A stretch of DNA of 64,000 bases from Rhizobium sp. CIAT894 (GTDB taxonomy: Bacteria; Pseudomonadota; Alphaproteobacteria; Rhizobiales; Rhizobiaceae): NCBI RefSeq assembly GCF_000172795.2, contig NZ_CP020947.1, positions 3,748,501-3,812,500 of the forward strand, written 5' to 3'. This document shows positions 1 to 64,000 of this stretch, piece by piece. Within the stretch, counting starts at the first letter, position 1. Each line of letters starts with the position of its first letter. The notes beneath the pieces were generated by a model. That model did not search any database. It was not told the origin of the DNA and saw nothing but the letters and a program-made list of their open reading frames with translations. The position numbers were made by a program, and so were the translations under genes.

Positions 1-647
1 CCGCTTACATCGACATCGCCGGCTTCCGCGCTGGTCTGTTCTATAGCTGGTGGGACGACGGCCTCTCCGGCGAAACCGACGACATCGGCTCGCCGGTCAC
101 GCTGCATAACTCTATCCGCTATCAGTACGAAACCGACGCCTTCTACGCCGGCATCAGCGTTGACGAGCTGGAAGACAGCCCGTTCTACGATGGTGAAACC
201 GCCAATAACGTCGGCGTTGCCGTCGGTCTCGGCGGCAAGGCTGGCGCCTTCAGCTACCAGATCACGGCCGGTTACGACACCGACAACGAAGAAGGCGCTG
301 TCCGCGCCATGGGTACGGTTGCTGTCGGTCCGGGCACGCTCGGCCTCGCAGTTGTCTACGCGAGCAACCCGAACGCCTACTACAACAAGGCTGAATGGGC
401 GATCGCTGCTGAGTACGCCATCAAGGCGACTGACAAGCTCAAGATCACCCCTGGTGTTCAGTACTACGACAACTACGGCGTCACATCAGGCGAGTTCAAC
501 GACGACGTCAACGCCTGGAAGGCCGGTGTAACGATCGACTACCAGATCGTCGACAACCTCGCGGCAAAGGTTTCGGTTCAGTACCTCGATCCGGACAATG
601 CTAAGGACGTAACCTCGGGCTACTTCCGCCTGCAGCGCGCATTCTGA
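1..647 (+). CDS. Alphaproteobacterial porin, 3' part (RopA/Omp2b-like)
   Basis: Outer-membrane trimeric beta-barrel porin for passive diffusion of small hydrophilic solutes. The frame is open from the left edge (first full codon at base 3), so the signal peptide and N-terminal strands lie outside the window. About 214 residues remain. They show the alternating aromatic and polar strands of the family (for example AGLFYSWWDDG near the start and GVQYYDNYGV later), acidic extracellular loops, and a C-terminus ending in GYFRLQRAF with a terminal Phe, the usual signal for barrel insertion. A stem-loop follows the stop. The family assignment (porin_2, rhizobial RopA type) is confident; the exact paralogue cannot be told from the C-terminal part. 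Confidence 0.9.
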   Translation, partial: AYIDIAGFRAGLFYSWWDDGLSGETDDIGSPVTLHNSIRYQYETDAFYAGISVDELEDSPFYDGETANNVGVAVGLGGKAGAFSYQITAGYDTDNEEGAVRAMGTVAVGPGTLGLAVVYASNPNAYYNKAEWAIAAEYAIKATDKLKITPGVQYYDNYGVTSGEFNDDVNAWKAGVTIDYQIVDNLAAKVSVQYLDPDNAKDVTSGYFRLQRAF

Positions 648-653
648 TGAAAG

Positions 654-683
654 GCTGCCGGCTGCAGCATGCAAGCCGGCAGC
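654..683 (+). terminator. Stem-loop after porin gene
   Basis: A perfect 10-bp inverted repeat, GCTGCCGGCT (654-663) and AGCCGGCAGC (674-683), starts seven bases after the porin stop codon. Only a weak T-rich stretch follows, so this is a probable transcription terminator or mRNA-stabilising hairpin. Confidence 0.6.
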
Positions 684-1003
684 TTCAGCTTCCTGATCCG
701 ACTGACCTCCGATCGGGAAAGAATGGGTCCGGACTTCCCTGCCTGGGCCCATTCCCCTTGGCCAGAAGTGCATCCAAGACGGCAGGCGCTTGAAAAGCGC
801 CTTGCCACCTGCCGTGCCGTATCGGCTCGCTGTCGATGTGCGGCAGCCCATGTCGATCTGCCGCGATCGCCGAGCCAGCCCAGACCGGTGGGATCTTTAT
901 GCTGCAGGAAGAGCGAAGCCAAATTCCGACACAGAACCATGCCAAGGCGAACCGAGGATGAGGGAGTGATTCGCCTCGCCAAGACATGGGGTTTGAAATC
1001 GAA
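684..1003. other. Intergenic region after porin
   Basis: No convincing gene. Short open frames here on both strands lack ribosome binding sites and family resemblance. A second imperfect inverted repeat (AATGGGTCC with GGGCCCATT, about 722-753) could be another hairpin. The promoter of the following small secreted-protein gene probably lies here, but no clear -35/-10 pair was recognised. Confidence 0.4.
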
Positions 1004-1495
1004 ATGAAATTATCAGCGCTTGCCGCCGCAATTTTTTCCACCGCGTTCGCCTTGCCGGCCTCGGCAGCCCCGGCTGCTCCTGCGGAGACATTTCCCGGCG
1101 CGCCGGGCGTCATTACACTTTCCGGCAAATGCGCCAAGCTCGTCGTCGCCAAGTTCGACGCCACCAAGGGCTGCAAGAACGAGCTTGCCAGCGTCACGCT
1201 GGCCAACGGCACGGTGACCTTCATCTTCACCTCGGACGGCAAGGCGCTCGGCTTCCAGGGGGACGGCAGCGGCATCAAGCCCGCTTCCAACGGCAATGCC
1301 CGCCTGCCGCTCAGCCTCGTGACGACGGGCGTCGGCAACAAGATGACCGGGGAGGTCAAGGTCGCCGGCTTCTGCACCTTCGGCAACCCCTATTCCGGCA
1401 AGCCGATTGCCATCGAATGCACGGCCGAAAGCAAGGATTCCTCGTTTACCGGCAGCTTCCGCACCGGCGGCACGCTGGTGAAGAAAGGCAAGTAG
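1004..1495 (+). CDS. Small secreted protein of unknown function
   Basis: Predicted 163-residue exported protein. Starting at the ATG at 1004 gives a classic Sec signal peptide (MKLSALAAAIFSTAFALP, then ASAAPAAPA, with likely cleavage after ASA). An ATG at 986 in the same frame would add six residues and spoil the signal, so 1004 is preferred. The mature part has several Cys (GKCAKL, KGCKNE, GFCTFG, IECTAE) that could form two disulfides, and many small and beta-prone residues. The protein ends in a lysine-rich tail, LVKKGK. I do not recognise the family. It is probably periplasmic or surface located and monocistronic. Confidence 0.75.
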   Translation: MKLSALAAAIFSTAFALPASAAPAAPAETFPGAPGVITLSGKCAKLVVAKFDATKGCKNELASVTLANGTVTFIFTSDGKALGFQGDGSGIKPASNGNARLPLSLVTTGVGNKMTGEVKVAGFCTFGNPYSGKPIAIECTAESKDSSFTGSFRTGGTLVKKGK

Positions 1496-1505
1496 CCCGG
1501 TCTCG

Positions 1506-2225
1506 TCAGGCGGCGCACCAGGCGCCGCCGGCACCACCCGGCTTACGGGCCAGTCCTTCATTGATCAGCTGCGTGCCGAAGGAACGCCCGTCGCGTGAAA
1601 CGACGCGCGGCGCGCCCGAGGGATCGGCTTTGCCCGCCGCATCCATCGTGAAGGGGCCGGCGTTGAGGAGCGCCAGCAGGCGCGCCTTGCCGGCGAACGC
1701 GACCCTGCGCTCGTCATCGCAGCGCGCCCGGTCGACGATCGGGCTCGCCATGTCGGCGATCACAATCTTTTCGCCCTTGTACCAGAAGACGCCGCCGTCG
1801 CCGACGCAGTTGATATGGGCGCCCTGCCCGCAATAGCCGAAGGCCGCCGTCCCGGTCTCCGCAGTCGCCGGTGAAGAGGGAGACGGTGTCACCTTGACCG
1901 GCTGAACGGCCGGTGTGGGAATGGCTGCCGGCGGCAGCGGACCCGGCAGCGTCGGCGCAGCTTTCGGCACCGGCGCGGCAAGCGCCACCTGCTTCGGCGG
2001 CGCGTCCTTCCTGACGGCCGGCTTCTCCTGCGCCATTTCCCGCATGACTTCAGCCGGCTGGCGGCCCAGCATCGGCTTGACGCTTTTCCAGTTGTCATAA
2101 GCGGCGATGCCGGCGATCGCGGCAAGGCCGATCACCGTCCAGGGCAGCAGCCCGCCGCCGCTGCGCGCTCTGCTTTTTCCTCTCGCCGGCGCCTTGCGGC
2201 GGCTTCGTGTCGCTGTCTTGGCCAT
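1506..2225 (-). CDS. Membrane-anchored staphylococcal-nuclease-like protein, catalytically degenerate
   Basis: 239 residues if started at the ATG at 2225 (MAKTATRSRRK); a TTG at 2264 would add 13. The order is a basic N-terminus, one transmembrane segment (LLPWTVIGLAAIAGIAAY), a long Pro/Ala-rich linker (about residues 60-125), then a C-terminal region resembling rhizobial thermonuclease (SNase-like) domains, with NCVGDGGVFWYKGEKIVIAD followed by RARCDDERR and ARLLALLNAGPF. In active relatives the matching segments read as a VDGDT motif and a DAPE motif; here they are VGDGG and ASPI, so the metal- and catalysis-linked Asp and Glu appear lost. It is likely a cell-envelope protein with a binding or structural role. 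The fold assignment is inferred from residual motifs. Confidence 0.65.
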   Translation of the reverse strand: MAKTATRSRRKAPARGKSRARSGGGLLPWTVIGLAAIAGIAAYDNWKSVKPMLGRQPAEVMREMAQEKPAVRKDAPPKQVALAAPVPKAAPTLPGPLPPAAIPTPAVQPVKVTPSPSSPATAETGTAAFGYCGQGAHINCVGDGGVFWYKGEKIVIADMASPIVDRARCDDERRVAFAGKARLLALLNAGPFTMDAAGKADPSGAPRVVSRDGRSFGTQLINEGLARKPGGAGGAWCAA

Positions 2226-2386
2226 CTGTGCGAATCCCGTGAGGCCGGGATTATCGCCGCCCAATCCTTTCCGAAAGGTTGGCGTGGCCTATCATCTTTG
2301 ACGAGATTTCGGTCGGCATGGAACTCGATGAAAGCAAAGCGCCCGGCCGTCACGCCGAGCGCCCATATCCAGTGACCGCCTTTGGC

Positions 2387-2563
2387 TCATTCGGAGCGTG
2401 CGGCCGGAGCCTCGTTTTTCCCGACGGAAGCCGGACGGCCGATAGACGAAACAAGCGGCTTCGCGTGATTGCCGATATCGATACGCTCACCCGCCTCACG
2501 GAGGGCCTTCCATTCATTCTCGTGCTGGATAAAGAGATCGCGGGGCACAAAATTCACAGTCAT
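2387..2563 (-). CDS. Small conserved-looking protein, function unknown
   Basis: 58-residue protein from the ATG at 2563, placed five bases after GGTGAGGAA, a good ribosome binding site; an in-frame start at 2596 has none. It begins MTVNFVPRDLFIQHENEWKA and is soluble, charged and moderately polar, with no membrane segment or recognised motif. It lies on the same strand as, and just downstream of, the 72-residue gene at 2600-2818, so the two may be co-transcribed. The good start signal is the main evidence that it is a gene. Confidence 0.5.
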   Translation of the reverse strand: MTVNFVPRDLFIQHENEWKALREAGERIDIGNHAKPLVSSIGRPASVGKNEAPAARSE

Positions 2564-2599
2564 ATGTTCCTCACCCTGTTTTAAATCGAGAGACAACCG

Positions 2600-2818
2600 C
2601 TATTTCTTGCCCTTGATGTCGGGACCGCCCTTGGAAAGATCCGCGCCGGTAACGTGGGCGGGCACATGAATGTCGTGGATGACGCCGGGCGTCAGCGTCA
2701 GGTCGACATGATGCGGCGGCAGCACCTGCGCCTTCTGCATGCGGTTCGGCTTTGCCCGCTTCATGCGGTCGGATGCCTCGGTGCGTTTGTCGGGAACATG
2801 GGTCGAAGTGTGCATCAT
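2600..2818 (-). CDS. Small hypothetical protein
   Basis: Up to 72 residues. An AGGAGG at about 2822-2827 (minus strand) precedes two consecutive ATG codons (2818 and 2815); the second has the better spacing. The product is basic and rich in His, Pro and Lys (PPHHVDLTL, then VIHDIHVPAH, ending GGPDIKGKK). There is no signal peptide or membrane segment. The family is not recognised. Support comes from the strong Shine-Dalgarno sequence and the compact spacing to the downstream small gene. Confidence 0.5.
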   Translation of the reverse strand: MMHTSTHVPDKRTEASDRMKRAKPNRMQKAQVLPPHHVDLTLTPGVIHDIHVPAHVTGADLSKGGPDIKGKK

Positions 2819-3170
2819 CGGCCTCCTTTTTTAGCTCAACCAAGGCTTAACGGCCGGGCAGCCGGATGGTTCCCAAAAAATCAGCCGATCTCCATGTGCG
2901 GCCGGCCTTGACTGGCTGCGGAAGTCCATTAACTAGGGCCTATCCCGCAGCCTTCCAGACATCGGCTGACGGGGAACTATGGTGCCGGGCCCCTCTGGCG
3001 AGAGTTTTTAACGGCGCTCTCGTGATGTCGGTACCGCCTGCAGCTTAGCCGGCGGATTTTTCATCGATGAACAAACTCACCATGCCTGACCCGCATGCCC
3101 ATGGTGGCGTGTCGCGTCTTTCCTATATAGCCACCCTCTTCAACACGATTTGCGGCCGCGAGGTGCGGCC
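2819..3170. other. Divergent intergenic region upstream of DUF475 gene
   Basis: About 350 bp between a minus-strand small gene and the plus-strand DUF475 gene. It contains short inverted repeats: CGAGAG/CTCTCG around 3000-3024, and GGTGGC (3103-3108) with GCCACC (3130-3135). The latter lies in the probable leader of the DUF475 mRNA. I looked for the manganese-responsive yybP-ykoY fold that often precedes TerC-family genes and could not make it fit. No gene is supported. Confidence 0.35.
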
Positions 3171-4262
3171 ATGAATCAGCCCGTGACCCACACATCCTCG
3201 CTCAGCTATTTCCGCTGGGCCTTCATCGTCACCGCCCTCGGCCTCGTTCTCGGCGCCGTGCTCGGTTGGCAGACCACAGGCACGATCGGCGGCATGGCGA
3301 CCGTCTTCTTCATCTGCACCGTGCTTGCGGTGCTGGAGATTTCGCTGTCATTCGACAATGCGATCGTCAATGCCAACAAGCTGAAGGAGATGACGCCGGT
3401 CTGGCAGAAACGCTTCCTCACCTGGGGCATCATCATCGCCGTCTTCGGCATGCGCATCGTCTTCCCCCTGGCGATCGTTGCGATTGCGGCACAGATCGGC
3501 CCCTGGGATGCCCTGGTGCTCGCCGCCCGCGAGCCGGCCGAATATGCCCGCATCATGAACGACGCGCATCTGCCGATCGCAGCCTTCGGCGGCACCTTCC
3601 TGATGATGGTCGGCCTCAACTACTTCTTCGACCATAAGAAGGAAATCCACTGGCTTCCCGGCCTGGAAAGGGTGATGGCGCGGTCTGCCACCATCAAGGG
3701 TATCGAGATCGCCTTCGTGCTGGCGCTGATGCTGGTTTTCTCCTGGCTGATCGGCGGCGAGGAAGCCACCGTCTTCGTCCATTGCGCCATCTACGGCCTG
3801 CTCACCTTCCTTGCCGTCGAAGTGATCGGCGGGCTGCTCGATGCCTCGCAGCAGACGATGAGCGCCGCTGCCAAGGGCGGTCTTGGCGCCTTCATCTACC
3901 TGGAGGTGCTGGACGCCAGCTTTTCCTTCGATGGCGTCATCGGCGCCTTCGCCCTGACGCAGAACCTCTTCGTCATCGCGATCGGCCTCGGTATCGGCGC
4001 CATGTATGTGCGCTCGATGACGATCATGCTGGTGGAAAAGGGAACGCTGGCCGAATACCGCTATCTCGAGCACGGCGCCTTCTACGCCATCCTGATCCTC
4101 TCGGTGATCATGTATGCGCAGACCCTGGTGCATATCCCCGAGGTGATCACCGGTCTCGGCGGCGCCGCACTGATCGGCCTGTCGCTCTGGTCTTCCATCC
4201 GCCACAACAAGCGTGAGCAGGCGGACGATCGCGCCGCCGGGCAGGAAGAGCTTCACGCCTGA
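3171..4262 (+). CDS. DUF475 integral membrane protein (TerC superfamily)
   Basis: 363 residues from the ATG at 3171, which follows GAGGTG at good spacing; an in-frame ATG at 3150 is less likely. Polytopic inner-membrane protein with about nine hydrophobic segments. Two acidic intramembrane motifs, LEISLSFDNAIVNANKL near residue 55 and EVLDASFSFDGVIGAFAL near residue 245, form the inverted-repeat core typical of the TerC/DUF475/LysE-like superfamily, where they are thought to bind and move metal ions such as Mn2+. It appears monocistronic. The substrate cannot be told from sequence; a tellurium-resistance role is not implied, since no ter cluster adjoins it. Confidence 0.85.
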   Translation: MNQPVTHTSSLSYFRWAFIVTALGLVLGAVLGWQTTGTIGGMATVFFICTVLAVLEISLSFDNAIVNANKLKEMTPVWQKRFLTWGIIIAVFGMRIVFPLAIVAIAAQIGPWDALVLAAREPAEYARIMNDAHLPIAAFGGTFLMMVGLNYFFDHKKEIHWLPGLERVMARSATIKGIEIAFVLALMLVFSWLIGGEEATVFVHCAIYGLLTFLAVEVIGGLLDASQQTMSAAAKGGLGAFIYLEVLDASFSFDGVIGAFALTQNLFVIAIGLGIGAMYVRSMTIMLVEKGTLAEYRYLEHGAFYAILILSVIMYAQTLVHIPEVITGLGGAALIGLSLWSSIRHNKREQADDRAAGQEELHA

Positions 4263-4311
4263 TGGCAAAGGCCGCGGTGCTCAGCATCGCGGCGCCCCTG
4301 AGAAAAAATAA

Positions 4312-4387
4312 AGCCCGCGACCACTAGTGAACTACCCCCGAAAGTTGGACGACAACCTTCGGGGGCAGTTCACGGGGGTTGCGGGCT
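4312..4387 (-). terminator. Terminator stem interrupted by a palindromic insertion
   Basis: AGCCCGCGACC (4312-4322) and GGTTGCGGGCT (4377-4387) are complementary in 10 of 11 positions. Read on the minus strand the stem is followed by TTTATTTTTT, a good rho-independent terminator for the small gene at 4415-4585 (and possibly acting both ways for the DUF475 gene). The loop is occupied by a separate 47-bp palindrome (4327-4373), which seems to have entered the original loop. Confidence 0.7.
4327..4373. repeat. 47-bp palindromic mini-element, copy 1
   Basis: Inverted repeat with 21-bp arms (4327-4347 and 4353-4373, two mismatches) around a 5-base centre GACGA. The outer ends are GTGAACTACCCCCGAA and TTCGGGGGCAGTTCAC. 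A near-identical element is at 43156-43204. The TGAACTGCCCCC...AGTTGGAC layout resembles the terminal inverted repeats of IS3/IS150-group insertion sequences, as if only two ends remained. No direct target duplication was seen. Confidence 0.75.
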
Positions 4388-4414
4388 CATTCATTCATGC
4401 ATGACTTGAAGCTA

Positions 4415-4585
4415 TTAGCGGGAGACCTGACCGAAGGAGGCCGGGTCGATGCCGAGTTCTCTAAGGTCGCCGGCACGCGGACGGCGGCCGGCTTCGACAG
4501 CGGCGCTGACGGCATTTGCGGCGCCAAGCACGGCGAATGCGCGGCCAAAGAAACCCGTGCGGACTGAATTGCGGATGGCGGACAT
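4415..4585 (-). CDS. Small DUF1127-like protein
   Basis: 56 residues from the ATG at 4585 (MSAIRNSVRTGFFGRAF); CAAGAGGAAA lies just upstream. The C-terminal half, EAGRRPRAGDLRELGIDPA, has the Arg-rich helix followed by a D-L-x-x-L-G-I-D motif seen in DUF1127 (YjiS-like) proteins of alphaproteobacteria, a family of tiny proteins some of which affect RNA or phosphate metabolism. It stands alone between the DUF475 gene and tctA and has its own terminator. The family call is from motif only. Confidence 0.6.
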   Translation of the reverse strand: MSAIRNSVRTGFFGRAFAVLGAANAVSAAVEAGRRPRAGDLRELGIDPASFGQVSR

Positions 4586-4790
4586 TGTCCATTTCCTCTT
4601 GTTTTGATCGACTGCTGATAGGTGGCGTCGCGCATGCACCTCTACAATGCTCGGAAAATCACCGCAGCCATGCAAAAACGGGAAGCCGGCACATGTCGCC
4701 ATGGCCGGCCTCGAGGGAGGGGTAGGTTGGTCTTTTTCTTTGTTCCAATGCATGTCGCCCGGAAGTGCGCCGCGGTTCCGGGATAATGCT

Positions 4791-6308
4791 TTAGTCTTCG
4801 TTGGCCGCCAACTGCGACAGCACCTGGCCGCGGCCGCGAAGCCGCAGGATCAGCGGGATCAGAAAGGCGGCTGCCGCAACGATCAGCAGGCCTGCCGCGA
4901 TCGGCGACATCACCAATGTCGTGACGTCGCCCTGGCTGATCGCCAGCGCCCGGCGCAGCTGCTGCTCGGCCAGTGGGCCGAGGATCAGGCCGACGACAAC
5001 AGGCGCGATCGGATAGCCGAAGAGCCGCATCACATAGCCGAGCAGGCCGAAGGTGAGCAGCATGCCGAGCTCGAACACGGATGGATTGGCACCGATCGTT
5101 CCAAGCGTCGCAAACAGCAGGATGCCCGCATAGAGCCACGGCTTCGGAATGGTCAAGAGCCGCACCCAGAGCCCGATCATCGGCAGGTTCAGCACCAGCA
5201 GCATCGCATTGGCGATGAGCAGGCTGGCAATCAGCCCCCAGACCAGCTGCGGATTGGTGGCAAACAGCAGCGGCCCCGGCTGCAAGCCGTATTGCTGGAA
5301 ACCGGCAAGCATGATCGCCGCCGTCGCCGTCGTCGGCAGGCCGAGTGTCAGAAGCGGCACCAAGGTGCCGGCGGCCGACGCATTGTTCGCCGCTTCCGGT
5401 CCGGCCACGCCTTCGATCGCGCCTTGGCCGAACTCCTCCGGATTCTTCGCCAGCCGCTTTTCGGTCGCATAGGAGAGAAAAGTTCCGATTTCGGCGCCGC
5501 CCGCCGGCATCGCGCCGATCGGGAAACCGATCACCGTGCCGCGCAGCCAAGGCTTCCATGAACGCGCCCAGTCCTCAGCGGTCATCCAGAGCGAACCCTT
5601 GACCGCTTCGACCCTCTCCGCGATCCGGTTGCCCTGCGCGGCGATATAAAGCGTCTCGCCGATCGCAAACATCGCCACGGCAAGCGTCGTCACTTCGACA
5701 CCGTCGAGCAGGTCGGGAATGCCGAAGGAAAGCCGCGCCTGCCCCGTCTGCTGGTCGATGCCGACCATGGCGAGGGCGAAGCCGATGAACAGCGAGGTCA
5801 GACCCCTGAGGGCTGAATCGCCGAAGGCCGAGGAGACGGTGACGAAGGCCAGCACCATCAGCGCGAAATATTCGCGCGGCCCGAAGACCAGCGCCAGCTT
5901 GACGATATAGGGAGCGATGAAGGCAAGCCCGAGCGTGGCGATCAGTCCGGCGACGAAGGAGCCGATCGCCGCCGTCGCCAGCGCCGGTCCACCGCGTCCG
6001 GCGCGCGCCATCTTGTTGCCCTCGAGCGCGGTGACGATCGAGGCGCTTTCACCCGGCGTGTTGAGCAGGATCGACGTCGTCGAACCGCCATACATGCCGC
6101 CGTAATAGATGCCGGCAAACATGATCAGCGAGCCGCCGGGATCGAGTTTGTAGGTCACGGGCAGCAGCAGCGCCACGGTAAGGGCCGGGCCGATGCCGGG
6201 AAGCACGCCGACGGCGGTGCCGAGCGTCACGCCGACCAGCGCATAAACCAGGTTCATCGGCTGCATCGCAACCAGGATACCCTGCCATAGAAATTCGAAT
6301 GTGCTCAT
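4791..6308 (-). CDS. tctA: Tripartite tricarboxylate transporter, large membrane subunit TctA
   Basis: 505 residues, the normal TctA length, starting at the ATG at 6308 ([20 protein letters not shown]); the open frame runs further upstream, but only through the tctB region. About 12 transmembrane segments form the transport channel of a TTT-family secondary transporter that works with a periplasmic binding protein (TctC) and a small membrane protein (TctB). Family signatures include the N-terminal [17 protein letters not shown] and the mid-protein [20 protein letters not shown]. It is the last gene of tctC-tctB-tctA. Substrates of the family are citrate and other carboxylates; the specific one is not readable here. 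Confidence 0.93.
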
Positions 6309-6397
6309 CTTGGTGTCCCAAGCGACGTTCCCGACAATCCGATCTCGGAGAGAGGCGCCGCGCAAAATCAAAAGAGCTGACAGCGCGTTCCGCGCGG

Positions 6398-6889
6398 TCA
6401 GAAGAACAAATGTTCGAGCGGGCCGGCAGGCAGCGTCAGCTGCAGGAGCTGCGAGAAGATCGTCCAGACGACGAAGCTGAGGACGATGCCGAGCGGCAGC
6501 GAGATCCAGAGCTTGCGTTTGCCGAAGCCGCGCGCCGTCAGCGCGAAGAGAATGCCGGTCGCGATCGAGAAGCCGGCGACGCGCAGAAGCAGCATCTGGC
6601 CGGCAAGACCGGCGACGATCCAGATGACGGGCGCCACTTCCTGCCGATCGCGTTCCGGAAAATCGCCACGCCAGGCTTCGAAGGCGGTCCAGATCCCGAG
6701 ACAGAAGAGGCCGAACGCCACCACTTGCGGCACTGTCGCCGGGCCGATCCGGTCGTATTGCGCGATTGTTTTCAGATGCAGGGCATCCCAGGCCATCACG
6801 CCGGCGACGACGAAGAGGAAAACGGCAATGATGAACGCCGCCCAATCAGGGCGGCGTGTCGTTGCCGAGGAGGTGTTATCCCCGCTCAT
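6398..6889 (-). CDS. tctB: Tripartite tricarboxylate transporter, small membrane subunit TctB
   Basis: 163 residues with four hydrophobic segments ([35 protein letters not shown], and two near the C-terminus around [17 protein letters not shown] and [15 protein letters not shown]), the usual TctB layout. The start ATG at 6889 overlaps the tctC stop by four bases (ATGA), indicating translational coupling. It is followed after 89 bp by tctA. TctB is poorly conserved in sequence; the assignment rests on size, topology and position. Confidence 0.88.
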
Positions 6890-7830
6890 TGAACAAGTCC
6901 GATATCTCTAAGAATGCCTTCAGTGGCGGAGACATCCTTCTCGAGCTGCGCCTTGAAGGCGTCGCCGGACAGATAGGTGTCGGCCCAGCCCTTGGTCTTC
7001 AAAGTTTCCTGCCAGGTGGCAGAGCTGTGCAGCTTCTCGAAATCGGCGGTGACGCTTGCCACCTGTTCTGCCGACAGGCCGGGAGCGGCGGCAACCATGC
7101 GCCAGTTCTGAATGGTGACGTCGGTGCCGGCTTCCTTCAGCGTCGGCGCATCGACGCCGTCGATCCGCTTGTCGCTGGAGACGGCGAGAAGACGGAGCGT
7201 GCCGGATTTCACCTGCGATTCGAACTCGCTATAGCTTGAGACGCCGGCAGTGACCTGGCCGCCGAGAATGGCAGCAAGCGCTTCGCCGCCACCGGAGAAG
7301 GCGACATAGTTGATCTTGGTCGGATCGACGCCGGAGGCCTTGGCGATCAGGCCGACCGTAATGTGGTCGGTGCCGCCGGCCGAACCGCCGCCCCAGGAAA
7401 CCGAGCCCGGATCCTTCTTCAGTGCCGCAACCAGGTCGGCCATGGTCTTGATCTCGGAGGAAGCCGGAACGACCACGGCTTCATACTCGCCGGTCAGACG
7501 GGCGATCGGCGTAACGTCCTTGAGCGTCACCGGCGACTTGTTGGTGAGGATCGCGCCGACCATGACGTAGCCGCCGACGATCAGCGAATTCGGATTGCCC
7601 GCAGCCTGGCTGCTGAACTGCGCAAGGCCGATGGTGCCACCCGCGCCGGGGACGTTCTGGACCTGGACGTTGCCGGAGATCTTCTCCTGCTGCAATGCGG
7701 TCTGCAGTGAACGGGCCGTCTGGTCCCAGCCGCCGCCGGGCGCGGCGGGCGCGATGATGGTGTAGTCGGCCGCATAGGCCGGCAGCGCGATGGTCGCGGC
7801 GAGAAGGGTTGCGATGAACGTATGCTTCAC
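6886..7830 (-). CDS. tctC: Tripartite tricarboxylate transporter, periplasmic binding protein TctC
   Basis: 314 residues; GTG start at 7830, seven bases after GGAGG. Sec signal peptide [20 protein letters not shown], then the mature family start [20 protein letters not shown], whose PxGPGGGxD-like loop lies near the carboxylate site in Bug/TctC proteins. Other family features are [16 protein letters not shown] and [20 protein letters not shown]. It captures the carboxylate substrate for TctAB. First gene of the operon. No regulator adjoins it; a TctD/TctE-like pair lies about 7.4 kb away. Confidence 0.93.
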
Positions 7831-8267
7831 GATGTGTCCTCCGTCGGCGGCTGAGCAAACCGCCTGTTATTCTCCAGGGAATCGGGAGGAATGGCCGGTC
7901 AGCGGACGCAAGTCCTGAATGACGAGCAGAATACCTCCCAAGGCTTCAGCTCTCCGCCTCCACGGAGAAGAAGTAGCCAAAGCCACCACAACAAGCTGTC
8001 ATTTAGCTGACACCGGCGAGATATCCAGAAGGAAAGGCCACTTTTTTGCCGCAATTGGCAGTCGCGGATCTAGTAAATCCCGCTTCTCGCCGCCTCATGC
8101 AGACAGGTCATCCGCCGAAGCTCGCCATCTCTGTATTATGCGCAGTATCTGCGGCTTAACACTTGCATGCGCAACCTTGAGTCAATTACACCTAGCACAA
8201 TTCAAGGTTTTGTTTCCGCATTCCGATTTCTGCAGATCTCTATTCACCGTCACGAGTGGGAAACGAT
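7831..8267. other. Divergent promoter region, tctC / beta-helix gene
   Basis: About 437 bp between divergently read genes, noticeably AT-richer than its surroundings toward 8130-8260. It should hold promoters for both. No convincing operator, riboswitch or small gene was identified; an open frame across it (7919-8308) has no ribosome binding site and an unlikely composition. Confidence 0.4.
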
Positions 8268-9881
8268 ATGTCGCGCTGCCTGCATACAAATCCCGACCGG
8301 ATTTATGACGACTTGCGAGCGCTGCGTCCCGGCGCGACGCTGACATTGAAGAGCGCACGATACGCAACGCCGCTCGTCCTCTCCTCGATCAGCGGCTCCC
8401 AACAGCAGCCGGTCGTGATTGGGGGCACCGGTGCCGTCATCGATGGCGGCAGAAGCTATGAAGACTATCGCGACGTCGCCAACCGGCTCTCCGCCGTGCA
8501 GGAAGCCAATGGCCGCTTCCCCGGCATCTACTATCTTGCCGACGATGCCGCGCTCGTGCTGCGGAATTGCCAATGGGTCGTGATTGAGGATCTCAAGTTC
8601 GAAGGCTGCTGGCCGACCGCGATCTATCTCGACAACTGCCAGCACATCACGCTCCGCCGCCTGCATATTCGCGGCAGCACCATCGCCATCGGCGCGGCCG
8701 GAGCCTATACGCGCCATCTGCTGATCGAAGACTGCGATTGGATACAGGATCTGCAGTCGCACGGCGAGGCGGACCTCGCCGCAATCCGCCAAGCCCATGC
8801 GGTCGATGCCACGCTCGATCCCAAGGATTGCAGGCTCTGGCGAAAAACCTCCTGGGGCCAGGTCCACGGCAATATCGAAGACACCCAAAGCCGCGTGAAC
8901 GTCGAAAAGGACGAGCGCGGTTTTGACGGCGACTTCTTCCGGGCATGGACGATCGCCGGTTATGTCGTCCTGCGCGACAATGTCATTCTCGACGCCTTCA
9001 ACGGCATCCACTTCTTCAACGATGCGTCCGATTCCACCGTCGAGGATTTCTGCCGCAATATCATCATCGAAAACAACTGGTTCGTCCGCATCCGTGACAA
9101 CGCCGTCGAGACGGAAGACTATGCCTGGAACTGGACGGTCAGCGGCAACAAGTTTGTCGATTGCTACATGCCCTTTTCGCTGGAGATGAAACGATCCGGC
9201 TATTTCTACATCTACGGCAATCTCGGCTGGAACCAACACCGGCCTGGTCCCGATGACGACGACCGCAATTTCGGCCAGCTTTTCAAATTTCCCAAAGAGC
9301 ACGAAGCGGTCGGCCCGCATTATGTGTTCAACAATTCATGGATGCTGAGAGGGCCGATCAGCAAGCGCTACCGCTTCCGCCAGTTCCACCACTTGAACAA
9401 TGCGATCGGCTACTACGGCGCGGCAGGCCTTTCGACGCCGGAGGATTCCGTGCCCTTTGGCGCGGGCTGGCAGACCGTGCCGAAAGAGGGACAGGATGAA
9501 GCTTCGCTCGAAGGCAAGCATTTCACCAGGCTTTGGCAGGAACTCGACATACGCTTCGACGGCGATCTGATCGATCACAAATATTTCCCCAATCTGCTGC
9601 GCGAGGCGGGATATGCGATCGGCGTCGACGCCCATCCCGGGCCGGTTCCTTTCCGCTCGCCCGTCCTCGGCCTGCCTGAGGGGCTGAAGCTGACCACGAA
9701 GGTTCCGGCAATCGCCTTCCTGATGCAGCTTCCCGACGGGCGAACGCAGGCCGTCGGCTGCGCGGACTACACCGTCGGCGCCTGGCAGGGGGAAGATCCC
9801 TTCACGGTCGATCGACCGATGTTCTACGAATATTGGCTTTACGCCGATCCTTGCGGAAAGGGCGAAGCGGCCGAAAGCTGA
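8268..9881 (+). CDS. Right-handed parallel beta-helix protein
   Basis: 537 residues from the ATG at 8268 (GTG at 8256 would add four). Repeated rungs such as NCQWVVIEDLKFEGC, NCQHITLRRLHIRG and HLLIEDCDWIQ, and later VVLRDNVILDAFNGIHFFND and RNIIIENNWFVRIRDNAVETED, show the x-hydrophobic-x-N/D periodicity of pectate-lyase-like beta-helices. An N-terminal GGTGAVIDGGRSY resembles the first strand of polysaccharide-acting members. No Sec signal is seen at either start, so a cytoplasmic location or an unusual export route is possible. It could be a polysaccharide lyase, hydrolase or epimerase; catalytic residues cannot be assigned. It converges on the next gene with a 6-bp gap. Confidence 0.75.
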   Translation: MSRCLHTNPDRIYDDLRALRPGATLTLKSARYATPLVLSSISGSQQQPVVIGGTGAVIDGGRSYEDYRDVANRLSAVQEANGRFPGIYYLADDAALVLRNCQWVVIEDLKFEGCWPTAIYLDNCQHITLRRLHIRGSTIAIGAAGAYTRHLLIEDCDWIQDLQSHGEADLAAIRQAHAVDATLDPKDCRLWRKTSWGQVHGNIEDTQSRVNVEKDERGFDGDFFRAWTIAGYVVLRDNVILDAFNGIHFFNDASDSTVEDFCRNIIIENNWFVRIRDNAVETEDYAWNWTVSGNKFVDCYMPFSLEMKRSGYFYIYGNLGWNQHRPGPDDDDRNFGQLFKFPKEHEAVGPHYVFNNSWMLRGPISKRYRFRQFHHLNNAIGYYGAAGLSTPEDSVPFGAGWQTVPKEGQDEASLEGKHFTRLWQELDIRFDGDLIDHKYFPNLLREAGYAIGVDAHPGPVPFRSPVLGLPEGLKLTTKVPAIAFLMQLPDGRTQAVGCADYTVGAWQGEDPFTVDRPMFYEYWLYADPCGKGEAAES

Positions 9882-9887
9882 GGCTCT

Positions 9888-10955
9888 TCACTGCGCCCGC
9901 AGGACCTCGTTCCAATGCGCGATCAGCCGCGCCCGCTTCACCTGGTCGAGATAGACCATCAGCCCGGGACTGACCGGCACCGGCCGAAGTTGGGAGCCGA
10001 GCAGTTCCTGCAGCGTATTGGCGGTATTTTCCCCCGCCACCTCCGGGCTGACCGCCGGGATCTGCAGCTCGCGCGCCATGATCGTCTGCCCTTCCTTCGA
10101 CATGAAGAAGGCCAGGTAGCGCCGCCCGAGTTCCGGCTCGGCGGCGGCCTGCGGCACCAGGCCGATCCGTGACATCACCACGGTATAATCCTTCGGCAGC
10201 ACGATGCCGACATCGGGATGCCGCGAGGCCCAGTCGGCTGCATAGGAGCCGAGAATATTGTAACCGAGCACGAAGCGCCCGTCGGCGACGCGTTCGAGGA
10301 TCGCCGAACTCGTCGAATAGAGTTTGACGCCCGCCGCCCCCATCGCTCCGATCACCGACCAGATGTCGCCGAATTGTTCCTGATCGCGCGCCATGAACAG
10401 AAAGCCGACGCCGGAGCGCTCGATATCGTAGGTGCTGATCCGGCCGTAAACAGCACTGCCCTTGCGCTTGAGATAATCCACGAGTTCCGCTCGCGAGCTT
10501 GGCACCGGCTCATGCGCGAAGCTTGGCTTGTGATAGACGAATACCGCCGGTTCGAAGGTCAGCGCGTAGGCGGTGTTGCGCCAGTTTGCCCATTTCGGCC
10601 ATGCAGCACTCATCGGCAGGTTGCTGACCTGCGCATATCCGTCGTTGGAGAGCTTCACCTGCAGGTCCATCGCCGAGGAAAAGGCGAAATCCGCCGTCTT
10701 CTTGCCGGCATCCGTCTCCCTGACGATCCGGTCGTAGATATCACCGGTCAGCATGTCCTCATATTTGACCGCGACGTCGGGATTGGCGTCCTGGAAACCC
10801 CGGATCATCGGCTGCGCCAACGGTTCGTCGAGCGAGGAATAAACCGTCAACACCGGCGCATGTGCATTGCCCGATTTCGCCGCATAGAAGGCCTGATCGG
10901 CCAGCGCAAAGCCCGGCCAGAACGCCAGCAGCAAAAAGGTGAAAACACTCCTCAT
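9888..10955 (-). CDS. ABC-type extracellular solute-binding protein (family 1, iron-type)
   Basis: 355 residues with signal peptide MRSVFTFLLLAFWPGFALA. The mature protein has LTVYSSLDEPLAQPMIRGFQ, the strand-helix start of Fe3+/thiamine/2-aminoethylphosphonate-type periplasmic binding proteins, then DFAFSSAMDLQVKLSNDGY, YNILGSYA in the hinge region, and the C-terminal RYLAFFMSKEGQTIMA motif common in this group. No permease or ATPase gene adjoins it, so it is an orphan that must serve a transporter elsewhere or act as a sensor partner. The ligand is unknown. Confidence 0.82.
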   Translation of the reverse strand: MRSVFTFLLLAFWPGFALADQAFYAAKSGNAHAPVLTVYSSLDEPLAQPMIRGFQDANPDVAVKYEDMLTGDIYDRIVRETDAGKKTADFAFSSAMDLQVKLSNDGYAQVSNLPMSAAWPKWANWRNTAYALTFEPAVFVYHKPSFAHEPVPSSRAELVDYLKRKGSAVYGRISTYDIERSGVGFLFMARDQEQFGDIWSVIGAMGAAGVKLYSTSSAILERVADGRFVLGYNILGSYAADWASRHPDVGIVLPKDYTVVMSRIGLVPQAAAEPELGRRYLAFFMSKEGQTIMARELQIPAVSPEVAGENTANTLQELLGSQLRPVPVSPGLMVYLDQVKRARLIAHWNEVLRAQ

Positions 10956-11000
10956 GCAGTAACAATGCCTGAGCGCGCCGGGAGGAGCAAGGGCGCGGAA

Positions 11001-11165
11001 CTAGGCAATGCCCCCTTCCATCGGCGCATTTTGCGCATGCAGCAGGAAGGCCTTGGCGGCGCGACTTTGGCAAAGCGAATGCTCCATCGCCTCGGCCGCC
11101 ACCTCCTGGCCGCGCGTCACCGGCGGACACGGCAGGAAGATCGCATCTTCTGGCAAACGGTCGAG
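11001..11165 (-). pseudogene. Duplicated 3' fragment of carbamoyltransferase gene
   Basis: Reads in frame as the last 54 or so codons of a carbamoyltransferase (LDRLPEDAIFLPCPP, then EAMEHSLCQSRAAKAFLLHA, ending NAPMEGGIA, stop TAG). Bases 11018-11165 match 12089-12236, inside the intact gene at 12072, with about ten differences in 148 positions; most are silent and the reading frame is kept. Homology ends abruptly at about 11165. There is no start codon or upstream part, so it is a gene remnant in direct orientation 1.07 kb from its parent. Confidence 0.8.
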
Positions 11166-11380
11166 CAGATACCCTGATCGGCAAACTCACTGCATTGGCC
11201 GACAAGGCGTCCATCGCCATCCGGGAGCTCAAGGAGCGGGATGGGCCGACGGAGAGAGCCATTCTCTGGGCGAACGCAGGCGGGCTGAGTGGCATTTGGG
11301 GTCGGGGAGCTACTAGGTGACCCAACTTCGCGGCCTAGGCGTCCCCTATGCATCCAAACCACATTTGAGCTGGTTTGCTC
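11166..11380. other. Unassigned sequence beside carbamoyltransferase remnant
   Basis: About 215 bp between the homology break and the 161-residue gene. The plus strand carries an open stretch to a TGA near 11319 that translates as a plausible helical tail (LTALADKASIAIRELKERD), but it has no start codon or ribosome site. It could be the 3' end of another broken gene. Nothing else is supported. Confidence 0.3.
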
Positions 11381-11866
11381 CTATTCAGTGTTGATGCCTG
11401 TGTTTAGCGTCACAAAATAACGCGCAACAGCAACATCCATCTCTGCAATTACCAGTTGATAAACCAATCGGGCACTCTTAGCACCCCCGTCTGCAGCTCT
11501 CAACGTAAGATCAATTATTTCCTGGGGTGAGTTGGCCATTCGAAAAGTTGGAGCCACAAGTAGATCATATCCATCCTTGTTCCATTCAGTGTCACCTTGA
11601 TCGTCAGATTTTGCTATTTCATCTTCCATTTCGCTATCAATTCGCCGCATTGCATCGGACAGCATTCGTAGGACTTCCTCAAGGTCTCCTTGCTCGATTG
11701 GTCTCTTGTGATCCCTCATCCGAGACTTTGCCCGTCTCGCGATCTCCTGTAACTCCTGATTGGCCGCCATAGCAGCACCCACTGCGGCGTTGAACTTTTT
11801 CGACGGAATCCGCAGGATTTTGGGTGATGGGTCCGGTTCTGCTTTGCGTCGTAGGAAACCAAGCAT
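11381..11866 (-). CDS. Hypothetical protein in a small AT-richer islet
   Basis: 161 residues, MLGFLRRKAEPDPSPKILRI at the start, ending VTLNTGINTE. Soluble, with long amphipathic helices (LQEIARRAKSRMRDHKRP and EEVLRMLSDAMRRIDSEMED) and no signal peptide. The codon use is less GC-biased than in neighbouring genes (many A/T third positions), suggesting recent acquisition. It sits between the intact carbamoyltransferase gene and its duplicated 3' end. GAGAG precedes the ATG at a loose distance. No family was recognised. Confidence 0.6.
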   Translation of the reverse strand: MLGFLRRKAEPDPSPKILRIPSKKFNAAVGAAMAANQELQEIARRAKSRMRDHKRPIEQGDLEEVLRMLSDAMRRIDSEMEDEIAKSDDQGDTEWNKDGYDLLVAPTFRMANSPQEIIDLTLRAADGGAKSARLVYQLVIAEMDVAVARYFVTLNTGINTE

Positions 11867-12071
11867 TGTGTGTTCTCTCGTTCAAGGGGAACCGCCCCGG
11901 GTTTGCCGGAGACTGTTTGGTTTAAGTTATGCGGCCATGACTGGCGCGTCCAGCATGACGTAGTATCGTTCTTCAGCTTCGGCTGGTGGAGTGTTGCCGA
12001 CGGGCTCCAAAGACGGCGGTATCGCCATGCGCGACCTCCTGCGCTTCCCTTAAAGCTGAACCGCTCTAGAT

Positions 12072-12941
12072 CTAGACAGCGACCCACTCCATCAGCGCAT
12101 TCTGCGCATGCAACAGAAAGGCCTTGGCGGCGCGACTTTGGCAAAGCGAATGCTCCATCGCCTCTGCCGTCACCTCCTGGCCGCGCATCACCGGCGGGCA
12201 CGGCAGGAAGATTGCATCTTCTGGCAAACGATCGAGAATTTCGGTCCCGATCCGGTAGCCGGCAAGCGCCTCCGAGGCGACGTCGCCCGGCCATGAATCG
12301 GTGATGACGACGTCGGCATCCAATAGCTCGCCCATATCGGTGCTCGCGCGAAAGCGCTCGTTGAGCAGTGCGGCGTCACTTATATGCCAGCGTCCGGGAA
12401 AGACCTGCACCACCTCGATCGGCAATGCGATCGAGGCTTCGGCCCAGGAGCGCAGGATATTCGCATCCGCCGCCACGCCGACGACCTTCAACCCGTCGAT
12501 CGCGCCGCGCCGGCTCTTGATATAGGCAAGGTCGCCGAGCGTCTCGCAAGGATGGTTGGAGCGTGTGCGTGCATTGATGACAGGCACCGGCGCGGCTGCC
12601 GCCACCGCCTTCAACGTCGCAACCTCTTTCGTGCGGATCACCAGCATGTCGAACCAGTTGCTGAGATACCCCGCAAGATCGCCGGTCTCCTCCCTGACAT
12701 TGAACCCGATCGGCACATGCACGCAGATACCGCCCATCGCCTGGACGCCGAGATCGAAGGCACTCGTATTGCGCCAGCCGCCATCATCGGCAATCAGCGC
12801 GATGCGTTTGCCCGCAAGGCTCTGCGGCATGGTGCGCTTGTCCCAGGCTCTGGCAAGCTCCCCGGCGCGAGCAACGATCGATCGGAGCCCGGCCTCCGGA
12901 ACATCGTGAAACTCCAGAAAATTCCGGGCCGAACCTGTCAT
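12072..12941 (-). CDS. Ornithine/aspartate carbamoyltransferase-family protein with altered active site
   Basis: 289 residues from the ATG at 12941 (MTGSARNFLEFHDVPEAGLR); other ATGs at 12953 and far upstream at 13094 are possible. The whole length follows the OTC fold: NFLEFHDVPEAGLRSIVARA, SLAGKRIALI, RSNHPCETLGDLAYIKSRRG (the HPCQ region), DADVVITDSW, and GQEVTAEAMEHSLCQSRAAK followed by LLHAQNALMEW. The carbamoyl-phosphate signature STRTR is replaced by DGGWRN, and the HCLPAHRG motif becomes PCPPVMRG. Family membership is clear. The reaction is probably not plain ornithine transcarbamoylation, and the true substrate is unknown. Its 3' end is duplicated at 11001-11165. Confidence 0.75.
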   Translation of the reverse strand: MTGSARNFLEFHDVPEAGLRSIVARAGELARAWDKRTMPQSLAGKRIALIADDGGWRNTSAFDLGVQAMGGICVHVPIGFNVREETGDLAGYLSNWFDMLVIRTKEVATLKAVAAAAPVPVINARTRSNHPCETLGDLAYIKSRRGAIDGLKVVGVAADANILRSWAEASIALPIEVVQVFPGRWHISDAALLNERFRASTDMGELLDADVVITDSWPGDVASEALAGYRIGTEILDRLPEDAIFLPCPPVMRGQEVTAEAMEHSLCQSRAAKAFLLHAQNALMEWVAV

Positions 12942-13328
12942 CCCAATCCCCATCGCATATGAAACCGCACTTACAATAACGTGAGCCGGCCTCGCGGCAA
13001 CCGTCGAAGGAAGATGCCACTGCCTCGCTATCCCCAGCAAGCGTAGTCTTGCTATCCGCAGCAAGCGTAGTCGCCATGGCGATCTCGGAAGCATCGGGAA
13101 AGCAGAACGCTCCTCTTTGTCGCTTAAACTCCATTTTCGCCATAAAGGATTAGCGACAAGACTTATCCTTCACCCGTTTAGAGTATTGATGCAGATCGGT
13201 GACGATATATTGTCGCGCTGCCGTGTCAAACCGTCGAAGCCGCCCGAATTTCCTGTCCGGGAAACGACCTCACACGACAAAAAATCTATAAAATGCCAAA
13301 CTGAACTGGGAAGATCCTGGGAGGGGTC
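12942..13328. other. Divergent intergenic region, carbamoyltransferase / adenylate cyclase
   Basis: About 390 bp between divergent genes. It contains a 24-bp tandem duplication (13027-13074), listed separately, and an AT-rich stretch before 13329 (AAAAAATCTATAAAATG near 13278-13295) that is a plausible promoter area for the cyclase. The minus-strand frame stays open across the repeat but lacks a convincing start signal. Confidence 0.4.
13027..13074. repeat. 24-bp tandem duplication
   Basis: Two adjacent copies, GCTATCCCCAGCAAGCGTAG-TCTT and GCTATCCGCAGCAAGCGTAG-TCGC, with three differences in 24 positions. Being a multiple of three it keeps the open frame on the minus strand, where it reads as LLRIAR/LLGIAR-like repeats, but it most likely lies in non-coding sequence. 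Confidence 0.7.
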
Positions 13329-15197
13329 ATGGAACGACGGCTGAGCGCTATTCTCGCTGCGGATGTCGTTGGCTACAGCCGACTGATGGGCATCGATGAG
13401 TCCGGCACGCTGCAGGCGCTGAACCGCCATCGCTGCGAGCTGGTCGACATTCGCATCTCGGACTACAAGGGCCGGATCTTCAAACTCACCGGCGATGGCA
13501 TTCTTGCCGAATTCCAGAGCGTGGTGAATGCGGTTGCCTGCGCCGCCGAAATCCAGCGCAGCATGGCGGCTCGCAACGAGAGCGTGCCCAAGGACGAGCG
13601 CGTCGAATTCCGCATCGGCATCAATCTCGGCGACGTCGTGGTCGAAAACGGCGATATCTTCGGAGATGGCGTCAATCTTGCCGCCAGACTCGAGCGCATC
13701 GCCTCGCCGGGCGGCATCGCCGTGTCGGCCTCGGTACGCGATCAGGTCGGCTCGCGTCTCAATCTCGGCTTCGATTTTATCGGCGAACATACGCTGAAGA
13801 ACATCAGGCAGCCCGTACAGGTCTATACCGTCACCCTGACGCCGCCCTCCTCGGTGAAATTGGTCGCCCAGAACCGCAATACCTGCTTCATCGCGGTGCT
13901 GCCCTTCACCAATATGAGCGGCGATGCCGATCAGGACTATTTCTCCGACGGGATCACCGAAGACATCATCACCGATCTCTCGAAGATCTCCAGCCTGCAC
14001 GTCGTGCCGCGCAATACGATCTTCACCTACAAGGGCATATCGGTGAAGGTGAAGCGGCTCGCCCAGGAACTCGGCGTGCGCTACGTGCTCGAGGGAAGCG
14101 TGCGCATCTTCGGCAATCGCGTGCGCATTTCCGGCCAGCTGATCGACACCGCCAATGGCGATCATCTCTGGGCCGAGCGTTACGATCGCGACCTCACCGA
14201 CATCTTCGCTATCCAGGACGAGATCACTCATGCGATCGTCGGCCAGCTGAAGGTGCGCCTGCTGCCGGAAGAAAAGAAGGCGATCGCCAGTGAGCCGACC
14301 GCCAATGTCGAGGCCTATACCTATTATCTACGCGGCCGCCAGCTCTCCCACACCTGGACCAAATCCTATCTCCAGCTCGCAAGGCGCATGTTCTGCAAGG
14401 CGGTCGAACTCGACCCCGACTATGCCCGCGCCTATGCCGGTATTGCCGATTGCGACGCAGCGATCCGCGACTGGGCGCCTGACGACGTACCGCTGCGGCG
14501 CATCCTCGACATGAGCGCCCGCGCACTCGCGCTTGATCCCGACCTTCCCGAGGCCCACGCCTCCCATGGTCTCGCCCTGCATCAGAGTGGTTATGACGAC
14601 AGGGCGGCGGCGGCCTTCGAACGGGCCTTGGCGCTCGACCCGAACCTCTTCGAGGCGAATTTCCATTATGCCCGCTTCTTCTTCATGCACGGCAACTTTG
14701 CCGAATCGGTTCAATACTTCACCCGCGCCGCGGAGATCCGCCCCGACGATTATGTCTCGCCGATCCATTTGATGGCCGCCTACCATTCGCTCGGCCGGGC
14801 GGTGGACAGGGAAAACTGGGCCCGCCTCGGCCTGCTGCGCGCCGAGCGCGCGCTGAATCTCAATCCGGAGAATTCAGGCCCGGCCCATCGCGGCGCTTTG
14901 GCGCTTGCCCATCTCGGTGATGTCAAAAGGGCCAGAGACTGGGCGGCGCGAGCGATCGCCATCGATCCCAACGACATCGTCGCGCAGTATAATCTCGCCT
15001 GCGTCTATTCGGTCCTCGGCGACGTCGACCAGGCGATCGACCTGCTGCAGAAGCTGCTGCCGCACAGCTCCGTCTACCATATCAAATGGTTCGACAATGA
15101 TTCCGATCTCGATAACATCCGCGGCGATCGCCGCTTCCAGCAGCTGCTCGCCGCCGCGATGACGCAGCGCGAACGGATCGAGAGGACCGCCAGCTGA
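13329..15197 (+). CDS. Class III adenylate/guanylate cyclase with TolB-like and TPR domains
   Basis: 622 residues; ATG at 13329 follows GGGAGGGG. Residues 1-170 are a cyclase catalytic domain, with metal-binding Asp in AILAADVVGYSRLM and in FKLTGDGILAEF (preceded by the base-binding Lys), and RIGINLGDVV with GDGVNLAARLE completing the site. Next comes a TolB-N-terminal-like domain (FIAVLPFTNMSGDADQDYFS to ISGQLIDTANGDHLWAERYD), then about six tetratricopeptide repeats to the end. This layout is common and multiplied in rhizobia. There is no membrane segment, so it is cytosolic and makes cAMP in response to an unknown protein or ligand signal. Monocistronic. Confidence 0.9.
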   Translation: MERRLSAILAADVVGYSRLMGIDESGTLQALNRHRCELVDIRISDYKGRIFKLTGDGILAEFQSVVNAVACAAEIQRSMAARNESVPKDERVEFRIGINLGDVVVENGDIFGDGVNLAARLERIASPGGIAVSASVRDQVGSRLNLGFDFIGEHTLKNIRQPVQVYTVTLTPPSSVKLVAQNRNTCFIAVLPFTNMSGDADQDYFSDGITEDIITDLSKISSLHVVPRNTIFTYKGISVKVKRLAQELGVRYVLEGSVRIFGNRVRISGQLIDTANGDHLWAERYDRDLTDIFAIQDEITHAIVGQLKVRLLPEEKKAIASEPTANVEAYTYYLRGRQLSHTWTKSYLQLARRMFCKAVELDPDYARAYAGIADCDAAIRDWAPDDVPLRRILDMSARALALDPDLPEAHASHGLALHQSGYDDRAAAAFERALALDPNLFEANFHYARFFFMHGNFAESVQYFTRAAEIRPDDYVSPIHLMAAYHSLGRAVDRENWARLGLLRAERALNLNPENSGPAHRGALALAHLGDVKRARDWAARAIAIDPNDIVAQYNLACVYSVLGDVDQAIDLLQKLLPHSSVYHIKWFDNDSDLDNIRGDRRFQQLLAAAMTQRERIERTAS

Positions 15198-15273
15198 AAG
15201 CGCCTTTTCGTGGGCGCCGTTGACCGGCGTATCGGCACCTCTGTAATCTCGCTGAAAAACAGGGGAACCATCC

Positions 15274-15951
15274 GTGCGCATTCTGCTCACCGAAGACAAT
15301 ATCGCGCTGGCCGACGGCCTGTCGGCGATCTTGCGCGGCACGGGCCATGCCGTCGACGTCGTCCATGACGGCGCCTCTGCCAATGCGGTCATCGCCGCTG
15401 AAAATTTCGATCTTGTCATTCTCGACCTCAATCTGCCCGAGATGGACGGACTCGATGTGCTGCGCGCCATGCGTGCCCGACAGAACCAGGCCGCCGTCCT
15501 CATCCTGACAGCACGCGGCACGCCGGAAGAGCGGGTGAAGGGTCTCGATCTCGGCGCCGACGATTATCTGATCAAACCCTTCGACATATCAGAATTCGAG
15601 GCCCGCGTGCGCGTGCTGCTGCGCCGCCAGGCCGGATTGCGTTCGGCGACAGTCGGTTTCGGCGGCATCTCCTTCGACCTCAACTCCCGCACCTTTTCGG
15701 CGGGCGCCACGCCCCTCGACATTCCCGCCCGCGAGCTTGGCCTGCTCGAAATTCTTTTCATGCGGGCCGGCAAGGTCGTCGCCAAGGAGGCGATCATACA
15801 GTCGCTGACGGCCTTCGACGACGACATTTCGGCAAATGCCATCGAGCAATATGTCAGCCGCCTGAGGAAACGCCTCTCGCCGCACGGCCTGACGGTCAAG
15901 ACTGCCCGCGGTATCGGCTATTATCTCGACAAGCTGCCCGAGGCCTCATGA
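15274..15951 (+). CDS. OmpR/PhoB-family response regulator (TctD-like)
   Basis: 225 residues from a GTG start at 15274. The receiver domain (1-115) has the acidic pair in LLTEDN, the phospho-acceptor Asp51 in LVILDLNLPEMDG, the Thr of LILTARG and the Lys of YLIKPF. The winged-helix DNA-binding domain (about 125-220) contains IPARELGLLEILF and NAIEQYVSRLRKRL with TARGIGYYLD, typical of the OmpR group. The stop overlaps the kinase start (ATGA), so the two are translationally coupled. By similarity of its partner it belongs to the TctD branch, which controls carboxylate uptake. Confidence 0.92.
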   Translation: MRILLTEDNIALADGLSAILRGTGHAVDVVHDGASANAVIAAENFDLVILDLNLPEMDGLDVLRAMRARQNQAAVLILTARGTPEERVKGLDLGADDYLIKPFDISEFEARVRVLLRRQAGLRSATVGFGGISFDLNSRTFSAGATPLDIPARELGLLEILFMRAGKVVAKEAIIQSLTAFDDDISANAIEQYVSRLRKRLSPHGLTVKTARGIGYYLDKLPEAS

Positions 15952-17330
15952 CATCGGCCTATTCTCTCAGGCGCCGGCTGCTCTTCTGGCTGCTCGTCTC
16001 CACCGCCGTCATCGGCACGCTGGCGCTTGCCGATACCTATCGCGAGGCGGTTCAGACCTCGAACATCGTCTCCGACCGTGTGCTCGCCGGATCGGCACTG
16101 GCAATCGCCGAACGCGTCGTCGTCGCCGAAGACGGCACGCTGCAAGTCGATATCCCCTATGTCGCGCTCGAAATGCTGACCTCGGCCGCCCAGGACCGCG
16201 TCTTCTACCGCGTCGACGGCCCGCCGGGTCAATTCATCACCGGCTACCAGGCTCTACCGGTCCTCAAGAAGACGCCGAGCGGTGCGGCCGCCTTCGCCGA
16301 CGACACCTTTCGCGGCGAGCCGATCCGCATCGCCACGCTCGAACGCTCGGCCTCGACCGGCATCCGCTCGGTGCCTTTCGTGGTGACGGTCGCCGAAACC
16401 ACGATTGCCCGCCGGCAGTTGACCCAGGCGATCCTCGTCCGCTCGGCATTGCGTCTTGCCGTCATGATTGCCGGCGCCGCCGTCATTGTCTGGATCTCGG
16501 TCACGGTGGCTCTGCGTCCGCTCTATAAACTCGGCGACGCCATCGGCGAGCGCAGCCCCGATGATCTGCATCCGATCGAAGAGATTGTGCCGAGTGAGGT
16601 CGAGCCGCTGGTCGATACGGTGAATAGCTTCATGGTTCGCCTGCAATCGGCGCTCGATGCGCTACGCCATTTCACCGGCAATGCCAGCCATCAGCTGCGC
16701 ACGCCGCTGGCGATCATCCGCACCCAGCTTGCGCTTTCCGCCCGTGCCGGGTCGCTTGACGAGGCGCAGGCAGCCGCGCTGAAGGGCGACCAGGCCGTGG
16801 CGCATGCCGAGCGCATCCTCGCCCAGCTTCTGCTGATGGCAAAGATCGACGCCGCCACCGCCAAGGAGGCGCTGACCGCCTCTGCCATCGATCTTGCGGC
16901 AATCGCCCAGGAAATCACCGGCGAGCAGATCCCGACGGCTGCCGTCGCCGGCATCGATCTCGGTTTCGAGGGCGAGAGCCCGGCGATGATCCGCGCCGAG
17001 CCGCTGCTGATCGGCGAAATGCTGCGCAACCTTGCCGGAAATGCCATCGCCTATGCCGGCAAGGGAGCCGAGGTCACCGTCCGTATCATCGCAGCAGCCG
17101 AGACGATCCGCCTCGAAGTCGAGGACAACGGCCCCGGGATTCCGCACAACAAACTGGAGGCGGTGCGCGGGCGTTTTTCGCGCGGCAACGAAACGGGTGC
17201 GCCGGGCGCCGGCCTCGGCCTGCCGATCGTCGAGGAAATCGCCAATCTTTTCAACGCCGACCTGACGCTGGAGCCGGGCCAGAACGGCAAAGGTCTGAAG
17301 GCGGCCGTCACCTTCGCCAAGGCGGCGTAA
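15948..17330 (+). CDS. Sensor histidine kinase (TctE-like, 2CSK_N sensor)
   Basis: 460 residues. Transmembrane helix 1 at about 11-29, a periplasmic sensor to about residue 165 with VFYRVDGPPGQFITGYQALP, which matches the 2CSK_N domain of TctE-type kinases, helix 2 at about 168-190, a HAMP-like linker, then the H box ASHQLRTPLA with His248. The ATP-binding domain shows the N box LRNLAGNAIAYA, the G1 box EDNGPGIP and the G2 box GAPGAGLGLPIV. In this branch the ligand is often citrate or another tricarboxylate. It forms an operon with the preceding response regulator; the tctCBA genes 7 kb upstream are natural candidate targets. Confidence 0.92.
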   Translation: MTSAYSLRRRLLFWLLVSTAVIGTLALADTYREAVQTSNIVSDRVLAGSALAIAERVVVAEDGTLQVDIPYVALEMLTSAAQDRVFYRVDGPPGQFITGYQALPVLKKTPSGAAAFADDTFRGEPIRIATLERSASTGIRSVPFVVTVAETTIARRQLTQAILVRSALRLAVMIAGAAVIVWISVTVALRPLYKLGDAIGERSPDDLHPIEEIVPSEVEPLVDTVNSFMVRLQSALDALRHFTGNASHQLRTPLAIIRTQLALSARAGSLDEAQAAALKGDQAVAHAERILAQLLLMAKIDAATAKEALTASAIDLAAIAQEITGEQIPTAAVAGIDLGFEGESPAMIRAEPLLIGEMLRNLAGNAIAYAGKGAEVTVRIIAAAETIRLEVEDNGPGIPHNKLEAVRGRFSRGNETGAPGAGLGLPIVEEIANLFNADLTLEPGQNGKGLKAAVTFAKAA

Positions 17331-17428
17331 AAGGCTTTGACCCTCCTTGCTTTCTCTCGCTGCATTGCACACACTGATTTCGGGAACAGCAAGCCGCACA
17401 ACGATGCGCGCCGGATAAAAAGAGCAAT

Positions 17429-20400
17429 ATGTCGATCAAAGCCAGCATCTATCATCTGACCCATTACACCTATGACAAGCCGGTCCGCCTCGGCCCCCAG
17501 ATCATCCGGCTGAAACCTGCCTCGCATTCGAAGACGCGAGTGCTCAGCCACTCGCTGAAGGTCACGCCTTCAAACCATTTCGTCAATCTGCAGCAGGACC
17601 CTTACGGCAATTATCTCGCCCGCTACGTCTTCCCGGACCCGGTGACGGAATTCAAGATCGAGGTCGATCTCGTCGCCGACATGACGGTCTACAATCCCTT
17701 CGATTTCTTCGTCGAGGAAGAGGCAACCAAGTGGCCCTTCGGATATCCGGAAACGATCCAGGAAGATCTGTCGATCTACATGACGCCCGAGCCGGCCGGC
17801 CCGCGCCTGAAGGCGCTGCTGCCGACGCTCGACTGGTCGCCCGGCCAACCGACCATCGATATGGTCGTCGGCCTCAATGCCCGCCTGCAGCGGCAGATCG
17901 GCTACGTCATCCGGTTGGAAACCGGCGTGCAGACACCGGAAGAGACGCTGGAAAGCGCCAAGGGCTCCTGCCGTGACACCAGCTGGCTGCTCGTCCAGAT
18001 CCTTCGTCATCTCGGCCTCGCCGCCCGCTTCGTCTCCGGCTATCTCATCCAGCTGACGCCGGATCTGAAGGCGCTCGACGGTCCCTCCGGCACCGAAGTC
18101 GATTTCACCGACCTGCATGCCTGGGCGGAGGTCTATCTGCCCGGCGCCGGCTGGGTCGGCCTCGACCCCACCTCCGGCTTGCTGACCGGCGAAAGCCATA
18201 TTCCGCTTGCCGCCACGCCGCATTACCGCAATGCCGCGCCGATCTCCGGCGGTTATTTCGGCGAGGCCGAAACCGAATTCGCCTTCGACATGAAGGTCTC
18301 GCGCGTCGCCGAACATCCGCGCATCACCAAGCCCTTCTCCGACGAAAGCTGGGATGAACTCAACGAGCTCGGCGAGAAAGTCGACCGTGTCCTCGAAGCC
18401 GAGGATGTGCACCTGACGATGGGCGGCGAGCCGACCTTCGTCTCGATCGACGATTTCCAGTCCGAGGAATGGAACACCGCTGCCGTCGGCCCGACCAAGC
18501 GCGAAAAGGCCGACGGCCTGATCCGCAGGCTGCAGGAACGCTTCGCCCCCGGCGGCTTCCTGCATTACGGCCAGGGCAAATGGTATCCGGGTGAAAGCCT
18601 GCCGCGCTGGACCTTCTCGCTCTACTGGCGCCGCGACGGCAAACCGGTCTGGCAGAACCTCGATCTGGTCGCCGCCGAGGGCAAGGATACCGGCGTCACC
18701 GCCGAGGATGCCGAGAAGTTTCTGACGGCCATCGCAAAGGAATTGGCGATCAAGCCAGATATGGTGCAGCCGGCCTATGAGGATCCGGCCGACTGGATCA
18801 TCAAGGAGGGCAATCTTCCCGAAAACGTCGATCCGGCGAATTCGAAGCTGAAGGATCCCGAGGAGCGCAACCGTATCGCCCGGGTGTTTGCCCGCGGCCT
18901 GACCGTCCCCACAGGTTACGTCCTTCCTGTGCAGGCATGGAACGCCAGGGCGGCTGAAAGCCGTGTCTGGGTCAGCGAGAAATGGAACACCCGCCGCGGC
19001 AGGATCTTCCTCGTTCCGGGCGACAGCCCGATTGGCTATCGCCTGCCGCTCGGCACCCTGCCCTATGTCCCCCCGGCGCGTTATCCCTATATCCATCCCG
19101 CCGATCCCACGACGCCGCGCCAACCGCTGCCTGACGTCTTCGTACCGGCCGGCCGCGCCATGCCGGAAGCCTCCTTTCATGCCGGCGACAGCAATCGCAG
19201 CCGGATCGAACAGACGCTCGGTGACATCGGCGGCGCCGTGCGCACCGCCATGTCGGTCGAGCCGCGCGACGGCAGGCTCTGCGTCTTCATGCCGCCGGTC
19301 GAACGTATCGAAGACTATCTCGAGCTGATTGCCGCGGCCGAAAACGCCGCCGCCGAACTCAAGCTTCCCGTCCACATCGAAGGTTATCCGCCGCCGCAGG
19401 ATGAGCGCATCAACGTCATCCGCGTCGCCCCGGATCCCGGCGTTATCGAGGTCAATATCCATCCGGCCTCCAACTGGAAGGAATGCGTGGACATCACCAC
19501 GGCGATCTACGAGGAGGCGCGCGCCACCCGGCTCGGCGCCGACAAGTTCATGATCGACGGCCGCCATACCGGCACCGGCGGCGGCAACCATGTCGTCGTC
19601 GGCAGCGCCAATCCGAACAACAGCCCCTTCCTGCGCCGTCCCGATCTCTTGAAGAGCGTCGTCCTCCACTGGCAGCGCCACCCCTCGCTCTCCTACCTCT
19701 TCTCCGGCCTGTTCATCGGCCCGACCAGCCAGGCGCCGCGCATCGACGAGGCGCGTCACGACGGCCTCTACGAACTGGAAATCGCCATGGCGCAGATCGC
19801 AGCCCCCGGCCGCGGCCAGCCGCCGCTGCCCTGGCTCGTCGACCGCCTGTTCCGCAACCTCTTGACCGACGTGACCGGCAACACCCACCGTGCCGAAATC
19901 TGCATCGACAAGCTGTTTTCGCCCGACGGCCCGACCGGACGGTTAGGTCTCATCGAGTTCCGCGGCTTCGAAATGCCGCCGAACGCGCGCATGTCGCTTG
20001 CCCAGCAATTGCTGGTACGCGCGCTGATCGCCCGTTTCTGGATCAATCCGGTCGACGGTAAATTCGTCCGCTGGGGCACCACCCTGCACGACCGTTTCAT
20101 GCTGCCGCATTTCGTCTGGGCCGATTTCCTCGACGTGCTTGCCGACCTCAGCCAAAACGGTTTCGACCTCAGCCCGGAATGGTTCAAGGCCCAGCTCGAA
20201 TTCCGCTTCCCCTTCTGCGGCGAAGTCGAATACGAGGGCTCGAAGCTGGAACTGCGCCAGGCGCTGGAGCCCTGGCATGTCATGGGCGAAGAGGGCGCCA
20301 TCGGGGGCACGGTGCGGTATGTCGACAGCTCGGTCGAGCGCCTGCAGGTGCGGTTCGAAACCGGCAATACCGGACGCTACACCGTCACCTGCAACGGCCG

Positions 20401-20755
20401 TATGCTGCCGCTGACGCCGACCGGCACGTCAGGCGTGTCGGTCGCCGGCGTCCGTTACAAGGCGTGGCAGCCGGCCTCCGGCCTGCATCCCGTGCTGCCC
20501 GTCAACACGCCTTTGACTTTTGACATTTATGATACATGGTCGAAGCGTTCGATCGGCGGCTGCATCTATCATGTTGCCCATCCGGGCGGCCGGACCTATG
20601 ACACCTTCCCGGTCAACGGCAACGAGGCGGAAGCAAGGCGGCTCGCCCGCTTCGAGCCCTGGGGACATACGGCGGGCGGATATATCCCGCGTGCCGAGAC
20701 GGGTTCGCTTGAATTCCCGCTGACGCTGGACCTGAGGCGGCCGGCCGGGATTTGA
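17429..20755 (+). CDS. Transglutaminase-like / DUF2126 two-domain protein
   Basis: 1108 residues. The N-terminal 300 or so are a bacterial transglutaminase N-domain ([20 protein letters not shown]) plus a papain-fold transglutaminase core with the full triad: Cys181 in [10 protein letters not shown], His230 in [10 protein letters not shown] and Asp246 in GLDPTSG. The rest is DUF2126, rich in conserved motifs such as [20 protein letters not shown] and [19 protein letters not shown]. No signal peptide. In this widespread gene set the protein travels with a permuted ATP-grasp/alpha-E protein and a second transglutaminase, exactly as here, and the set is predicted to form or modify peptide bonds. 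The function is inferred, not proven. Confidence 0.9.
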
Positions 20756-20793
20756 CCCCGGGGGGTAAGGCCGAAGGTTGAAGTTGGAGTTTG

Positions 20794-23211
20794 ATGGGTA
20801 AGAGACCGGCAGTGGAGCGCAAGGGCGAGGCAGAGGACCGCATCGGCAAGGATGCGGCCTTCGACTATGCGCCGCTTCCCGGCATCGCCGACGAGATGGT
20901 CGACAACAAAGGCGTCGTCCGACCTGTCTGGCAGCGTTTTCTCTCGCATCTCGGCGCAATGCCGGAAAAAGACCTCGCGGAGCGTTTCGCCCGCGCCGAC
21001 CGTTATCTCAGGGATGCCGGCGTCTTCTATCGCGCCTACGGCAGCAAGGGCACCGGCGAACGCGCCTGGCCGATTTCTCATATCCCGGTGTTGATCGACG
21101 AGCGCGAATGGCAGGCGCTGTCGGCGGGCCTCGTCCAGCGCGCCGACCTGCTGGAGGCGATCGTCGCCGATATCTACGGCGATAACCGGCTGGTGGAAGA
21201 AGGGGTGCTGCCGCCGGCGCTGATCGCCGCCAATCCCGAATTCCAGCGCCCGCTCACCGGCATCCGGCCGGCCTCCGGCCACTATCTGCATTTCTGTGCC
21301 TTCGAAATCGGCCGCGGCCCCGACGGCAACTGGTGGGTGCTGGCCGACCGGACGCAGGCCCCCTCAGGCGCTGGTTTTGCACTGGAAAGCCGCGTCGCCA
21401 CGACCCGGGCCTTCTCGGATATCTATGCCGAAACCCCCGTCCATCGCCTCGCCTCCTTCTTCGGCGCCTTCCGCGACGCGCTGCAGGGCATGAAACATTC
21501 GGGTGACGATCGTATCGCCGTGCTGACGCCGGGGCCGGCCAACGAGACCTATTACGAGCACGCCTACATCGCCCGTTATCTCGGTTTCATGCTGCTCGAG
21601 GGCGAAGACCTCACCGTCGTCAAGGGCCGCGTCATGGTGCGCACCGTCGCCGGCCTGAAGCCGATCGGCGTGCTCTGGCGCCGCCTCGACTCGGCTTTTG
21701 CCGACCCGCTGGAACTGAACCAGAATTCGCATATCGGTACGCCCGGTCTCGTCGAAGCGCTGCGCGCCGAAAGCGTCACCATCGTCAATGCGCTCGGCAC
21801 CGGCGTTCTCGAAACCCGGGCGCTTCTGGCCTTCATGCCGACCATCTGTCGCCGTCTCCTGGGCCAGGATCTGCAACTGCCCTCGATTGCCACCTGGTGG
21901 TGCGGCCAGAAGGAAGAGCGCGAGCACGTCGCAAAGAATATCGAGAAGATGGTGATCGGCCCGGCCTATTCCCGCGCCCCCTTCTTCGACGACAACGGCG
22001 AATCCGTGCTTGGCGCGTCGCTGCGCGCGACCGCCAAGGATTCCATTACCGATTGGCTGAGTTCCGACGGCCCGAAACTGGTGGGACAAGAGGTCGTGAC
22101 GCTGTCGACGACGCCCGCCTGGGTGGACGGCAAGCTGGTGCCGCGGCCGATGTCGCTGCGCGTCTTTGCCGCCCGCACGGCGAACGGCTGGCAGATCATG
22201 CCCGGCGGTTTTGCCCGCATCGGCTCCGGTGCCGATGTTGCGGCGATCGCCATGCAGTCGGGCGGAGCGGCCGCCGACGTCTGGATCGTCAGCGACAAGC
22301 CGGTCGAGCGCCACACGCTGCTGCCGGCCGAGGGCAGCTTCACCCGCAACATGCCGGGCAGCCTGCCGAGCCGGGCGGCCGACAACCTGTTCTGGCTCGG
22401 CCGCTATATCGAGCGTGCCGAAGGGGCGTTGCGCATCTTGCGTGCCTGGCATGCGCGTTATGCCGAAGCCGCCGATCCGAGCCAGCCGCTGCTCGCCGAC
22501 GTCTCCGAATATCTGGCGGCCGTCGATATCGATACTGCCGAACCCGTGCCGGAAAGGCTGCTGCGCAACATCGACAGCGCCGTTTATTCGGCGAGCAATA
22601 TTCGCGACCGTTTCTCGCCGGACGGCTGGCTCGCGCTCAACGATCTCGCCAAGACCGCCCGCCGCTTCCGCGTCAGCGTCACTGCCGGTGATGATGCCAG
22701 CCATGCGATGACGATCCTGCTGCGCAAGCTCGCGGGCTTTGCCGGCCTGGTGCACGAAAACATGTACCGCTTCATGGGCTGGCGCTTCCTCTCGCTCGGC
22801 CGCTACATCGAGCGCGGCCTGCACATGACCCGGCTGCTCGGCCACATGTCCGGCCCGGAAGCGCCCGACGGGGCGCTCGACATGCTGCTGGAGATCGGCG
22901 ACAGCGTCATGACCCACCGCCGCCGCTACAACGTCAACACGGCGCGGCTGACCGTCACCGACCTGCTGGCGCTCGACCCGCTCAATCCTCGCTCGGTTCT
23001 CTTCCAGGTGAACGAGATCCATCACGAGGTCGAGCAATTGCCGAATGCGCTGATCAACGGCCAGATGTCGCCCTTCTACCGCGAGGCGATGCGGCTCCAT
23101 TCCGGCCTGGCGGTGATGACGCCGGAGGGCATGGGGGTCGAAGTCTATCAACGGCTCGAACGCGAATTGGAACAGCTTTCCGATCTGCTCGCCCAGACCT
23201 ATCTCGGGTGA
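20794..23211 (+). CDS. Circularly permuted ATP-grasp protein fused to alpha-E domain
   Basis: 805 residues from the ATG at 20794 (preceded by TTGGAG). The first 480 or so residues are the circularly permuted ATP-grasp ligase (formerly DUF404/DUF407), with RPLTGIRPASGHYLHFCAFE, WWVLADRTQAPSGAGFALES and the central VNALGTGVLETRALLAFMP. The remaining part is an alpha-E (DUF403) helical domain beginning SRAADNLFWLGRYIERAEGA. In many genomes these are two separate genes; here they are fused. ATP-grasp enzymes join a carboxylate to an amine or thiol, so this is the likely energy-using step of the flanking transglutaminase system. It overlaps or abuts the next gene. Confidence 0.9.
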   Translation: MGKRPAVERKGEAEDRIGKDAAFDYAPLPGIADEMVDNKGVVRPVWQRFLSHLGAMPEKDLAERFARADRYLRDAGVFYRAYGSKGTGERAWPISHIPVLIDEREWQALSAGLVQRADLLEAIVADIYGDNRLVEEGVLPPALIAANPEFQRPLTGIRPASGHYLHFCAFEIGRGPDGNWWVLADRTQAPSGAGFALESRVATTRAFSDIYAETPVHRLASFFGAFRDALQGMKHSGDDRIAVLTPGPANETYYEHAYIARYLGFMLLEGEDLTVVKGRVMVRTVAGLKPIGVLWRRLDSAFADPLELNQNSHIGTPGLVEALRAESVTIVNALGTGVLETRALLAFMPTICRRLLGQDLQLPSIATWWCGQKEEREHVAKNIEKMVIGPAYSRAPFFDDNGESVLGASLRATAKDSITDWLSSDGPKLVGQEVVTLSTTPAWVDGKLVPRPMSLRVFAARTANGWQIMPGGFARIGSGADVAAIAMQSGGAAADVWIVSDKPVERHTLLPAEGSFTRNMPGSLPSRAADNLFWLGRYIERAEGALRILRAWHARYAEAADPSQPLLADVSEYLAAVDIDTAEPVPERLLRNIDSAVYSASNIRDRFSPDGWLALNDLAKTARRFRVSVTAGDDASHAMTILLRKLAGFAGLVHENMYRFMGWRFLSLGRYIERGLHMTRLLGHMSGPEAPDGALDMLLEIGDSVMTHRRRYNVNTARLTVTDLLALDPLNPRSVLFQVNEIHHEVEQLPNALINGQMSPFYREAMRLHSGLAVMTPEGMGVEVYQRLERELEQLSDLLAQTYLG

Positions 23212-23216
23212 CGTCG

Positions 23217-24095
23217 ATGCTCTACGACCTTTCTCTCCGCATGGGTTACAGCTACGACGTGCCGGCCTCCGGCGCCCGTCACATCATGCGCCTCATGCCG
23301 CTGTCGTTGACCAATCGGCAGCGCCTGGTCGCCGGCTCGATCACCATCTCGCCGACGCCGGACGAGCAATCGCATTTCGTCGATTTCTTCGATCATCCAG
23401 CCACCTCCTTCATGGTGCGCGCGCCGCACGAGACGCTCGACATTCGCATGCAGGCCCGCGTGCAGGTGGAAAGCCAGCCGATCGCCGCCGATTTCTCGCC
23501 GCTGCTTGCCGATCTGCCGGAAGAGATAGCAGGCATCTGGTCGCTGGCGCCGGATTCGCCGCACCATTTCCTCGGCGACAGCCCGCGCCTGACGCAGGCG
23601 CGTGAGATCAGCGACTATGCGCGAAGCTGCGCCATGCCTGGCCTGACGGCGATGCGGATCGCCCATGCACTCTGCGCCCGCATCAACAAGGATTTCACCT
23701 ACGACCCCGAAGCGACGACGGTCGACACGACGCCGCTCGAAGCGTTCAGGCTGAAGCGCGGCGTCTGTCAGGATTTCACCCACATCATGATCCTGGCGCT
23801 CAGAAGCCTCGGCATTCCGGCCGGCTACGTCTCCGGTTTCCTGCGCACCATCCCGCCGCCCGGCAAGGAGCGGCTGGAAGGGGCAGATGCCATGCACGCC
23901 TGGGTCAGGATCTGGTGCGGCGAGACAATCGGCTGGATCGAACTCGACCCGACCAACGACATATCAGCCGGCATGGACCACATCGTCGTCGCCTATGGCC
24001 GGGACTATTCCGACGTCGTTCCCGTGATCGGCGTATTGAAAAGCTATGGCGGCCAGCGCGCTGTCCAAGCGGTCGATGTGATCCCGCTGAAATAA
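23217..24095 (+). CDS. Second transglutaminase-like protein of the ATP-grasp cluster
   Basis: 292 residues from the ATG at 23217, five bases after GGGTGA; an alternative GTG at 23208 would overlap the previous stop (GTGA) and add three residues. The N-domain begins MLYDLSLRMGYSYDVPASGA. The catalytic core carries Cys184 in KRGVCQDFTHIM, His227 in DAMHAWVRIW and Asp244 in IELDPTND. There is no export signal. It is transcribed with the preceding two genes and is probably a cytosolic peptidase or transpeptidase acting on the product or substrate of the ATP-grasp ligase. Confidence 0.9.
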   Translation: MLYDLSLRMGYSYDVPASGARHIMRLMPLSLTNRQRLVAGSITISPTPDEQSHFVDFFDHPATSFMVRAPHETLDIRMQARVQVESQPIAADFSPLLADLPEEIAGIWSLAPDSPHHFLGDSPRLTQAREISDYARSCAMPGLTAMRIAHALCARINKDFTYDPEATTVDTTPLEAFRLKRGVCQDFTHIMILALRSLGIPAGYVSGFLRTIPPPGKERLEGADAMHAWVRIWCGETIGWIELDPTNDISAGMDHIVVAYGRDYSDVVPVIGVLKSYGGQRAVQAVDVIPLK

Positions 24096-24206
24096 TCCCA
24101 AAACTGGAAAAATCCGCCGATTCGTTAGAATTGAATGGACGCCGTAAGGACGGCGTAAAGAAGTAGCGATGCCTAATGTAACCCACAGGGTCCATTTCGG
24201 GTGAAC

Positions 24207-25430
24207 ATGATGCGCACCTCCTTCTTGCATCCCTGCCTGCGTCGCATGTTGAGCGACCGTGGCGGCAATTTCGGCATCATGACGGCGATCATGATGCCCG
24301 TCCTCCTCGGTGTCGCCGGCATGGCGGTCCAGGTGGGCGACATGTTGCTCTCCAAACAGCAACTCCAGGAAGCGGCCGATTCGGCCGCGCTCGCAACCGC
24401 GACCGCCCTGGCAAACGGCACGCTCCAAACGTCACAGGCCGAAGCCTTCGCGCGGAATTACGTGGCCGGGCAGATGGCGAACTATCTTCAGAGCGGCGTC
24501 GACATCAAGAACGCGACAGGCGTTAACGTGCAGACGACGACGTCGGGCAAATCGACATCCTACCAGGTAACGGTTTCGCCGGGTTACAACCTCTCGGTCA
24601 ATCCGCTCATGCAGGCGATCGGCTTTACGACGCAGCACCTTTCGACCTCCAGCACGTCGGTCGGCGGTCACTCACAGGCCCAAGGTTCGATCTCCATGTT
24701 CCTCGCACTCGATAAGTCGGGGTCGATGGGAGATCCTACCACCACCCTCACGACGGAACCGTTTACCTATGACTGCAACCCTCACCCCAACAAAAAGGGC
24801 AAGACAATCTACGACACGTGCACCGGCACGCGTACGCGTTATTACACAAAGATAGAAGCACTGAAGCTCGCCGCTGGCAAACTCTTCGGTCAGCTCGACA
24901 GCGTGGATCCCAGTGCCGAATATGTGCGCACAGGCGCGGTATCCTACGATATCGTTGAATACCCGGCCAGCAGTCTCGCCTGGGGAACTGCAGCTGTCAC
25001 GAGCTACGTCAACGCGCTCCAGTCGGGAGGCGGCACGAATTCAAGCGGCGCCGTGAACACGGCTTATACGTCCCTCACCGCCAAGAACGCCGCGGGCAAT
25101 GACGCCGAGGACGCTGCTCATAAGCTCAAGACCGGGCAAATACCCAAGAAGTACATCGTCTTCATGACGGACGGCGACAACAACAATGATAGCAGCGGCG
25201 GCCGTTCCTATGACACAGCGACGAAGAAGACATGCGACGACGCGAAATCGAAGGGCATCGAAATCTATACGATTGCCTTTATGGCACCCGCAGGCGGACA
25301 GGCGCTGCTGCATTATTGCGCCTCCGACGACTCCCATTATTTCCAGGCGGAAAAAATGGAAGACCTCCTTGCCGCCTTTGAGGCGATCGGAGCAAAGAGC
25401 GCCGCACAGGTGACGCGCCTGACGAACTGA
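24207..25430 (+). CDS. TadG-like pilus-associated protein with von Willebrand A domain
   Basis: About 407 residues; ATGs at 24207 and 24210 or a GTG at 24201 are possible starts. The N-terminus DRGGNFGIMTAIMMPVLLGV is the TadE/TadG-type segment (conserved acidic-Gly-Asn followed by a transmembrane helix), and SKQQLQEAADSAALATATAL is the helical repeat usual after it. A von Willebrand A domain follows, with a MIDAS motif DKSGSMG, a distal VFMTDGDNNND, and extra Cys residues (YDCNP, DTCTG, KTCDD, HYCAS). Such proteins are exported and anchored in the envelope, often near tad pilus genes, but none are present here. A strong terminator follows. Confidence 0.85.
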   Translation: MMRTSFLHPCLRRMLSDRGGNFGIMTAIMMPVLLGVAGMAVQVGDMLLSKQQLQEAADSAALATATALANGTLQTSQAEAFARNYVAGQMANYLQSGVDIKNATGVNVQTTTSGKSTSYQVTVSPGYNLSVNPLMQAIGFTTQHLSTSSTSVGGHSQAQGSISMFLALDKSGSMGDPTTTLTTEPFTYDCNPHPNKKGKTIYDTCTGTRTRYYTKIEALKLAAGKLFGQLDSVDPSAEYVRTGAVSYDIVEYPASSLAWGTAAVTSYVNALQSGGGTNSSGAVNTAYTSLTAKNAAGNDAEDAAHKLKTGQIPKKYIVFMTDGDNNNDSSGGRSYDTATKKTCDDAKSKGIEIYTIAFMAPAGGQALLHYCASDDSHYFQAEKMEDLLAAFEAIGAKSAAQVTRLTN

Positions 25431-25459
25431 CGATACATCAGGCGAAAAGCCCAACGAAA

Positions 25460-25492
25460 AAGCCGCGCCGGAACAAACCGGCGCGGCTTTTC
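25460..25492. terminator. Rho-independent terminator after TadG-like gene
   Basis: Perfect stem GCCGCGCCGG (25462-25471) and CCGGCGCGGC (25478-25487) with a six-base loop, flanked by A-run and T-run (AAAAA before, TTTT after), so it can work in both directions. Confidence 0.9.
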
Positions 25493-25706
25493 GTTATCGC
25501 TGTCCCACCCATCTGATCGGGAAAAGCGATTGAAATCAATCCCCTCGAACCCACGGAATATGAAGGTTTCGCAAATTTTTCGTTTGTCCAAATCCCTTGT
25601 TGCAAGTGCTTCCTAACGATGCATAAACTGTCGCTGAGACAAGCGACAAATCGATTAGATCAGGCTTAATAGCCTGAAACCAAATTAAAATTGGCGAGAT
25701 CTGACC
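25493..25706 (+). promoter_or_regulatory. Probable glg operon promoter/leader
   Basis: AT-richer 214 bp before glgP. A loose sigma-70-like pair, TTGCAA (25600-25605) and CATAAA (25622-25627), is spaced 16 bases. A perfect inverted repeat, TGTCGCT (25629-25635) and AGCGACA (25642-25648), and a small AGGCT/AGCCT hairpin (25662-25675) lie in the leader and could be operator or mRNA structure. This assignment is tentative. Confidence 0.35.
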
Positions 25707-28169
25707 ATGAATACCGTTTCCAAGCCAGTTATTCCCTCCCCCGCCCCGCGCAGCTCAAAGCCGGAAATTCTCGCCGAAGAAATCATCGAACGTCTGACCT
25801 ACCGCATCGGCAAGGATGCCAAGGTGGCAAAACCGCATGACTGGCTGACGGCGACGATCCTGGTGGTCCGCGACCGCATCATCGATCGGTGGATGGCCTC
25901 CACCCGCGAAGTTTATGCAACCGGCGCCAAGCGAGTTTATTATCTTTCCCTCGAATTCCTGATCGGCCGCCTGATGCGCGATGCCGTCTCGAACCTCGGG
26001 CTGATGGAAGAGGTGCGGGATGCGCTTGCCTCGCTCGGCGTCGACGTCAACGTCATCGCCGGCCTGGAGCCGGACGCCGCGCTCGGCAACGGCGGTCTCG
26101 GTCGGCTGGCCGCCTGTTTCATGGAAAGCATGGCCACGGTCGACGTTCCGGCCTATGGCTACGGCATCCGCTACGTCCACGGCCTCTTCCGCCAGCAGAT
26201 GGCCGACGGCTGGCAGGTGGAACTGCCCGAGAACTGGCTCGCTCACGGCAATCCCTGGGAATTCGAGCGCCGCGAGAGTTCCTATGAAATCGGCTTCGGC
26301 GGTGCCGTCGAATTCATCACCACCCACGACGATCAGCCGCGCTACGTCTGGAAGCCGGCCGAACGCGTCATTGCCGCCGCCTTCGATACGCCGGCCGTCG
26401 GCTGGCGCGGCAAGCGCGTCAACACGCTGCGCCTCTGGTCGGCGCAACCGATCGATCCGATCCTGCTCGATGCTTTCAATGCCGGCGACCATATCGGCGC
26501 GCTGCGCGAAAGCAACAAGGCCGAAAGCCTGACTCGGGTTCTCTATCCTGCCGACGCGACGCCTGCCGGTCAGGAACTGCGTCTGCGCCAGGAATTCTTC
26601 TTCTCGTCGGCCTCGCTGCAGGACATCCTGCGCCGCCATCTGCAGCAATATGACGATTTCACTTCGCTGCCGGATAAGGTGGCGATCCAGCTCAACGATA
26701 CCCATCCCGCGGTTTCGGTCGCCGAACTCGTGCGCTTGCTCTGCGACGTGCACGGCATGGATTTCGATCAGGCCTGGGATATCACCCGCCGCACCTTCTC
26801 CTACACCAACCATACGCTTCTGCCCGAAGCGCTGGAAAGCTGGCCGGTTCCGCTGTTCGAGCGGCTGCTGCCGCGCCACATGCAGATCGTCTACGCGATC
26901 AACGCCAAGATCCTGCTCGAAGCCCGCAAGGGCAAAAACTTCTCCGACAGCGAAATCCGCTCGATCTCGCTGATCGAGGAAAGCGGCGACCGCCGCGTGC
27001 GCATGGGCAACCTCGCCTTCATCGGTTCGCATTCGATCAACGGCGTCTCGGCGCTGCACACCGAACTGATGAAGGTCACGGTCTTCGCCGACCTGCACAA
27101 GCTCTATCCCGACCGCATCAACAACAAGACCAACGGCATCACGCCGCGCCGCTGGCTGCAGCAGTGCAATCCCGGTCTCACCGGCCTGATCCGCGAGGCG
27201 ATCGGCGACGAATTCCTTGACGATGCCGAGAAGCTGACGCCGCTCGACAAGTTCGCCTCCGACCCGACCTTCCAGCAGAAGTTTGCGGCGGTGAAGCGCG
27301 CCAACAAGGTGGCGCTCTCCAATCTCGTCGCCAGCCGCATGGGCGTGAAGCTCGATCCGTCGGCAATGTTCGACATCCAGATCAAGCGCATCCACGAATA
27401 CAAGCGCCAGCTTCTGAACATCATCGAAGCCGTCGCGCTCTACGACCAGATCCGCTCGCATCCGGAGCTCGACTGGGTGCCGCGCGTGAAACTCTTCGCC
27501 GGCAAGGCGGCACCGAGCTACTACAACGCCAAGCTGATCATCAAGCTGATCAACGACGTCGCCCGCACGATCAACAACGACCCGTCGGTGCGCGGCCTGC
27601 TGAAGGTCGTCTTCGTGCCGAATTACAATGTCTCGCTCGCCGAAGTCATGGTTCCGGCCGCCGACCTCTCCGAGCAGATCTCTACCGCCGGCATGGAAGC
27701 ATCCGGCACCGGTAACATGAAGTTCGGCCTTAACGGCGCCTTGACGATCGGCACACTCGACGGCGCCAATGTCGAGATGCGCGACAATGTCGGCGAGGAC
27801 AATATCGTCATCTTCGGCCTCAGAGCCGACGAGGTCGCGAAGGTCCGCAGCGACGGCCACAATCCCCGCGCCATCATCGAGGGATCGCGCGAACTCGCCC
27901 AGGCGCTTTCGGCCATCGGTTCCGGCGTTTTCTCCCCCGATGACCGCAACCGCTACACGGCGCTGATCGACGGCATCTACTCCCACGACTGGTTCATGGT
28001 CGCTGCCGATTTCGACGCCTATGCCCAGGCGCAGCGCGAAGTCGATCAGATCTGGACCAACCAGTCCGCCTGGTACACCAAGACGATCAACAACACGGCG
28101 CGGATGGGCTGGTTCTCTTCCGACCGGACGATCAGGCAATATGCAGACGAAATCTGGAGAGCCGGATGA
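25707..28169 (+). CDS. glgP: Glycogen phosphorylase
   Basis: 820 residues, normal for the family. Releases glucose-1-phosphate from glycogen chain ends with phosphate, in the cytosol, using pyridoxal phosphate. The Schiff-base lysine is in EASGTGNMKFGLNGALTIGT, and other signatures include ALGNGGLGRLAACFMESMAT, the AIQLNDTHPAVSVAEL segment and NGITPRRWL. First gene of glgP-glgB-glgC-glgA-pgm-glgX, so breakdown and synthesis enzymes share a transcript. The stop overlaps the glgB start by four bases (ATGA). Confidence 0.97.
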   Translation: MNTVSKPVIPSPAPRSSKPEILAEEIIERLTYRIGKDAKVAKPHDWLTATILVVRDRIIDRWMASTREVYATGAKRVYYLSLEFLIGRLMRDAVSNLGLMEEVRDALASLGVDVNVIAGLEPDAALGNGGLGRLAACFMESMATVDVPAYGYGIRYVHGLFRQQMADGWQVELPENWLAHGNPWEFERRESSYEIGFGGAVEFITTHDDQPRYVWKPAERVIAAAFDTPAVGWRGKRVNTLRLWSAQPIDPILLDAFNAGDHIGALRESNKAESLTRVLYPADATPAGQELRLRQEFFFSSASLQDILRRHLQQYDDFTSLPDKVAIQLNDTHPAVSVAELVRLLCDVHGMDFDQAWDITRRTFSYTNHTLLPEALESWPVPLFERLLPRHMQIVYAINAKILLEARKGKNFSDSEIRSISLIEESGDRRVRMGNLAFIGSHSINGVSALHTELMKVTVFADLHKLYPDRINNKTNGITPRRWLQQCNPGLTGLIREAIGDEFLDDAEKLTPLDKFASDPTFQQKFAAVKRANKVALSNLVASRMGVKLDPSAMFDIQIKRIHEYKRQLLNIIEAVALYDQIRSHPELDWVPRVKLFAGKAAPSYYNAKLIIKLINDVARTINNDPSVRGLLKVVFVPNYNVSLAEVMVPAADLSEQISTAGMEASGTGNMKFGLNGALTIGTLDGANVEMRDNVGEDNIVIFGLRADEVAKVRSDGHNPRAIIEGSRELAQALSAIGSGVFSPDDRNRYTALIDGIYSHDWFMVAADFDAYAQAQREVDQIWTNQSAWYTKTINNTARMGWFSSDRTIRQYADEIWRAG

Positions 28170-30373
28170 AAACGCCGAAAACCGTCCCTGAAGTAAAGCT
28201 TTCCTGGGAAATTTCGGCAGATGAAATCGCAGCGATCCTTGCCGGATCGCATTCCAATCCCTTTGCCGTGCTGGGTGTGCACCAGACAGGCGACACCTTC
28301 GTCGCCCGGTGTTTCATTCCGGGCGCGGAGGAAGTGACCGCCATGACGCTCGACGGCGGCGTCATCGGCGAACTCAAGCCACTTCACACCGATGGCTTTT
28401 TCGCCGGCCCGGTTTCCCTGACCAAGCTCCAGCCGGTGCGTTACCGCGCCCGGCGCGGCGATGCCGAATGGGCCGTCACCGATCCGTACAGCTTCGGTCC
28501 GGTGCTCGGGCCGATGGATGATTATTTTGCCCGGCAGGGCTCGCATCTGCGCCTGTTCGACAAGATGGGCGCCCACCTCATCAAGCATGACGGCGCCCAG
28601 GGCATCCATTTCGCCGTCTGGGCCCCGAATGCGCAACGCGTCTCCGTCGTCGGCGATTTCAACAATTGGGACGGTCGCCGCCACGTCATGCGCTTCCGCG
28701 CCGATAGCGGCATCTGGGAGATCTTTGCTCCCGATGTCCCGATCGGCGTTGCCTACAAGTTCGAAATCCGCGGCCAGGACGGCGTGCTGCTGCCGCTGAA
28801 GGCCGACCCCTTCGCCCGCCGCAGCGAACTGCGGCCGAAAACCGCCTCCATTACCGCCGCCGAGCTGGAGCAGGAGTGGGAAGACGAAGCCCATCTGAAG
28901 CACTGGCGCGAGGCCGACAAGCGCCGCCAGCCGATCTCGATCTACGAGGTGCATGCCGCCTCATGGCAGCGACGGCAGGACGGCACGATGCTTTCCTGGG
29001 ACGAGCTTGCCTCCAGCCTCATCCCCTATTGCGCCGACATGGGTTTTACCCATATCGAATTCCTGCCGATCACAGAGCACCCCTATGATCCTTCCTGGGG
29101 TTACCAGACGACCGGCCTTTACGCGCCGACCGCCCGTTTCGGCGAGCCGGAAGGTTTCGCCCGTTTCGTCAACGGCTGCCACAAGGTCGGCATCGGCGTC
29201 ATCCTCGACTGGGTGCCGGCGCATTTCCCGACCGACGAGCACGGCCTCGGCTGGTTCGACGGCACGGCACTCTACGAGCACGAAGACCCGCGCAAAGGCT
29301 TCCACCCCGACTGGAGTACGGCGATCTACAATTTCGGCCGCACCGAGGTCGTTTCCTATCTCGTCAACAACGCACTCTACTGGGCCGAGAAATTCCATCT
29401 CGACGGTCTGCGCGTCGATGCCGTCGCCTCGATGCTCTATCTCGATTATTCCCGCAAGCACGGCGAGTGGATCCCGAACGAATATGGCGGCAACGAAAAC
29501 CTCGAAGCGGTCCGCTTTCTGCAGGATCTCAACATCCGCATCTACGGCCAGCATTCCAACGTCATGACCATCGCCGAGGAATCGACGTCCTGGCCGAAGG
29601 TCTCGCAACCCGTGCATGAAGGCGGCCTCGGCTTCGGCTTCAAGTGGAACATGGGCTTCATGCACGACACGCTGAGCTACATGAGCCGCGATCCCATATA
29701 TCGCGGGCACCATCACAACGAACTTACCTTCGGCCTGCTCTACGCCTATTCGGAAAATTTCGTGCTGCCGCTCTCGCATGACGAGGTTGTCCATGGCAAA
29801 GGCTCGCTGATCGCCAAGATGCCGGGCGACGACTGGCAGAAATTCGCCAATCTGCGCGCCTACTACGCTTATATGTGGGGCTATCCCGGCAAGAAGCTGC
29901 TGTTCATGGGCCAGGAATTCGCTCAGTGGAGCGAGTGGAGCGAGGCAAAGTCGCTCGATTGGAACCTGCTTCAATACCGCATGCACGAGGGCATGCGCCG
30001 CCTGGTGCGCGATCTCAATTTCACCTATCGCAGCAAGCCGGCACTGCATGAGCGGGACTGCGAGGGCGAAGGTTTCGAATGGCTCGTCGCCGACGACCAC
30101 CAGAACTCCGTCTTTGCCTGGCTGCGCAAGGCGCCGGGCCAGAAGCCGATCGCCGTCATCACCAATTTCACCCCCGTCTACCGCGAGAACTACATGATCC
30201 GCCTGCCCTTCGCAGGCCGCTGGCGGGAAATACTGAACACCGATGCCGACATCTACGGCGGCAGCGGTAAGGGCAATGGCGGGCGCGTGCAGGCCGTCGA
30301 TGCCGGCGGCAACATCACCTGCTCGATTACCCTGCCGCCCTTGGCGACAATCATGCTTGAACCTGAAAATTAA
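28166..30373 (+). CDS. glgB: 1,4-alpha-glucan branching enzyme
   Basis: 735 residues. Cuts an alpha-1,4 chain and rejoins it as an alpha-1,6 branch. Order: N-terminal N1 beta-domain ([12 protein letters not shown]), CBM48 module ([20 protein letters not shown]), GH13 catalytic barrel and a C-terminal beta-domain. The four GH13 regions are visible: [26 protein letters not shown] (nucleophile Asp), [10 protein letters not shown] (acid Glu) and [14 protein letters not shown]. It is translationally coupled to glgP by an ATGA overlap, and followed by glgC after 19 bp. Confidence 0.97.
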
Positions 30374-30392
30374 TGACTGGTGGGAGGAGAAA

Positions 30393-31655
30393 ATGGTAGA
30401 AAAGCGCGTTCAGCCACTTGCCCGCGATGCAATGGCATATGTTCTGGCGGGCGGCAGGGGGAGCCGTCTCAAGGAACTCACCGACCGGCGTGCAAAGCCC
30501 GCCGTCTATTTCGGCGGCAAGGCCCGCATCATCGATTTCGCCCTGTCGAACGCCCTGAACTCCGGCATTCGCCGCATCGGCGTTGCCACGCAATACAAGG
30601 CGCATTCGCTGATCCGCCACATGCAGCGCGGCTGGAACTTCTTCCGCCCCGAGCGCAACGAGAGCTTCGACATCCTGCCGGCCAGCCAACGTGTCTCCGA
30701 GACGCAATGGTATGAAGGCACCGCCGACGCCGTCTATCAGAACATCGACATCATCGAGGATTACGGTGTCGAATACATGGTCATTCTCGCCGGCGACCAC
30801 GTCTACAAGATGGACTATGAATGGATGCTGCAGCAGCACGTCGATTCCGGCGCCGACGTCACTATCGGCTGCCTGGAAGTGCCGCGCATGGAGGCGACAG
30901 GCTTCGGCGTCATGCATGTCAACGACAAGGACGAGATCATCGCCTTCGTCGAGAAGCCGGCCGATCCGCCGCCCATTCCCGACAAGCCGGATTTTGCCCT
31001 CGCCTCGATGGGCATCTACGTCTTCCACACCAAATTCCTGCTCGACGCGCTGCGCCGCGACGCCGCCGACCCGAGCTCGAGCCGCGACTTCGGCAAGGAC
31101 ATCATCCCCTATATCGTCCAGCACGGTAAGGCGGTCGCCCACCGCTTCGCCAAGTCCTGCGTCCGTTCCGATTTCGAGCACGAACCCTACTGGCGCGACG
31201 TCGGCACGATCGACGCCTATTGGCAGGCCAATATCGACCTGACGGCAATCGTGCCGGAGCTCGACATCTACGACAAATCCTGGCCGATCTGGACCTATGC
31301 AGAGATCACCCCACCGGCGAAATTCGTCCATGACGACGAGGATCGCCGCGGCTCGGCCACCTCCTCCGTCGTGTCGGGCGACTGCATCATCTCGGGCGCC
31401 AGCCTCAACAACAGCCTGCTCTTTACCGGTGTCAGGGCCAACTCTTTCTCCAAATTGGAAGGCGCGGTCATCCTGCCGAACGTGAAGATCGGGCGGCGTG
31501 CGCAGCTCAAGAATGTGGTGATCGACCATGGCGTCGTCATTCCGGAAGGCCTTGTTGTCGGCGAGGATGCCGAACTCGACGCCAAACGCTTCCGGCGGAC
31601 GGAAAGCGGCATCTGCCTGATCACCCAACCGATGATCGACAAGCTGGATATCTGA
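30393..31655 (+). CDS. glgC: Glucose-1-phosphate adenylyltransferase (ADP-glucose pyrophosphorylase)
   Basis: 420 residues, the standard length, starting at the ATG at 30393 after GGGAGGAGAAA; longer in-frame starts lie within glgB and are rejected. Makes ADP-glucose from ATP and glucose-1-phosphate, the committed and usually allosterically controlled step of glycogen synthesis. Nucleotide-binding loop [20 protein letters not shown] (basic residues that also serve the regulator), substrate motifs [21 protein letters not shown] and VEKP. The C-terminal left-handed beta-helix contains [19 protein letters not shown]. Confidence 0.97.
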
Positions 31656-31658
31656 CTT

Positions 31659-33101
31659 ATGAAAGTTCTTTCGGTTTCGTCCGAAGTCTTCCCTTTGATC
31701 AAGACAGGGGGCCTGGCCGATGTGTCAGGCGCCCTGCCGATTGCTCTGAAAGCCTTCGGGGTCGAAACCAAGACCCTCCTGCCCGGCTATCCCGCCGTCA
31801 TGAAGGTCATTCGCGACCCCGTCGTCAGGCTGGAATTCCCCGACCTGCTCGGCGAGAAGGCAACCGTGCTGGAGGTTGAGCACGAGGGCCTCGATCTGCT
31901 CGTCCTCGATGCGCCGGCCTATTACGACAGGCCGGGCGGCCCCTATCTCGATCCGCTCGGCAAGGATTATCCCGACAACTGGCGGCGTTTCGCCGCTCTG
32001 TCGCTCGCCGCCTCCGAGATCGCTGCCGGGCTGCTGCCCGGCTGGCGGCCGGATCTCGTCCACACCCACGACTGGCAGGCGGCGCTGACCTCGGTCTATA
32101 TGCGTTACTATCCGACGCCGGAACTGCCGAGCGTGCTGACCATCCACAACATCGCTTTCCAGGGCCAGTTCGGTTCGGAGATCTTTCCCGGCCTGCGGCT
32201 GCCCGCTCATGCCTTCGCCACCGAAAGCATCGAATATTACGGCACTGTCGGCTTCCTCAAGGGCGGCCTGAAGACCGCCCACGCAATCACCACGGTGAGC
32301 CCCACCTATGCCGACGAGATCCTGACGCCGGAGTTCGGCATGGGGCTCGACGGTGTCATCGCCAGCCGCATCGATGATCTTCACGGCATCGTCAACGGCA
32401 TCGACACCGATATCTGGAACCCGGCGACCGATCCTGTCGTCCACACCCATTATGGCCCGACGACGCTGAAGAACCGTGAGGAGAACCGGCGCTCGATTGC
32501 CGAATTCTTCCGTCTCGACAATGACGACGCCCCGATCTTCTGCGTCATCAGCCGTCTCACCTGGCAGAAGGGCATGGATATCGTCGCCAACGTCGCCGAC
32601 GAAATCGTCGCCATGGGCGGCAAACTCGTCGTGCTCGGCTCCGGCGAAGCGGCGCTCGAAGGCGCCCTGCTTGCCTCCGCCAGCCGCCATCCCGGCCGTA
32701 TCGGCGTCTCGATCGGCTATAACGAACCGATGTCGCATCTGATGCAGGCCGGCTGCGACGCGATTATCATCCCCTCGCGCTTCGAACCCTGCGGCCTGAC
32801 CCAGCTTTACGGCCTGCGTTACGGCTGTGTGCCGATCGTCGCCCGCACCGGCGGGCTGAACGACACGGTGATCGACGCCAATCATGCCGCACTTGCGGCG
32901 AAAGTGGCAACCGGCATACAATTCTCACCCGTGACGGAAACCGGCATGCTACAGGCAATCCGCCGTGCGATGCATTTTTACGCGGACCGAAAACTCTGGA
33001 CCCAATTGCAAAAGCAAGGCATGAAATCGGATGTCTCCTGGGAGAAGAGCGCCGAACGCTACGCTGCCCTCTATTCAAGCCTCGTCTCGAAAGGCATGTG
33101 A
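31659..33101 (+). CDS. glgA: Glycogen synthase (ADP-glucose)
   Basis: 480 residues, starting three bases after the glgC stop. GT5 retaining glycosyltransferase that adds glucose from ADP-glucose to a growing alpha-1,4-glucan. The ADP-glucose-binding motif [13 protein letters not shown] begins at Lys15. [14 protein letters not shown] and [12 protein letters not shown] are family segments, and the C-terminal Rossmann domain shows [12 protein letters not shown] and [18 protein letters not shown] (the catalytic Glu region). Sits centrally in the operon, six bases before pgm. Confidence 0.97.
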
Positions 33102-34739
<1,638 letters not shown>

Positions 34740-34751
34740 TCCGGGGGGACT

Positions 34752-36731
34752 ATGCGGGGAAAGAGTTCGGCGCAAGGCGGCGCGATCGTCTTCGAGACCG
34801 GCGTCGAATTTGCGGTGTGGTCGCATGATGCCGCACAGATTGAGCTCTGCCTCTTCGATGATCACGGCAACAGGGAATTCGCGCGCCTGCCGATGGCGCG
34901 CGACAGCAACCACACCCATCGTCTCTTCGTCGACGGACTGAAACAGGGGGCTCGCTACGGCTATCGCGCCGACGGGATTTACGCGCCTGACAACGGCCTC
35001 TGGTTCGATCCCTCCAAGCTGCTGATCGACCCCTACGCCAAGGAGATCGACCGGCCGTTCCGCTACGATCCCCGCCTCGGCATCTATGGCGAGGATAGCC
35101 AGGATCTGATGCCGAAGGCGATCGTCACCACCGATAGCCCAGCCGCAATCGGCAAGCCGCTCTTCAAACCCGGCTGCTTTATTTATGAAGTGGCGGTGCG
35201 GCCCTTCACCATGCTCCATCCCGATGTGCCGGAGGCTGAGCGCGGCACGGTCGCAGCCCTTGCCCATCCCTCCGTCATCGCGCATCTGAAGCGGATCGGT
35301 GTCGATGCCGTCGAACTGATGCCGATCACCGCCTGGATCGACGAACGCCATCTGCCGCCGCTCGGCCTCACCAACGGCTGGGGCTACAATCCCGTCGCCT
35401 TCATGGCGCTCGATCCCCGGATCGTCCCCGGCGGCATTAGGGAATTGCGCGAGACGGTCGCAGCCCTCCATGCCGAAGGCATCGCCGTCATCCTCGACCT
35501 GGTCTTCAACCATACCGGCGAGAGCGACCGTTACGGGACGACACTGTCGCTGCGCGGCCTCGACAACCTGCATTATTACCGCCACGCTCAGAATGGGCCG
35601 GGCGAACTGGTCAACGACACCGGCACCGGCAACACGCTCGCCTGCGATCATCCTCAGGTCCGACGTCTCGTCATCGACAGCCTGCGCCATTTCGTGCTGA
35701 ACGCCGGCGTCGACGGTTTTCGCTTCGATCTTGCCCCCGTGCTCGGCCGCACCGCGACAGGCTTCGAGCGCGACGGCGGGACGCTTGCCGCGATCCTTTC
35801 CGACGATATGCTTGCCGACCGGATCATGATCGCCGAACCCTGGGATATCGGTCCGGGCGGTTATCAGCTCGGCAATTTCCCCAGCCCCTTCCTGGAATGG
35901 AACGACCGGGTTCGCGACGATCTCCGTTGCTACTGGCGCGGCGACGACTGGAAGACCGGTTCGCTCGCAACCGCACTTGCGGGCTCCTCCGACATCTTCT
36001 CCCGCAGCGGGGGCACAGAGACGCGCAGCGTCAATTTCCTTGCCGCCCATGACGGCTTCACGCTGACCGATCTCGTCTCCTACGCCGGCAAGCACAATGA
36101 CGCCAATGGCGAGCACAATCGTGACGGCCACAACGAGAACCATTCCTGGAACAATGGCGTCGAGGGGGAAACCGTCTATCCCTCGATCCGCAAGCGCCGC
36201 CGGGACGATGTGATGGCGCTGATATCGACGCTCTTTGCCACCCGCGGCAGCATCATGCTGACGGCAGGCGACGAGGGCGGCCGCAGCCAGCACGGCAACA
36301 ACAACGCCTATTGCCAGGACAACGAGATCACCTGGCTGGATTGGAAGGCATTGGACGAGGATCTTGTCGCCCATACCGCCTTCGTCGCAGGACTGCGCCG
36401 CCGCTTCACGGTCTTTTCCGAAACGGGTTTCCTGTCCGGCAACGGCGATGTCGAATGGATCTCGCTTTCGGGCGAACCGATGACTGTTGCCGAATGGGAG
36501 ACGCCGTCGCTCTCCACCCTCGGCATGCTGCTTGCGACTGGTGACAGCTCGCTGCGCGGCAGGCAGACCCGGCTTGCCGTGCTCTTCAATCGCTCGGAGA
36601 GCCGTCAGCTCTTTACGCTGCCTTGCGAGGGCGAACCGGGCTGGCGCCAACTGACGCCGGAGGGGGCGAAAAAAGCCGGCGCCCGCGTAACCGTCGAGCC
36701 ACGCTCCGTCGCCTTTTTTGCAGAAAAATGA
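34752..36731 (+). CDS. glgX: Glycogen debranching enzyme
   Basis: 659 residues. GH13 isoamylase-type enzyme that removes alpha-1,6-linked side chains left by GlgP. N-terminal CBM48-like module (FAVWSHDAAQIELCLFDDHG), catalytic barrel with LDLVFNHTGE, the nucleophile in GVDGFRFDLAPVLGR, the acid in IAEPWDIGPGGYQLGNF, and NFLAAHDGFTLTDLVSYAGK. Last gene of the glycogen operon, 12 bp after pgm, so mobilisation enzymes sit at both ends of the transcript. No obvious terminator was seen before the next gene. Confidence 0.95.
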   Translation: MRGKSSAQGGAIVFETGVEFAVWSHDAAQIELCLFDDHGNREFARLPMARDSNHTHRLFVDGLKQGARYGYRADGIYAPDNGLWFDPSKLLIDPYAKEIDRPFRYDPRLGIYGEDSQDLMPKAIVTTDSPAAIGKPLFKPGCFIYEVAVRPFTMLHPDVPEAERGTVAALAHPSVIAHLKRIGVDAVELMPITAWIDERHLPPLGLTNGWGYNPVAFMALDPRIVPGGIRELRETVAALHAEGIAVILDLVFNHTGESDRYGTTLSLRGLDNLHYYRHAQNGPGELVNDTGTGNTLACDHPQVRRLVIDSLRHFVLNAGVDGFRFDLAPVLGRTATGFERDGGTLAAILSDDMLADRIMIAEPWDIGPGGYQLGNFPSPFLEWNDRVRDDLRCYWRGDDWKTGSLATALAGSSDIFSRSGGTETRSVNFLAAHDGFTLTDLVSYAGKHNDANGEHNRDGHNENHSWNNGVEGETVYPSIRKRRRDDVMALISTLFATRGSIMLTAGDEGGRSQHGNNNAYCQDNEITWLDWKALDEDLVAHTAFVAGLRRRFTVFSETGFLSGNGDVEWISLSGEPMTVAEWETPSLSTLGMLLATGDSSLRGRQTRLAVLFNRSESRQLFTLPCEGEPGWRQLTPEGAKKAGARVTVEPRSVAFFAEK

Positions 36732-36820
36732 CCGCCTCCCCCTCCTCCCGCAAATCCTTGTCGCAATCGTCATAAATGCACGATAAGGCTTTGGCCGGCG
36801 GCCTATTTCACGAGGAATTC

Positions 36821-37309
36821 ATGGTCACGGAAATTTCACTCTCCGACGTGCGGGGACTGATTGGTATGGAAACAGGCCTTTCGGACTGGATCACCGTCGA
36901 CCAGACGATGATCGACGCTTTCGCGTCGGCGACCGGCGACCATCAGTTCATTCATGTCGATCCCGAGCGCGCCGCGGTCGAGAGCCCCTTCGGCGGCACC
37001 ATCGCCCATGGCTTCCTGACGCTGTCTCTGCTGTCGGCGATGAACTACAACTGCCTGCCCAGAGTGCGTGAGCAGACCATGGGCATCAATTACGGCTTCG
37101 ATCGCGTCCGCTTCATGACGCCGGTCAAGAGCGGCGCCCGCGTCCGCGGCCGCTTCCTGCTCGCCGACGCCCGCTTTCGCGGCGGCGGCATGCTGATGAC
37201 CACCTATGACGCTTCGATCGAGATCGAAAACGAGAAGAAGCCGGCGCTGACGGCAAGATGGATCACCATCATCCAATTCGACCCGAAGGATCGTCCCGAG
37301 GACGTTTGA
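36821..37309 (+). CDS. MaoC-like (hot-dog fold) hydratase
   Basis: 162 residues from the ATG at 36821, six bases after GAGGAA; the ATG at 36776 has no ribosome site. The R-specific enoyl-CoA hydratase motif is present: DAFASATGDHQFIHVDPERA and SPFGGTIAHGFLTLSLLSAM, with the Asp-His pair (GDHQFIH) and the conserved Ser/Gly region. Such enzymes hydrate crotonyl-CoA-like substrates to (R)-3-hydroxyacyl-CoA, often to feed polyhydroxybutyrate or beta-oxidation. It lies 90 bp after glgX; carbon-storage linkage is only suggestive. Confidence 0.85.
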   Translation: MVTEISLSDVRGLIGMETGLSDWITVDQTMIDAFASATGDHQFIHVDPERAAVESPFGGTIAHGFLTLSLLSAMNYNCLPRVREQTMGINYGFDRVRFMTPVKSGARVRGRFLLADARFRGGGMLMTTYDASIEIENEKKPALTARWITIIQFDPKDRPEDV

Positions 37310-37324
37310 GCAAAACGCCGCTTG

Positions 37325-37723
37325 CTACTCGACCGACTTGCAGACGGCTTCGAGTGCGTGCCCGTCCGGATCCATCACGAACGCCGCATAATAGTGTTCG
37401 CCGTAGTGAGGGCGTAAGCCTGGACCACCATTGTCATCGCCGCCATGTGCGATTGCCGCGGCATGGAACTGATCGACCGCCTGTCGGCTCGGCGCGGCAA
37501 AGGCCAGATGAAAACCCGGGCCGGCCGGGCGCTGGCCATCCGGCCGATGTTTGATCGCCAGCTTGTCTCCGCCGCCGGCAAGGCCGTAGCCGACCGCCTG
37601 TTCCGTCTGCCCCGGCCTGATGTCATCCCAGACCCTGACATAACCGAGCGCGCCAAGGGCGGCATCGTAAAATGCCGCCGACCGCTCGATATCGGAAACG
37701 CCGAGAGAAGCATGGTGCAGCAT
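37325..37723 (-). CDS. Glyoxalase/bleomycin-resistance (VOC) family protein
   Basis: 132 residues made of two beta-alpha-beta-beta-beta modules: MLHHASLGVSDIERSAAFYD at the start with the metal-ligand His, and YYAAFVMDPDGHALEAVCKS at the end with the usual D-P-D-G-x-x-L-E motif. Likely a metal-dependent lyase, isomerase or dioxygenase-fold protein of unknown substrate. It lies downstream of soxG on the same strand with a 54-bp gap and may be read with the sox operon. Confidence 0.85.
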   Translation of the reverse strand: MLHHASLGVSDIERSAAFYDAALGALGYVRVWDDIRPGQTEQAVGYGLAGGGDKLAIKHRPDGQRPAGPGFHLAFAAPSRQAVDQFHAAAIAHGGDDNGGPGLRPHYGEHYYAAFVMDPDGHALEAVCKSVE

Positions 37724-37777
37724 TTGGAGCCTTTCCGGGTTAGCTATCCCTCAACAACCGCTCAGGATGACCCAGCC

Positions 37778-38326
37778 TCAATGCCCGGCGTCGTGAGCCG
37801 CCTCGTTCAGCAGCCCGAAGACGAAATCCGAAAACGACCGCCAGCACTCCACCCGGAACGTCTCTTCATCCGTGCGGAGAATCACGATCTCCGCCTTGCC
37901 GAAGATCGTGCGCGATGCAGCCCCGACCGGGAACGAAGAAAGCGACAGATCCTGCGGGCAGCCGGCGGAAATTGTCGTTTCCGCGCCCGGTCCCGAGACG
38001 ATGATCGCGACATTGCGGTGAGAAACGTCGGTCGCCGAGTGCACGGCGCCGACGCCGGAAAGAACGGCCATCAGATCCGCGCCGGCCTCGTCGATGACAA
38101 GCCATTCGTCCGGTCCGATCCAGAGCACCGATCGCGCACCGGCCCGGCTGGATGTCTTCGGGGTGGTCGGCACGGACAGACCGAGAGCGGCGGACAGCGC
38201 TGCCAGCGATTCCGCCGGCGCGCGCAACGCTACCCTGCTTGCGACCGGTGCGATCGTCAGGCGTACCGTTGCGGAGCCGCCGAGACGGCCGGCAAGCACC
38301 GGCTTGCGAATTGCGACGTCAGCCAT
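37778..38326 (-). CDS. soxG: Sarcosine oxidase, gamma subunit
   Basis: 182 residues from the ATG at 38326, which overlaps the soxA stop by eight bases; an upstream in-frame start at 38350 is less likely. Structural subunit of heterotetrameric sarcosine oxidase, related to the folate-binding half of SoxA/aminomethyltransferase. Typical segments: SVLWIGPDEWLVIDE, SATDVSHRNVAIIVSGPGAE, and CPQDLSLSSFPVGAASRTIFGKAEIVI in part. Last sox gene of soxB-soxD-soxA-soxG. Confidence 0.93.
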   Translation of the reverse strand: MADVAIRKPVLAGRLGGSATVRLTIAPVASRVALRAPAESLAALSAALGLSVPTTPKTSSRAGARSVLWIGPDEWLVIDEAGADLMAVLSGVGAVHSATDVSHRNVAIIVSGPGAETTISAGCPQDLSLSSFPVGAASRTIFGKAEIVILRTDEETFRVECWRSFSDFVFGLLNEAAHDAGH

Positions 38327-41312
38327 GGATGCGGCCCCCTTCCTTGTCAAAGAATACCAGATCCGTCACCTCAACGGCGATCGTCCGGTCCGGCATCGGC
38401 ACATAAAGTGTATCGCCCATCCGCGCCCGGCCGCCGGCGACCAGCGCGAAGGCGATCGACCTGCCGCAGTTTTCCGACCAATAGGCCGATGTGACGTGGC
38501 CGAGCATGGTCATCGGCTTCGGCTCGTTCGGGTTCGCAACGATCTGCGCGCCTTCTTCGAGCACCTGTTTCGGATCCTTGGTGGCGAGACCGACAAGCTG
38601 CTTGCGCCCGTCCTTGACGAGATCAGGCCGCCTCAGGCCGCGGATGCCGACGAAATCCTTCTTCTTCTTCGAAACCGCCCAGGAAAGCCCGGCGTCATCA
38701 GGGGTCACGGTCCCATCGGTATCCTGTCCGACGATGATGTAACCCTTCTCGGCGCGAAGGACGTGCATCGTCTCCGTGCCGTAAACGCAGGCGCCGAGCG
38801 GCTCGGCATTGGCCCAGATCGCTTCGAGCACCGACTGGCCGTAATCGGCCGGTACATTGATTTCGAAGCCAATTTCGCCGGTGAAGGAGACGCGGAAGAG
38901 CCGCGCCGGCACGCCGCAGACCGTGCACTCGGCAACGCTCATATGCGGGAAGGCCTCGTTCGAAAGGTCCAGCCCCTCGACGAGAGGCTCGACGATCTCG
39001 CGCGCCTTCGGCCCCTGCACCGCGATCACTGCCCATTGTTCGGTGACGGAGGTCAGCCACACCTTCATGTGCGGGAATTCGGTCTGCAGGTAATCTTCCA
39101 TATGGTGCAGCACGCGCGGCGCGCCACCCGTCGTCGTCGTCACATGGAAACGGTCGTCCGCCAGTCGCCCGACGACGCCGTCGTCGTAAACGAAACCGTC
39201 TTCGCGGGTCATGATGCCGTAGCGGGCCTTGCCGGGCTTCAGCGTGTCCCAGGCATTGGTGTAGATCAGGTTGAGGAATTCGGCCGCATCCGGCCCCACC
39301 ACCTCGATCTTGCCGAGTGTCGAGGCGTCGAAGATGCCTGCCGACTCGCGTGCTGTCCGGCATTCGCGGGCAACGGCCTGATGCATGTTCTCGCCGGCGC
39401 GCGGATAGAACCAGGCGCGCTTCCAGTTGCCCACATCCTCGAAGACCGCACCATGTGCTTCTTCCCAGGCGTGCAGCGGCGTCTTGCGCGTCGGATCGAA
39501 CAGCTCGCCGCGCGAATGGCCGATCAGCGTGCCGTAGGTAACAGGCGTATAGGGCGCACGGAAGGTGGTGAGCCCGACCTGCGGGATTTCCTTGCCGAGC
39601 ATTTCGGCGGCAATCGCCAGGCCATGCATATTGGAGAGCTTGCCCTGGTCCGAGGCCATGCCGTTGGTCGTGAAGCGCTTGATGTGCTCGATCGAATGCA
39701 TGCCTTCGCGCACGGCAAGGCGGATATCCTTGGCGCAGACATCGTGCTGAAAGTCGATGAAGGCCTTGGCGTTGGTCTTCGGACCCGCACCTTCGGCAGC
39801 GCCTATCATGCCACCCGTCCACTCATAGGCCTGCTCAGCCGAAATCGCGATCTTCTCGCCGCCGCTATTGCCGGTGGCCTGCGCCATCAGTTCGCCGGCG
39901 GCAAGCGATTCCTCGATCGTCCGCTGCAGGTCGTCGGTGCCGTTGCAGGCGCCGACGGAAAGGCAGTCCTGCGCATAGTTGCCGGGCAGGAAACGTTGGC
40001 TTTCTGCATCGAAGGCCACTTTGCCGCGCGACTGCGAGAACAGATGCACGGACGGCGTCCAGCCGGCCGAAACCAGCAGCGCGTCGACCGCAATCTTGCG
40101 CGGCGAACCGCCGCCGTTGCGCGCCACCGTGATCGACGAGATGCGCAGCCGCCCCGCCGTGTTGACGACGGACTGCCCTGTGAGAACATCGATGCCGAGC
40201 GCGCGTGCCTCTTCCAGCACCGCTGCTCCCGGCGCCTGCCTGCAATCGACGATGGCAGCGATCGAAACACCTGCCCGCTTCAGATCGAACGCCGCCTCAT
40301 AGGCGGAATCGTGCGCCGTGTAGACGCCGACATTGCTTCCGACGGCAACGCCATAATGATTGAGATACATCCGCCCCGCCGAAGCCAGCATGATGCCGGG
40401 CCGGTCGTTGTTCGGAAATACCATATGCCGCTCGATCGCGCCGTTGGCGAGGATCACCCGCTTGGCCCGGACCTGCCACAGCCGCTCGCGCGGCAGATCG
40501 CTCGACGGTTTGGCGATATGATCGGTGACGCGCTCGGCGAGACCGATGAAATTGTGGTTGTAGTAGCCGAAGGCGGTGGTGCGGGTGAGCACCTCGACAT
40601 TGTCCATTGCCTTGAGCTGCGCCACAGTCTTCTGCGCCCAGGCATAACCGTTCTGGCCATCGATCGTGACGCCGGCATCGTAGCGCAGCGCACCGCCGGC
40701 TTCCGCCTGCTCGTCGCAGAGGATCACTTTCGCGCCGGTCTGGGCTGCGGCCAGGGCCGCTGACAGCCCGGCAACACCGGCGCCGACCACCAGCACGTCG
40801 CAATGGGCGTAGCGGCTGGCATAATGATCCGGATCCTCCTCCGTCGGCGCGACACCGAGACCGGCGGCACGACGGATGAGCGGTTCGTAGATGGTTTTCC
40901 AGGCGGCGCGCGGCCACATGAAGGTCTTGTAGTAGAAGCCGGCAGCGAAGAAGGGCGACATCAGATTGTTGACCGCGCCGACATCGTAGGCCAGTGACGG
41001 CCAGCGATTCTGCGAGCTGACGATCATGCCGTCGAAAACTTCCTGCACCGTAGCGCGCACGTTCGGCTGCTTGCGCGCCGTATCACGGGCGACGTCGATC
41101 AGCGCGTTCGGTTCCTCGGCGCCTGCCGACAGAATGCCGCGGGCCCGGTGATATTTGAACGAACGGCCGACAAGGTGCACGCCGTTGGCGATCAGCGCCG
41201 AAGCGACGGTGTCGCCTTCGAGCGCCGTATAGGTCTGGCCGTCGAAGCTGAAGCGCGCGGTCCTGGCCGGTGTCAGGCGCCCCTTGCCGACGATACGGTT
41301 CACGCCGCTCAT
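38319..41312 (-). CDS. soxA: Sarcosine oxidase, alpha subunit
   Basis: 997 residues. Part of the cytosolic complex that oxidises sarcosine with O2 and tetrahydrofolate to glycine, 5,10-methylene-THF and H2O2. N-terminal 2Fe-2S-ferredoxin-like region (FSFDGQTYTALEGDTVASAL; VGRSFKYHRARGI), a dinucleotide-binding domain (VLVVGAGVAGLSAALAAAQT) with bound NAD+, and a C-terminal glycine-cleavage-T-like folate domain (GIFDASTLGKIEVVGPDAAE; GEIGFEINVPADYG). The start overlaps the soxD stop (ATGA). Confidence 0.96.
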   Translation of the reverse strand: MSGVNRIVGKGRLTPARTARFSFDGQTYTALEGDTVASALIANGVHLVGRSFKYHRARGILSAGAEEPNALIDVARDTARKQPNVRATVQEVFDGMIVSSQNRWPSLAYDVGAVNNLMSPFFAAGFYYKTFMWPRAAWKTIYEPLIRRAAGLGVAPTEEDPDHYASRYAHCDVLVVGAGVAGLSAALAAAQTGAKVILCDEQAEAGGALRYDAGVTIDGQNGYAWAQKTVAQLKAMDNVEVLTRTTAFGYYNHNFIGLAERVTDHIAKPSSDLPRERLWQVRAKRVILANGAIERHMVFPNNDRPGIMLASAGRMYLNHYGVAVGSNVGVYTAHDSAYEAAFDLKRAGVSIAAIVDCRQAPGAAVLEEARALGIDVLTGQSVVNTAGRLRISSITVARNGGGSPRKIAVDALLVSAGWTPSVHLFSQSRGKVAFDAESQRFLPGNYAQDCLSVGACNGTDDLQRTIEESLAAGELMAQATGNSGGEKIAISAEQAYEWTGGMIGAAEGAGPKTNAKAFIDFQHDVCAKDIRLAVREGMHSIEHIKRFTTNGMASDQGKLSNMHGLAIAAEMLGKEIPQVGLTTFRAPYTPVTYGTLIGHSRGELFDPTRKTPLHAWEEAHGAVFEDVGNWKRAWFYPRAGENMHQAVARECRTARESAGIFDASTLGKIEVVGPDAAEFLNLIYTNAWDTLKPGKARYGIMTREDGFVYDDGVVGRLADDRFHVTTTTGGAPRVLHHMEDYLQTEFPHMKVWLTSVTEQWAVIAVQGPKAREIVEPLVEGLDLSNEAFPHMSVAECTVCGVPARLFRVSFTGEIGFEINVPADYGQSVLEAIWANAEPLGACVYGTETMHVLRAEKGYIIVGQDTDGTVTPDDAGLSWAVSKKKKDFVGIRGLRRPDLVKDGRKQLVGLATKDPKQVLEEGAQIVANPNEPKPMTMLGHVTSAYWSENCGRSIAFALVAGGRARMGDTLYVPMPDRTIAVEVTDLVFFDKEGGRIHG

Positions 41313-41650
41313 TGCGCCTCTCCTTCCACGGCTTCATATGTCTCGACAGGCCCGTGCTGCTCGGCTTCCGCACCGATCCGCGGCTTCGGCTCACCCGCCT
41401 TGTAGGTCATGATGAACTTGTCGCTCACCGTGTCGCGCGCCGCGTTGAAGAAACGCCCGCAGCCGTGAATATGCCGCCAGCGCTCGAAGATCAGACCCTT
41501 CGGATTGTCGCGCAGAAAGAAATACTCTTCGAATTCCTCGTCCGAGACCGAGGCGATATCGGCGGGCCGCACGATATGCGCGTCACCGGCGCCACGGAAT
41601 TCGAGCTCGGAGCGCTCTTCCTGGCAGTAAGGGCAATGGATCAGCAGCAT
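41309..41650 (-). CDS. soxD: Sarcosine oxidase, delta subunit
   Basis: 113 residues. Small zinc-binding subunit of sarcosine oxidase. Zinc ligands are visible as Cys6 and Cys9 (HCPYCQEERSELEF) and the RWRHIHGCGRFFNAARD segment with His and Cys64. The C-terminal 30 residues are an acidic, variable tail. Overlaps soxA by four bases; separated from soxB by 106 bp holding a hairpin repeat. Confidence 0.94.
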   Translation of the reverse strand: MLLIHCPYCQEERSELEFRGAGDAHIVRPADIASVSDEEFEEYFFLRDNPKGLIFERWRHIHGCGRFFNAARDTVSDKFIMTYKAGEPKPRIGAEAEQHGPVETYEAVEGEAQ

Positions 41651-41664
41651 GTAGGATTTCCTTC

Positions 41665-41725
41665 TCCTCCCCTTCTCCCCAACCGGGAGAAGGTGCCTGC
41701 AAGGCGGATGAGGGGGTGAGCGACG
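41665..41725. repeat. Rhizobial intergenic hairpin repeat inside sox operon
   Basis: CCTTCTCCC (41671-41679) and GGGAGAAGG (41685-41693) form a perfect 9-bp stem with a five-base loop, followed by GCCTGCAAGGCGGATGAGGGG. This wording closely matches a short palindromic sequence found very often between genes of rhizobia and agrobacteria. Here it separates soxB from soxD within one operon and may process or stabilise the mRNA. Confidence 0.7.
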
Positions 41726-41756
41726 AAAGGAGCGAGCGTCCGGACAGCGTTCATCA

Positions 41757-43010
41757 TCAATGCGCCACCGCCGCCGCCGCCGCCTCGTCGATCAACCGGC
41801 CGCTGCGGAAACGCTCCAGCGTCAGGCCGGCATTGAATTTGTGCGGCTCGTCGCGGGCAATCAGATGCGCGAAGAGATTGGCCGAGCCCGGCGTTGCCTT
41901 GAAGCCGCCGGTGCCCCAGCCGCAATTGACGTAGAGTCCGGGAACCGGCGTCTTCGACTGGATCGCCGAACGGTCCGGCGTATTGTCGACGATGCCGCCC
42001 CATTGCCGCATCATCTTGACGCGCCGGAACATCGGGAAGAGTTCGCAGATGGCGTCGAGCGTATGCGTGATGATCTGCAGCCCGCCGGTCTGGGAATAGG
42101 AATTATACTGGTCGGTGCCGGCGCCGATGACGAGCTCTCCCTTGTCGGACTGGGAGATATAGGCATGCACGGTGTTCGACATGACGACGCACGGAAAGAT
42201 CGGCTTCAGCGGCTCGGAGACAAGCGCCTGCAGCGGGCTCGATTGCAGCGGCACGCGCACGTCGGCCATCTTCATGATGGTCGTCGTATGGCCTGCCGCG
42301 GACACGGCGACCTTTTTGGCGCCGATGAAACCACGCGAGGTCTCGACCCCGGTTACCCGTCCATCCGGGCCGCGGCGGATGCCGGTCACTTCGCAATTCT
42401 GGATGATGTGGACGCCGCGGTCCGAGGCTGCACGCGCATAACCCCAGGCGACCGCGTCATGGCGCGCCGTGCCGCCGCGGCGCTGCAGTGCTGCACCGTT
42501 GATCGGATAGCGGGCGCTGGCCGAGATGTCGAGCGGCGGGCAATAGGCCTTCGCCTGCTCCGGCGTCAACCATTCATTGTCGATGCCGTAGAGCCGGTTG
42601 GCGTGGATGTGCCGCTTGAAGGACTGCTGGTCGTGGATGTTGTGCGAGAGCATCATCACGCCGCGCGGCGAATACATCACATTGTAGTTGAGCTCCTGAG
42701 AAAGCCCTTCCCAGAGCTTCATCGAATGCTCGTAGATGTGCATGCTCTCTTCGTAGAGATAATTCGAACGAATGATGGTGGTATTGCGGCCGGTATTGCC
42801 GCCGCCGAGCCAGCCTTTCTCGATCACCGCCACATTGGTGATGCCATGCTCCTTGGCGAGATAATAGGCGGCACCCAGCCCGTGGCCGCCGCCACCGATG
42901 ATGACCACATCATATTCGGCGCGCGGCTCCGGCGAAGTCCACTGCTTCTCCCAGCCCCTATGGCCCCGAAGGGCCTCCCTCGCCACGGCAAAAACCGAAT
43001 ATTTCCGCAT
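41757..43010 (-). CDS. soxB: Sarcosine oxidase, beta subunit
   Basis: 417 residues, the normal SoxB length, from the ATG at 43010 (MRKYSVFAVAREALRGHRGW); the frame is open further upstream, but GAAGGCGG before 43010 and family length decide the start. Carries noncovalent FAD bound by YDVVIIGGGGHGLGAAYYLA and the covalent FMN attached to a His, and performs the oxidation of sarcosine. Other landmarks: NTGRNTTIIRSNYLY, GGTARHDAVAWGYARAA, and the C-terminal YVNCGWGTGGFKATPGSANL. First gene of the operon. Confidence 0.96.
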   Translation of the reverse strand: MRKYSVFAVAREALRGHRGWEKQWTSPEPRAEYDVVIIGGGGHGLGAAYYLAKEHGITNVAVIEKGWLGGGNTGRNTTIIRSNYLYEESMHIYEHSMKLWEGLSQELNYNVMYSPRGVMMLSHNIHDQQSFKRHIHANRLYGIDNEWLTPEQAKAYCPPLDISASARYPINGAALQRRGGTARHDAVAWGYARAASDRGVHIIQNCEVTGIRRGPDGRVTGVETSRGFIGAKKVAVSAAGHTTTIMKMADVRVPLQSSPLQALVSEPLKPIFPCVVMSNTVHAYISQSDKGELVIGAGTDQYNSYSQTGGLQIITHTLDAICELFPMFRRVKMMRQWGGIVDNTPDRSAIQSKTPVPGLYVNCGWGTGGFKATPGSANLFAHLIARDEPHKFNAGLTLERFRSGRLIDEAAAAAVAH

Positions 43011-43289
43011 CCGCCTTCTTCTCCTTCGGGAAAGGGCTGTTCTCCGTGCCCATACAAATCGCAAATCCAATTGCGGCACAACGGCTCTTTTGCGACAGCC
43101 GAGCGCTTTGCTTTTGACACTAAGCGACATGACGCCGAAAAAACGGCCTTTCCGCGTGAACTGCCCCCCGAAGGTTGATGTCCAACTTTCGGGGGGCAGT
43201 TCACGCCGTCAGGCCTTAATCCAAGAGGGCGAGCAGACAAGCAGTTACTAAAATGTTAATTCTCGCGGCGTTGCCGGGGTTCGTGTATC
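43011..43289. other. Divergent region upstream of soxB and FecR gene
   Basis: About 280 bp. Should hold the soxB promoter (minus strand) and that of the FecR-domain gene. It contains the second palindromic mini-element (43156-43204), roughly 146 bp upstream of soxB. No regulator-binding site was recognised. Confidence 0.4.
43156..43204. repeat. 49-bp palindromic mini-element, copy 2
   Basis: 22-bp arms (43156-43177 and 43183-43204, one mismatch) around a five-base centre ATGTC. The outer sequence GTGAACTGCCCCCCGAA...TTCGGGGGGCAGTTCAC is nearly the same as copy 1 at 4327-4373; the arms differ mainly by one extra C:G pair. It lies in the sox/FecR intergenic region, so insertion next to promoters is tolerated. 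Confidence 0.75.
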
Positions 43290-44306
43290 ATGTGGGGTCG
43301 GCGTTCATTACTGCAGGCGCTCGCCATTGCGTTTTGCATCGCCGGGCCGGCGCCCGCCGCCGAGCCGGTCGGCCAGGCTGTCGTTGTCAAGACAGAAGTG
43401 AGCGGACAAGACGGTCCAATCGAAGTCAACACCAGCGTGCACCGCGACGAGCGCATCCGGACATCGCAATCCGGGCTCGGCCAGTTCCTGTTCCGCGACG
43501 GCACCAAACTCGCGGTCGGCTGGGGCTCCTCGGTCGTCATCGACAAATATGTCTTCGATGATTCACAATCGGTCAAGAAACTCACCATCAGAGCGGCGAA
43601 GGGAACTTTCCGCTGGGTGAGCGGCAATTCCAACTCCTCGGCCTACCAGATCCTGACGCCCGCCGGCACGATCGGCGTGCGCGGCACCGCTTTCGATTTC
43701 TATGTCGGCCCGGATGGCACGACCGCCGTTGTCCTGTTGAACGGCGCGGCCCGGTTTTGCGGTCCGGGCGGCTGCCGCCAGTTGCAGCAGCGCTGCGATT
43801 GCGTGGTGGCCAAGCCGAACGGCAATATGTCGGCAGCACGCCGGGTCGATCCCAGCGTTCTCGATACGCTCGGAAATCGCCGCGCGCTCCCCTTCCTCTC
43901 CGGCAACCAGCGGCTTGCAGGCGGCATCGGCATGCTCGGCGGCTGCAATATGGCCTCCGTTGCGCCGGACCGAAAAGACAGAACGCGGCCTCCGCCGGCG
44001 GTTGCGCCTGCCCCGCAAAGACAGGATCCGCCACAGAGACAGGTCGAGCCGCAAAAGGAGCGACCGAACAAGCCCGAAAAGCCACACCATGACAGGCCAC
44101 ACCATGACGGGCCGCATCATGACAAACCGGATAGGCCTGACAAGCACGAGGGCCATGGCCGGCATGACGATGACGGCAAGCCGGGAAATCACGGCGAGGA
44201 TCATCGTGACCACGACCGCGACCATCATGGACACCGCGATCACGATCGTGATCATGACAACGATCGCAACCACGACAGAGGCCGGAACTTCCATCACGGC
44301 CGCTGA
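43290..44306 (+). CDS. FecR-domain exported protein with His/Asp-rich tail
   Basis: 338 residues. Signal peptide MWGRRSLLQALAIAFCIAGP followed by APAAEP. Residues about 27-150 form a FecR-type domain (IRTSQSGLGQFLFRDGTKLA, LTPAGTIGVRGTAFDFYVGP), seen in periplasmic ligand-sensing or secreted-scaffold proteins. A Cys-rich stretch follows (FCGPGGCRQLQQRCDC). The last 75 or so residues are an extreme His/Asp/Arg low-complexity tail (repeats like HHDRPHHDGPHHDKP and HRDHDRDHHGHRDHDRDHD), a likely metal-binding or charged spacer. It converges with a CHASE2 cyclase gene (6-bp gap), a pairing with which it may work. Confidence 0.8.
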   Translation: MWGRRSLLQALAIAFCIAGPAPAAEPVGQAVVVKTEVSGQDGPIEVNTSVHRDERIRTSQSGLGQFLFRDGTKLAVGWGSSVVIDKYVFDDSQSVKKLTIRAAKGTFRWVSGNSNSSAYQILTPAGTIGVRGTAFDFYVGPDGTTAVVLLNGAARFCGPGGCRQLQQRCDCVVAKPNGNMSAARRVDPSVLDTLGNRRALPFLSGNQRLAGGIGMLGGCNMASVAPDRKDRTRPPPAVAPAPQRQDPPQRQVEPQKERPNKPEKPHHDRPHHDGPHHDKPDRPDKHEGHGRHDDDGKPGNHGEDHRDHDRDHHGHRDHDRDHDNDRNHDRGRNFHHGR

Positions 44307-44312
44307 AGCCCG

Positions 44313-46484
44313 TCAGTCTGCGGCGCTCTTTTCGGCCCTTTCGGGCACGTCGCGGAAATGATCCGTCCTGCCGGATATGCGCTTATAGAATTCCGCCAGG
44401 CCGACGGTCACCTGCACTGCCCTCAGCTTGGCCGTACCCATGAGCTTCCGGCTGTTCCTGGAATGCGATTGCAGGGCCTGCATCAACTGCCTGTGAACGG
44501 CCTCGAGCGCGGCGAATTCCTGCGATGCCGCGACCCGTTCATCGCCGACGACGGCAAGGATCTGTGTCCGGTTGCTCTTGCCCTTCAGAGGGAGGGCGCC
44601 GGCCTCGATCAGCGCCATTCCCTGCACTGACCGCGCCGTGCTGTCGGAAATGAGGATATCGAAGCCGACCTCCTTGCAGGACGATTCGATGCGGGCCGCG
44701 ACGTTGACCGCGTCTCCGACGGCCGAATAATTGAAGCGGGTCTTGGCGCCCATATTGCCGACGCAGGCAAGGCCGGTATGGATGCCGATGCCGATCCCGA
44801 CTTCCTGATCGGGCCCGAAGCCGAAGGCGTCGCCGGCGTTCAGTTCGGCAAGCGTCTCACGCATGGCAAGTGCCGTGCGAACCGCCTTTGTTTGGTGATC
44901 CGCCACATCGACGGGCGCATTCCAGAACGCCATGATCGAATCGCCGATGAACTTGTCGAGCGTGCCTTCATTGGCCACGACATGACGGCTCAGCGCATCG
45001 AGCAGCGTATTCAGGAAGGCCACGACATCCGTCGGCGCCAGCCTCTCGCTCATCTCGGTGAAGTTCCTGACATCGACGAACATGACCGTCAGCTCGCGGT
45101 CGTCTCCACCTAGACGCAATGCATCGCGGTTATGTTCGATGCGGTGGAGCAGCGACGGTGAAAGATAATGCCCGAAGGCGCGCCGCACTTCGCGCCGCTC
45201 TCGGTCGATCACCAGGATCTTGAACGAGGTCGCGGCGAAGTGGATGATCGATCCGCTGATGATCGGCGCCAGCGGATCGAGAAGAAGCCCGGCATAAAGA
45301 AAGGAAAGCCATGACGCCACCAGCGCCATTGCCGTGATCAACAGGCCGCAAACCAGCGCGACGGCGGGGCTGACGAAGGTCGTCACCACGACGAGCAGGC
45401 ATCCGAGCACCGCGATGACAAGGATTTCGAGGCCATCCGCCCAGTCGGGCCGGGACAGGAACTGGCCGGAAAGAATTTGTTCGACGGCTTGCGCATGCAG
45501 CGAAACGCCGGGAACGTTCTCGCCAAGCGCGGTGACGCGGATGTCCTGCAAGCCGGCCGCCGACGTGCCGACGAAGACGATACTGCCCTCGATAGCGGCT
45601 GCCGTCTCGGCGGAGGCGCCGTCCGGCGCTAGCACCTGCCGGGCGGAAATATACCGATCGGCACGATCGGGAGTGACATAGAGCCAGAGTTCGCCCGCCG
45701 CCGTCAGCGGCACGACGAAATCCCCGATTTTTGCCGATGTCATGATTCCGGCGCGGTCGGGTGCGCCCGATAGCACATAGGTCGAGGCTCCCTGTGCGAC
45801 ACGCAACGCCTCGACGGCGAGATTGGGGTAGAGCTGTTCCCCGTCGGTCAGGAACAGCGGGACCGCCCGCACCACCGGCGAAGGATTTCCGGGGTTAAGG
45901 CTGATGTGGCCGAGCCCCGCCGCATTTGCCTCCAGTTGCGGTCGCAGCGGCGTCGAGGCGCCGATATAGGGCGGAGCCGAAACGGGGCTTTCACCCGTGA
46001 ACGCAAAGCCCGCCTTGACGGGCGGCCGGTAATTGCCCTCGTTGGAAAGGCCGAAGCCGAGCACGACGGGCTTTTCGGCGATCGAGCGGGCGAATATCTC
46101 GTCATTGTCGGGCAGTTTTTCGGCCAACGAAGGGTCGATCCCGGCCGCCTCGCGCACGACATTGCGCGGCGACAACCGGTCCGGCTCGGAGAAGAGAACG
46201 TCGAAGGCGATGGCCGCGGCACCCATTTGCGAAAGCCGGTCCACCAGGAGAGCCAGCCTGTCCCGCGGCCAAGGCCATTGGCCGAATTCGCGCAATGAGG
46301 CCTCATCGATGTCGATGACACGGACCGGCATCGGCTTGAACGTCCGCGGAACCAGCCGCTGATACTGATCGAACGTCACGCCGCGGATCAGCTTGAAAAG
46401 CCCGGGATCGCCTGCCCGCAGGATCGTGAGCAGAGCCACGATCGCCAGGCCGATAACGACACCGATTTGCTGCACGCGCGTCAT
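44313..46484 (-). CDS. CHASE2-domain adenylate cyclase
   Basis: 723 residues from the ATG at 46484 (MTRVQQIGVVIGLAIVALLT), preceded by GGTGAG. Order: transmembrane helix 1, extracytoplasmic CHASE2 sensor of about 350 residues (VRVIDIDEASLREFGQWPWP is the typical opening), three closely spaced transmembrane helices (EILVIAVLGCLLVVVTTF onward), then a class III cyclase domain with metal Asp residues in VMFVDVRNFTEM and LDKFIGDSIMAFW, and GIGIHTGLACVGN and NYSAVGDAVNVAARIE. The C-terminal extension of about 80 residues is of unknown use. It likely makes cAMP in response to an envelope signal. Confidence 0.9.
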   Translation of the reverse strand: MTRVQQIGVVIGLAIVALLTILRAGDPGLFKLIRGVTFDQYQRLVPRTFKPMPVRVIDIDEASLREFGQWPWPRDRLALLVDRLSQMGAAAIAFDVLFSEPDRLSPRNVVREAAGIDPSLAEKLPDNDEIFARSIAEKPVVLGFGLSNEGNYRPPVKAGFAFTGESPVSAPPYIGASTPLRPQLEANAAGLGHISLNPGNPSPVVRAVPLFLTDGEQLYPNLAVEALRVAQGASTYVLSGAPDRAGIMTSAKIGDFVVPLTAAGELWLYVTPDRADRYISARQVLAPDGASAETAAAIEGSIVFVGTSAAGLQDIRVTALGENVPGVSLHAQAVEQILSGQFLSRPDWADGLEILVIAVLGCLLVVVTTFVSPAVALVCGLLITAMALVASWLSFLYAGLLLDPLAPIISGSIIHFAATSFKILVIDRERREVRRAFGHYLSPSLLHRIEHNRDALRLGGDDRELTVMFVDVRNFTEMSERLAPTDVVAFLNTLLDALSRHVVANEGTLDKFIGDSIMAFWNAPVDVADHQTKAVRTALAMRETLAELNAGDAFGFGPDQEVGIGIGIHTGLACVGNMGAKTRFNYSAVGDAVNVAARIESSCKEVGFDILISDSTARSVQGMALIEAGALPLKGKSNRTQILAVVGDERVAASQEFAALEAVHRQLMQALQSHSRNSRKLMGTAKLRAVQVTVGLAEFYKRISGRTDHFRDVPERAEKSAAD

Positions 46485-46739
46485 GATCTCACCGGTGTCC
46501 CCTGCCGGCAGACAGGCTACGCCGCTTTCGCGCCAAACGCCATTCGCCCCATCAGTCGCGGCCTGTCTTTTCGGCTTCTCCCGTTCCGCCTTCCGCCAGG
46601 CGCCCGGCAGCGCCTTCGATGCAGCCACGCCTCCAGTTCCGGGCGGATGGCAGGGCTTCGATCTTGCCGGGCAGGCGGCGAAATGTTCTTGTAGCGATCG
46701 AAAATCGAATGCCTTTCCAGAGAAGAATGAGGGTCGCCC
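46485..46739. promoter_or_regulatory. Shared divergent promoter region of two cyclase genes
   Basis: 255 bp separates the CHASE2 cyclase (minus) from the haem-c cyclase (plus). Both promoters should be here, so joint control is possible. No specific operator was recognised. The minus-strand frame stays open across it but has no good start. Confidence 0.4.
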
Positions 46740-48329
46740 GTGATTTCCGAAACCGCCGCGCGTCGGAGCGGCTACTGGCTGATTGTCGTGGTGCTGGCAA
46801 TGCTCGCGGGGCTGCCGCTTGCCGTCTGGCTCGATATCAGCGATCTCTCGGGCAACACCCTGCGGCATCAGGCCCGCGACATGAGCTCGCTGATCTCAAG
46901 CATCCGCTCCTATTATTCCGCCAATGTCGTGGGCCGCGTTCTGGCTGCCCATGGCGGCGGCGCGACCGAAGGCACCGTCGTCTCTCACAACTACGCCAAT
47001 ATATCGGGCGCCATCCCGCTGCCGGCAACACTTTCCCTGGAGCTCGGCGACGTCATCAAGGAGCAGCAGGCTAATATCACCTACCGTTTCGTCTCCGACC
47101 TGCCGTTCAAGAGCCGCGCATCCCACGACCTCGACCAATTCGAGACGAAAGCGCTTGCCGCCTTGCGCGCCGATCCGCAGCAGACGCTGACCGACCTCAC
47201 CCGTGTCGGATTGACCGATACTTTGCGCTTCATCACCCCCGTGGTCATGGGCCAAGCCTGCGTTGCCTGCCACAACAGCCATCCCGAAAGCCCGAAGACC
47301 GATTGGAAGGTGGGCGACGTGCGCGGCATTCAGGAGGTCATCATCCGGCAGCCCTACGCCGGCAACGTCTTCGCCTTCAAATACCTGCTCTGCTATTTTC
47401 TGTTCGTCGCCGTTATCGGCATCAGCTTCATTCTGCTCCAGCGCCAGCAGGCGCGCGCCATCCACAGCGCCAACCACGAGCTGGAAACGGCGAACGAGTT
47501 CCTCGCCAGCGTTTCCCTGAAGATTTCGCGTTATCTCTCGCCGCAGATCTATAAAAGCATCTTCTCCGGGCAGAAGGACGTCGTCGTCCATACCGAACGC
47601 AAGCGCCTGACGATCTTCTTCTCCGACATCAAGGATTTCACCGCGACGACCGAGCGCCTGCAGCCGGAAGCCCTCACGGAGATGCTCAACGAATATCTGA
47701 CGGAGATGTCGAACATCGCTCTGGACCATGGCGGCACGGTGGACAAGTTCATCGGCGACGCGATGCTGGTCTTTTTCGGCGACCCGGAAACCAGGGGTCC
47801 GGAAGAGGACGCGAAAGCCTGCCTTCGCATGGCCGTCGACATGCAGCGCCGTCTCGGCGAACTCAAGGACAGATGGCGCAGAAACGGCACCGAAGAGCCT
47901 TTCGTCGTCCGCATGGGCATCAACAGCGGCTATTGCAACGTCGGCAATTTCGGCAGCAACGACCGCATGGACTATACGATCATCGGGGCGGAGGCCAATC
48001 TTGCGGCCCGGCTGCAATCGATCGCCCAGGGCGGTGAAATCGTCATCAGCTACGAAACCTACGCGCTGGTGAATGAAATCGTCGATGCCCATTCCCTGCC
48101 GCCGATCACGATGAAGGGCATACAGCGCGAGATCGTGCCCTATGCGGTGGATGGGCTGACGCTCGGTGCCGATCATAAGAGCCGCGTCCTCAGCGAGCAC
48201 CTCGCGGGTCTCGACCTGCATCTGGATATGAGCCGGCTGGAGCCTGCCGATCGCCTCCGGGTCAGGAGCGCCCTCAAGGAGGCGATTGCCGCGCTTGACG
48301 AAGCCGCGCCCGAGGTCGCCGGATCGTGA
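46740..48329 (+). CDS. Adenylate cyclase with periplasmic haem-c (DUF3365/Tll0287-like) sensor
   Basis: 529 residues; GTG start at 46740 with GAGGG upstream. Transmembrane helix at about 12-32, then a periplasmic domain (33-212) containing a c-type haem motif CVACH (Cys174, Cys177, His178) in MGQACVACHNSHPES and ending IQEVIIRQP, the pattern of DUF3365/Tll0287-like haem sensors. Second helix at about 214-233, short coiled linker, then a class III cyclase with FFSDIKDFTATTERL (metal Asp), DKFIGDAMLVFFGDPE, RMGINSGYCNVGNFG and YTIIGAEANLAARLQS. Probably converts a redox or gas signal into cAMP. The sensor call rests on CxxCH and layout. Confidence 0.88.
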   Translation: MISETAARRSGYWLIVVVLAMLAGLPLAVWLDISDLSGNTLRHQARDMSSLISSIRSYYSANVVGRVLAAHGGGATEGTVVSHNYANISGAIPLPATLSLELGDVIKEQQANITYRFVSDLPFKSRASHDLDQFETKALAALRADPQQTLTDLTRVGLTDTLRFITPVVMGQACVACHNSHPESPKTDWKVGDVRGIQEVIIRQPYAGNVFAFKYLLCYFLFVAVIGISFILLQRQQARAIHSANHELETANEFLASVSLKISRYLSPQIYKSIFSGQKDVVVHTERKRLTIFFSDIKDFTATTERLQPEALTEMLNEYLTEMSNIALDHGGTVDKFIGDAMLVFFGDPETRGPEEDAKACLRMAVDMQRRLGELKDRWRRNGTEEPFVVRMGINSGYCNVGNFGSNDRMDYTIIGAEANLAARLQSIAQGGEIVISYETYALVNEIVDAHSLPPITMKGIQREIVPYAVDGLTLGADHKSRVLSEHLAGLDLHLDMSRLEPADRLRVRSALKEAIAALDEAAPEVAGS

Positions 48330-48503
48330 TCGGAAAGGGCAAGCGTGATTTTTCCGCCCGCTTCCCACATCCGTCTGGACTTCCCATACCCGATCTGCTA
48401 TCTGGCATCACCAATCGCAAGGCTGCGGCCGCGCGAACGTTATATTTTTGCCCCTGGCGCCGCGCCGCCGCAGGCATCAACCAACCGAAGGAACGTGATT
48501 CTC

Positions 48504-48719
48504 GTGCAGGTACTTGTCCGCGATAACAATGTCGATCAGGCTCTCCGCGCTCTCAAGAAGAAGATGCAGCGCGAAGGCATTTTCCGCGAAATGAAGATGC
48601 GCGACTACTACGAGAAGCCGTCGCAGAAGCGTGCTCGCGAAAAGGCTGAAGCTGTTCGCCGCGTTCGCAAGCTGGCCCGCAAGCGCGCCCAGCGCGAAGG
48701 TCTGGTCGCAGCACGCTAA
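48504..48719 (+). CDS. rpsU: 30S ribosomal protein S21
   Basis: 71 residues. GTG start at 48504 ([20 protein letters not shown]), nine or so bases after AAGGAA; longer in-frame starts are rejected on family length. Basic, helical protein of the small subunit platform, near the anti-Shine-Dalgarno end of 16S rRNA, needed for initiation on many messages. [20 protein letters not shown] and the Arg/Lys-rich [20 protein letters not shown] are diagnostic. Followed by a strong terminator. Confidence 0.97.
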
Positions 48720-48758
48720 GCGTTGCTGTCGTTTTTTTGACGTTTTCAGATGCATTGT

Positions 48759-48790
48759 GGCGGGGGCGATAGGTTCGCCGCCGCCTTTTT
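48759..48790 (+). terminator. Rho-independent terminator after rpsU
   Basis: Stem GGCGGGGGCGA (48759-48769) and TCGCCGCCGCC (48775-48785), 10 of 11 paired, loop TAGGT, followed by TTTTT. Confidence 0.85.
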
Positions 48791-48852
48791 AGTTTGCCGC
48801 TGAAATCGCATATCCGCATACCGGATGTGCCGCATGGGGAAAGCGAGCCCGA

Positions 48853-49722
48853 ATGGCAGTCATCACCTTCAATCCGTCCCGCCCTTGGCGCTTGCAGAAA
48901 ACCACATTCCTGCCCGCTTTGGCGCTAGCGGCAATGTTCGGCCTTGCAGGCTGTGAGACGACCCCCACCACCGATGCCGTTATCCGCATCGACAAGGCGC
49001 AGGGCTCGGAAGAGAATATCGCGTCGCTGACGGCTGTTATCAATGCCAACCCCAAGGACCCCGAGGGCTACAATGTCCGCGGTTCCGCCTATGGCCGCGC
49101 CGGCGAATTCCGCAAGGCGCTGAACGATTTCAACACGGCGCTGCAGATCAATCCGCGCTTCTTCCAGGCTTACGCCAACCGCGCCCTCGTCTACCGCAAC
49201 ATGGGCCAGCAGGCCCAGGCGATCGGCGACTACAATGCCGCCCTGCAGATCAATCCGAGCTATGACGTCGCCTATATCGGCCGCGGCAATGTCTATCGCA
49301 TGGCCGGCCAGGACGATCAGGCCTTCAACGACTTCGACAAGGCGATCCAGCTCGGCACCACCGATGGCCGCGCCTATCACAATCGTGGCCTGATTTATCA
49401 GAAGCGCAATCAGCAGGACAAGGCGATCGACGATTTCTCGAAAGCGATCTCGCTCGCGCCGAATTCCGCAGAGCCCTATAACGGCCGCGGCATATCCTAT
49501 ATCGCGCTGAACGACGACGACAATGCGTTTGCCGATTTCAACCATGCGATCGAGCTCAACGGCAACATCGCCGAATCCTGGGCCAATCAGGCGCTCGTCT
49601 ACGAACGCCGCGGCGACAAGGCGAAGGCCGCTCGGTCCTATCGCCACGCCGTCAGCCTCGATCCCAAATACCAGCCGGCTCGCGACGGCCTTGCCCGCGT
49701 CGGCGGCGCCTCAGCCGGCTAG
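48853..49722 (+). CDS. TPR-repeat lipoprotein (NlpI-like)
   Basis: 289 residues. The N-terminal hydrophobic segment ends in a lipobox LAGC with Cys34, so the mature protein is probably a lipid-anchored periplasmic protein. The rest is six or so tetratricopeptide repeats (for example KALNDFNTALQINPRFFQAY, QAIGDYNAALQINPSYDVAY, KAIDDFSKAISLAPNSAEPY). Related NlpI-type proteins scaffold envelope proteins such as peptidoglycan enzymes. Monocistronic after rpsU. Confidence 0.88.
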   Translation: MAVITFNPSRPWRLQKTTFLPALALAAMFGLAGCETTPTTDAVIRIDKAQGSEENIASLTAVINANPKDPEGYNVRGSAYGRAGEFRKALNDFNTALQINPRFFQAYANRALVYRNMGQQAQAIGDYNAALQINPSYDVAYIGRGNVYRMAGQDDQAFNDFDKAIQLGTTDGRAYHNRGLIYQKRNQQDKAIDDFSKAISLAPNSAEPYNGRGISYIALNDDDNAFADFNHAIELNGNIAESWANQALVYERRGDKAKAARSYRHAVSLDPKYQPARDGLARVGGASAG

Positions 49723-49950
49723 GACTTGGTCGGGCGGCCGAAATATCGGCCGCCGCACAGCTCGTCGTCTTCGATGACATAGCAGGTTGCAACCTGCTCC
49801 CGCTCCCCCTAACATGGCGCTGCTTCGATAGCCTGCTATCGGGCGTTCGAACCACGTTGAGGGCGGCTTGCGAGAGATGCGGATCTTTGCTTTCCTGACC
49901 GCTCGCGAAAACCGCTGCCGGCCGCCATCGCATGGAACGTGGCGCAATAG

Positions 49951-51603
49951 ATGAAGATTGTCGCGCTGTTCTTTCCCAAGGCCTCGATCGGCACCTATCT
50001 CGTCGCCATGGCGGTGGCGATCGCCCTGCCGATCTTCGCCTTTGTGACGCTGCTTCTGCTGCAGCTGGAAGACAACCAGCGTTCGACCCTGCGGCGCGAG
50101 ACGGCCCAGGATGCGCTCGCCCTTTCACGCATCATCGACCGCCAGCTTCAGGATATGGCAACGACCCTGCGGCTGCTGTCGAGCTCACCGGAGCTTGAAA
50201 ACGGCAATCTCGCCGCCTTCCATGAGCGTACAGAAACGGCTCTCAGAGACAATACGCTGTTCGTCATCGCCGTCGACCGCACAGGCCAGCAGTTGCTGAA
50301 CACGCGCCGAGCCTTCGGCACACCGCTTGGCAAGACGGCGAACATGCCCGCCCTTGAAGCAGTCATGGCCTCCGGTCGCATCGAGGCTTCGGACGTCTTT
50401 CGCGGCCGCACCAGTGGCGACTGGGTCTATAACGTCACCCTGCCGCGGGCGGGCGATCCCGTCGCAGCCCTCATCATCACCCAGGACGCCAAGGATCTGG
50501 CCAAGCTCGTGACGACAGAGGGCCTTGCACCTGGCTGGTCGGCCGCCGTCATCGATCAGAGCGGCCACGTGGTTGCCGCCACGGGCCCGGCCAATCTCGA
50601 GCCCGGCACGCCCTTCGATCCGCGCATCCTGCCGGCGTTCACAGCGTCCCGCGGCGTCTTCCAGGACGAGACGATCCTGCCCCACATGCTGCTCGGTTAC
50701 GCCCGGATTCCCGGCTGGTCGTGGAAAACGGTGATCTGGGGACCGATCGCCCAGGCATCGATCCTCAGCACCTGGCGCTTCCTGATCATTGGCGGCGTGG
50801 CACTCGTGCTCGTCGCCGTGCTGGCCGCCTATGCCGTCGCACGGCAGGTGCGCACCACCATCCGCGATATCGCCGAAATGGCGAACCGCATGGGCGAAGG
50901 CCATATCGTCTCGCCGGTCGAAACCAGCGTCATCGAGGCGAACCAGGTGGCGATCGCCCTGTCGAACGCCTCCTTCGATCGCAGCCAGACCGAGGACCGG
51001 CTGCGTTTCGTCATGCATGAGCTCGTCCACCGCACCAAGAATCTTCTGACGCTCGCCCAAGCCATGATGCGCCAGCTCGCCAAGCAGTCCGACAGCGTCG
51101 AGACCTTCCAGGCCACCGTCGCCGATCGTCTCGACGGGCTGGTACGTTCGATCGAGCTCCTGACCAGCGAGCAATGGGGAGGCGTATCGCTGCGGCGGGT
51201 GGTGGACATTCATCTGCAGGCCTTCCCCCAATCGCGCGAACAGATCGACATCACAGGCGAAGATTTCGTGCTGAAGCCGGATGCGGTGCAGAATCTCGGC
51301 CTCGCCTTGCACGAACTCGCCACCAATTCCGTGAAATATGGCGCGCTCTCCGTGCCGCAGGGCCGTGTCCGCTTCGAATGGCGCGACGTGAGGGAGGAAG
51401 ACAGGCCGGACGCCTTGCTCCGCTTCACCTGGGAGGAGCGCGGCGGCCCGCCGGTCGTCGAGCCATCGCGCTCGGGCTTCGGCTCCACCGTCATCAAGGC
51501 TCATGCTGCCTCGGCTTTCCGCGGTACGGTGCAGGTCGATTTCCTGCCCGAAGGCCTGCGCTGGGTGCTGACGGCGCAGCGCACCATGCTGGAACGGGAA
51601 TAA
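49951..51603 (+). CDS. HWE-family sensor histidine kinase
   Basis: 550 residues. Transmembrane helix at about 18-38, a periplasmic Cache-like sensor to about residue 270 (VIAVDRTGQQLLNTRRAFGT; AAVIDQSGHVVAATGP), a second helix at about 277-296, a HAMP-like linker, then the dimerisation helix with phospho-acceptor His360 in MHELVHRTKNLLTLAQAMMR, and an ATP-binding domain whose N box LALHELATNSVKYGALS is the HWE/HisKA_2 type. Such kinases often signal through general stress or phosphorelay partners. No response regulator adjoins it, so it is an orphan. Confidence 0.9.
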   Translation: MKIVALFFPKASIGTYLVAMAVAIALPIFAFVTLLLLQLEDNQRSTLRRETAQDALALSRIIDRQLQDMATTLRLLSSSPELENGNLAAFHERTETALRDNTLFVIAVDRTGQQLLNTRRAFGTPLGKTANMPALEAVMASGRIEASDVFRGRTSGDWVYNVTLPRAGDPVAALIITQDAKDLAKLVTTEGLAPGWSAAVIDQSGHVVAATGPANLEPGTPFDPRILPAFTASRGVFQDETILPHMLLGYARIPGWSWKTVIWGPIAQASILSTWRFLIIGGVALVLVAVLAAYAVARQVRTTIRDIAEMANRMGEGHIVSPVETSVIEANQVAIALSNASFDRSQTEDRLRFVMHELVHRTKNLLTLAQAMMRQLAKQSDSVETFQATVADRLDGLVRSIELLTSEQWGGVSLRRVVDIHLQAFPQSREQIDITGEDFVLKPDAVQNLGLALHELATNSVKYGALSVPQGRVRFEWRDVREEDRPDALLRFTWEERGGPPVVEPSRSGFGSTVIKAHAASAFRGTVQVDFLPEGLRWVLTAQRTMLERE

Positions 51604-51663
51604 CCCAGGAACAATCGTCATCTCCACCCGTTTGGGACAGGTCGTTCCAAAAGGAGAAAGGCC

Positions 51664-52146
51664 ATGTTCCAACGAATGATCATCGCAGCCGCGGCACTGA
51701 CGGCCGCTGCCTGGGCAGTCCCGGCAGGCGCGGAAAGCTATGTCACGCTTGGCCGCCTGGTCTGCGGATCGGATGGCGGCCAGGGCCTGATCGTCACCTC
51801 GCAGAAGAACCTTATCTGCACCTATACGCCGGCATCCGGCGGCGCCAAGGCGGTCTATGCCGGCAAGATCGAGAAATTCGGCATTGATCTCGGCCAGACC
51901 GGCAAGAGCGTGATGATCTGGCAGGTGCTCGCCAAGACCGGCACGGATGTGCCGCAATTCGCCCTTGCCGGCGAATATTACGGCATCGGTGCCGATGCGA
52001 GCGTCGGTGCGGGCGCCGGCGCCAAGGTGATCGCCGGCGGCACCAACAAGGCCTTCATGCTACAGCCGTTGAATGTCCAGGCTCAGGAGGGGCTTAATCT
52101 GGCGATCGGCGTCGAGAAGATGACGCTGGTGCCGGGCGAAACCTGA
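51664..52146 (+). CDS. DUF992 exported protein
   Basis: 160 residues with signal peptide MFQRMIIAAAALTAAAWAVP followed by AGA. The mature part starts ESYVTLGRLVCGSDGGQGLI, with Cys in LVCGS and LICTYTP, then a Gly/Ala-rich C-terminal half, matching the alphaproteobacterial DUF992 family of unknown function. AAAGGAG precedes the start. It could be periplasmic or outer-membrane associated. A bidirectional terminator separates it from pntB. Confidence 0.88.
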   Translation: MFQRMIIAAAALTAAAWAVPAGAESYVTLGRLVCGSDGGQGLIVTSQKNLICTYTPASGGAKAVYAGKIEKFGIDLGQTGKSVMIWQVLAKTGTDVPQFALAGEYYGIGADASVGAGAGAKVIAGGTNKAFMLQPLNVQAQEGLNLAIGVEKMTLVPGET

Positions 52147-52176
52147 GGATAGCCGCCGCGCCGGCCTCAAATCAAA

Positions 52177-52197
52177 CAGCCGCCCGAAGGGCGGCTG
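52177..52197. terminator. Bidirectional terminator between DUF992 gene and pntB
   Basis: Perfect 9-bp stem CAGCCGCCC (52177-52185) and GGGCGGCTG (52189-52197) with a GAA loop, between two converging genes. There is no strong T-run on either side, so efficiency is uncertain. Confidence 0.65.
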
Positions 52198-52209
52198 CAT
52201 CTGCCTCGA

Positions 52210-53604
52210 TCAATGCGCGATAGCTTTGTTGATATCCTCGGTCATCTTCTTGGCGTCGCCGAGCAGCATCATCGTGCCGTCCTTGTAGAACAGCGTATTG
52301 TCGATGCCGGCATAACCCGAGCCAAGCGAGCGCTTGACGAAAAGGCAGGTCTTTGCCCGGTCGACATCGAGGATCGGCATGCCGTAGATCGGGGAGGTCT
52401 TGTCGTCGCGCGCTGCCGGATTGGTGACGTCGTTGGCGCCGATGACATAGGCGACGTCGGCTTGGGCGAACTCCGAATTGATGTCCTCGAGCTCGAAGAC
52501 CTCGTCATAGGGAACATTGGCCTCGGCAAGCAGCACGTTCATGTGGCCGGGCATGCGGCCTGCGACCGGGTGGATCGCATATTTCACTTCGACGCCGTTC
52601 TTCTTCAGATTGTCGGCGAGCTCGCGCAGCGCATGCTGGGCCTGGGCAACCGCCATGCCGTATCCCGGCACGATGATCACCTTGGAGGCATTGGCCATCA
52701 GATAGGCCGCATCCTCGGCCGAGCCGAGCTTGACCGTCTTGTCTGAGGTATCAGGCCCGCCGGATGCCATCTCACCACCGAAACCGCCGAGGATGACGGA
52801 GACGAAGGAACGGTTCATGCCCTTGCACATGATGTAGGACAGGATCGCACCGGAGGAGCCGACCAGCGCGCCGGTGATGATCAGCGCCAGATTGCCGAGG
52901 GTAAAGCCGATACCGGCGGCAGCCCATCCGGAATAGGAATTCAGCATCGAAACGACGACGGGCATATCGGCGCCGCCGATCGGCACGATCAGCAGCACAC
53001 CCAGCGCCAGCGACAGCGCCACGACGGCCCAGAAGTCGAAATGGCTTTCGGTGGCGGCAAGCCCGATAATGAAGAGCACGATCAGCACCAGCAGGCTGGC
53101 ATTGATGAGATGCCGGTAGGGCAGCAGGATCGGCTTGCCGGACATGCGCCCGTCGAGCTTGAGGAAGGCGATGATCGAGCCGGTGAAGGTCAGCGCCCCG
53201 ATCGCCACGCCGAGCGCCATTTCGATGCGTGCCTCGGTGTGGATCTGGCCGATCTCGCCGATGCCAAAGGAGCCGGGCGTATAGAGTGCCGAGGCCGCCA
53301 CCAGCACGGCGGCAAGACCGACCAGCGAATGGAAGCCGGCGACGAGCTGCGGCATCGAGGTCATTGGGATGGTGCGGGCGACATAAGCGCCGACGCTGCC
53401 GCCGATGGCAAGGCCGAGGACGATCAGCACGAAGCCACCGAAGTTGGGCGTTGCCAGCACCAGTGTCGTCAGGATCGCGATCCCCATGCCGACCATGCCG
53501 TAAAGATTGCCCTTGCGGCTGGTGGCCGGATGAGAGAGGCCGCGCAGCGCCAGTATGAAGAGAACGCCGGAGACGAGGTAAAGGAAGGCTGCAATATTGG
53601 TCAT
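52210..53604 (-). CDS. pntB: NAD(P) transhydrogenase, beta subunit
   Basis: 464 residues. Inner-membrane half of proton-translocating transhydrogenase, which uses the proton gradient to make NADPH from NADP+ and NADH. About nine transmembrane helices form domain II, and the C-terminal 180 or so residues are the NADP(H)-binding domain III (VIIVPGYGMAVAQAQHALRE, HPVAGRMPGHMNVLLAEANV, YVIGANDVTNPAARDD). Third gene of pntAA-pntAB-pntB, seven bases after pntAB. Confidence 0.97.
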   Translation of the reverse strand: MTNIAAFLYLVSGVLFILALRGLSHPATSRKGNLYGMVGMGIAILTTLVLATPNFGGFVLIVLGLAIGGSVGAYVARTIPMTSMPQLVAGFHSLVGLAAVLVAASALYTPGSFGIGEIGQIHTEARIEMALGVAIGALTFTGSIIAFLKLDGRMSGKPILLPYRHLINASLLVLIVLFIIGLAATESHFDFWAVVALSLALGVLLIVPIGGADMPVVVSMLNSYSGWAAAGIGFTLGNLALIITGALVGSSGAILSYIMCKGMNRSFVSVILGGFGGEMASGGPDTSDKTVKLGSAEDAAYLMANASKVIIVPGYGMAVAQAQHALRELADNLKKNGVEVKYAIHPVAGRMPGHMNVLLAEANVPYDEVFELEDINSEFAQADVAYVIGANDVTNPAARDDKTSPIYGMPILDVDRAKTCLFVKRSLGSGYAGIDNTLFYKDGTMMLLGDAKKMTEDINKAIAH

Positions 53605-53611
53605 CGATCCC

Positions 53612-54010
53612 TCACCTGTCCTTCTTGCGGTACATCGCCAGCATGCGCTGCGTGACCAGGAAGCCGCCGAAGATGTTCACCGAAACCAGCACGAGAGCGA
53701 CGAAGCCGAAGCCGGTCGCAAGCCCGCTCGTGGAGATGCCGACCGCCAGAAGCGCGCCGACGACGATGACGGAGGAGATCGCATTGGTAACGGCCATCAG
53801 CGGCGTATGCAGCGCCGGCGTCACCGACCAGACGACGTAATAGCCGACGAAGATCGACAGGACGAAGATCGCCAGCTGGAAGACGAAGGGATCGATCGCC
53901 CCGCCGGTCGCAGCACTTGCCGCTTCGGGGGCATGCGCGGCTGCGGTGGCGACGGCCGTCACCGCGTCGTTCAGCTGCTGCAGCGCCCTGTCCATTGCTT
54001 CACTGGCCAT
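53612..54010 (-). CDS. pntAB: NAD(P) transhydrogenase, alpha-2 (membrane) subunit
   Basis: 132 residues. The start ATG at 54010 shares a base with the pntAA stop (TGATG). Contains an Ala-rich N-terminal part and four hydrophobic helices (PFVFQLAIFVLSIFVGYYVV; HTPLMAVTNAISSVIVVGAL; GFGFVALVLVSVNIFGGFLV), the first part of membrane domain II. In this split arrangement, as in Rhodospirillum and rhizobia, it is a separate polypeptide rather than the C-terminus of PntA. Confidence 0.95.
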   Translation of the reverse strand: MASEAMDRALQQLNDAVTAVATAAAHAPEAASAATGGAIDPFVFQLAIFVLSIFVGYYVVWSVTPALHTPLMAVTNAISSVIVVGALLAVGISTSGLATGFGFVALVLVSVNIFGGFLVTQRMLAMYRKKDR

Positions 54011-55158
54011 CACATGTCTCCCTTCTTCGCGCCGCCGAAGGCGGGATGAACCACATCGCCGGCATAGGTCAGCATCGTCGCCTTGACGAGCTCGTCGTCG
54101 AGATTGACGACGACCGTCTTCGTTTCCTTGTTGACCATGGTCTCGAGGAAGGTGACGAGGTTCTTGGCGTAGAGCGCCGAAGCGCTGGCCGCGACCCGGC
54201 CCGGCATGTTGGCAAAACCGATCACCCTGACACCCTCGACATCGGCGATCTCGCCGGCAACGACGCCTTCGATATTGCCGCCGCGTTCGACCGCAAGGTC
54301 GACGGCAACAGCACCCGGCTTCATCGAAGAAAGCATGGCCCGCGACACGAGCCGCGGCGCCGGCCGGCCGGGAATGAGAGCCGTGGTGATGACGATATCC
54401 TGCTTGGCGATATGTTCGGCGACAAGGGCTGCCTGTTTCGCCTGATAATCGGCCGACATCTCCTTGGCGTAACCGCCTGCCGTTTCCGCCGCCTTGAACT
54501 CCTCGTCCTCAACGGCGATGAATTTGGCGCCGAGAGAGGCGACCTGCTCCTTGGCGGCCGGGCGCACGTCTGTGGCCGAGACCGCAGCACCGAGACGCCG
54601 TGCGGTGGCAATCGCCTGCAGGCCGGCAACACCGGCGCCCATGACGAAGACCTTGGCGGCCGGCACGGTGCCGGCTGCCGTCATCATCATCGGCATGGCG
54701 CGGTCATAGACCGCAGCCGCCTCGATAACGGCCTGATAGCCGGCGAGATTGGCCTGAGAGGAGAGAACGTCCATCGACTGGGCACGGGTGATGCGCGGCA
54801 TCAGTTCCATGGCGAAAGCCGAAACCCCGGCGCTCGCCAGGGCCGCGATCGCCTCGTCGTTGCCGTAGGGATCCATGATGGCGATGACGACAGCGCCGCT
54901 CTTGTAACCCGATATCTCCGATGGGCTCGGGCGGCGCACCTTCAGCACCACGTCGGCGGCAGCGGCATCGGCGAAACTGCCGATCCTGGCGCCCGCGGCC
55001 TCGAACTCGGCGTCCGGAATGCGCGAAGCCGCCCCGGCGCCGGCTTCGACGACGACGTCGAAGCCGAAACTCTTCATTTTCTTCACGGTTTCAGCGGAGG
55101 CCGCAACACGCGTCTCCTCGCCCGCAATTTCCCTTGCCACGAAAACGATATTGCCCAA
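54010..55158 (-). CDS. pntAA: NAD(P) transhydrogenase, alpha-1 (NAD-binding) subunit
   Basis: About 382 residues from a TTG start at 55158, six bases after GGAGGAGG; an ATG at 55212 would add a stretch without family resemblance. Soluble domain I that binds NAD(H): FVAREIAGEETRVAASAETV at the start, QANLAGYQAVIEAA with the conserved Gln that contacts the nicotinamide, VFVMGAGVAGLQAIATARRL as Rossmann loop, and MKPGAVAVDLAVERGGNIEG. Related to alanine dehydrogenase. First gene of the pnt operon. Confidence 0.94.
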   Translation of the reverse strand: MGNIVFVAREIAGEETRVAASAETVKKMKSFGFDVVVEAGAGAASRIPDAEFEAAGARIGSFADAAAADVVLKVRRPSPSEISGYKSGAVVIAIMDPYGNDEAIAALASAGVSAFAMELMPRITRAQSMDVLSSQANLAGYQAVIEAAAVYDRAMPMMMTAAGTVPAAKVFVMGAGVAGLQAIATARRLGAAVSATDVRPAAKEQVASLGAKFIAVEDEEFKAAETAGGYAKEMSADYQAKQAALVAEHIAKQDIVITTALIPGRPAPRLVSRAMLSSMKPGAVAVDLAVERGGNIEGVVAGEIADVEGVRVIGFANMPGRVAASASALYAKNLVTFLETMVNKETKTVVVNLDDELVKATMLTYAGDVVHPAFGGAKKGDM

Positions 55159-55249
55159 CTGCCCCCTCCTCCGGGTCAGCCAGACCGCCGCAGGCTCCCC
55201 CGCGCAGGCCAAGCACCTAAATCACAAAGCTTCGGAGAAGCTCCCTCCC

Positions 55250-55356
55250 CTCAGAGCGCCGCACATCCTTTCGGACGCACAAAGGACGCTCTGACTGCTT
55301 GCATCGACAGATCGCGCTTTCCGAAAATCGATTCCGATTTTCGGGCCACGCACTAG
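55250..55356. repeat. RIME-like rhizobial intergenic mosaic repeat
   Basis: Two palindromes in tandem. The first has TCAGAGCG (55251-55258) with CGCTCTGA (55287-55294), extended by TCCTTT (55266-55271) with AAAGGA (55281-55286). The second has CCGAAAATCG (55321-55330) and CGATTTTCGG (55335-55344). The words AAAGGACGCTCT and AATCGATTCCGATTTTCGG are typical of the RIME family repeated across Rhizobium genomes. It lies between the oxidase subunit IV gene and pntAA, in what would be the pntAA leader. Confidence 0.8.
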
Positions 55357-55362
55357 TCGAGA

Positions 55363-55587
55363 TCAGCGGAACAGGAAGGTGCCGATGGCCAGAAGAATGA
55401 TGAAGACGAAGATGCCGCCGAGAAGGCCGGCGCCGCCGAAGAAACCGGCCGTCATCGCAAGCAGGAGGACAATGAGAAGCATCGAGCCGTATTTCGCGCC
55501 GGCGATGAACATGTCGTAAGTCTTTTCATGTTCCTTGTAATCCATCGGCGCGCCGGTCTCGACCGGTCCGGTATGATGTTCGGCCAT
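55363..55587 (-). CDS. aa3-type cytochrome c oxidase subunit IV
   Basis: 74 residues from the ATG at 55587, after AGGGAGA. A His/Glu-rich N-terminus (MAEHHTGPVETGAPMDYKEH), then EKTYDMFIAGAKYGSMLLIV and a second hydrophobic stretch to the end, IILLAIGTFLFR, matching the small bacterial aa3 oxidase subunit IV family. It probably supports assembly or stability of the terminal oxidase in the inner membrane. Its place upstream of pntAA is conserved in rhizobia. Confidence 0.88.
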   Translation of the reverse strand: MAEHHTGPVETGAPMDYKEHEKTYDMFIAGAKYGSMLLIVLLLAMTAGFFGGAGLLGGIFVFIILLAIGTFLFR

Positions 55588-55823
55588 AAATATCGTCTCC
55601 CTGAATGCCTTTGCGCTGCCTTGATTCCCCCGCCTGGCGAGGGACATCCCTGCCTGCAGGAATTACACAATGACAGGCGAAAGCGCAATGCATGAGAATG
55701 CCGCAGCCAGGCTTCAAAACCACCTATTCCCAAACGAAAAAACATGAGAGGCGCCGACTGCGGATCTTGTCGTCGCCCCTCGTTGCTCTCACGCGGATCC
55801 TCTCCCCGGGAGGGCAGAAAAAA

Positions 55824-56576
55824 TCAGAGCGGCAGGTCGGTGCCGAGTTCGCCCTGCGGCACGAAGCGCGCCGTTGGAATGATGGTAAGCGGCGGCAATG
55901 TGTCGTTGGGATTGCGCGAAAACATCATGCGTTGCTCGCTGGCGCTGGAGATGAAGAAGGGGTAGCGCGTCAACAGCTTTCGCCCGACCTCGATCACATT
56001 CGTCGACATCAGCGTCACGTCAACCCCGTAACTCTCCGCCAGTCGGCCGGGTACGATGGTATCGGCATAGAAGACCCGCTTGTAGAAGGCGGCATGCGGG
56101 GGCCGAACGGACTGAATAACGCGGTCCGCCCGGAAATAGGCTGCCGCAACGATGGCGGGTCTCAGTGTCAGATAGGGAACCCATGGCATGTTGGCGGTGA
56201 GTTCCGGATCGGCCGCGAAACGCGCCGGGTCGATCAAGGTCAGGCCGGCGTCCAAAAGCTCATCCATCGCCTCGGGAAAGGCTTCTCCGGATCGGCTGAC
56301 ACGATGCTCCGGCGTCACATAGTGAATTCTAATCGTACTGATCAGTTCACCATAATAGTACAGGCCGAAAATATAGGCATGACTGTCGAAATCGACATCG
56401 TCCAACAGACCTTCCGGGGCAAGCGACAACGCGCCGTGGGCCTTGTATGCCTTGTAGCGCAGCCGCTCCACCTCCTCCATGTCTTCGCTGCTCTCAACAC
56501 GGCGATATTCGACATGGTCCAAAATTTCCAGGATTTTCCTGCTGAAATCATTCCGCGTGAAAAGTGTTTCTGACAT
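55824..56576 (-). CDS. FeeM-like N-acyl amino acid synthase candidate
   Basis: 250 residues. N-terminal part VEERLRYKAY-type motif (DMEEVERLRYKAYKAHGALS) followed by IFGLYYYGELISTIRIHYVT, which corresponds to the RLR..Y and acceptor strands of LuxI-like and FeeM-type acyltransferases (GNAT-related fold). Later LTLIDPARFAADPEL and the LRPAIVAAAYFRADRVIQSV helix with FYKRVFYADTIVPGR, where acyl-carrier contacts lie in the family. There is no signal peptide. Such enzymes make long-chain N-acyl amino acids from acyl-ACP. The assignment is by motif and length and needs a profile search. Confidence 0.6.
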   Translation of the reverse strand: MSETLFTRNDFSRKILEILDHVEYRRVESSEDMEEVERLRYKAYKAHGALSLAPEGLLDDVDFDSHAYIFGLYYYGELISTIRIHYVTPEHRVSRSGEAFPEAMDELLDAGLTLIDPARFAADPELTANMPWVPYLTLRPAIVAAAYFRADRVIQSVRPPHAAFYKRVFYADTIVPGRLAESYGVDVTLMSTNVIEVGRKLLTRYPFFISSASEQRMMFSRNPNDTLPPLTIIPTARFVPQGELGTDLPL

Positions 56577-56721
56577 TCTCTCGATCCGCTCGTTAACGGA
56601 TCATTAATCATATGCGGGCGACATTTTCGCAAGGAAATCGGATAATTTCCGCTGTTTTTAAATCATTAAGGTTAACGCGGCCCGGTATGTTCAGCGCAAA
56701 AAACGGCCCGTGGCAGGGCGC

Positions 56722-59025
56722 TCAGGCGACCTTGTTGCGACGGCGTTGCACGACGCGGCGGCCGATGCCCTGCTGTAACAGCGTGATGTTCTTGGAAGGC
56801 ACTGGCTGCGAGAAAACATAGCCTTGCACAAGATCGGTGCTGCGGTGCTTGTTGAGCAGTGCAAGCTGCTCTTCGGTCTCGACGCCCTCGATGACGATCT
56901 TCAATCCCAGCTCGCGGGCGAGGTGGACCGTGCCGCGCAACAGCTTGAGGCGGCGGGTATCCTCGACGATATTGCGCACGAAGGAGCGGTCGATCTTGAC
57001 GATATCGAGCGGCAGCGTATCGAGATAGCTGAGGCTGGAGAAGCCGGTGCCGAAATCATCGATGGCGATGGTGATGCCGCGGGCCCTGAGCTCCGCCAGG
57101 ATGGCGCGCACCGCCGCCGGCTCGTCGATCAGGCAGCTTTCCGTCACTTCGAGGTGCAGCCGCGCTGCATCGAGGCCGGAATGGGCAAGCGCGTCGGAGA
57201 CCACCTGGAGGATGTCGGCATCGCGCAGATCGCGCGCCGAAAGGTTGACCGAGACGGCGATATGATCCGGCCAGTTCATGCATTCGCTACAGGCCTTGAA
57301 CAGCACGAAGCGGGTGATGTCTGAGATGATGCCCATATCCTCGGCGAGCCGGATGAAGACATCGGGCGGGATCGAGCCTTTCTCCGGGTGCACCCAGCGC
57401 GCTAAGGCCTCGGCACATTCGATCCGGGAACCGTCGGCCCGGAACATCGGCTGGAAGACGAGATGCAGCGCCTGCGCCGAAACCGCATCGCGCAGATCCG
57501 CCTTCAGCTTCTGCTGCTCGATATAGCGTCCATCCATCTCCCGCTCGAAGCCTGAAATACCGCCCTTGAAGCGCGACTTGCTTTCGAACAAGGCAAGATC
57601 CGCCTTGACGCTCCATTCGTCCATTGCGAAGGCAGTACTTTCGAGGATCGCGTAGCCGGCGCTCAGCGAAACGAGGAAGGTCAGCTGATCGACCTCGTAG
57701 TTGCCCTGGATCGCGGCGTGTACGCGGCGGATCTCGATATCGAGCGAAGCCGGCTCCTTCGCGTGCGGGAAGAACAGGATGAACTGGTCGCCCATCAGCC
57801 GCCCGAGAACGGCGTTGCCGCAGGCCTGCTTGATGCGGGCGGCGATGGCGCAGAGCAGATGATCGCCGATGACGTGACCGCGCATGTCGTTGACATGTTT
57901 GAATTCGTCGATATCGAGAACCATGAAGCCGAGTGGTCCGGATTTGCGCTGATGCTTGGTGAGATACTCCTGCACCAGCTGCCCGAAATATTCCCGGTTC
58001 GGCAGGCCGGTCAGCGCATCGAAGCGGACCATGTGCATGATCTTCTGTTCTGCCTTCACCCGGCTCGACACATCTTCGAAGATCAGCACGGCGCCGCCAT
58101 CGGCCCTTCGGCTGGCGGAGAATTCGAGCGACAGGCCTTCGGGAAAATGAATGAGTGTGCGCGACAGGTTGCCTTCGGCGACCTGGGTCAGCTGGCGCAG
58201 GATGAGTTCCGGCTGCGAGGCGTCCATGAAGCTGTAGCGCGCGCCATAGCGCAGCACGGCGCCGAGGTCGCGCTCCTTCAGTCGCTCCGGCGCACCGATC
58301 TTCAGAAGCTCGCAGGCCTTGCGGTTGACGACCTGGATGCGGTTTTCGGCATCGACCATGACGAGGCCATGCGGCATGTTGTTGAGTGCCGTGTCGAAGC
58401 GGTCGGCGATGATGGTGATTTCCCGGCGCGCGATGACATTCTCGTAGAGAAACTCGCGCACGCCATTCGCCATGGCCCGGGTCGTCAGCCAGAAGGGAAT
58501 GAGGAAGATCGACAGCAGGCCACGATAAAAATCCATTGCCAGCAGGCTGCCGACGATCATCGGCAGGCAGCAGAAGAACGTCTGGAGGTCGACTGCGAAG
58601 CGCGAGCCGTAGTTGCGGCCGACGACGGAAACCATGGTCGCCATGGTGACGGAAATGCAGGCAAGCTCGGCAAAGGAATCATGCACGACGAAGATGGCAT
58701 AGCCGCTGGCGATGCCGAGCAGCGCGGTGGTGCAGGCTCCGCTGGCAACGAGAATCCACTCCCAGCGCTCGATTCCGGCGCGCGACAGGCTCTGCTTGTC
58801 GACACGATCGAACTGCCGGAAGATGGCCATGCGAGCGCCGAAGACCAGAAGGAAGGCGGCCGAGAGCAGGATGTAGATGGAGTATTGCGTCTTGGCAGCC
58901 ACCGCAAGGCACGTTGCAACATGCACGATGACGCCGACAAGAAGCGTCATGCGGTTCCCGGAGAGGGAACTCACAAACGACAGATACACATCTAAAGGGA
59001 CCCTGTTCGGGTTATCTGGCTTCAT
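56722..59025 (-). CDS. Membrane GGDEF-EAL protein, probable cyclic-di-GMP phosphodiesterase
   Basis: 767 residues from the ATG at 59025 (MKPDNPNRVPLDVYLSFVSS); a start at 59148 would add 41 poorly supported residues. N-terminal membrane region with about six helices, a PAS-like segment (ALNNMPHGLVMVDAENRIQV), a GGDEF domain starting DALTGLPNREYFGQL, and an EAL domain. The GGDEF signature is replaced by MGDQF (near 57783-57797), so cyclase activity is unlikely. EAL residues are intact: AEALARW, NLSARDL, EVTES, DDFGTGFSSLSYL, KIDRSFV, EGVETEEQ and QGYVFSQP. It should hydrolyse cyclic-di-GMP and affect motility or biofilm. Confidence 0.9.
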   Translation of the reverse strand: MKPDNPNRVPLDVYLSFVSSLSGNRMTLLVGVIVHVATCLAVAAKTQYSIYILLSAAFLLVFGARMAIFRQFDRVDKQSLSRAGIERWEWILVASGACTTALLGIASGYAIFVVHDSFAELACISVTMATMVSVVGRNYGSRFAVDLQTFFCCLPMIVGSLLAMDFYRGLLSIFLIPFWLTTRAMANGVREFLYENVIARREITIIADRFDTALNNMPHGLVMVDAENRIQVVNRKACELLKIGAPERLKERDLGAVLRYGARYSFMDASQPELILRQLTQVAEGNLSRTLIHFPEGLSLEFSASRRADGGAVLIFEDVSSRVKAEQKIMHMVRFDALTGLPNREYFGQLVQEYLTKHQRKSGPLGFMVLDIDEFKHVNDMRGHVIGDHLLCAIAARIKQACGNAVLGRLMGDQFILFFPHAKEPASLDIEIRRVHAAIQGNYEVDQLTFLVSLSAGYAILESTAFAMDEWSVKADLALFESKSRFKGGISGFEREMDGRYIEQQKLKADLRDAVSAQALHLVFQPMFRADGSRIECAEALARWVHPEKGSIPPDVFIRLAEDMGIISDITRFVLFKACSECMNWPDHIAVSVNLSARDLRDADILQVVSDALAHSGLDAARLHLEVTESCLIDEPAAVRAILAELRARGITIAIDDFGTGFSSLSYLDTLPLDIVKIDRSFVRNIVEDTRRLKLLRGTVHLARELGLKIVIEGVETEEQLALLNKHRSTDLVQGYVFSQPVPSKNITLLQQGIGRRVVQRRRNKVA

Positions 59026-59354
59026 CCACACTTTCCCTGTGCGCGGGGATTCTAAGCCCAACCCTTTAAAAATTGATTTCAATGGAATCAAACATTTGGT
59101 CAAATTTTCTAAAACCATAGGATGAACTGCACAGCCTACACGCGGCACTGCAGCCTGTCGGCGAGATTATGGAAATATTTTATCCACGCCTGGGTTGCTG
59201 AAACATTCGACGCTCATCCGGGCCGGCCTGCGTGCCTAAGACTATGCGCCAATGCCAGGCATTTATCCTTCCAATTTCAAAGGCCGTGGTCTACATCGAG
59301 TGCAAGAGGGAAAACTGCCGGAAAACCGGCAGGACAAGAACAAAGGGGAGGCGA
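59026..59354. other. Divergent region, GGDEF/EAL gene and TRAP dctQ
   Basis: About 330 bp between divergent genes with AT-rich segments at 59060-59110. It should hold both promoters. No clear operator, RNA or small gene was recognised. Confidence 0.4.
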
Positions 59355-59894
59355 ATGTCGGTGTTCCTGGCCGCCAGTCGGCTGATCGACGCGATCAGCC
59401 AGTTCATGGGCAAAATTGCCGAATATATGGTGCTGTTCTGCTGTCTGATCAGCGCCGGAAACGCCATTGTTCGCTATGCCATGAACTACAGTTCGAATGG
59501 CTGGCTGGAGATCCAGTGGTATCTCTTCGCCTTCGTCGTCATGCTCGGCGCCTCGCATGCGCTTCGCAACAACGAGCATGTCCGCGTCGATCTGATCTAT
59601 GGTTCGGTTTCCGACAAGGCGAAGATCTGGATCGACATCGTCGGCCTCCTAATCTTCCTCATCCCCGTCTGCGTCTTCCTTACCTGGCTATGCTGGCCTT
59701 TCTTCACCCTCTCCTACCAGCAGGGTGAAATATCGGGCAATGCCGGCGGGCTGATCCGCTGGCCCGTCAAACTGATCCTTGTTGCCGGTTTCGCGCTGCT
59801 TTCCCTTCAGGGTGTCTCGGAACTGATCAAGCGGATCGCTGCCCTCACCGGCCAAATCAGCATCGACACCAAATACGAAAAGCCGCTGCAGTAG
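59355..59894 (+). CDS. dctQ: TRAP transporter, small membrane subunit (DctQ)
   Basis: 179 residues from the ATG at 59355, after GGGGAGGCGA. Four transmembrane helices with the DctQ hallmarks: LISAGNAIVRYAMNYSSNG, WLEIQWYLFAFVVMLGASHA, and LRNNEHVRVDLIYGSVSDKA, the last containing the conserved H-V-R-V-D turn. With DctM it forms the sodium-dependent transport unit fed by a periplasmic binding protein. Twenty bases separate it from dctM. Confidence 0.93.
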   Translation: MSVFLAASRLIDAISQFMGKIAEYMVLFCCLISAGNAIVRYAMNYSSNGWLEIQWYLFAFVVMLGASHALRNNEHVRVDLIYGSVSDKAKIWIDIVGLLIFLIPVCVFLTWLCWPFFTLSYQQGEISGNAGGLIRWPVKLILVAGFALLSLQGVSELIKRIAALTGQISIDTKYEKPLQ

Positions 59895-59914
59895 CGCGCC
59901 CGGGAGGAACGGTT

Positions 59915-61402
59915 TTGTTTGATTTCGGCATCATTCCGCCGGCCATGTTCCTGGGCATGGTCATTTTCATGCTCTACGGCTTTCCGGTCGCTTTTTCGCT
60001 CGCCGCCGTCGGCATGTTCTTCGGCATCATCGGCATCATCACCGGCCATTTCAGCGAAGCGTTTCTGCAAGCGCTGCCGCTGCGCTTTTTCGGCATCGTC
60101 TCCAACGACCTCTTGCTCGCCATTCCCTTCTTCACCTTCATGGGAGCGATATTGGAACGCTGCGGCCTTGCCGAGGATCTGCTCGAAGGCACCGGCAAAC
60201 TCTTCGGCAGCATACCCGGCGGCCTCGCCTATGCCGTCATCCTCGTCGGCGCTGTCCTCGGCGCGATCACCGGCACGGTGGCCGCCTCGGTCATCACCAT
60301 GGGGGTGATCTCGCTGCCGATCATGCTGCGTTACGGCTACAGTCCGCGCCTTGCCACCGGCGTCATTGCCGCCTCCGGCACGATCACCCAGGTGATCCCA
60401 CCCTCGCTCGTGCTCGTCGTCCTCGCCGACCAGCTCGGCAGATCGGTCGGCGACATGTATCTCGGCGCCATCGGCCCCTCGATCCTGCAGGTGACGATCT
60501 TCGTGCTCTTCATCCTGGTGATGTCGATCATCCGGCCGAAATTGATGCCGCCGCTGCCGAAGGAGGTGCGCGGCGAATTCGACTGGGCGCTCCTCGCGAA
60601 GGTGCTGATGGGCATGGTGCCCTCGATCGTGCTGATCTTCCTCGTGCTCGGCACCATCTTCATGGGCCTTGCGACGCCGACCGAAGCAGGCGCGCTCGGC
60701 GTCGTCGGCGCCATGGCGCTCGCGGCCCTCAATCGCCGCCTCACCTGGCCGCTGATTCGCGAAGCGATGACGTCGACCACCCACATCACATCGATGGTGG
60801 TGATGATCCTGATCGGCTCCACCTGTTTCAGCCTGGTGTTCCAGGGCATGGACGGCTCGCGCTGGATCGAGCACATGCTGTCGGGCATTCCCGGCGGCCC
60901 GGTCGGTTTTCTGATCTTCGTCAACATCTTCATCTTCGTGCTCGCCTTCTTCCTCGATTTCTTCGAGATCGCCTTCATCGTCATCCCGATGCTCGCCCCC
61001 GTCGCCTCCAGCCTCGGCATCGACCTGATCTGGTTCGGCGTCTTGATCTGCGTCAACATGCAGACGAGCTTCATGCACCCGCCCTTCGGCTTCGCGCTGT
61101 TCTATCTGCGCTCGATCGCCGGCAAGGAGGTCAAAACCTCGGATATCTATATGGGCGCGCTTCCCTGGGTCGGCATGCAGCTGATCCTGGTGGCGATCGT
61201 GATCTTCTGGCCGCAATCGGTAACCTATTGGCTGGACCATGGCCCGAAGGTCGATCCGAACTCGATCAAGATCGAAGTCCCGGGCTTTGGCAGCCCGCTT
61301 GGCCTGCCGCCGATAGGCGGCGGCAGCGGCTCGCCGCAGATCCCCGGCCTCACCCTGCCGCCGCTCGGCCTGCCGGGAGCGCCGCCGGCGCCCGCCAAAT
61401 AG
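59915..61402 (+). CDS. dctM: TRAP transporter, large membrane subunit (DctM)
   Basis: 495 residues from a TTG start at 59915, after GGGAGGAAC. About 12 transmembrane segments, with the DctM motifs GFPVAFSLAAVGMFFGIIGI, GAVLGAITGTVAASVITMGV, and PPLPKEVRGEF, and GLATPTEAGALGVVGAM. The last 45 residues are an unusual Pro/Gly-rich tail (GFGSPLGLPPIGGGSGSP and GLTLPPLGLPGAPPAPAK) absent from most DctM proteins. Partner of dctQ. A strong terminator follows. Confidence 0.94.
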   Translation: MFDFGIIPPAMFLGMVIFMLYGFPVAFSLAAVGMFFGIIGIITGHFSEAFLQALPLRFFGIVSNDLLLAIPFFTFMGAILERCGLAEDLLEGTGKLFGSIPGGLAYAVILVGAVLGAITGTVAASVITMGVISLPIMLRYGYSPRLATGVIAASGTITQVIPPSLVLVVLADQLGRSVGDMYLGAIGPSILQVTIFVLFILVMSIIRPKLMPPLPKEVRGEFDWALLAKVLMGMVPSIVLIFLVLGTIFMGLATPTEAGALGVVGAMALAALNRRLTWPLIREAMTSTTHITSMVVMILIGSTCFSLVFQGMDGSRWIEHMLSGIPGGPVGFLIFVNIFIFVLAFFLDFFEIAFIVIPMLAPVASSLGIDLIWFGVLICVNMQTSFMHPPFGFALFYLRSIAGKEVKTSDIYMGALPWVGMQLILVAIVIFWPQSVTYWLDHGPKVDPNSIKIEVPGFGSPLGLPPIGGGSGSPQIPGLTLPPLGLPGAPPAPAK

Positions 61403-61412
61403 CGTCACAAAG

Positions 61413-61443
61413 AAAACCCCCGGACCGAAGATCCGGGGGTTTT
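61413..61443. terminator. Bidirectional terminator between dctM and dctP
   Basis: Stem AAAACCCCCGGA (61413-61424) and TCCGGGGGTTTT (61432-61443), fully paired, with A-run and T-run flanks. Stops both convergent transcripts. Confidence 0.92.
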
Positions 61444-61475
61444 GTTATCCGTGGAAATCAAGCGTCAGCGAAAGC

Positions 61476-62875
<1,400 letters not shown>

Positions 62876-63655
62876 ATGACGAAACCGATCGTTGCCATTC
62901 CTGCCGATATCCGCAGCTTCGACGGCGCGACCTGGCATGCCGTGCAGCATCAATATGTGAGTGCCGCGTTGAATGCAGCCGGCGTCATGGCCTTCATCGT
63001 CCCGGCCTTCGAGGCAGGCTACGACACCGACGCCATCCTCGACCGCGTCGACGGCCTCCTGGTTTCCGGCTCGGCCAGCAATGTGCATCCCTCCCTCTAC
63101 GGCGCCGAGGCCAATGACAAGGACGGCCCCTTCGACCCCGCCCGCGACGCCACCAGCCTGCCGCTCATCCGCCGCGCCATCGACCGCGCCATCCCATTGC
63201 TTGCCATCTGCCGCGGCATCCAGGAGCTGAACGTCGCGCTAGGCGGTTCGCTCGCAAGCGAGATCCAGGAGCAGCCTGGCATCTGGGACCATCGCCGGCC
63301 GGAAGGCGTCGACCGCGACGGCATGTACGCCATTCGCCAAAGCGTCCACATCAAGGAGGGATCCTGCATCGCGGGCATTCTCGGTTCGGGCGAAGTCCGC
63401 GTGAACTCCCTGCATCGCCAGGCGATCGCCCGCACCGCGCCCCGTCTGCAGGTGGAAGCGATCGCCGAGGACGGCACGGTGGAGGCCGTCTCCGTCATCG
63501 ACGCCAAGGCCTTTGCCGTCGGCGTGCAATGGCATCCGGAATACTGGGCCGAAACCGACAAGCCGTCGAATAAGCTGTTTGCCGCTTTCGGCGACGCCGT
63601 CCGCAGCCATGCCGCCTGCGAGCTGCCGGTCATCCCGGCGCAGGCGATCGCCTGA
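62876..63655 (+). CDS. Class I glutamine-amidotransferase-like hydrolase (peptidase C26, PuuD-like)
   Basis: 259 residues from the ATG at 62876 (MTKPIVAIPADIRSFDGATW). Nucleophile Cys in LLAICRGIQELNVALGGSLA, His-Glu pair in VGVQWHPEYW, and GLLVSGSASNVHPSLYG as the usual oxyanion and substrate loop. Matches gamma-glutamyl-gamma-aminobutyrate hydrolase and related enzymes that cleave gamma-glutamyl bonds, for example in putrescine breakdown. No putrescine genes adjoin it, so the substrate is unproven. Confidence 0.88.
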   Translation: MTKPIVAIPADIRSFDGATWHAVQHQYVSAALNAAGVMAFIVPAFEAGYDTDAILDRVDGLLVSGSASNVHPSLYGAEANDKDGPFDPARDATSLPLIRRAIDRAIPLLAICRGIQELNVALGGSLASEIQEQPGIWDHRRPEGVDRDGMYAIRQSVHIKEGSCIAGILGSGEVRVNSLHRQAIARTAPRLQVEAIAEDGTVEAVSVIDAKAFAVGVQWHPEYWAETDKPSNKLFAAFGDAVRSHAACELPVIPAQAIA

Positions 63656-63704
63656 CGGCGCGACGCCGGCGCGCCATCAGGCTCGCTGAGCGTAGTTGGA
63701 ACGA

Positions 63705-64000
63705 TCAATGATGATCGTCGTCCTCGTCGTCATGCTCATGCTTGAGCCAGGTGCAAAGCTCGGCCGGCAGCAGTTTTTCATAGGCGTCGTCGCTGCCGAC
63801 GAATTTCCCGAGATCCTTGACGCTGACGAAGCCGACATTCGGAAATTCCTTCGCTGCGCTGCGCAGGAAATCGAAGCGCTCGTCACCAATGCCGACCATG
63901 ACGTAGTAGATCTGCGATTCGGCACGCTCGGCCTTTTGCAGCAGTTCCCAGGCCGCGTCCCGGTCGGCATTTTCGCCATCCGTGAGGAAATAGTTGATCG
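63705..64000 (-). CDS. von Willebrand A / TerF-like protein, C-terminal part
   Basis: Read from the right edge on the minus strand; the 5' part lies outside the window. Visible is YFLTDGENADRDAAWELLQK, then SQIYYVMVGIGDERFDFLRS and FVSVKDLGKFVGSDD, which match the second half of a TerF/TerY-type von Willebrand A domain (strand, then GxG and F-x-F-L helix). The product ends in a His/Asp/Glu cluster, HEHDDEDDDHH. Relatives are found in tellurium-resistance and stress clusters, but nothing of that kind adjoins it here. Confidence 0.72.
   Translation of the reverse strand, partial: INYFLTDGENADRDAAWELLQKAERAESQIYYVMVGIGDERFDFLRSAAKEFPNVGFVSVKDLGKFVGSDDAYEKLLPAELCTWLKHEHDDEDDDHH

Follow-up and report, generated by a model that had tools for sequence, protein, structure and literature searches.

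A predicted c-type haem Cache adenylate cyclase of Rhizobium sp. CIAT894 and its possible control by periplasmic nitric oxide

RESULTS

Domain organization and membrane topology

The window analysed here is a 64 000-nucleotide stretch of the Rhizobium sp. CIAT894 genome (contig NZ_CP020947.1). An open reading frame on its forward strand (46740..48329) starts with GTG and encodes 529 residues without internal stops; we describe its product as an sCache_heme (Tll0287-like/DUF3365) class III adenylate cyclase. Pfam assigns residues 40–202 to the Tll0287-like family PF11845, formerly DUF3365 (E = 7.6e-20; 72.2 bits against a cut-off of 24.1), and residues 285–469 to Guanylate_cyc, PF00211 (E = 3e-25; 89.3 bits against a cut-off of 21.9). 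The Pfam listing for the protein contains no HAMP domain, and no NCBIfam family scored above its cut-off, one cyclase match falling below it. Kyte–Doolittle hydropathy, taken over 19 residues, rose above 1.6 in only two stretches, with peaks near residues 13–31 (TM1; 46776..46832, +) and 215–233 (TM2; 47382..47438, +). Since these lie on either side of the Tll0287-like domain, hydropathy predicts that this domain is extracytoplasmic and the cyclase cytoplasmic.

The putative periplasmic haem-binding sCache domain was modelled as residues 35–212 (46842..47375, +) and contains the CVACH c-haem attachment motif at residues 174–178, with Cys174, Cys177 and His178 (47259..47273, +). TM2 is followed by a signalling helix and conserved linker (residues 234–283; 47439..47588, +), recognized by its conservation and helical in a low-confidence model. 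The segment KISRYLSPQIYKSIFSG in this linker, between TM2 and the catalytic domain, is almost invariant across the family in a 121-protein alignment, as would be expected if the linker passes on a signal.

The class III cyclase catalytic domain (residues 285–469; 47592..48146, +) carries D296, K336, D340, T413, N420 and R424, all of which are also present in 20/20 cyclase loci, the window's own included. In the 121-protein alignment, where some rows are partial, the rows with a letter at the position keep D296 in 120/121, K336 and D340 each in 118/118, and T413, N420 and R424 each in 112/113. We take D296/D340 to be the metal-binding Asp pair, K336/T413 the substrate pair and N420/R424 the transition-state pair; Thr413 in place of Asp is presumably the mark of class IIIb. 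As read from the sequence, the set fits a class IIIb adenylate cyclase. The closest solved cyclase domain is that of CyaB (PDB 3R5G, E = 6.6e-65), which we take to be the Pseudomonas aeruginosa protein; the CyaB input domain, presumably a MASE2 membrane domain, differs from that of the window protein. A first-pass annotation of this DNA had proposed a DUF3365/Tll0287-like domain bounded by two membrane helices and joined to an intact class III cyclase, and had numbered the motif cysteines 174 and 177. The PF11845 score, the hydropathy profile, the six catalytic residues and the position of CVACH bear out each of these points.

The c-haem motif and the Cache fold

The composition of the window protein itself predicts about 0.0012 C..CH motifs by chance. 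In a homologue search with residues 1–260 as query, 2720 of the 8000 candidates scored reached E ≤ 1e-10. The motif is present in 120/120 of the best 120 of these 2720 matches, among which the named closest homologues are from Rhizobium, and when these were aligned with the window protein, Cys174, Cys177 and His178 were kept in 121/121. It was also kept in 60/60 fetched PF11845 loci; these were the best-scoring ones, 30 from a search of Rhizobiaceae and 30 from a search of the phylum, with reading frames that ran off the fetched stretch in 13 of the 60. Set against an expectation of 0.0012, the 120/120 and 60/60 counts exclude a chance origin of the motif. PF11845 occurs in 64 of 297 sampled Rhizobiaceae genomes, always above cut-off, in 124 of 398 sampled genomes of the phylum (119 above cut-off) and in none of 14 control genomes; the window's own genome has a single match. 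A cyclase lay within the fetched stretch in 20/30 Rhizobiaceae loci and 0/30 phylum loci, a count biased towards high scores.

A preprint of February 2026 (PMC12889525), in the part of its text available, defines DUF3365 as 'sCache_heme' with c-type haem as the defining feature. The same text gives CXXCH as conserved at 99% in one data set and 99.4% in another, locates this motif in a short helix that separates strands 3 and 4, and describes c-type haem in two family members that were expressed. In our domain model, strands 3 and 4 (125–135 and 160–171, domain numbering) enclose the motif helix (138–146), in agreement with the family position given in that text, and the best structural match, by Foldseek and by a second aligner, is Tll0287 (PDB 5B82). 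The window protein thus has a PF11845 score above cut-off, the family position of the CXXCH helix and a Cache fold nearest Tll0287. The second Foldseek match, 3B42 (E = 7.6e-4), had weak geometry (TM-score to the query 0.36; rmsd 13.6–17.3) and was not among the 50 matches listed by the second structural aligner. A phmmer search of the PDB with the periplasmic domain alone gave three rows, two FtsB and one antibody, and no haem protein, so the link to Tll0287 rests on Pfam and the structure model. The full-length model was poor (pLDDT 69.7, pTM 0.38), has no bearing on signal transfer and was left out of the domain arrangement. Two CcmE haem-c maturation genes are present in the genome. Because haem has been found in other members of the family (PMC12889525, available part), covalent attachment of a c-type haem to the window protein is very likely.

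The haem pocket lacks a third cysteine

The periplasmic part of the window protein has only two cysteines, both in CXXCH, and the same holds for 20/20 cyclase loci. The axial Cys of the Tll0287-type subgroup (Cluster 1, redox-like) is absent from all of them. The cyclase branch should therefore be unable to use cysteine ligation from its own domain, and this absence is independent of how Pro95 and Cys are aligned. In a MAFFT alignment, the axial column of the stand-alone Tll0287-type proteins is occupied by Pro95 (47022..47024, +) in 20/20 cyclase loci, by Cys in 7/14 short PF11845 loci (non-cyclase, <350 aa), and by a gap in the other 7/14 short loci and in 26/26 other loci of at least 350 aa. 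HMMER aligned an invariant Cys of the short loci L005, L006, L011, L048, L051, L054 and L055 with the Tll0287 Cys. Four short PF11845 proteins of other Rhizobiaceae (L022, L024, L027 and L029) have CL(S/T)CH and, in the alignment, no axial-column Cys, so short length does not always mean Cys/His ligation.

A profile comparison of the cyclase and stand-alone domains (probability 94.7) covered the C-terminal half only, with the Cys/Pro position outside; because it stopped short, the placing of Pro95 opposite the axial Cys rests on the single MAFFT alignment. Comparison with six loci of at least 350 aa (probability 96.9) set Pro95 opposite a Phe of L002. Proline at the axial column was considered as a rule for signalling members and dropped, given the gaps in 26 loci and the Phe of L002.

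The cyclase branch has conserved sensor-domain residues of its own: Y59, Y85, a GxxPxPATLS segment, N179 and W189. Met170 is invariant in 121/121 aligned proteins and 20/20 cyclase loci; in 40 other PF11845 loci its column holds Met in 7, and the other residues found there include Ile (10), Thr (7) and Val (6). All 121 aligned proteins also keep His129 and His181; in the cyclase loci the counts are 18/20 and 19/20, respectively. These conserved residues and the invariant Met170 make a non-Cys sixth ligand possible in the cyclase branch.

Gene neighbourhood and genome setting

The haem cyclase gene is flanked by a divergent cyclase gene (44313 to about 46484, −; start inferred) and by rpsU (48507). 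The divergent gene encodes a CHASE2 membrane class III cyclase and is in head-to-head orientation to the haem cyclase gene, the inferred starts being about 255 bases apart; a gene for a FecR-domain protein (43290–44306, +) is convergent at its far end. A third cyclase of the window is indicated by another PF00211 match at about 13347–13829 (+; contig 3761847–3762329), in an open frame of 630 aa. The genome has 25 PF00211 matches.

The oxidoreductase, FecR, CHASE2 cyclase, rpsU, TPR and HWE kinase neighbours are kept in 3/3 same-genus loci (L094–L096). At L097, where the haem cyclase is 77.5% identical, rpsU, TPR and the oxidoreductase are kept and the CHASE2 cyclase and FecR were not found; at six further loci (L098–L103, stretches of 8.0–12.0 kb) none of the tested neighbours is kept, except for one weak FecR match in L103. 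The CHASE2 cyclase was rejected as an obligate partner, since it is kept in L094–L096 but was not found in L097. That neither L097 nor the other six loci keep it indicates that the haem cyclase is independent of the second cyclase.

One NirK scored above cut-off in the genome, with NnrS adjoining, and FixP- and CcoG-type genes lie on the same replicon; NirK, NnrS, a Crp-family regulator, FixP, CcoG, a copper ATPase and HemN fall within 38 kb (C6:165000–203000; L104, L105). The cytochrome-oxidase family PF00115 has four matches in the genome: two pass the CtaD cut-off, a third resembles CtaD but scores below that cut-off, and the fourth lies next to FixP; no nitric oxide reductase (NorB) was identified among these four, which does not prove its absence. 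Three nifH loci scored above cut-off, with identical scores, and NodA gave one near-full-length match and one short one. The nifH loci and NodA lie on one replicon (C4:323402–422750). Three nifH copies are typical of bean-nodulating Rhizobium etli relatives. Together, NodA and the three nifH loci make a nodule setting for the haem cyclase possible.

DISCUSSION

Relation to known haem sensors and cyclases

The first-pass annotation regarded this protein as a little-studied sensory design. However, the available part of PMC12889525 already covers the sensor family, its haem and the fusion to a cyclase, Guanylate_cyc being listed with the most frequent fusions in the legend of its Figure 2, so the design is of a known kind. 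PMC7726332 and PMC9230427 each mention DUF3365 once. A literature search, judged by titles and the starts of abstracts, found no experimental study of a DUF3365-cyclase, and the behaviour of the cyclase members appears to be what remains new.

As far as the available text of PMC12889525 goes, the sCache_heme family matches the window protein in PF11845, the CXXCH helix, an extracytoplasmic location, a signalling output linked through a TM helix and the Guanylate_cyc fusion. Tll0287 of Thermosynechococcus (5B82), the model for the stand-alone type, has Cys/His axial ligation (PMC12889525, available part), whereas the window protein has no third periplasmic Cys. It has instead the fusion to a signalling module that marks Cluster 2, the NO-sensing signalling subgroup, and lacks the axial Cys. 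The P. azotoformans signalling member, of Cluster 2 type, likewise lacks the axial Cys; as described in the available text of PMC12889525, it has HAMP and no cyclase, whereas the window protein is HAMP-free and has its own conserved sensor-domain residues. GSU0582 and GSU0935 of Geobacter (GSU0935 = 3B42) also have a periplasmic c-haem sensor domain; their output is chemotaxis, that of the window protein a cyclase. CyaC of Sinorhizobium meliloti is, like the window protein, a rhizobial membrane cyclase, and is haem-controlled (PMC10463352, available part). It differs in having six TM helices and two haem b and in responding to quinone, whereas the window protein has a c-haem motif outside the membrane and, with two hydrophobic stretches, does not have the six TM helices of a CyaC-type diheme-b protein.

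Nitric oxide as the candidate signal

Several properties of family members are given in the available part of PMC12889525. Tight binding of NO (koff 6.25e-4 per s) is described for the P. azotoformans signalling member, which is low-spin and six-coordinate with fast autoxidation. The haem is Cys/His-ligated in Tll0287 and in the P. putida stand-alone protein, the stand-alone type looks redox-like, and the NO off-rate of the P. putida protein is fast. Because the window protein, like the NO-binding signalling member, has no third periplasmic Cys, we prefer NO sensing, and we put the probability that the protein is a periplasmic NO sensor controlling cAMP at about one half. This reading builds on features predicted from sequence and model (domain, motif, topology, catalytic set and the lack of a third periplasmic cysteine) and takes its ligand from other family members. 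Against it, the available text of PMC12889525 has one signalling-type member tested, and that protein is HAMP-bearing and cyclase-free. NirK, NnrS and the CcmE genes of the genome, and the lack of an identified nitric oxide reductase among its four PF00115 matches, agree with the NO reading, but a nitrite reductase encoded elsewhere gives no link between NO and the haem cyclase gene itself.

On the NO reading, the protein would be an inner-membrane adenylate cyclase, dimeric by analogy with family members, with one covalent c-type haem on the CVACH motif of each periplasmic sCache domain and His178 as the proximal ligand. The distal face, because it lacks a cysteine ligand, would probably hold water or a weak ligand and be accessible to NO. 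Binding of NO to the ferrous haem would shift the Cache dimer. Carried by TM2, the signalling helix and the linker, with no HAMP domain involved, this shift would reach the class IIIb catalytic domains and alter cAMP synthesis. The change in cAMP may be in either direction, and downstream regulators would presumably be of the Crp/Clr type.

Alternative signals

The haem might instead serve as a periplasmic redox sensor, the oxidation state of its iron, set by periplasmic or respiratory donors, determining cAMP, with a non-Cys sixth ligand such as Met170 or a His. The invariance of Met170 throughout the aligned proteins and cyclase loci is in keeping with this. Three literature observations point the same way: the stand-alone members are redox-like, the tested signalling member is itself low-spin, six-coordinate and fast-autoxidising (both PMC12889525, available part), and S. 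meliloti CyaC, another rhizobial cyclase, is redox-regulated (PMC10463352, available part). However, the window protein has no counterpart of the cysteine that ligates the haem in the redox-like type. Met170 precedes Cys174 by just four positions, and its column holds Met in only 7/40 other PF11845 loci, so that it may serve in packing, and neither His129 nor His181 is universal in the cyclase loci. We consider redox control rather doubtful and place it behind NO.

Class IIIb cyclases can respond to bicarbonate, and Thr413 is presumably of class IIIb type. The haem could be structural or a relic, with the cyclase controlled mainly by another input, such as bicarbonate acting on the catalytic domain or a small molecule in the Cache pocket; small-molecule binding is usual for Cache domains (PMC12889525, available part). 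The strictness of C..CH, in 120/120 of the best 120 of 2720 homologues and in 60/60 loci, argues against this, and we regard it as improbable.

Haem-based oxygen sensors are common, and the genome is, by NodA and nifH, that of a nodulating diazotroph. Sensing of oxygen (or CO) as a report on nodule or soil oxygen is nevertheless the least likely reading, since in the available text of PMC12889525 both tested proteins and the C59A variant failed to form a stable complex with oxygen, and all three produced superoxide. With a tested signalling member that binds NO, the earlier suggestion that the protein reports respiration or nodule oxygen is not our best guess.

Implications of periplasmic NO sensing

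If NO control of the cyclase is true, nodule bacteria would directly detect NO on the outer side of the cytoplasmic membrane and respond by way of cAMP. With a single gene, a clear CXXCH mutant and a simple cAMP readout, the sensing output of an sCache_heme protein is directly testable here. More tentatively, the family may be an outward-facing bacterial counterpart of the NO-regulated guanylate cyclase, with a distal side of the c-type haem unlike that of both tested sCache_heme types. It would then give root-nodule bacteria a one-protein path from periplasmic NO, whether made by the plant or by NirK, to cAMP.
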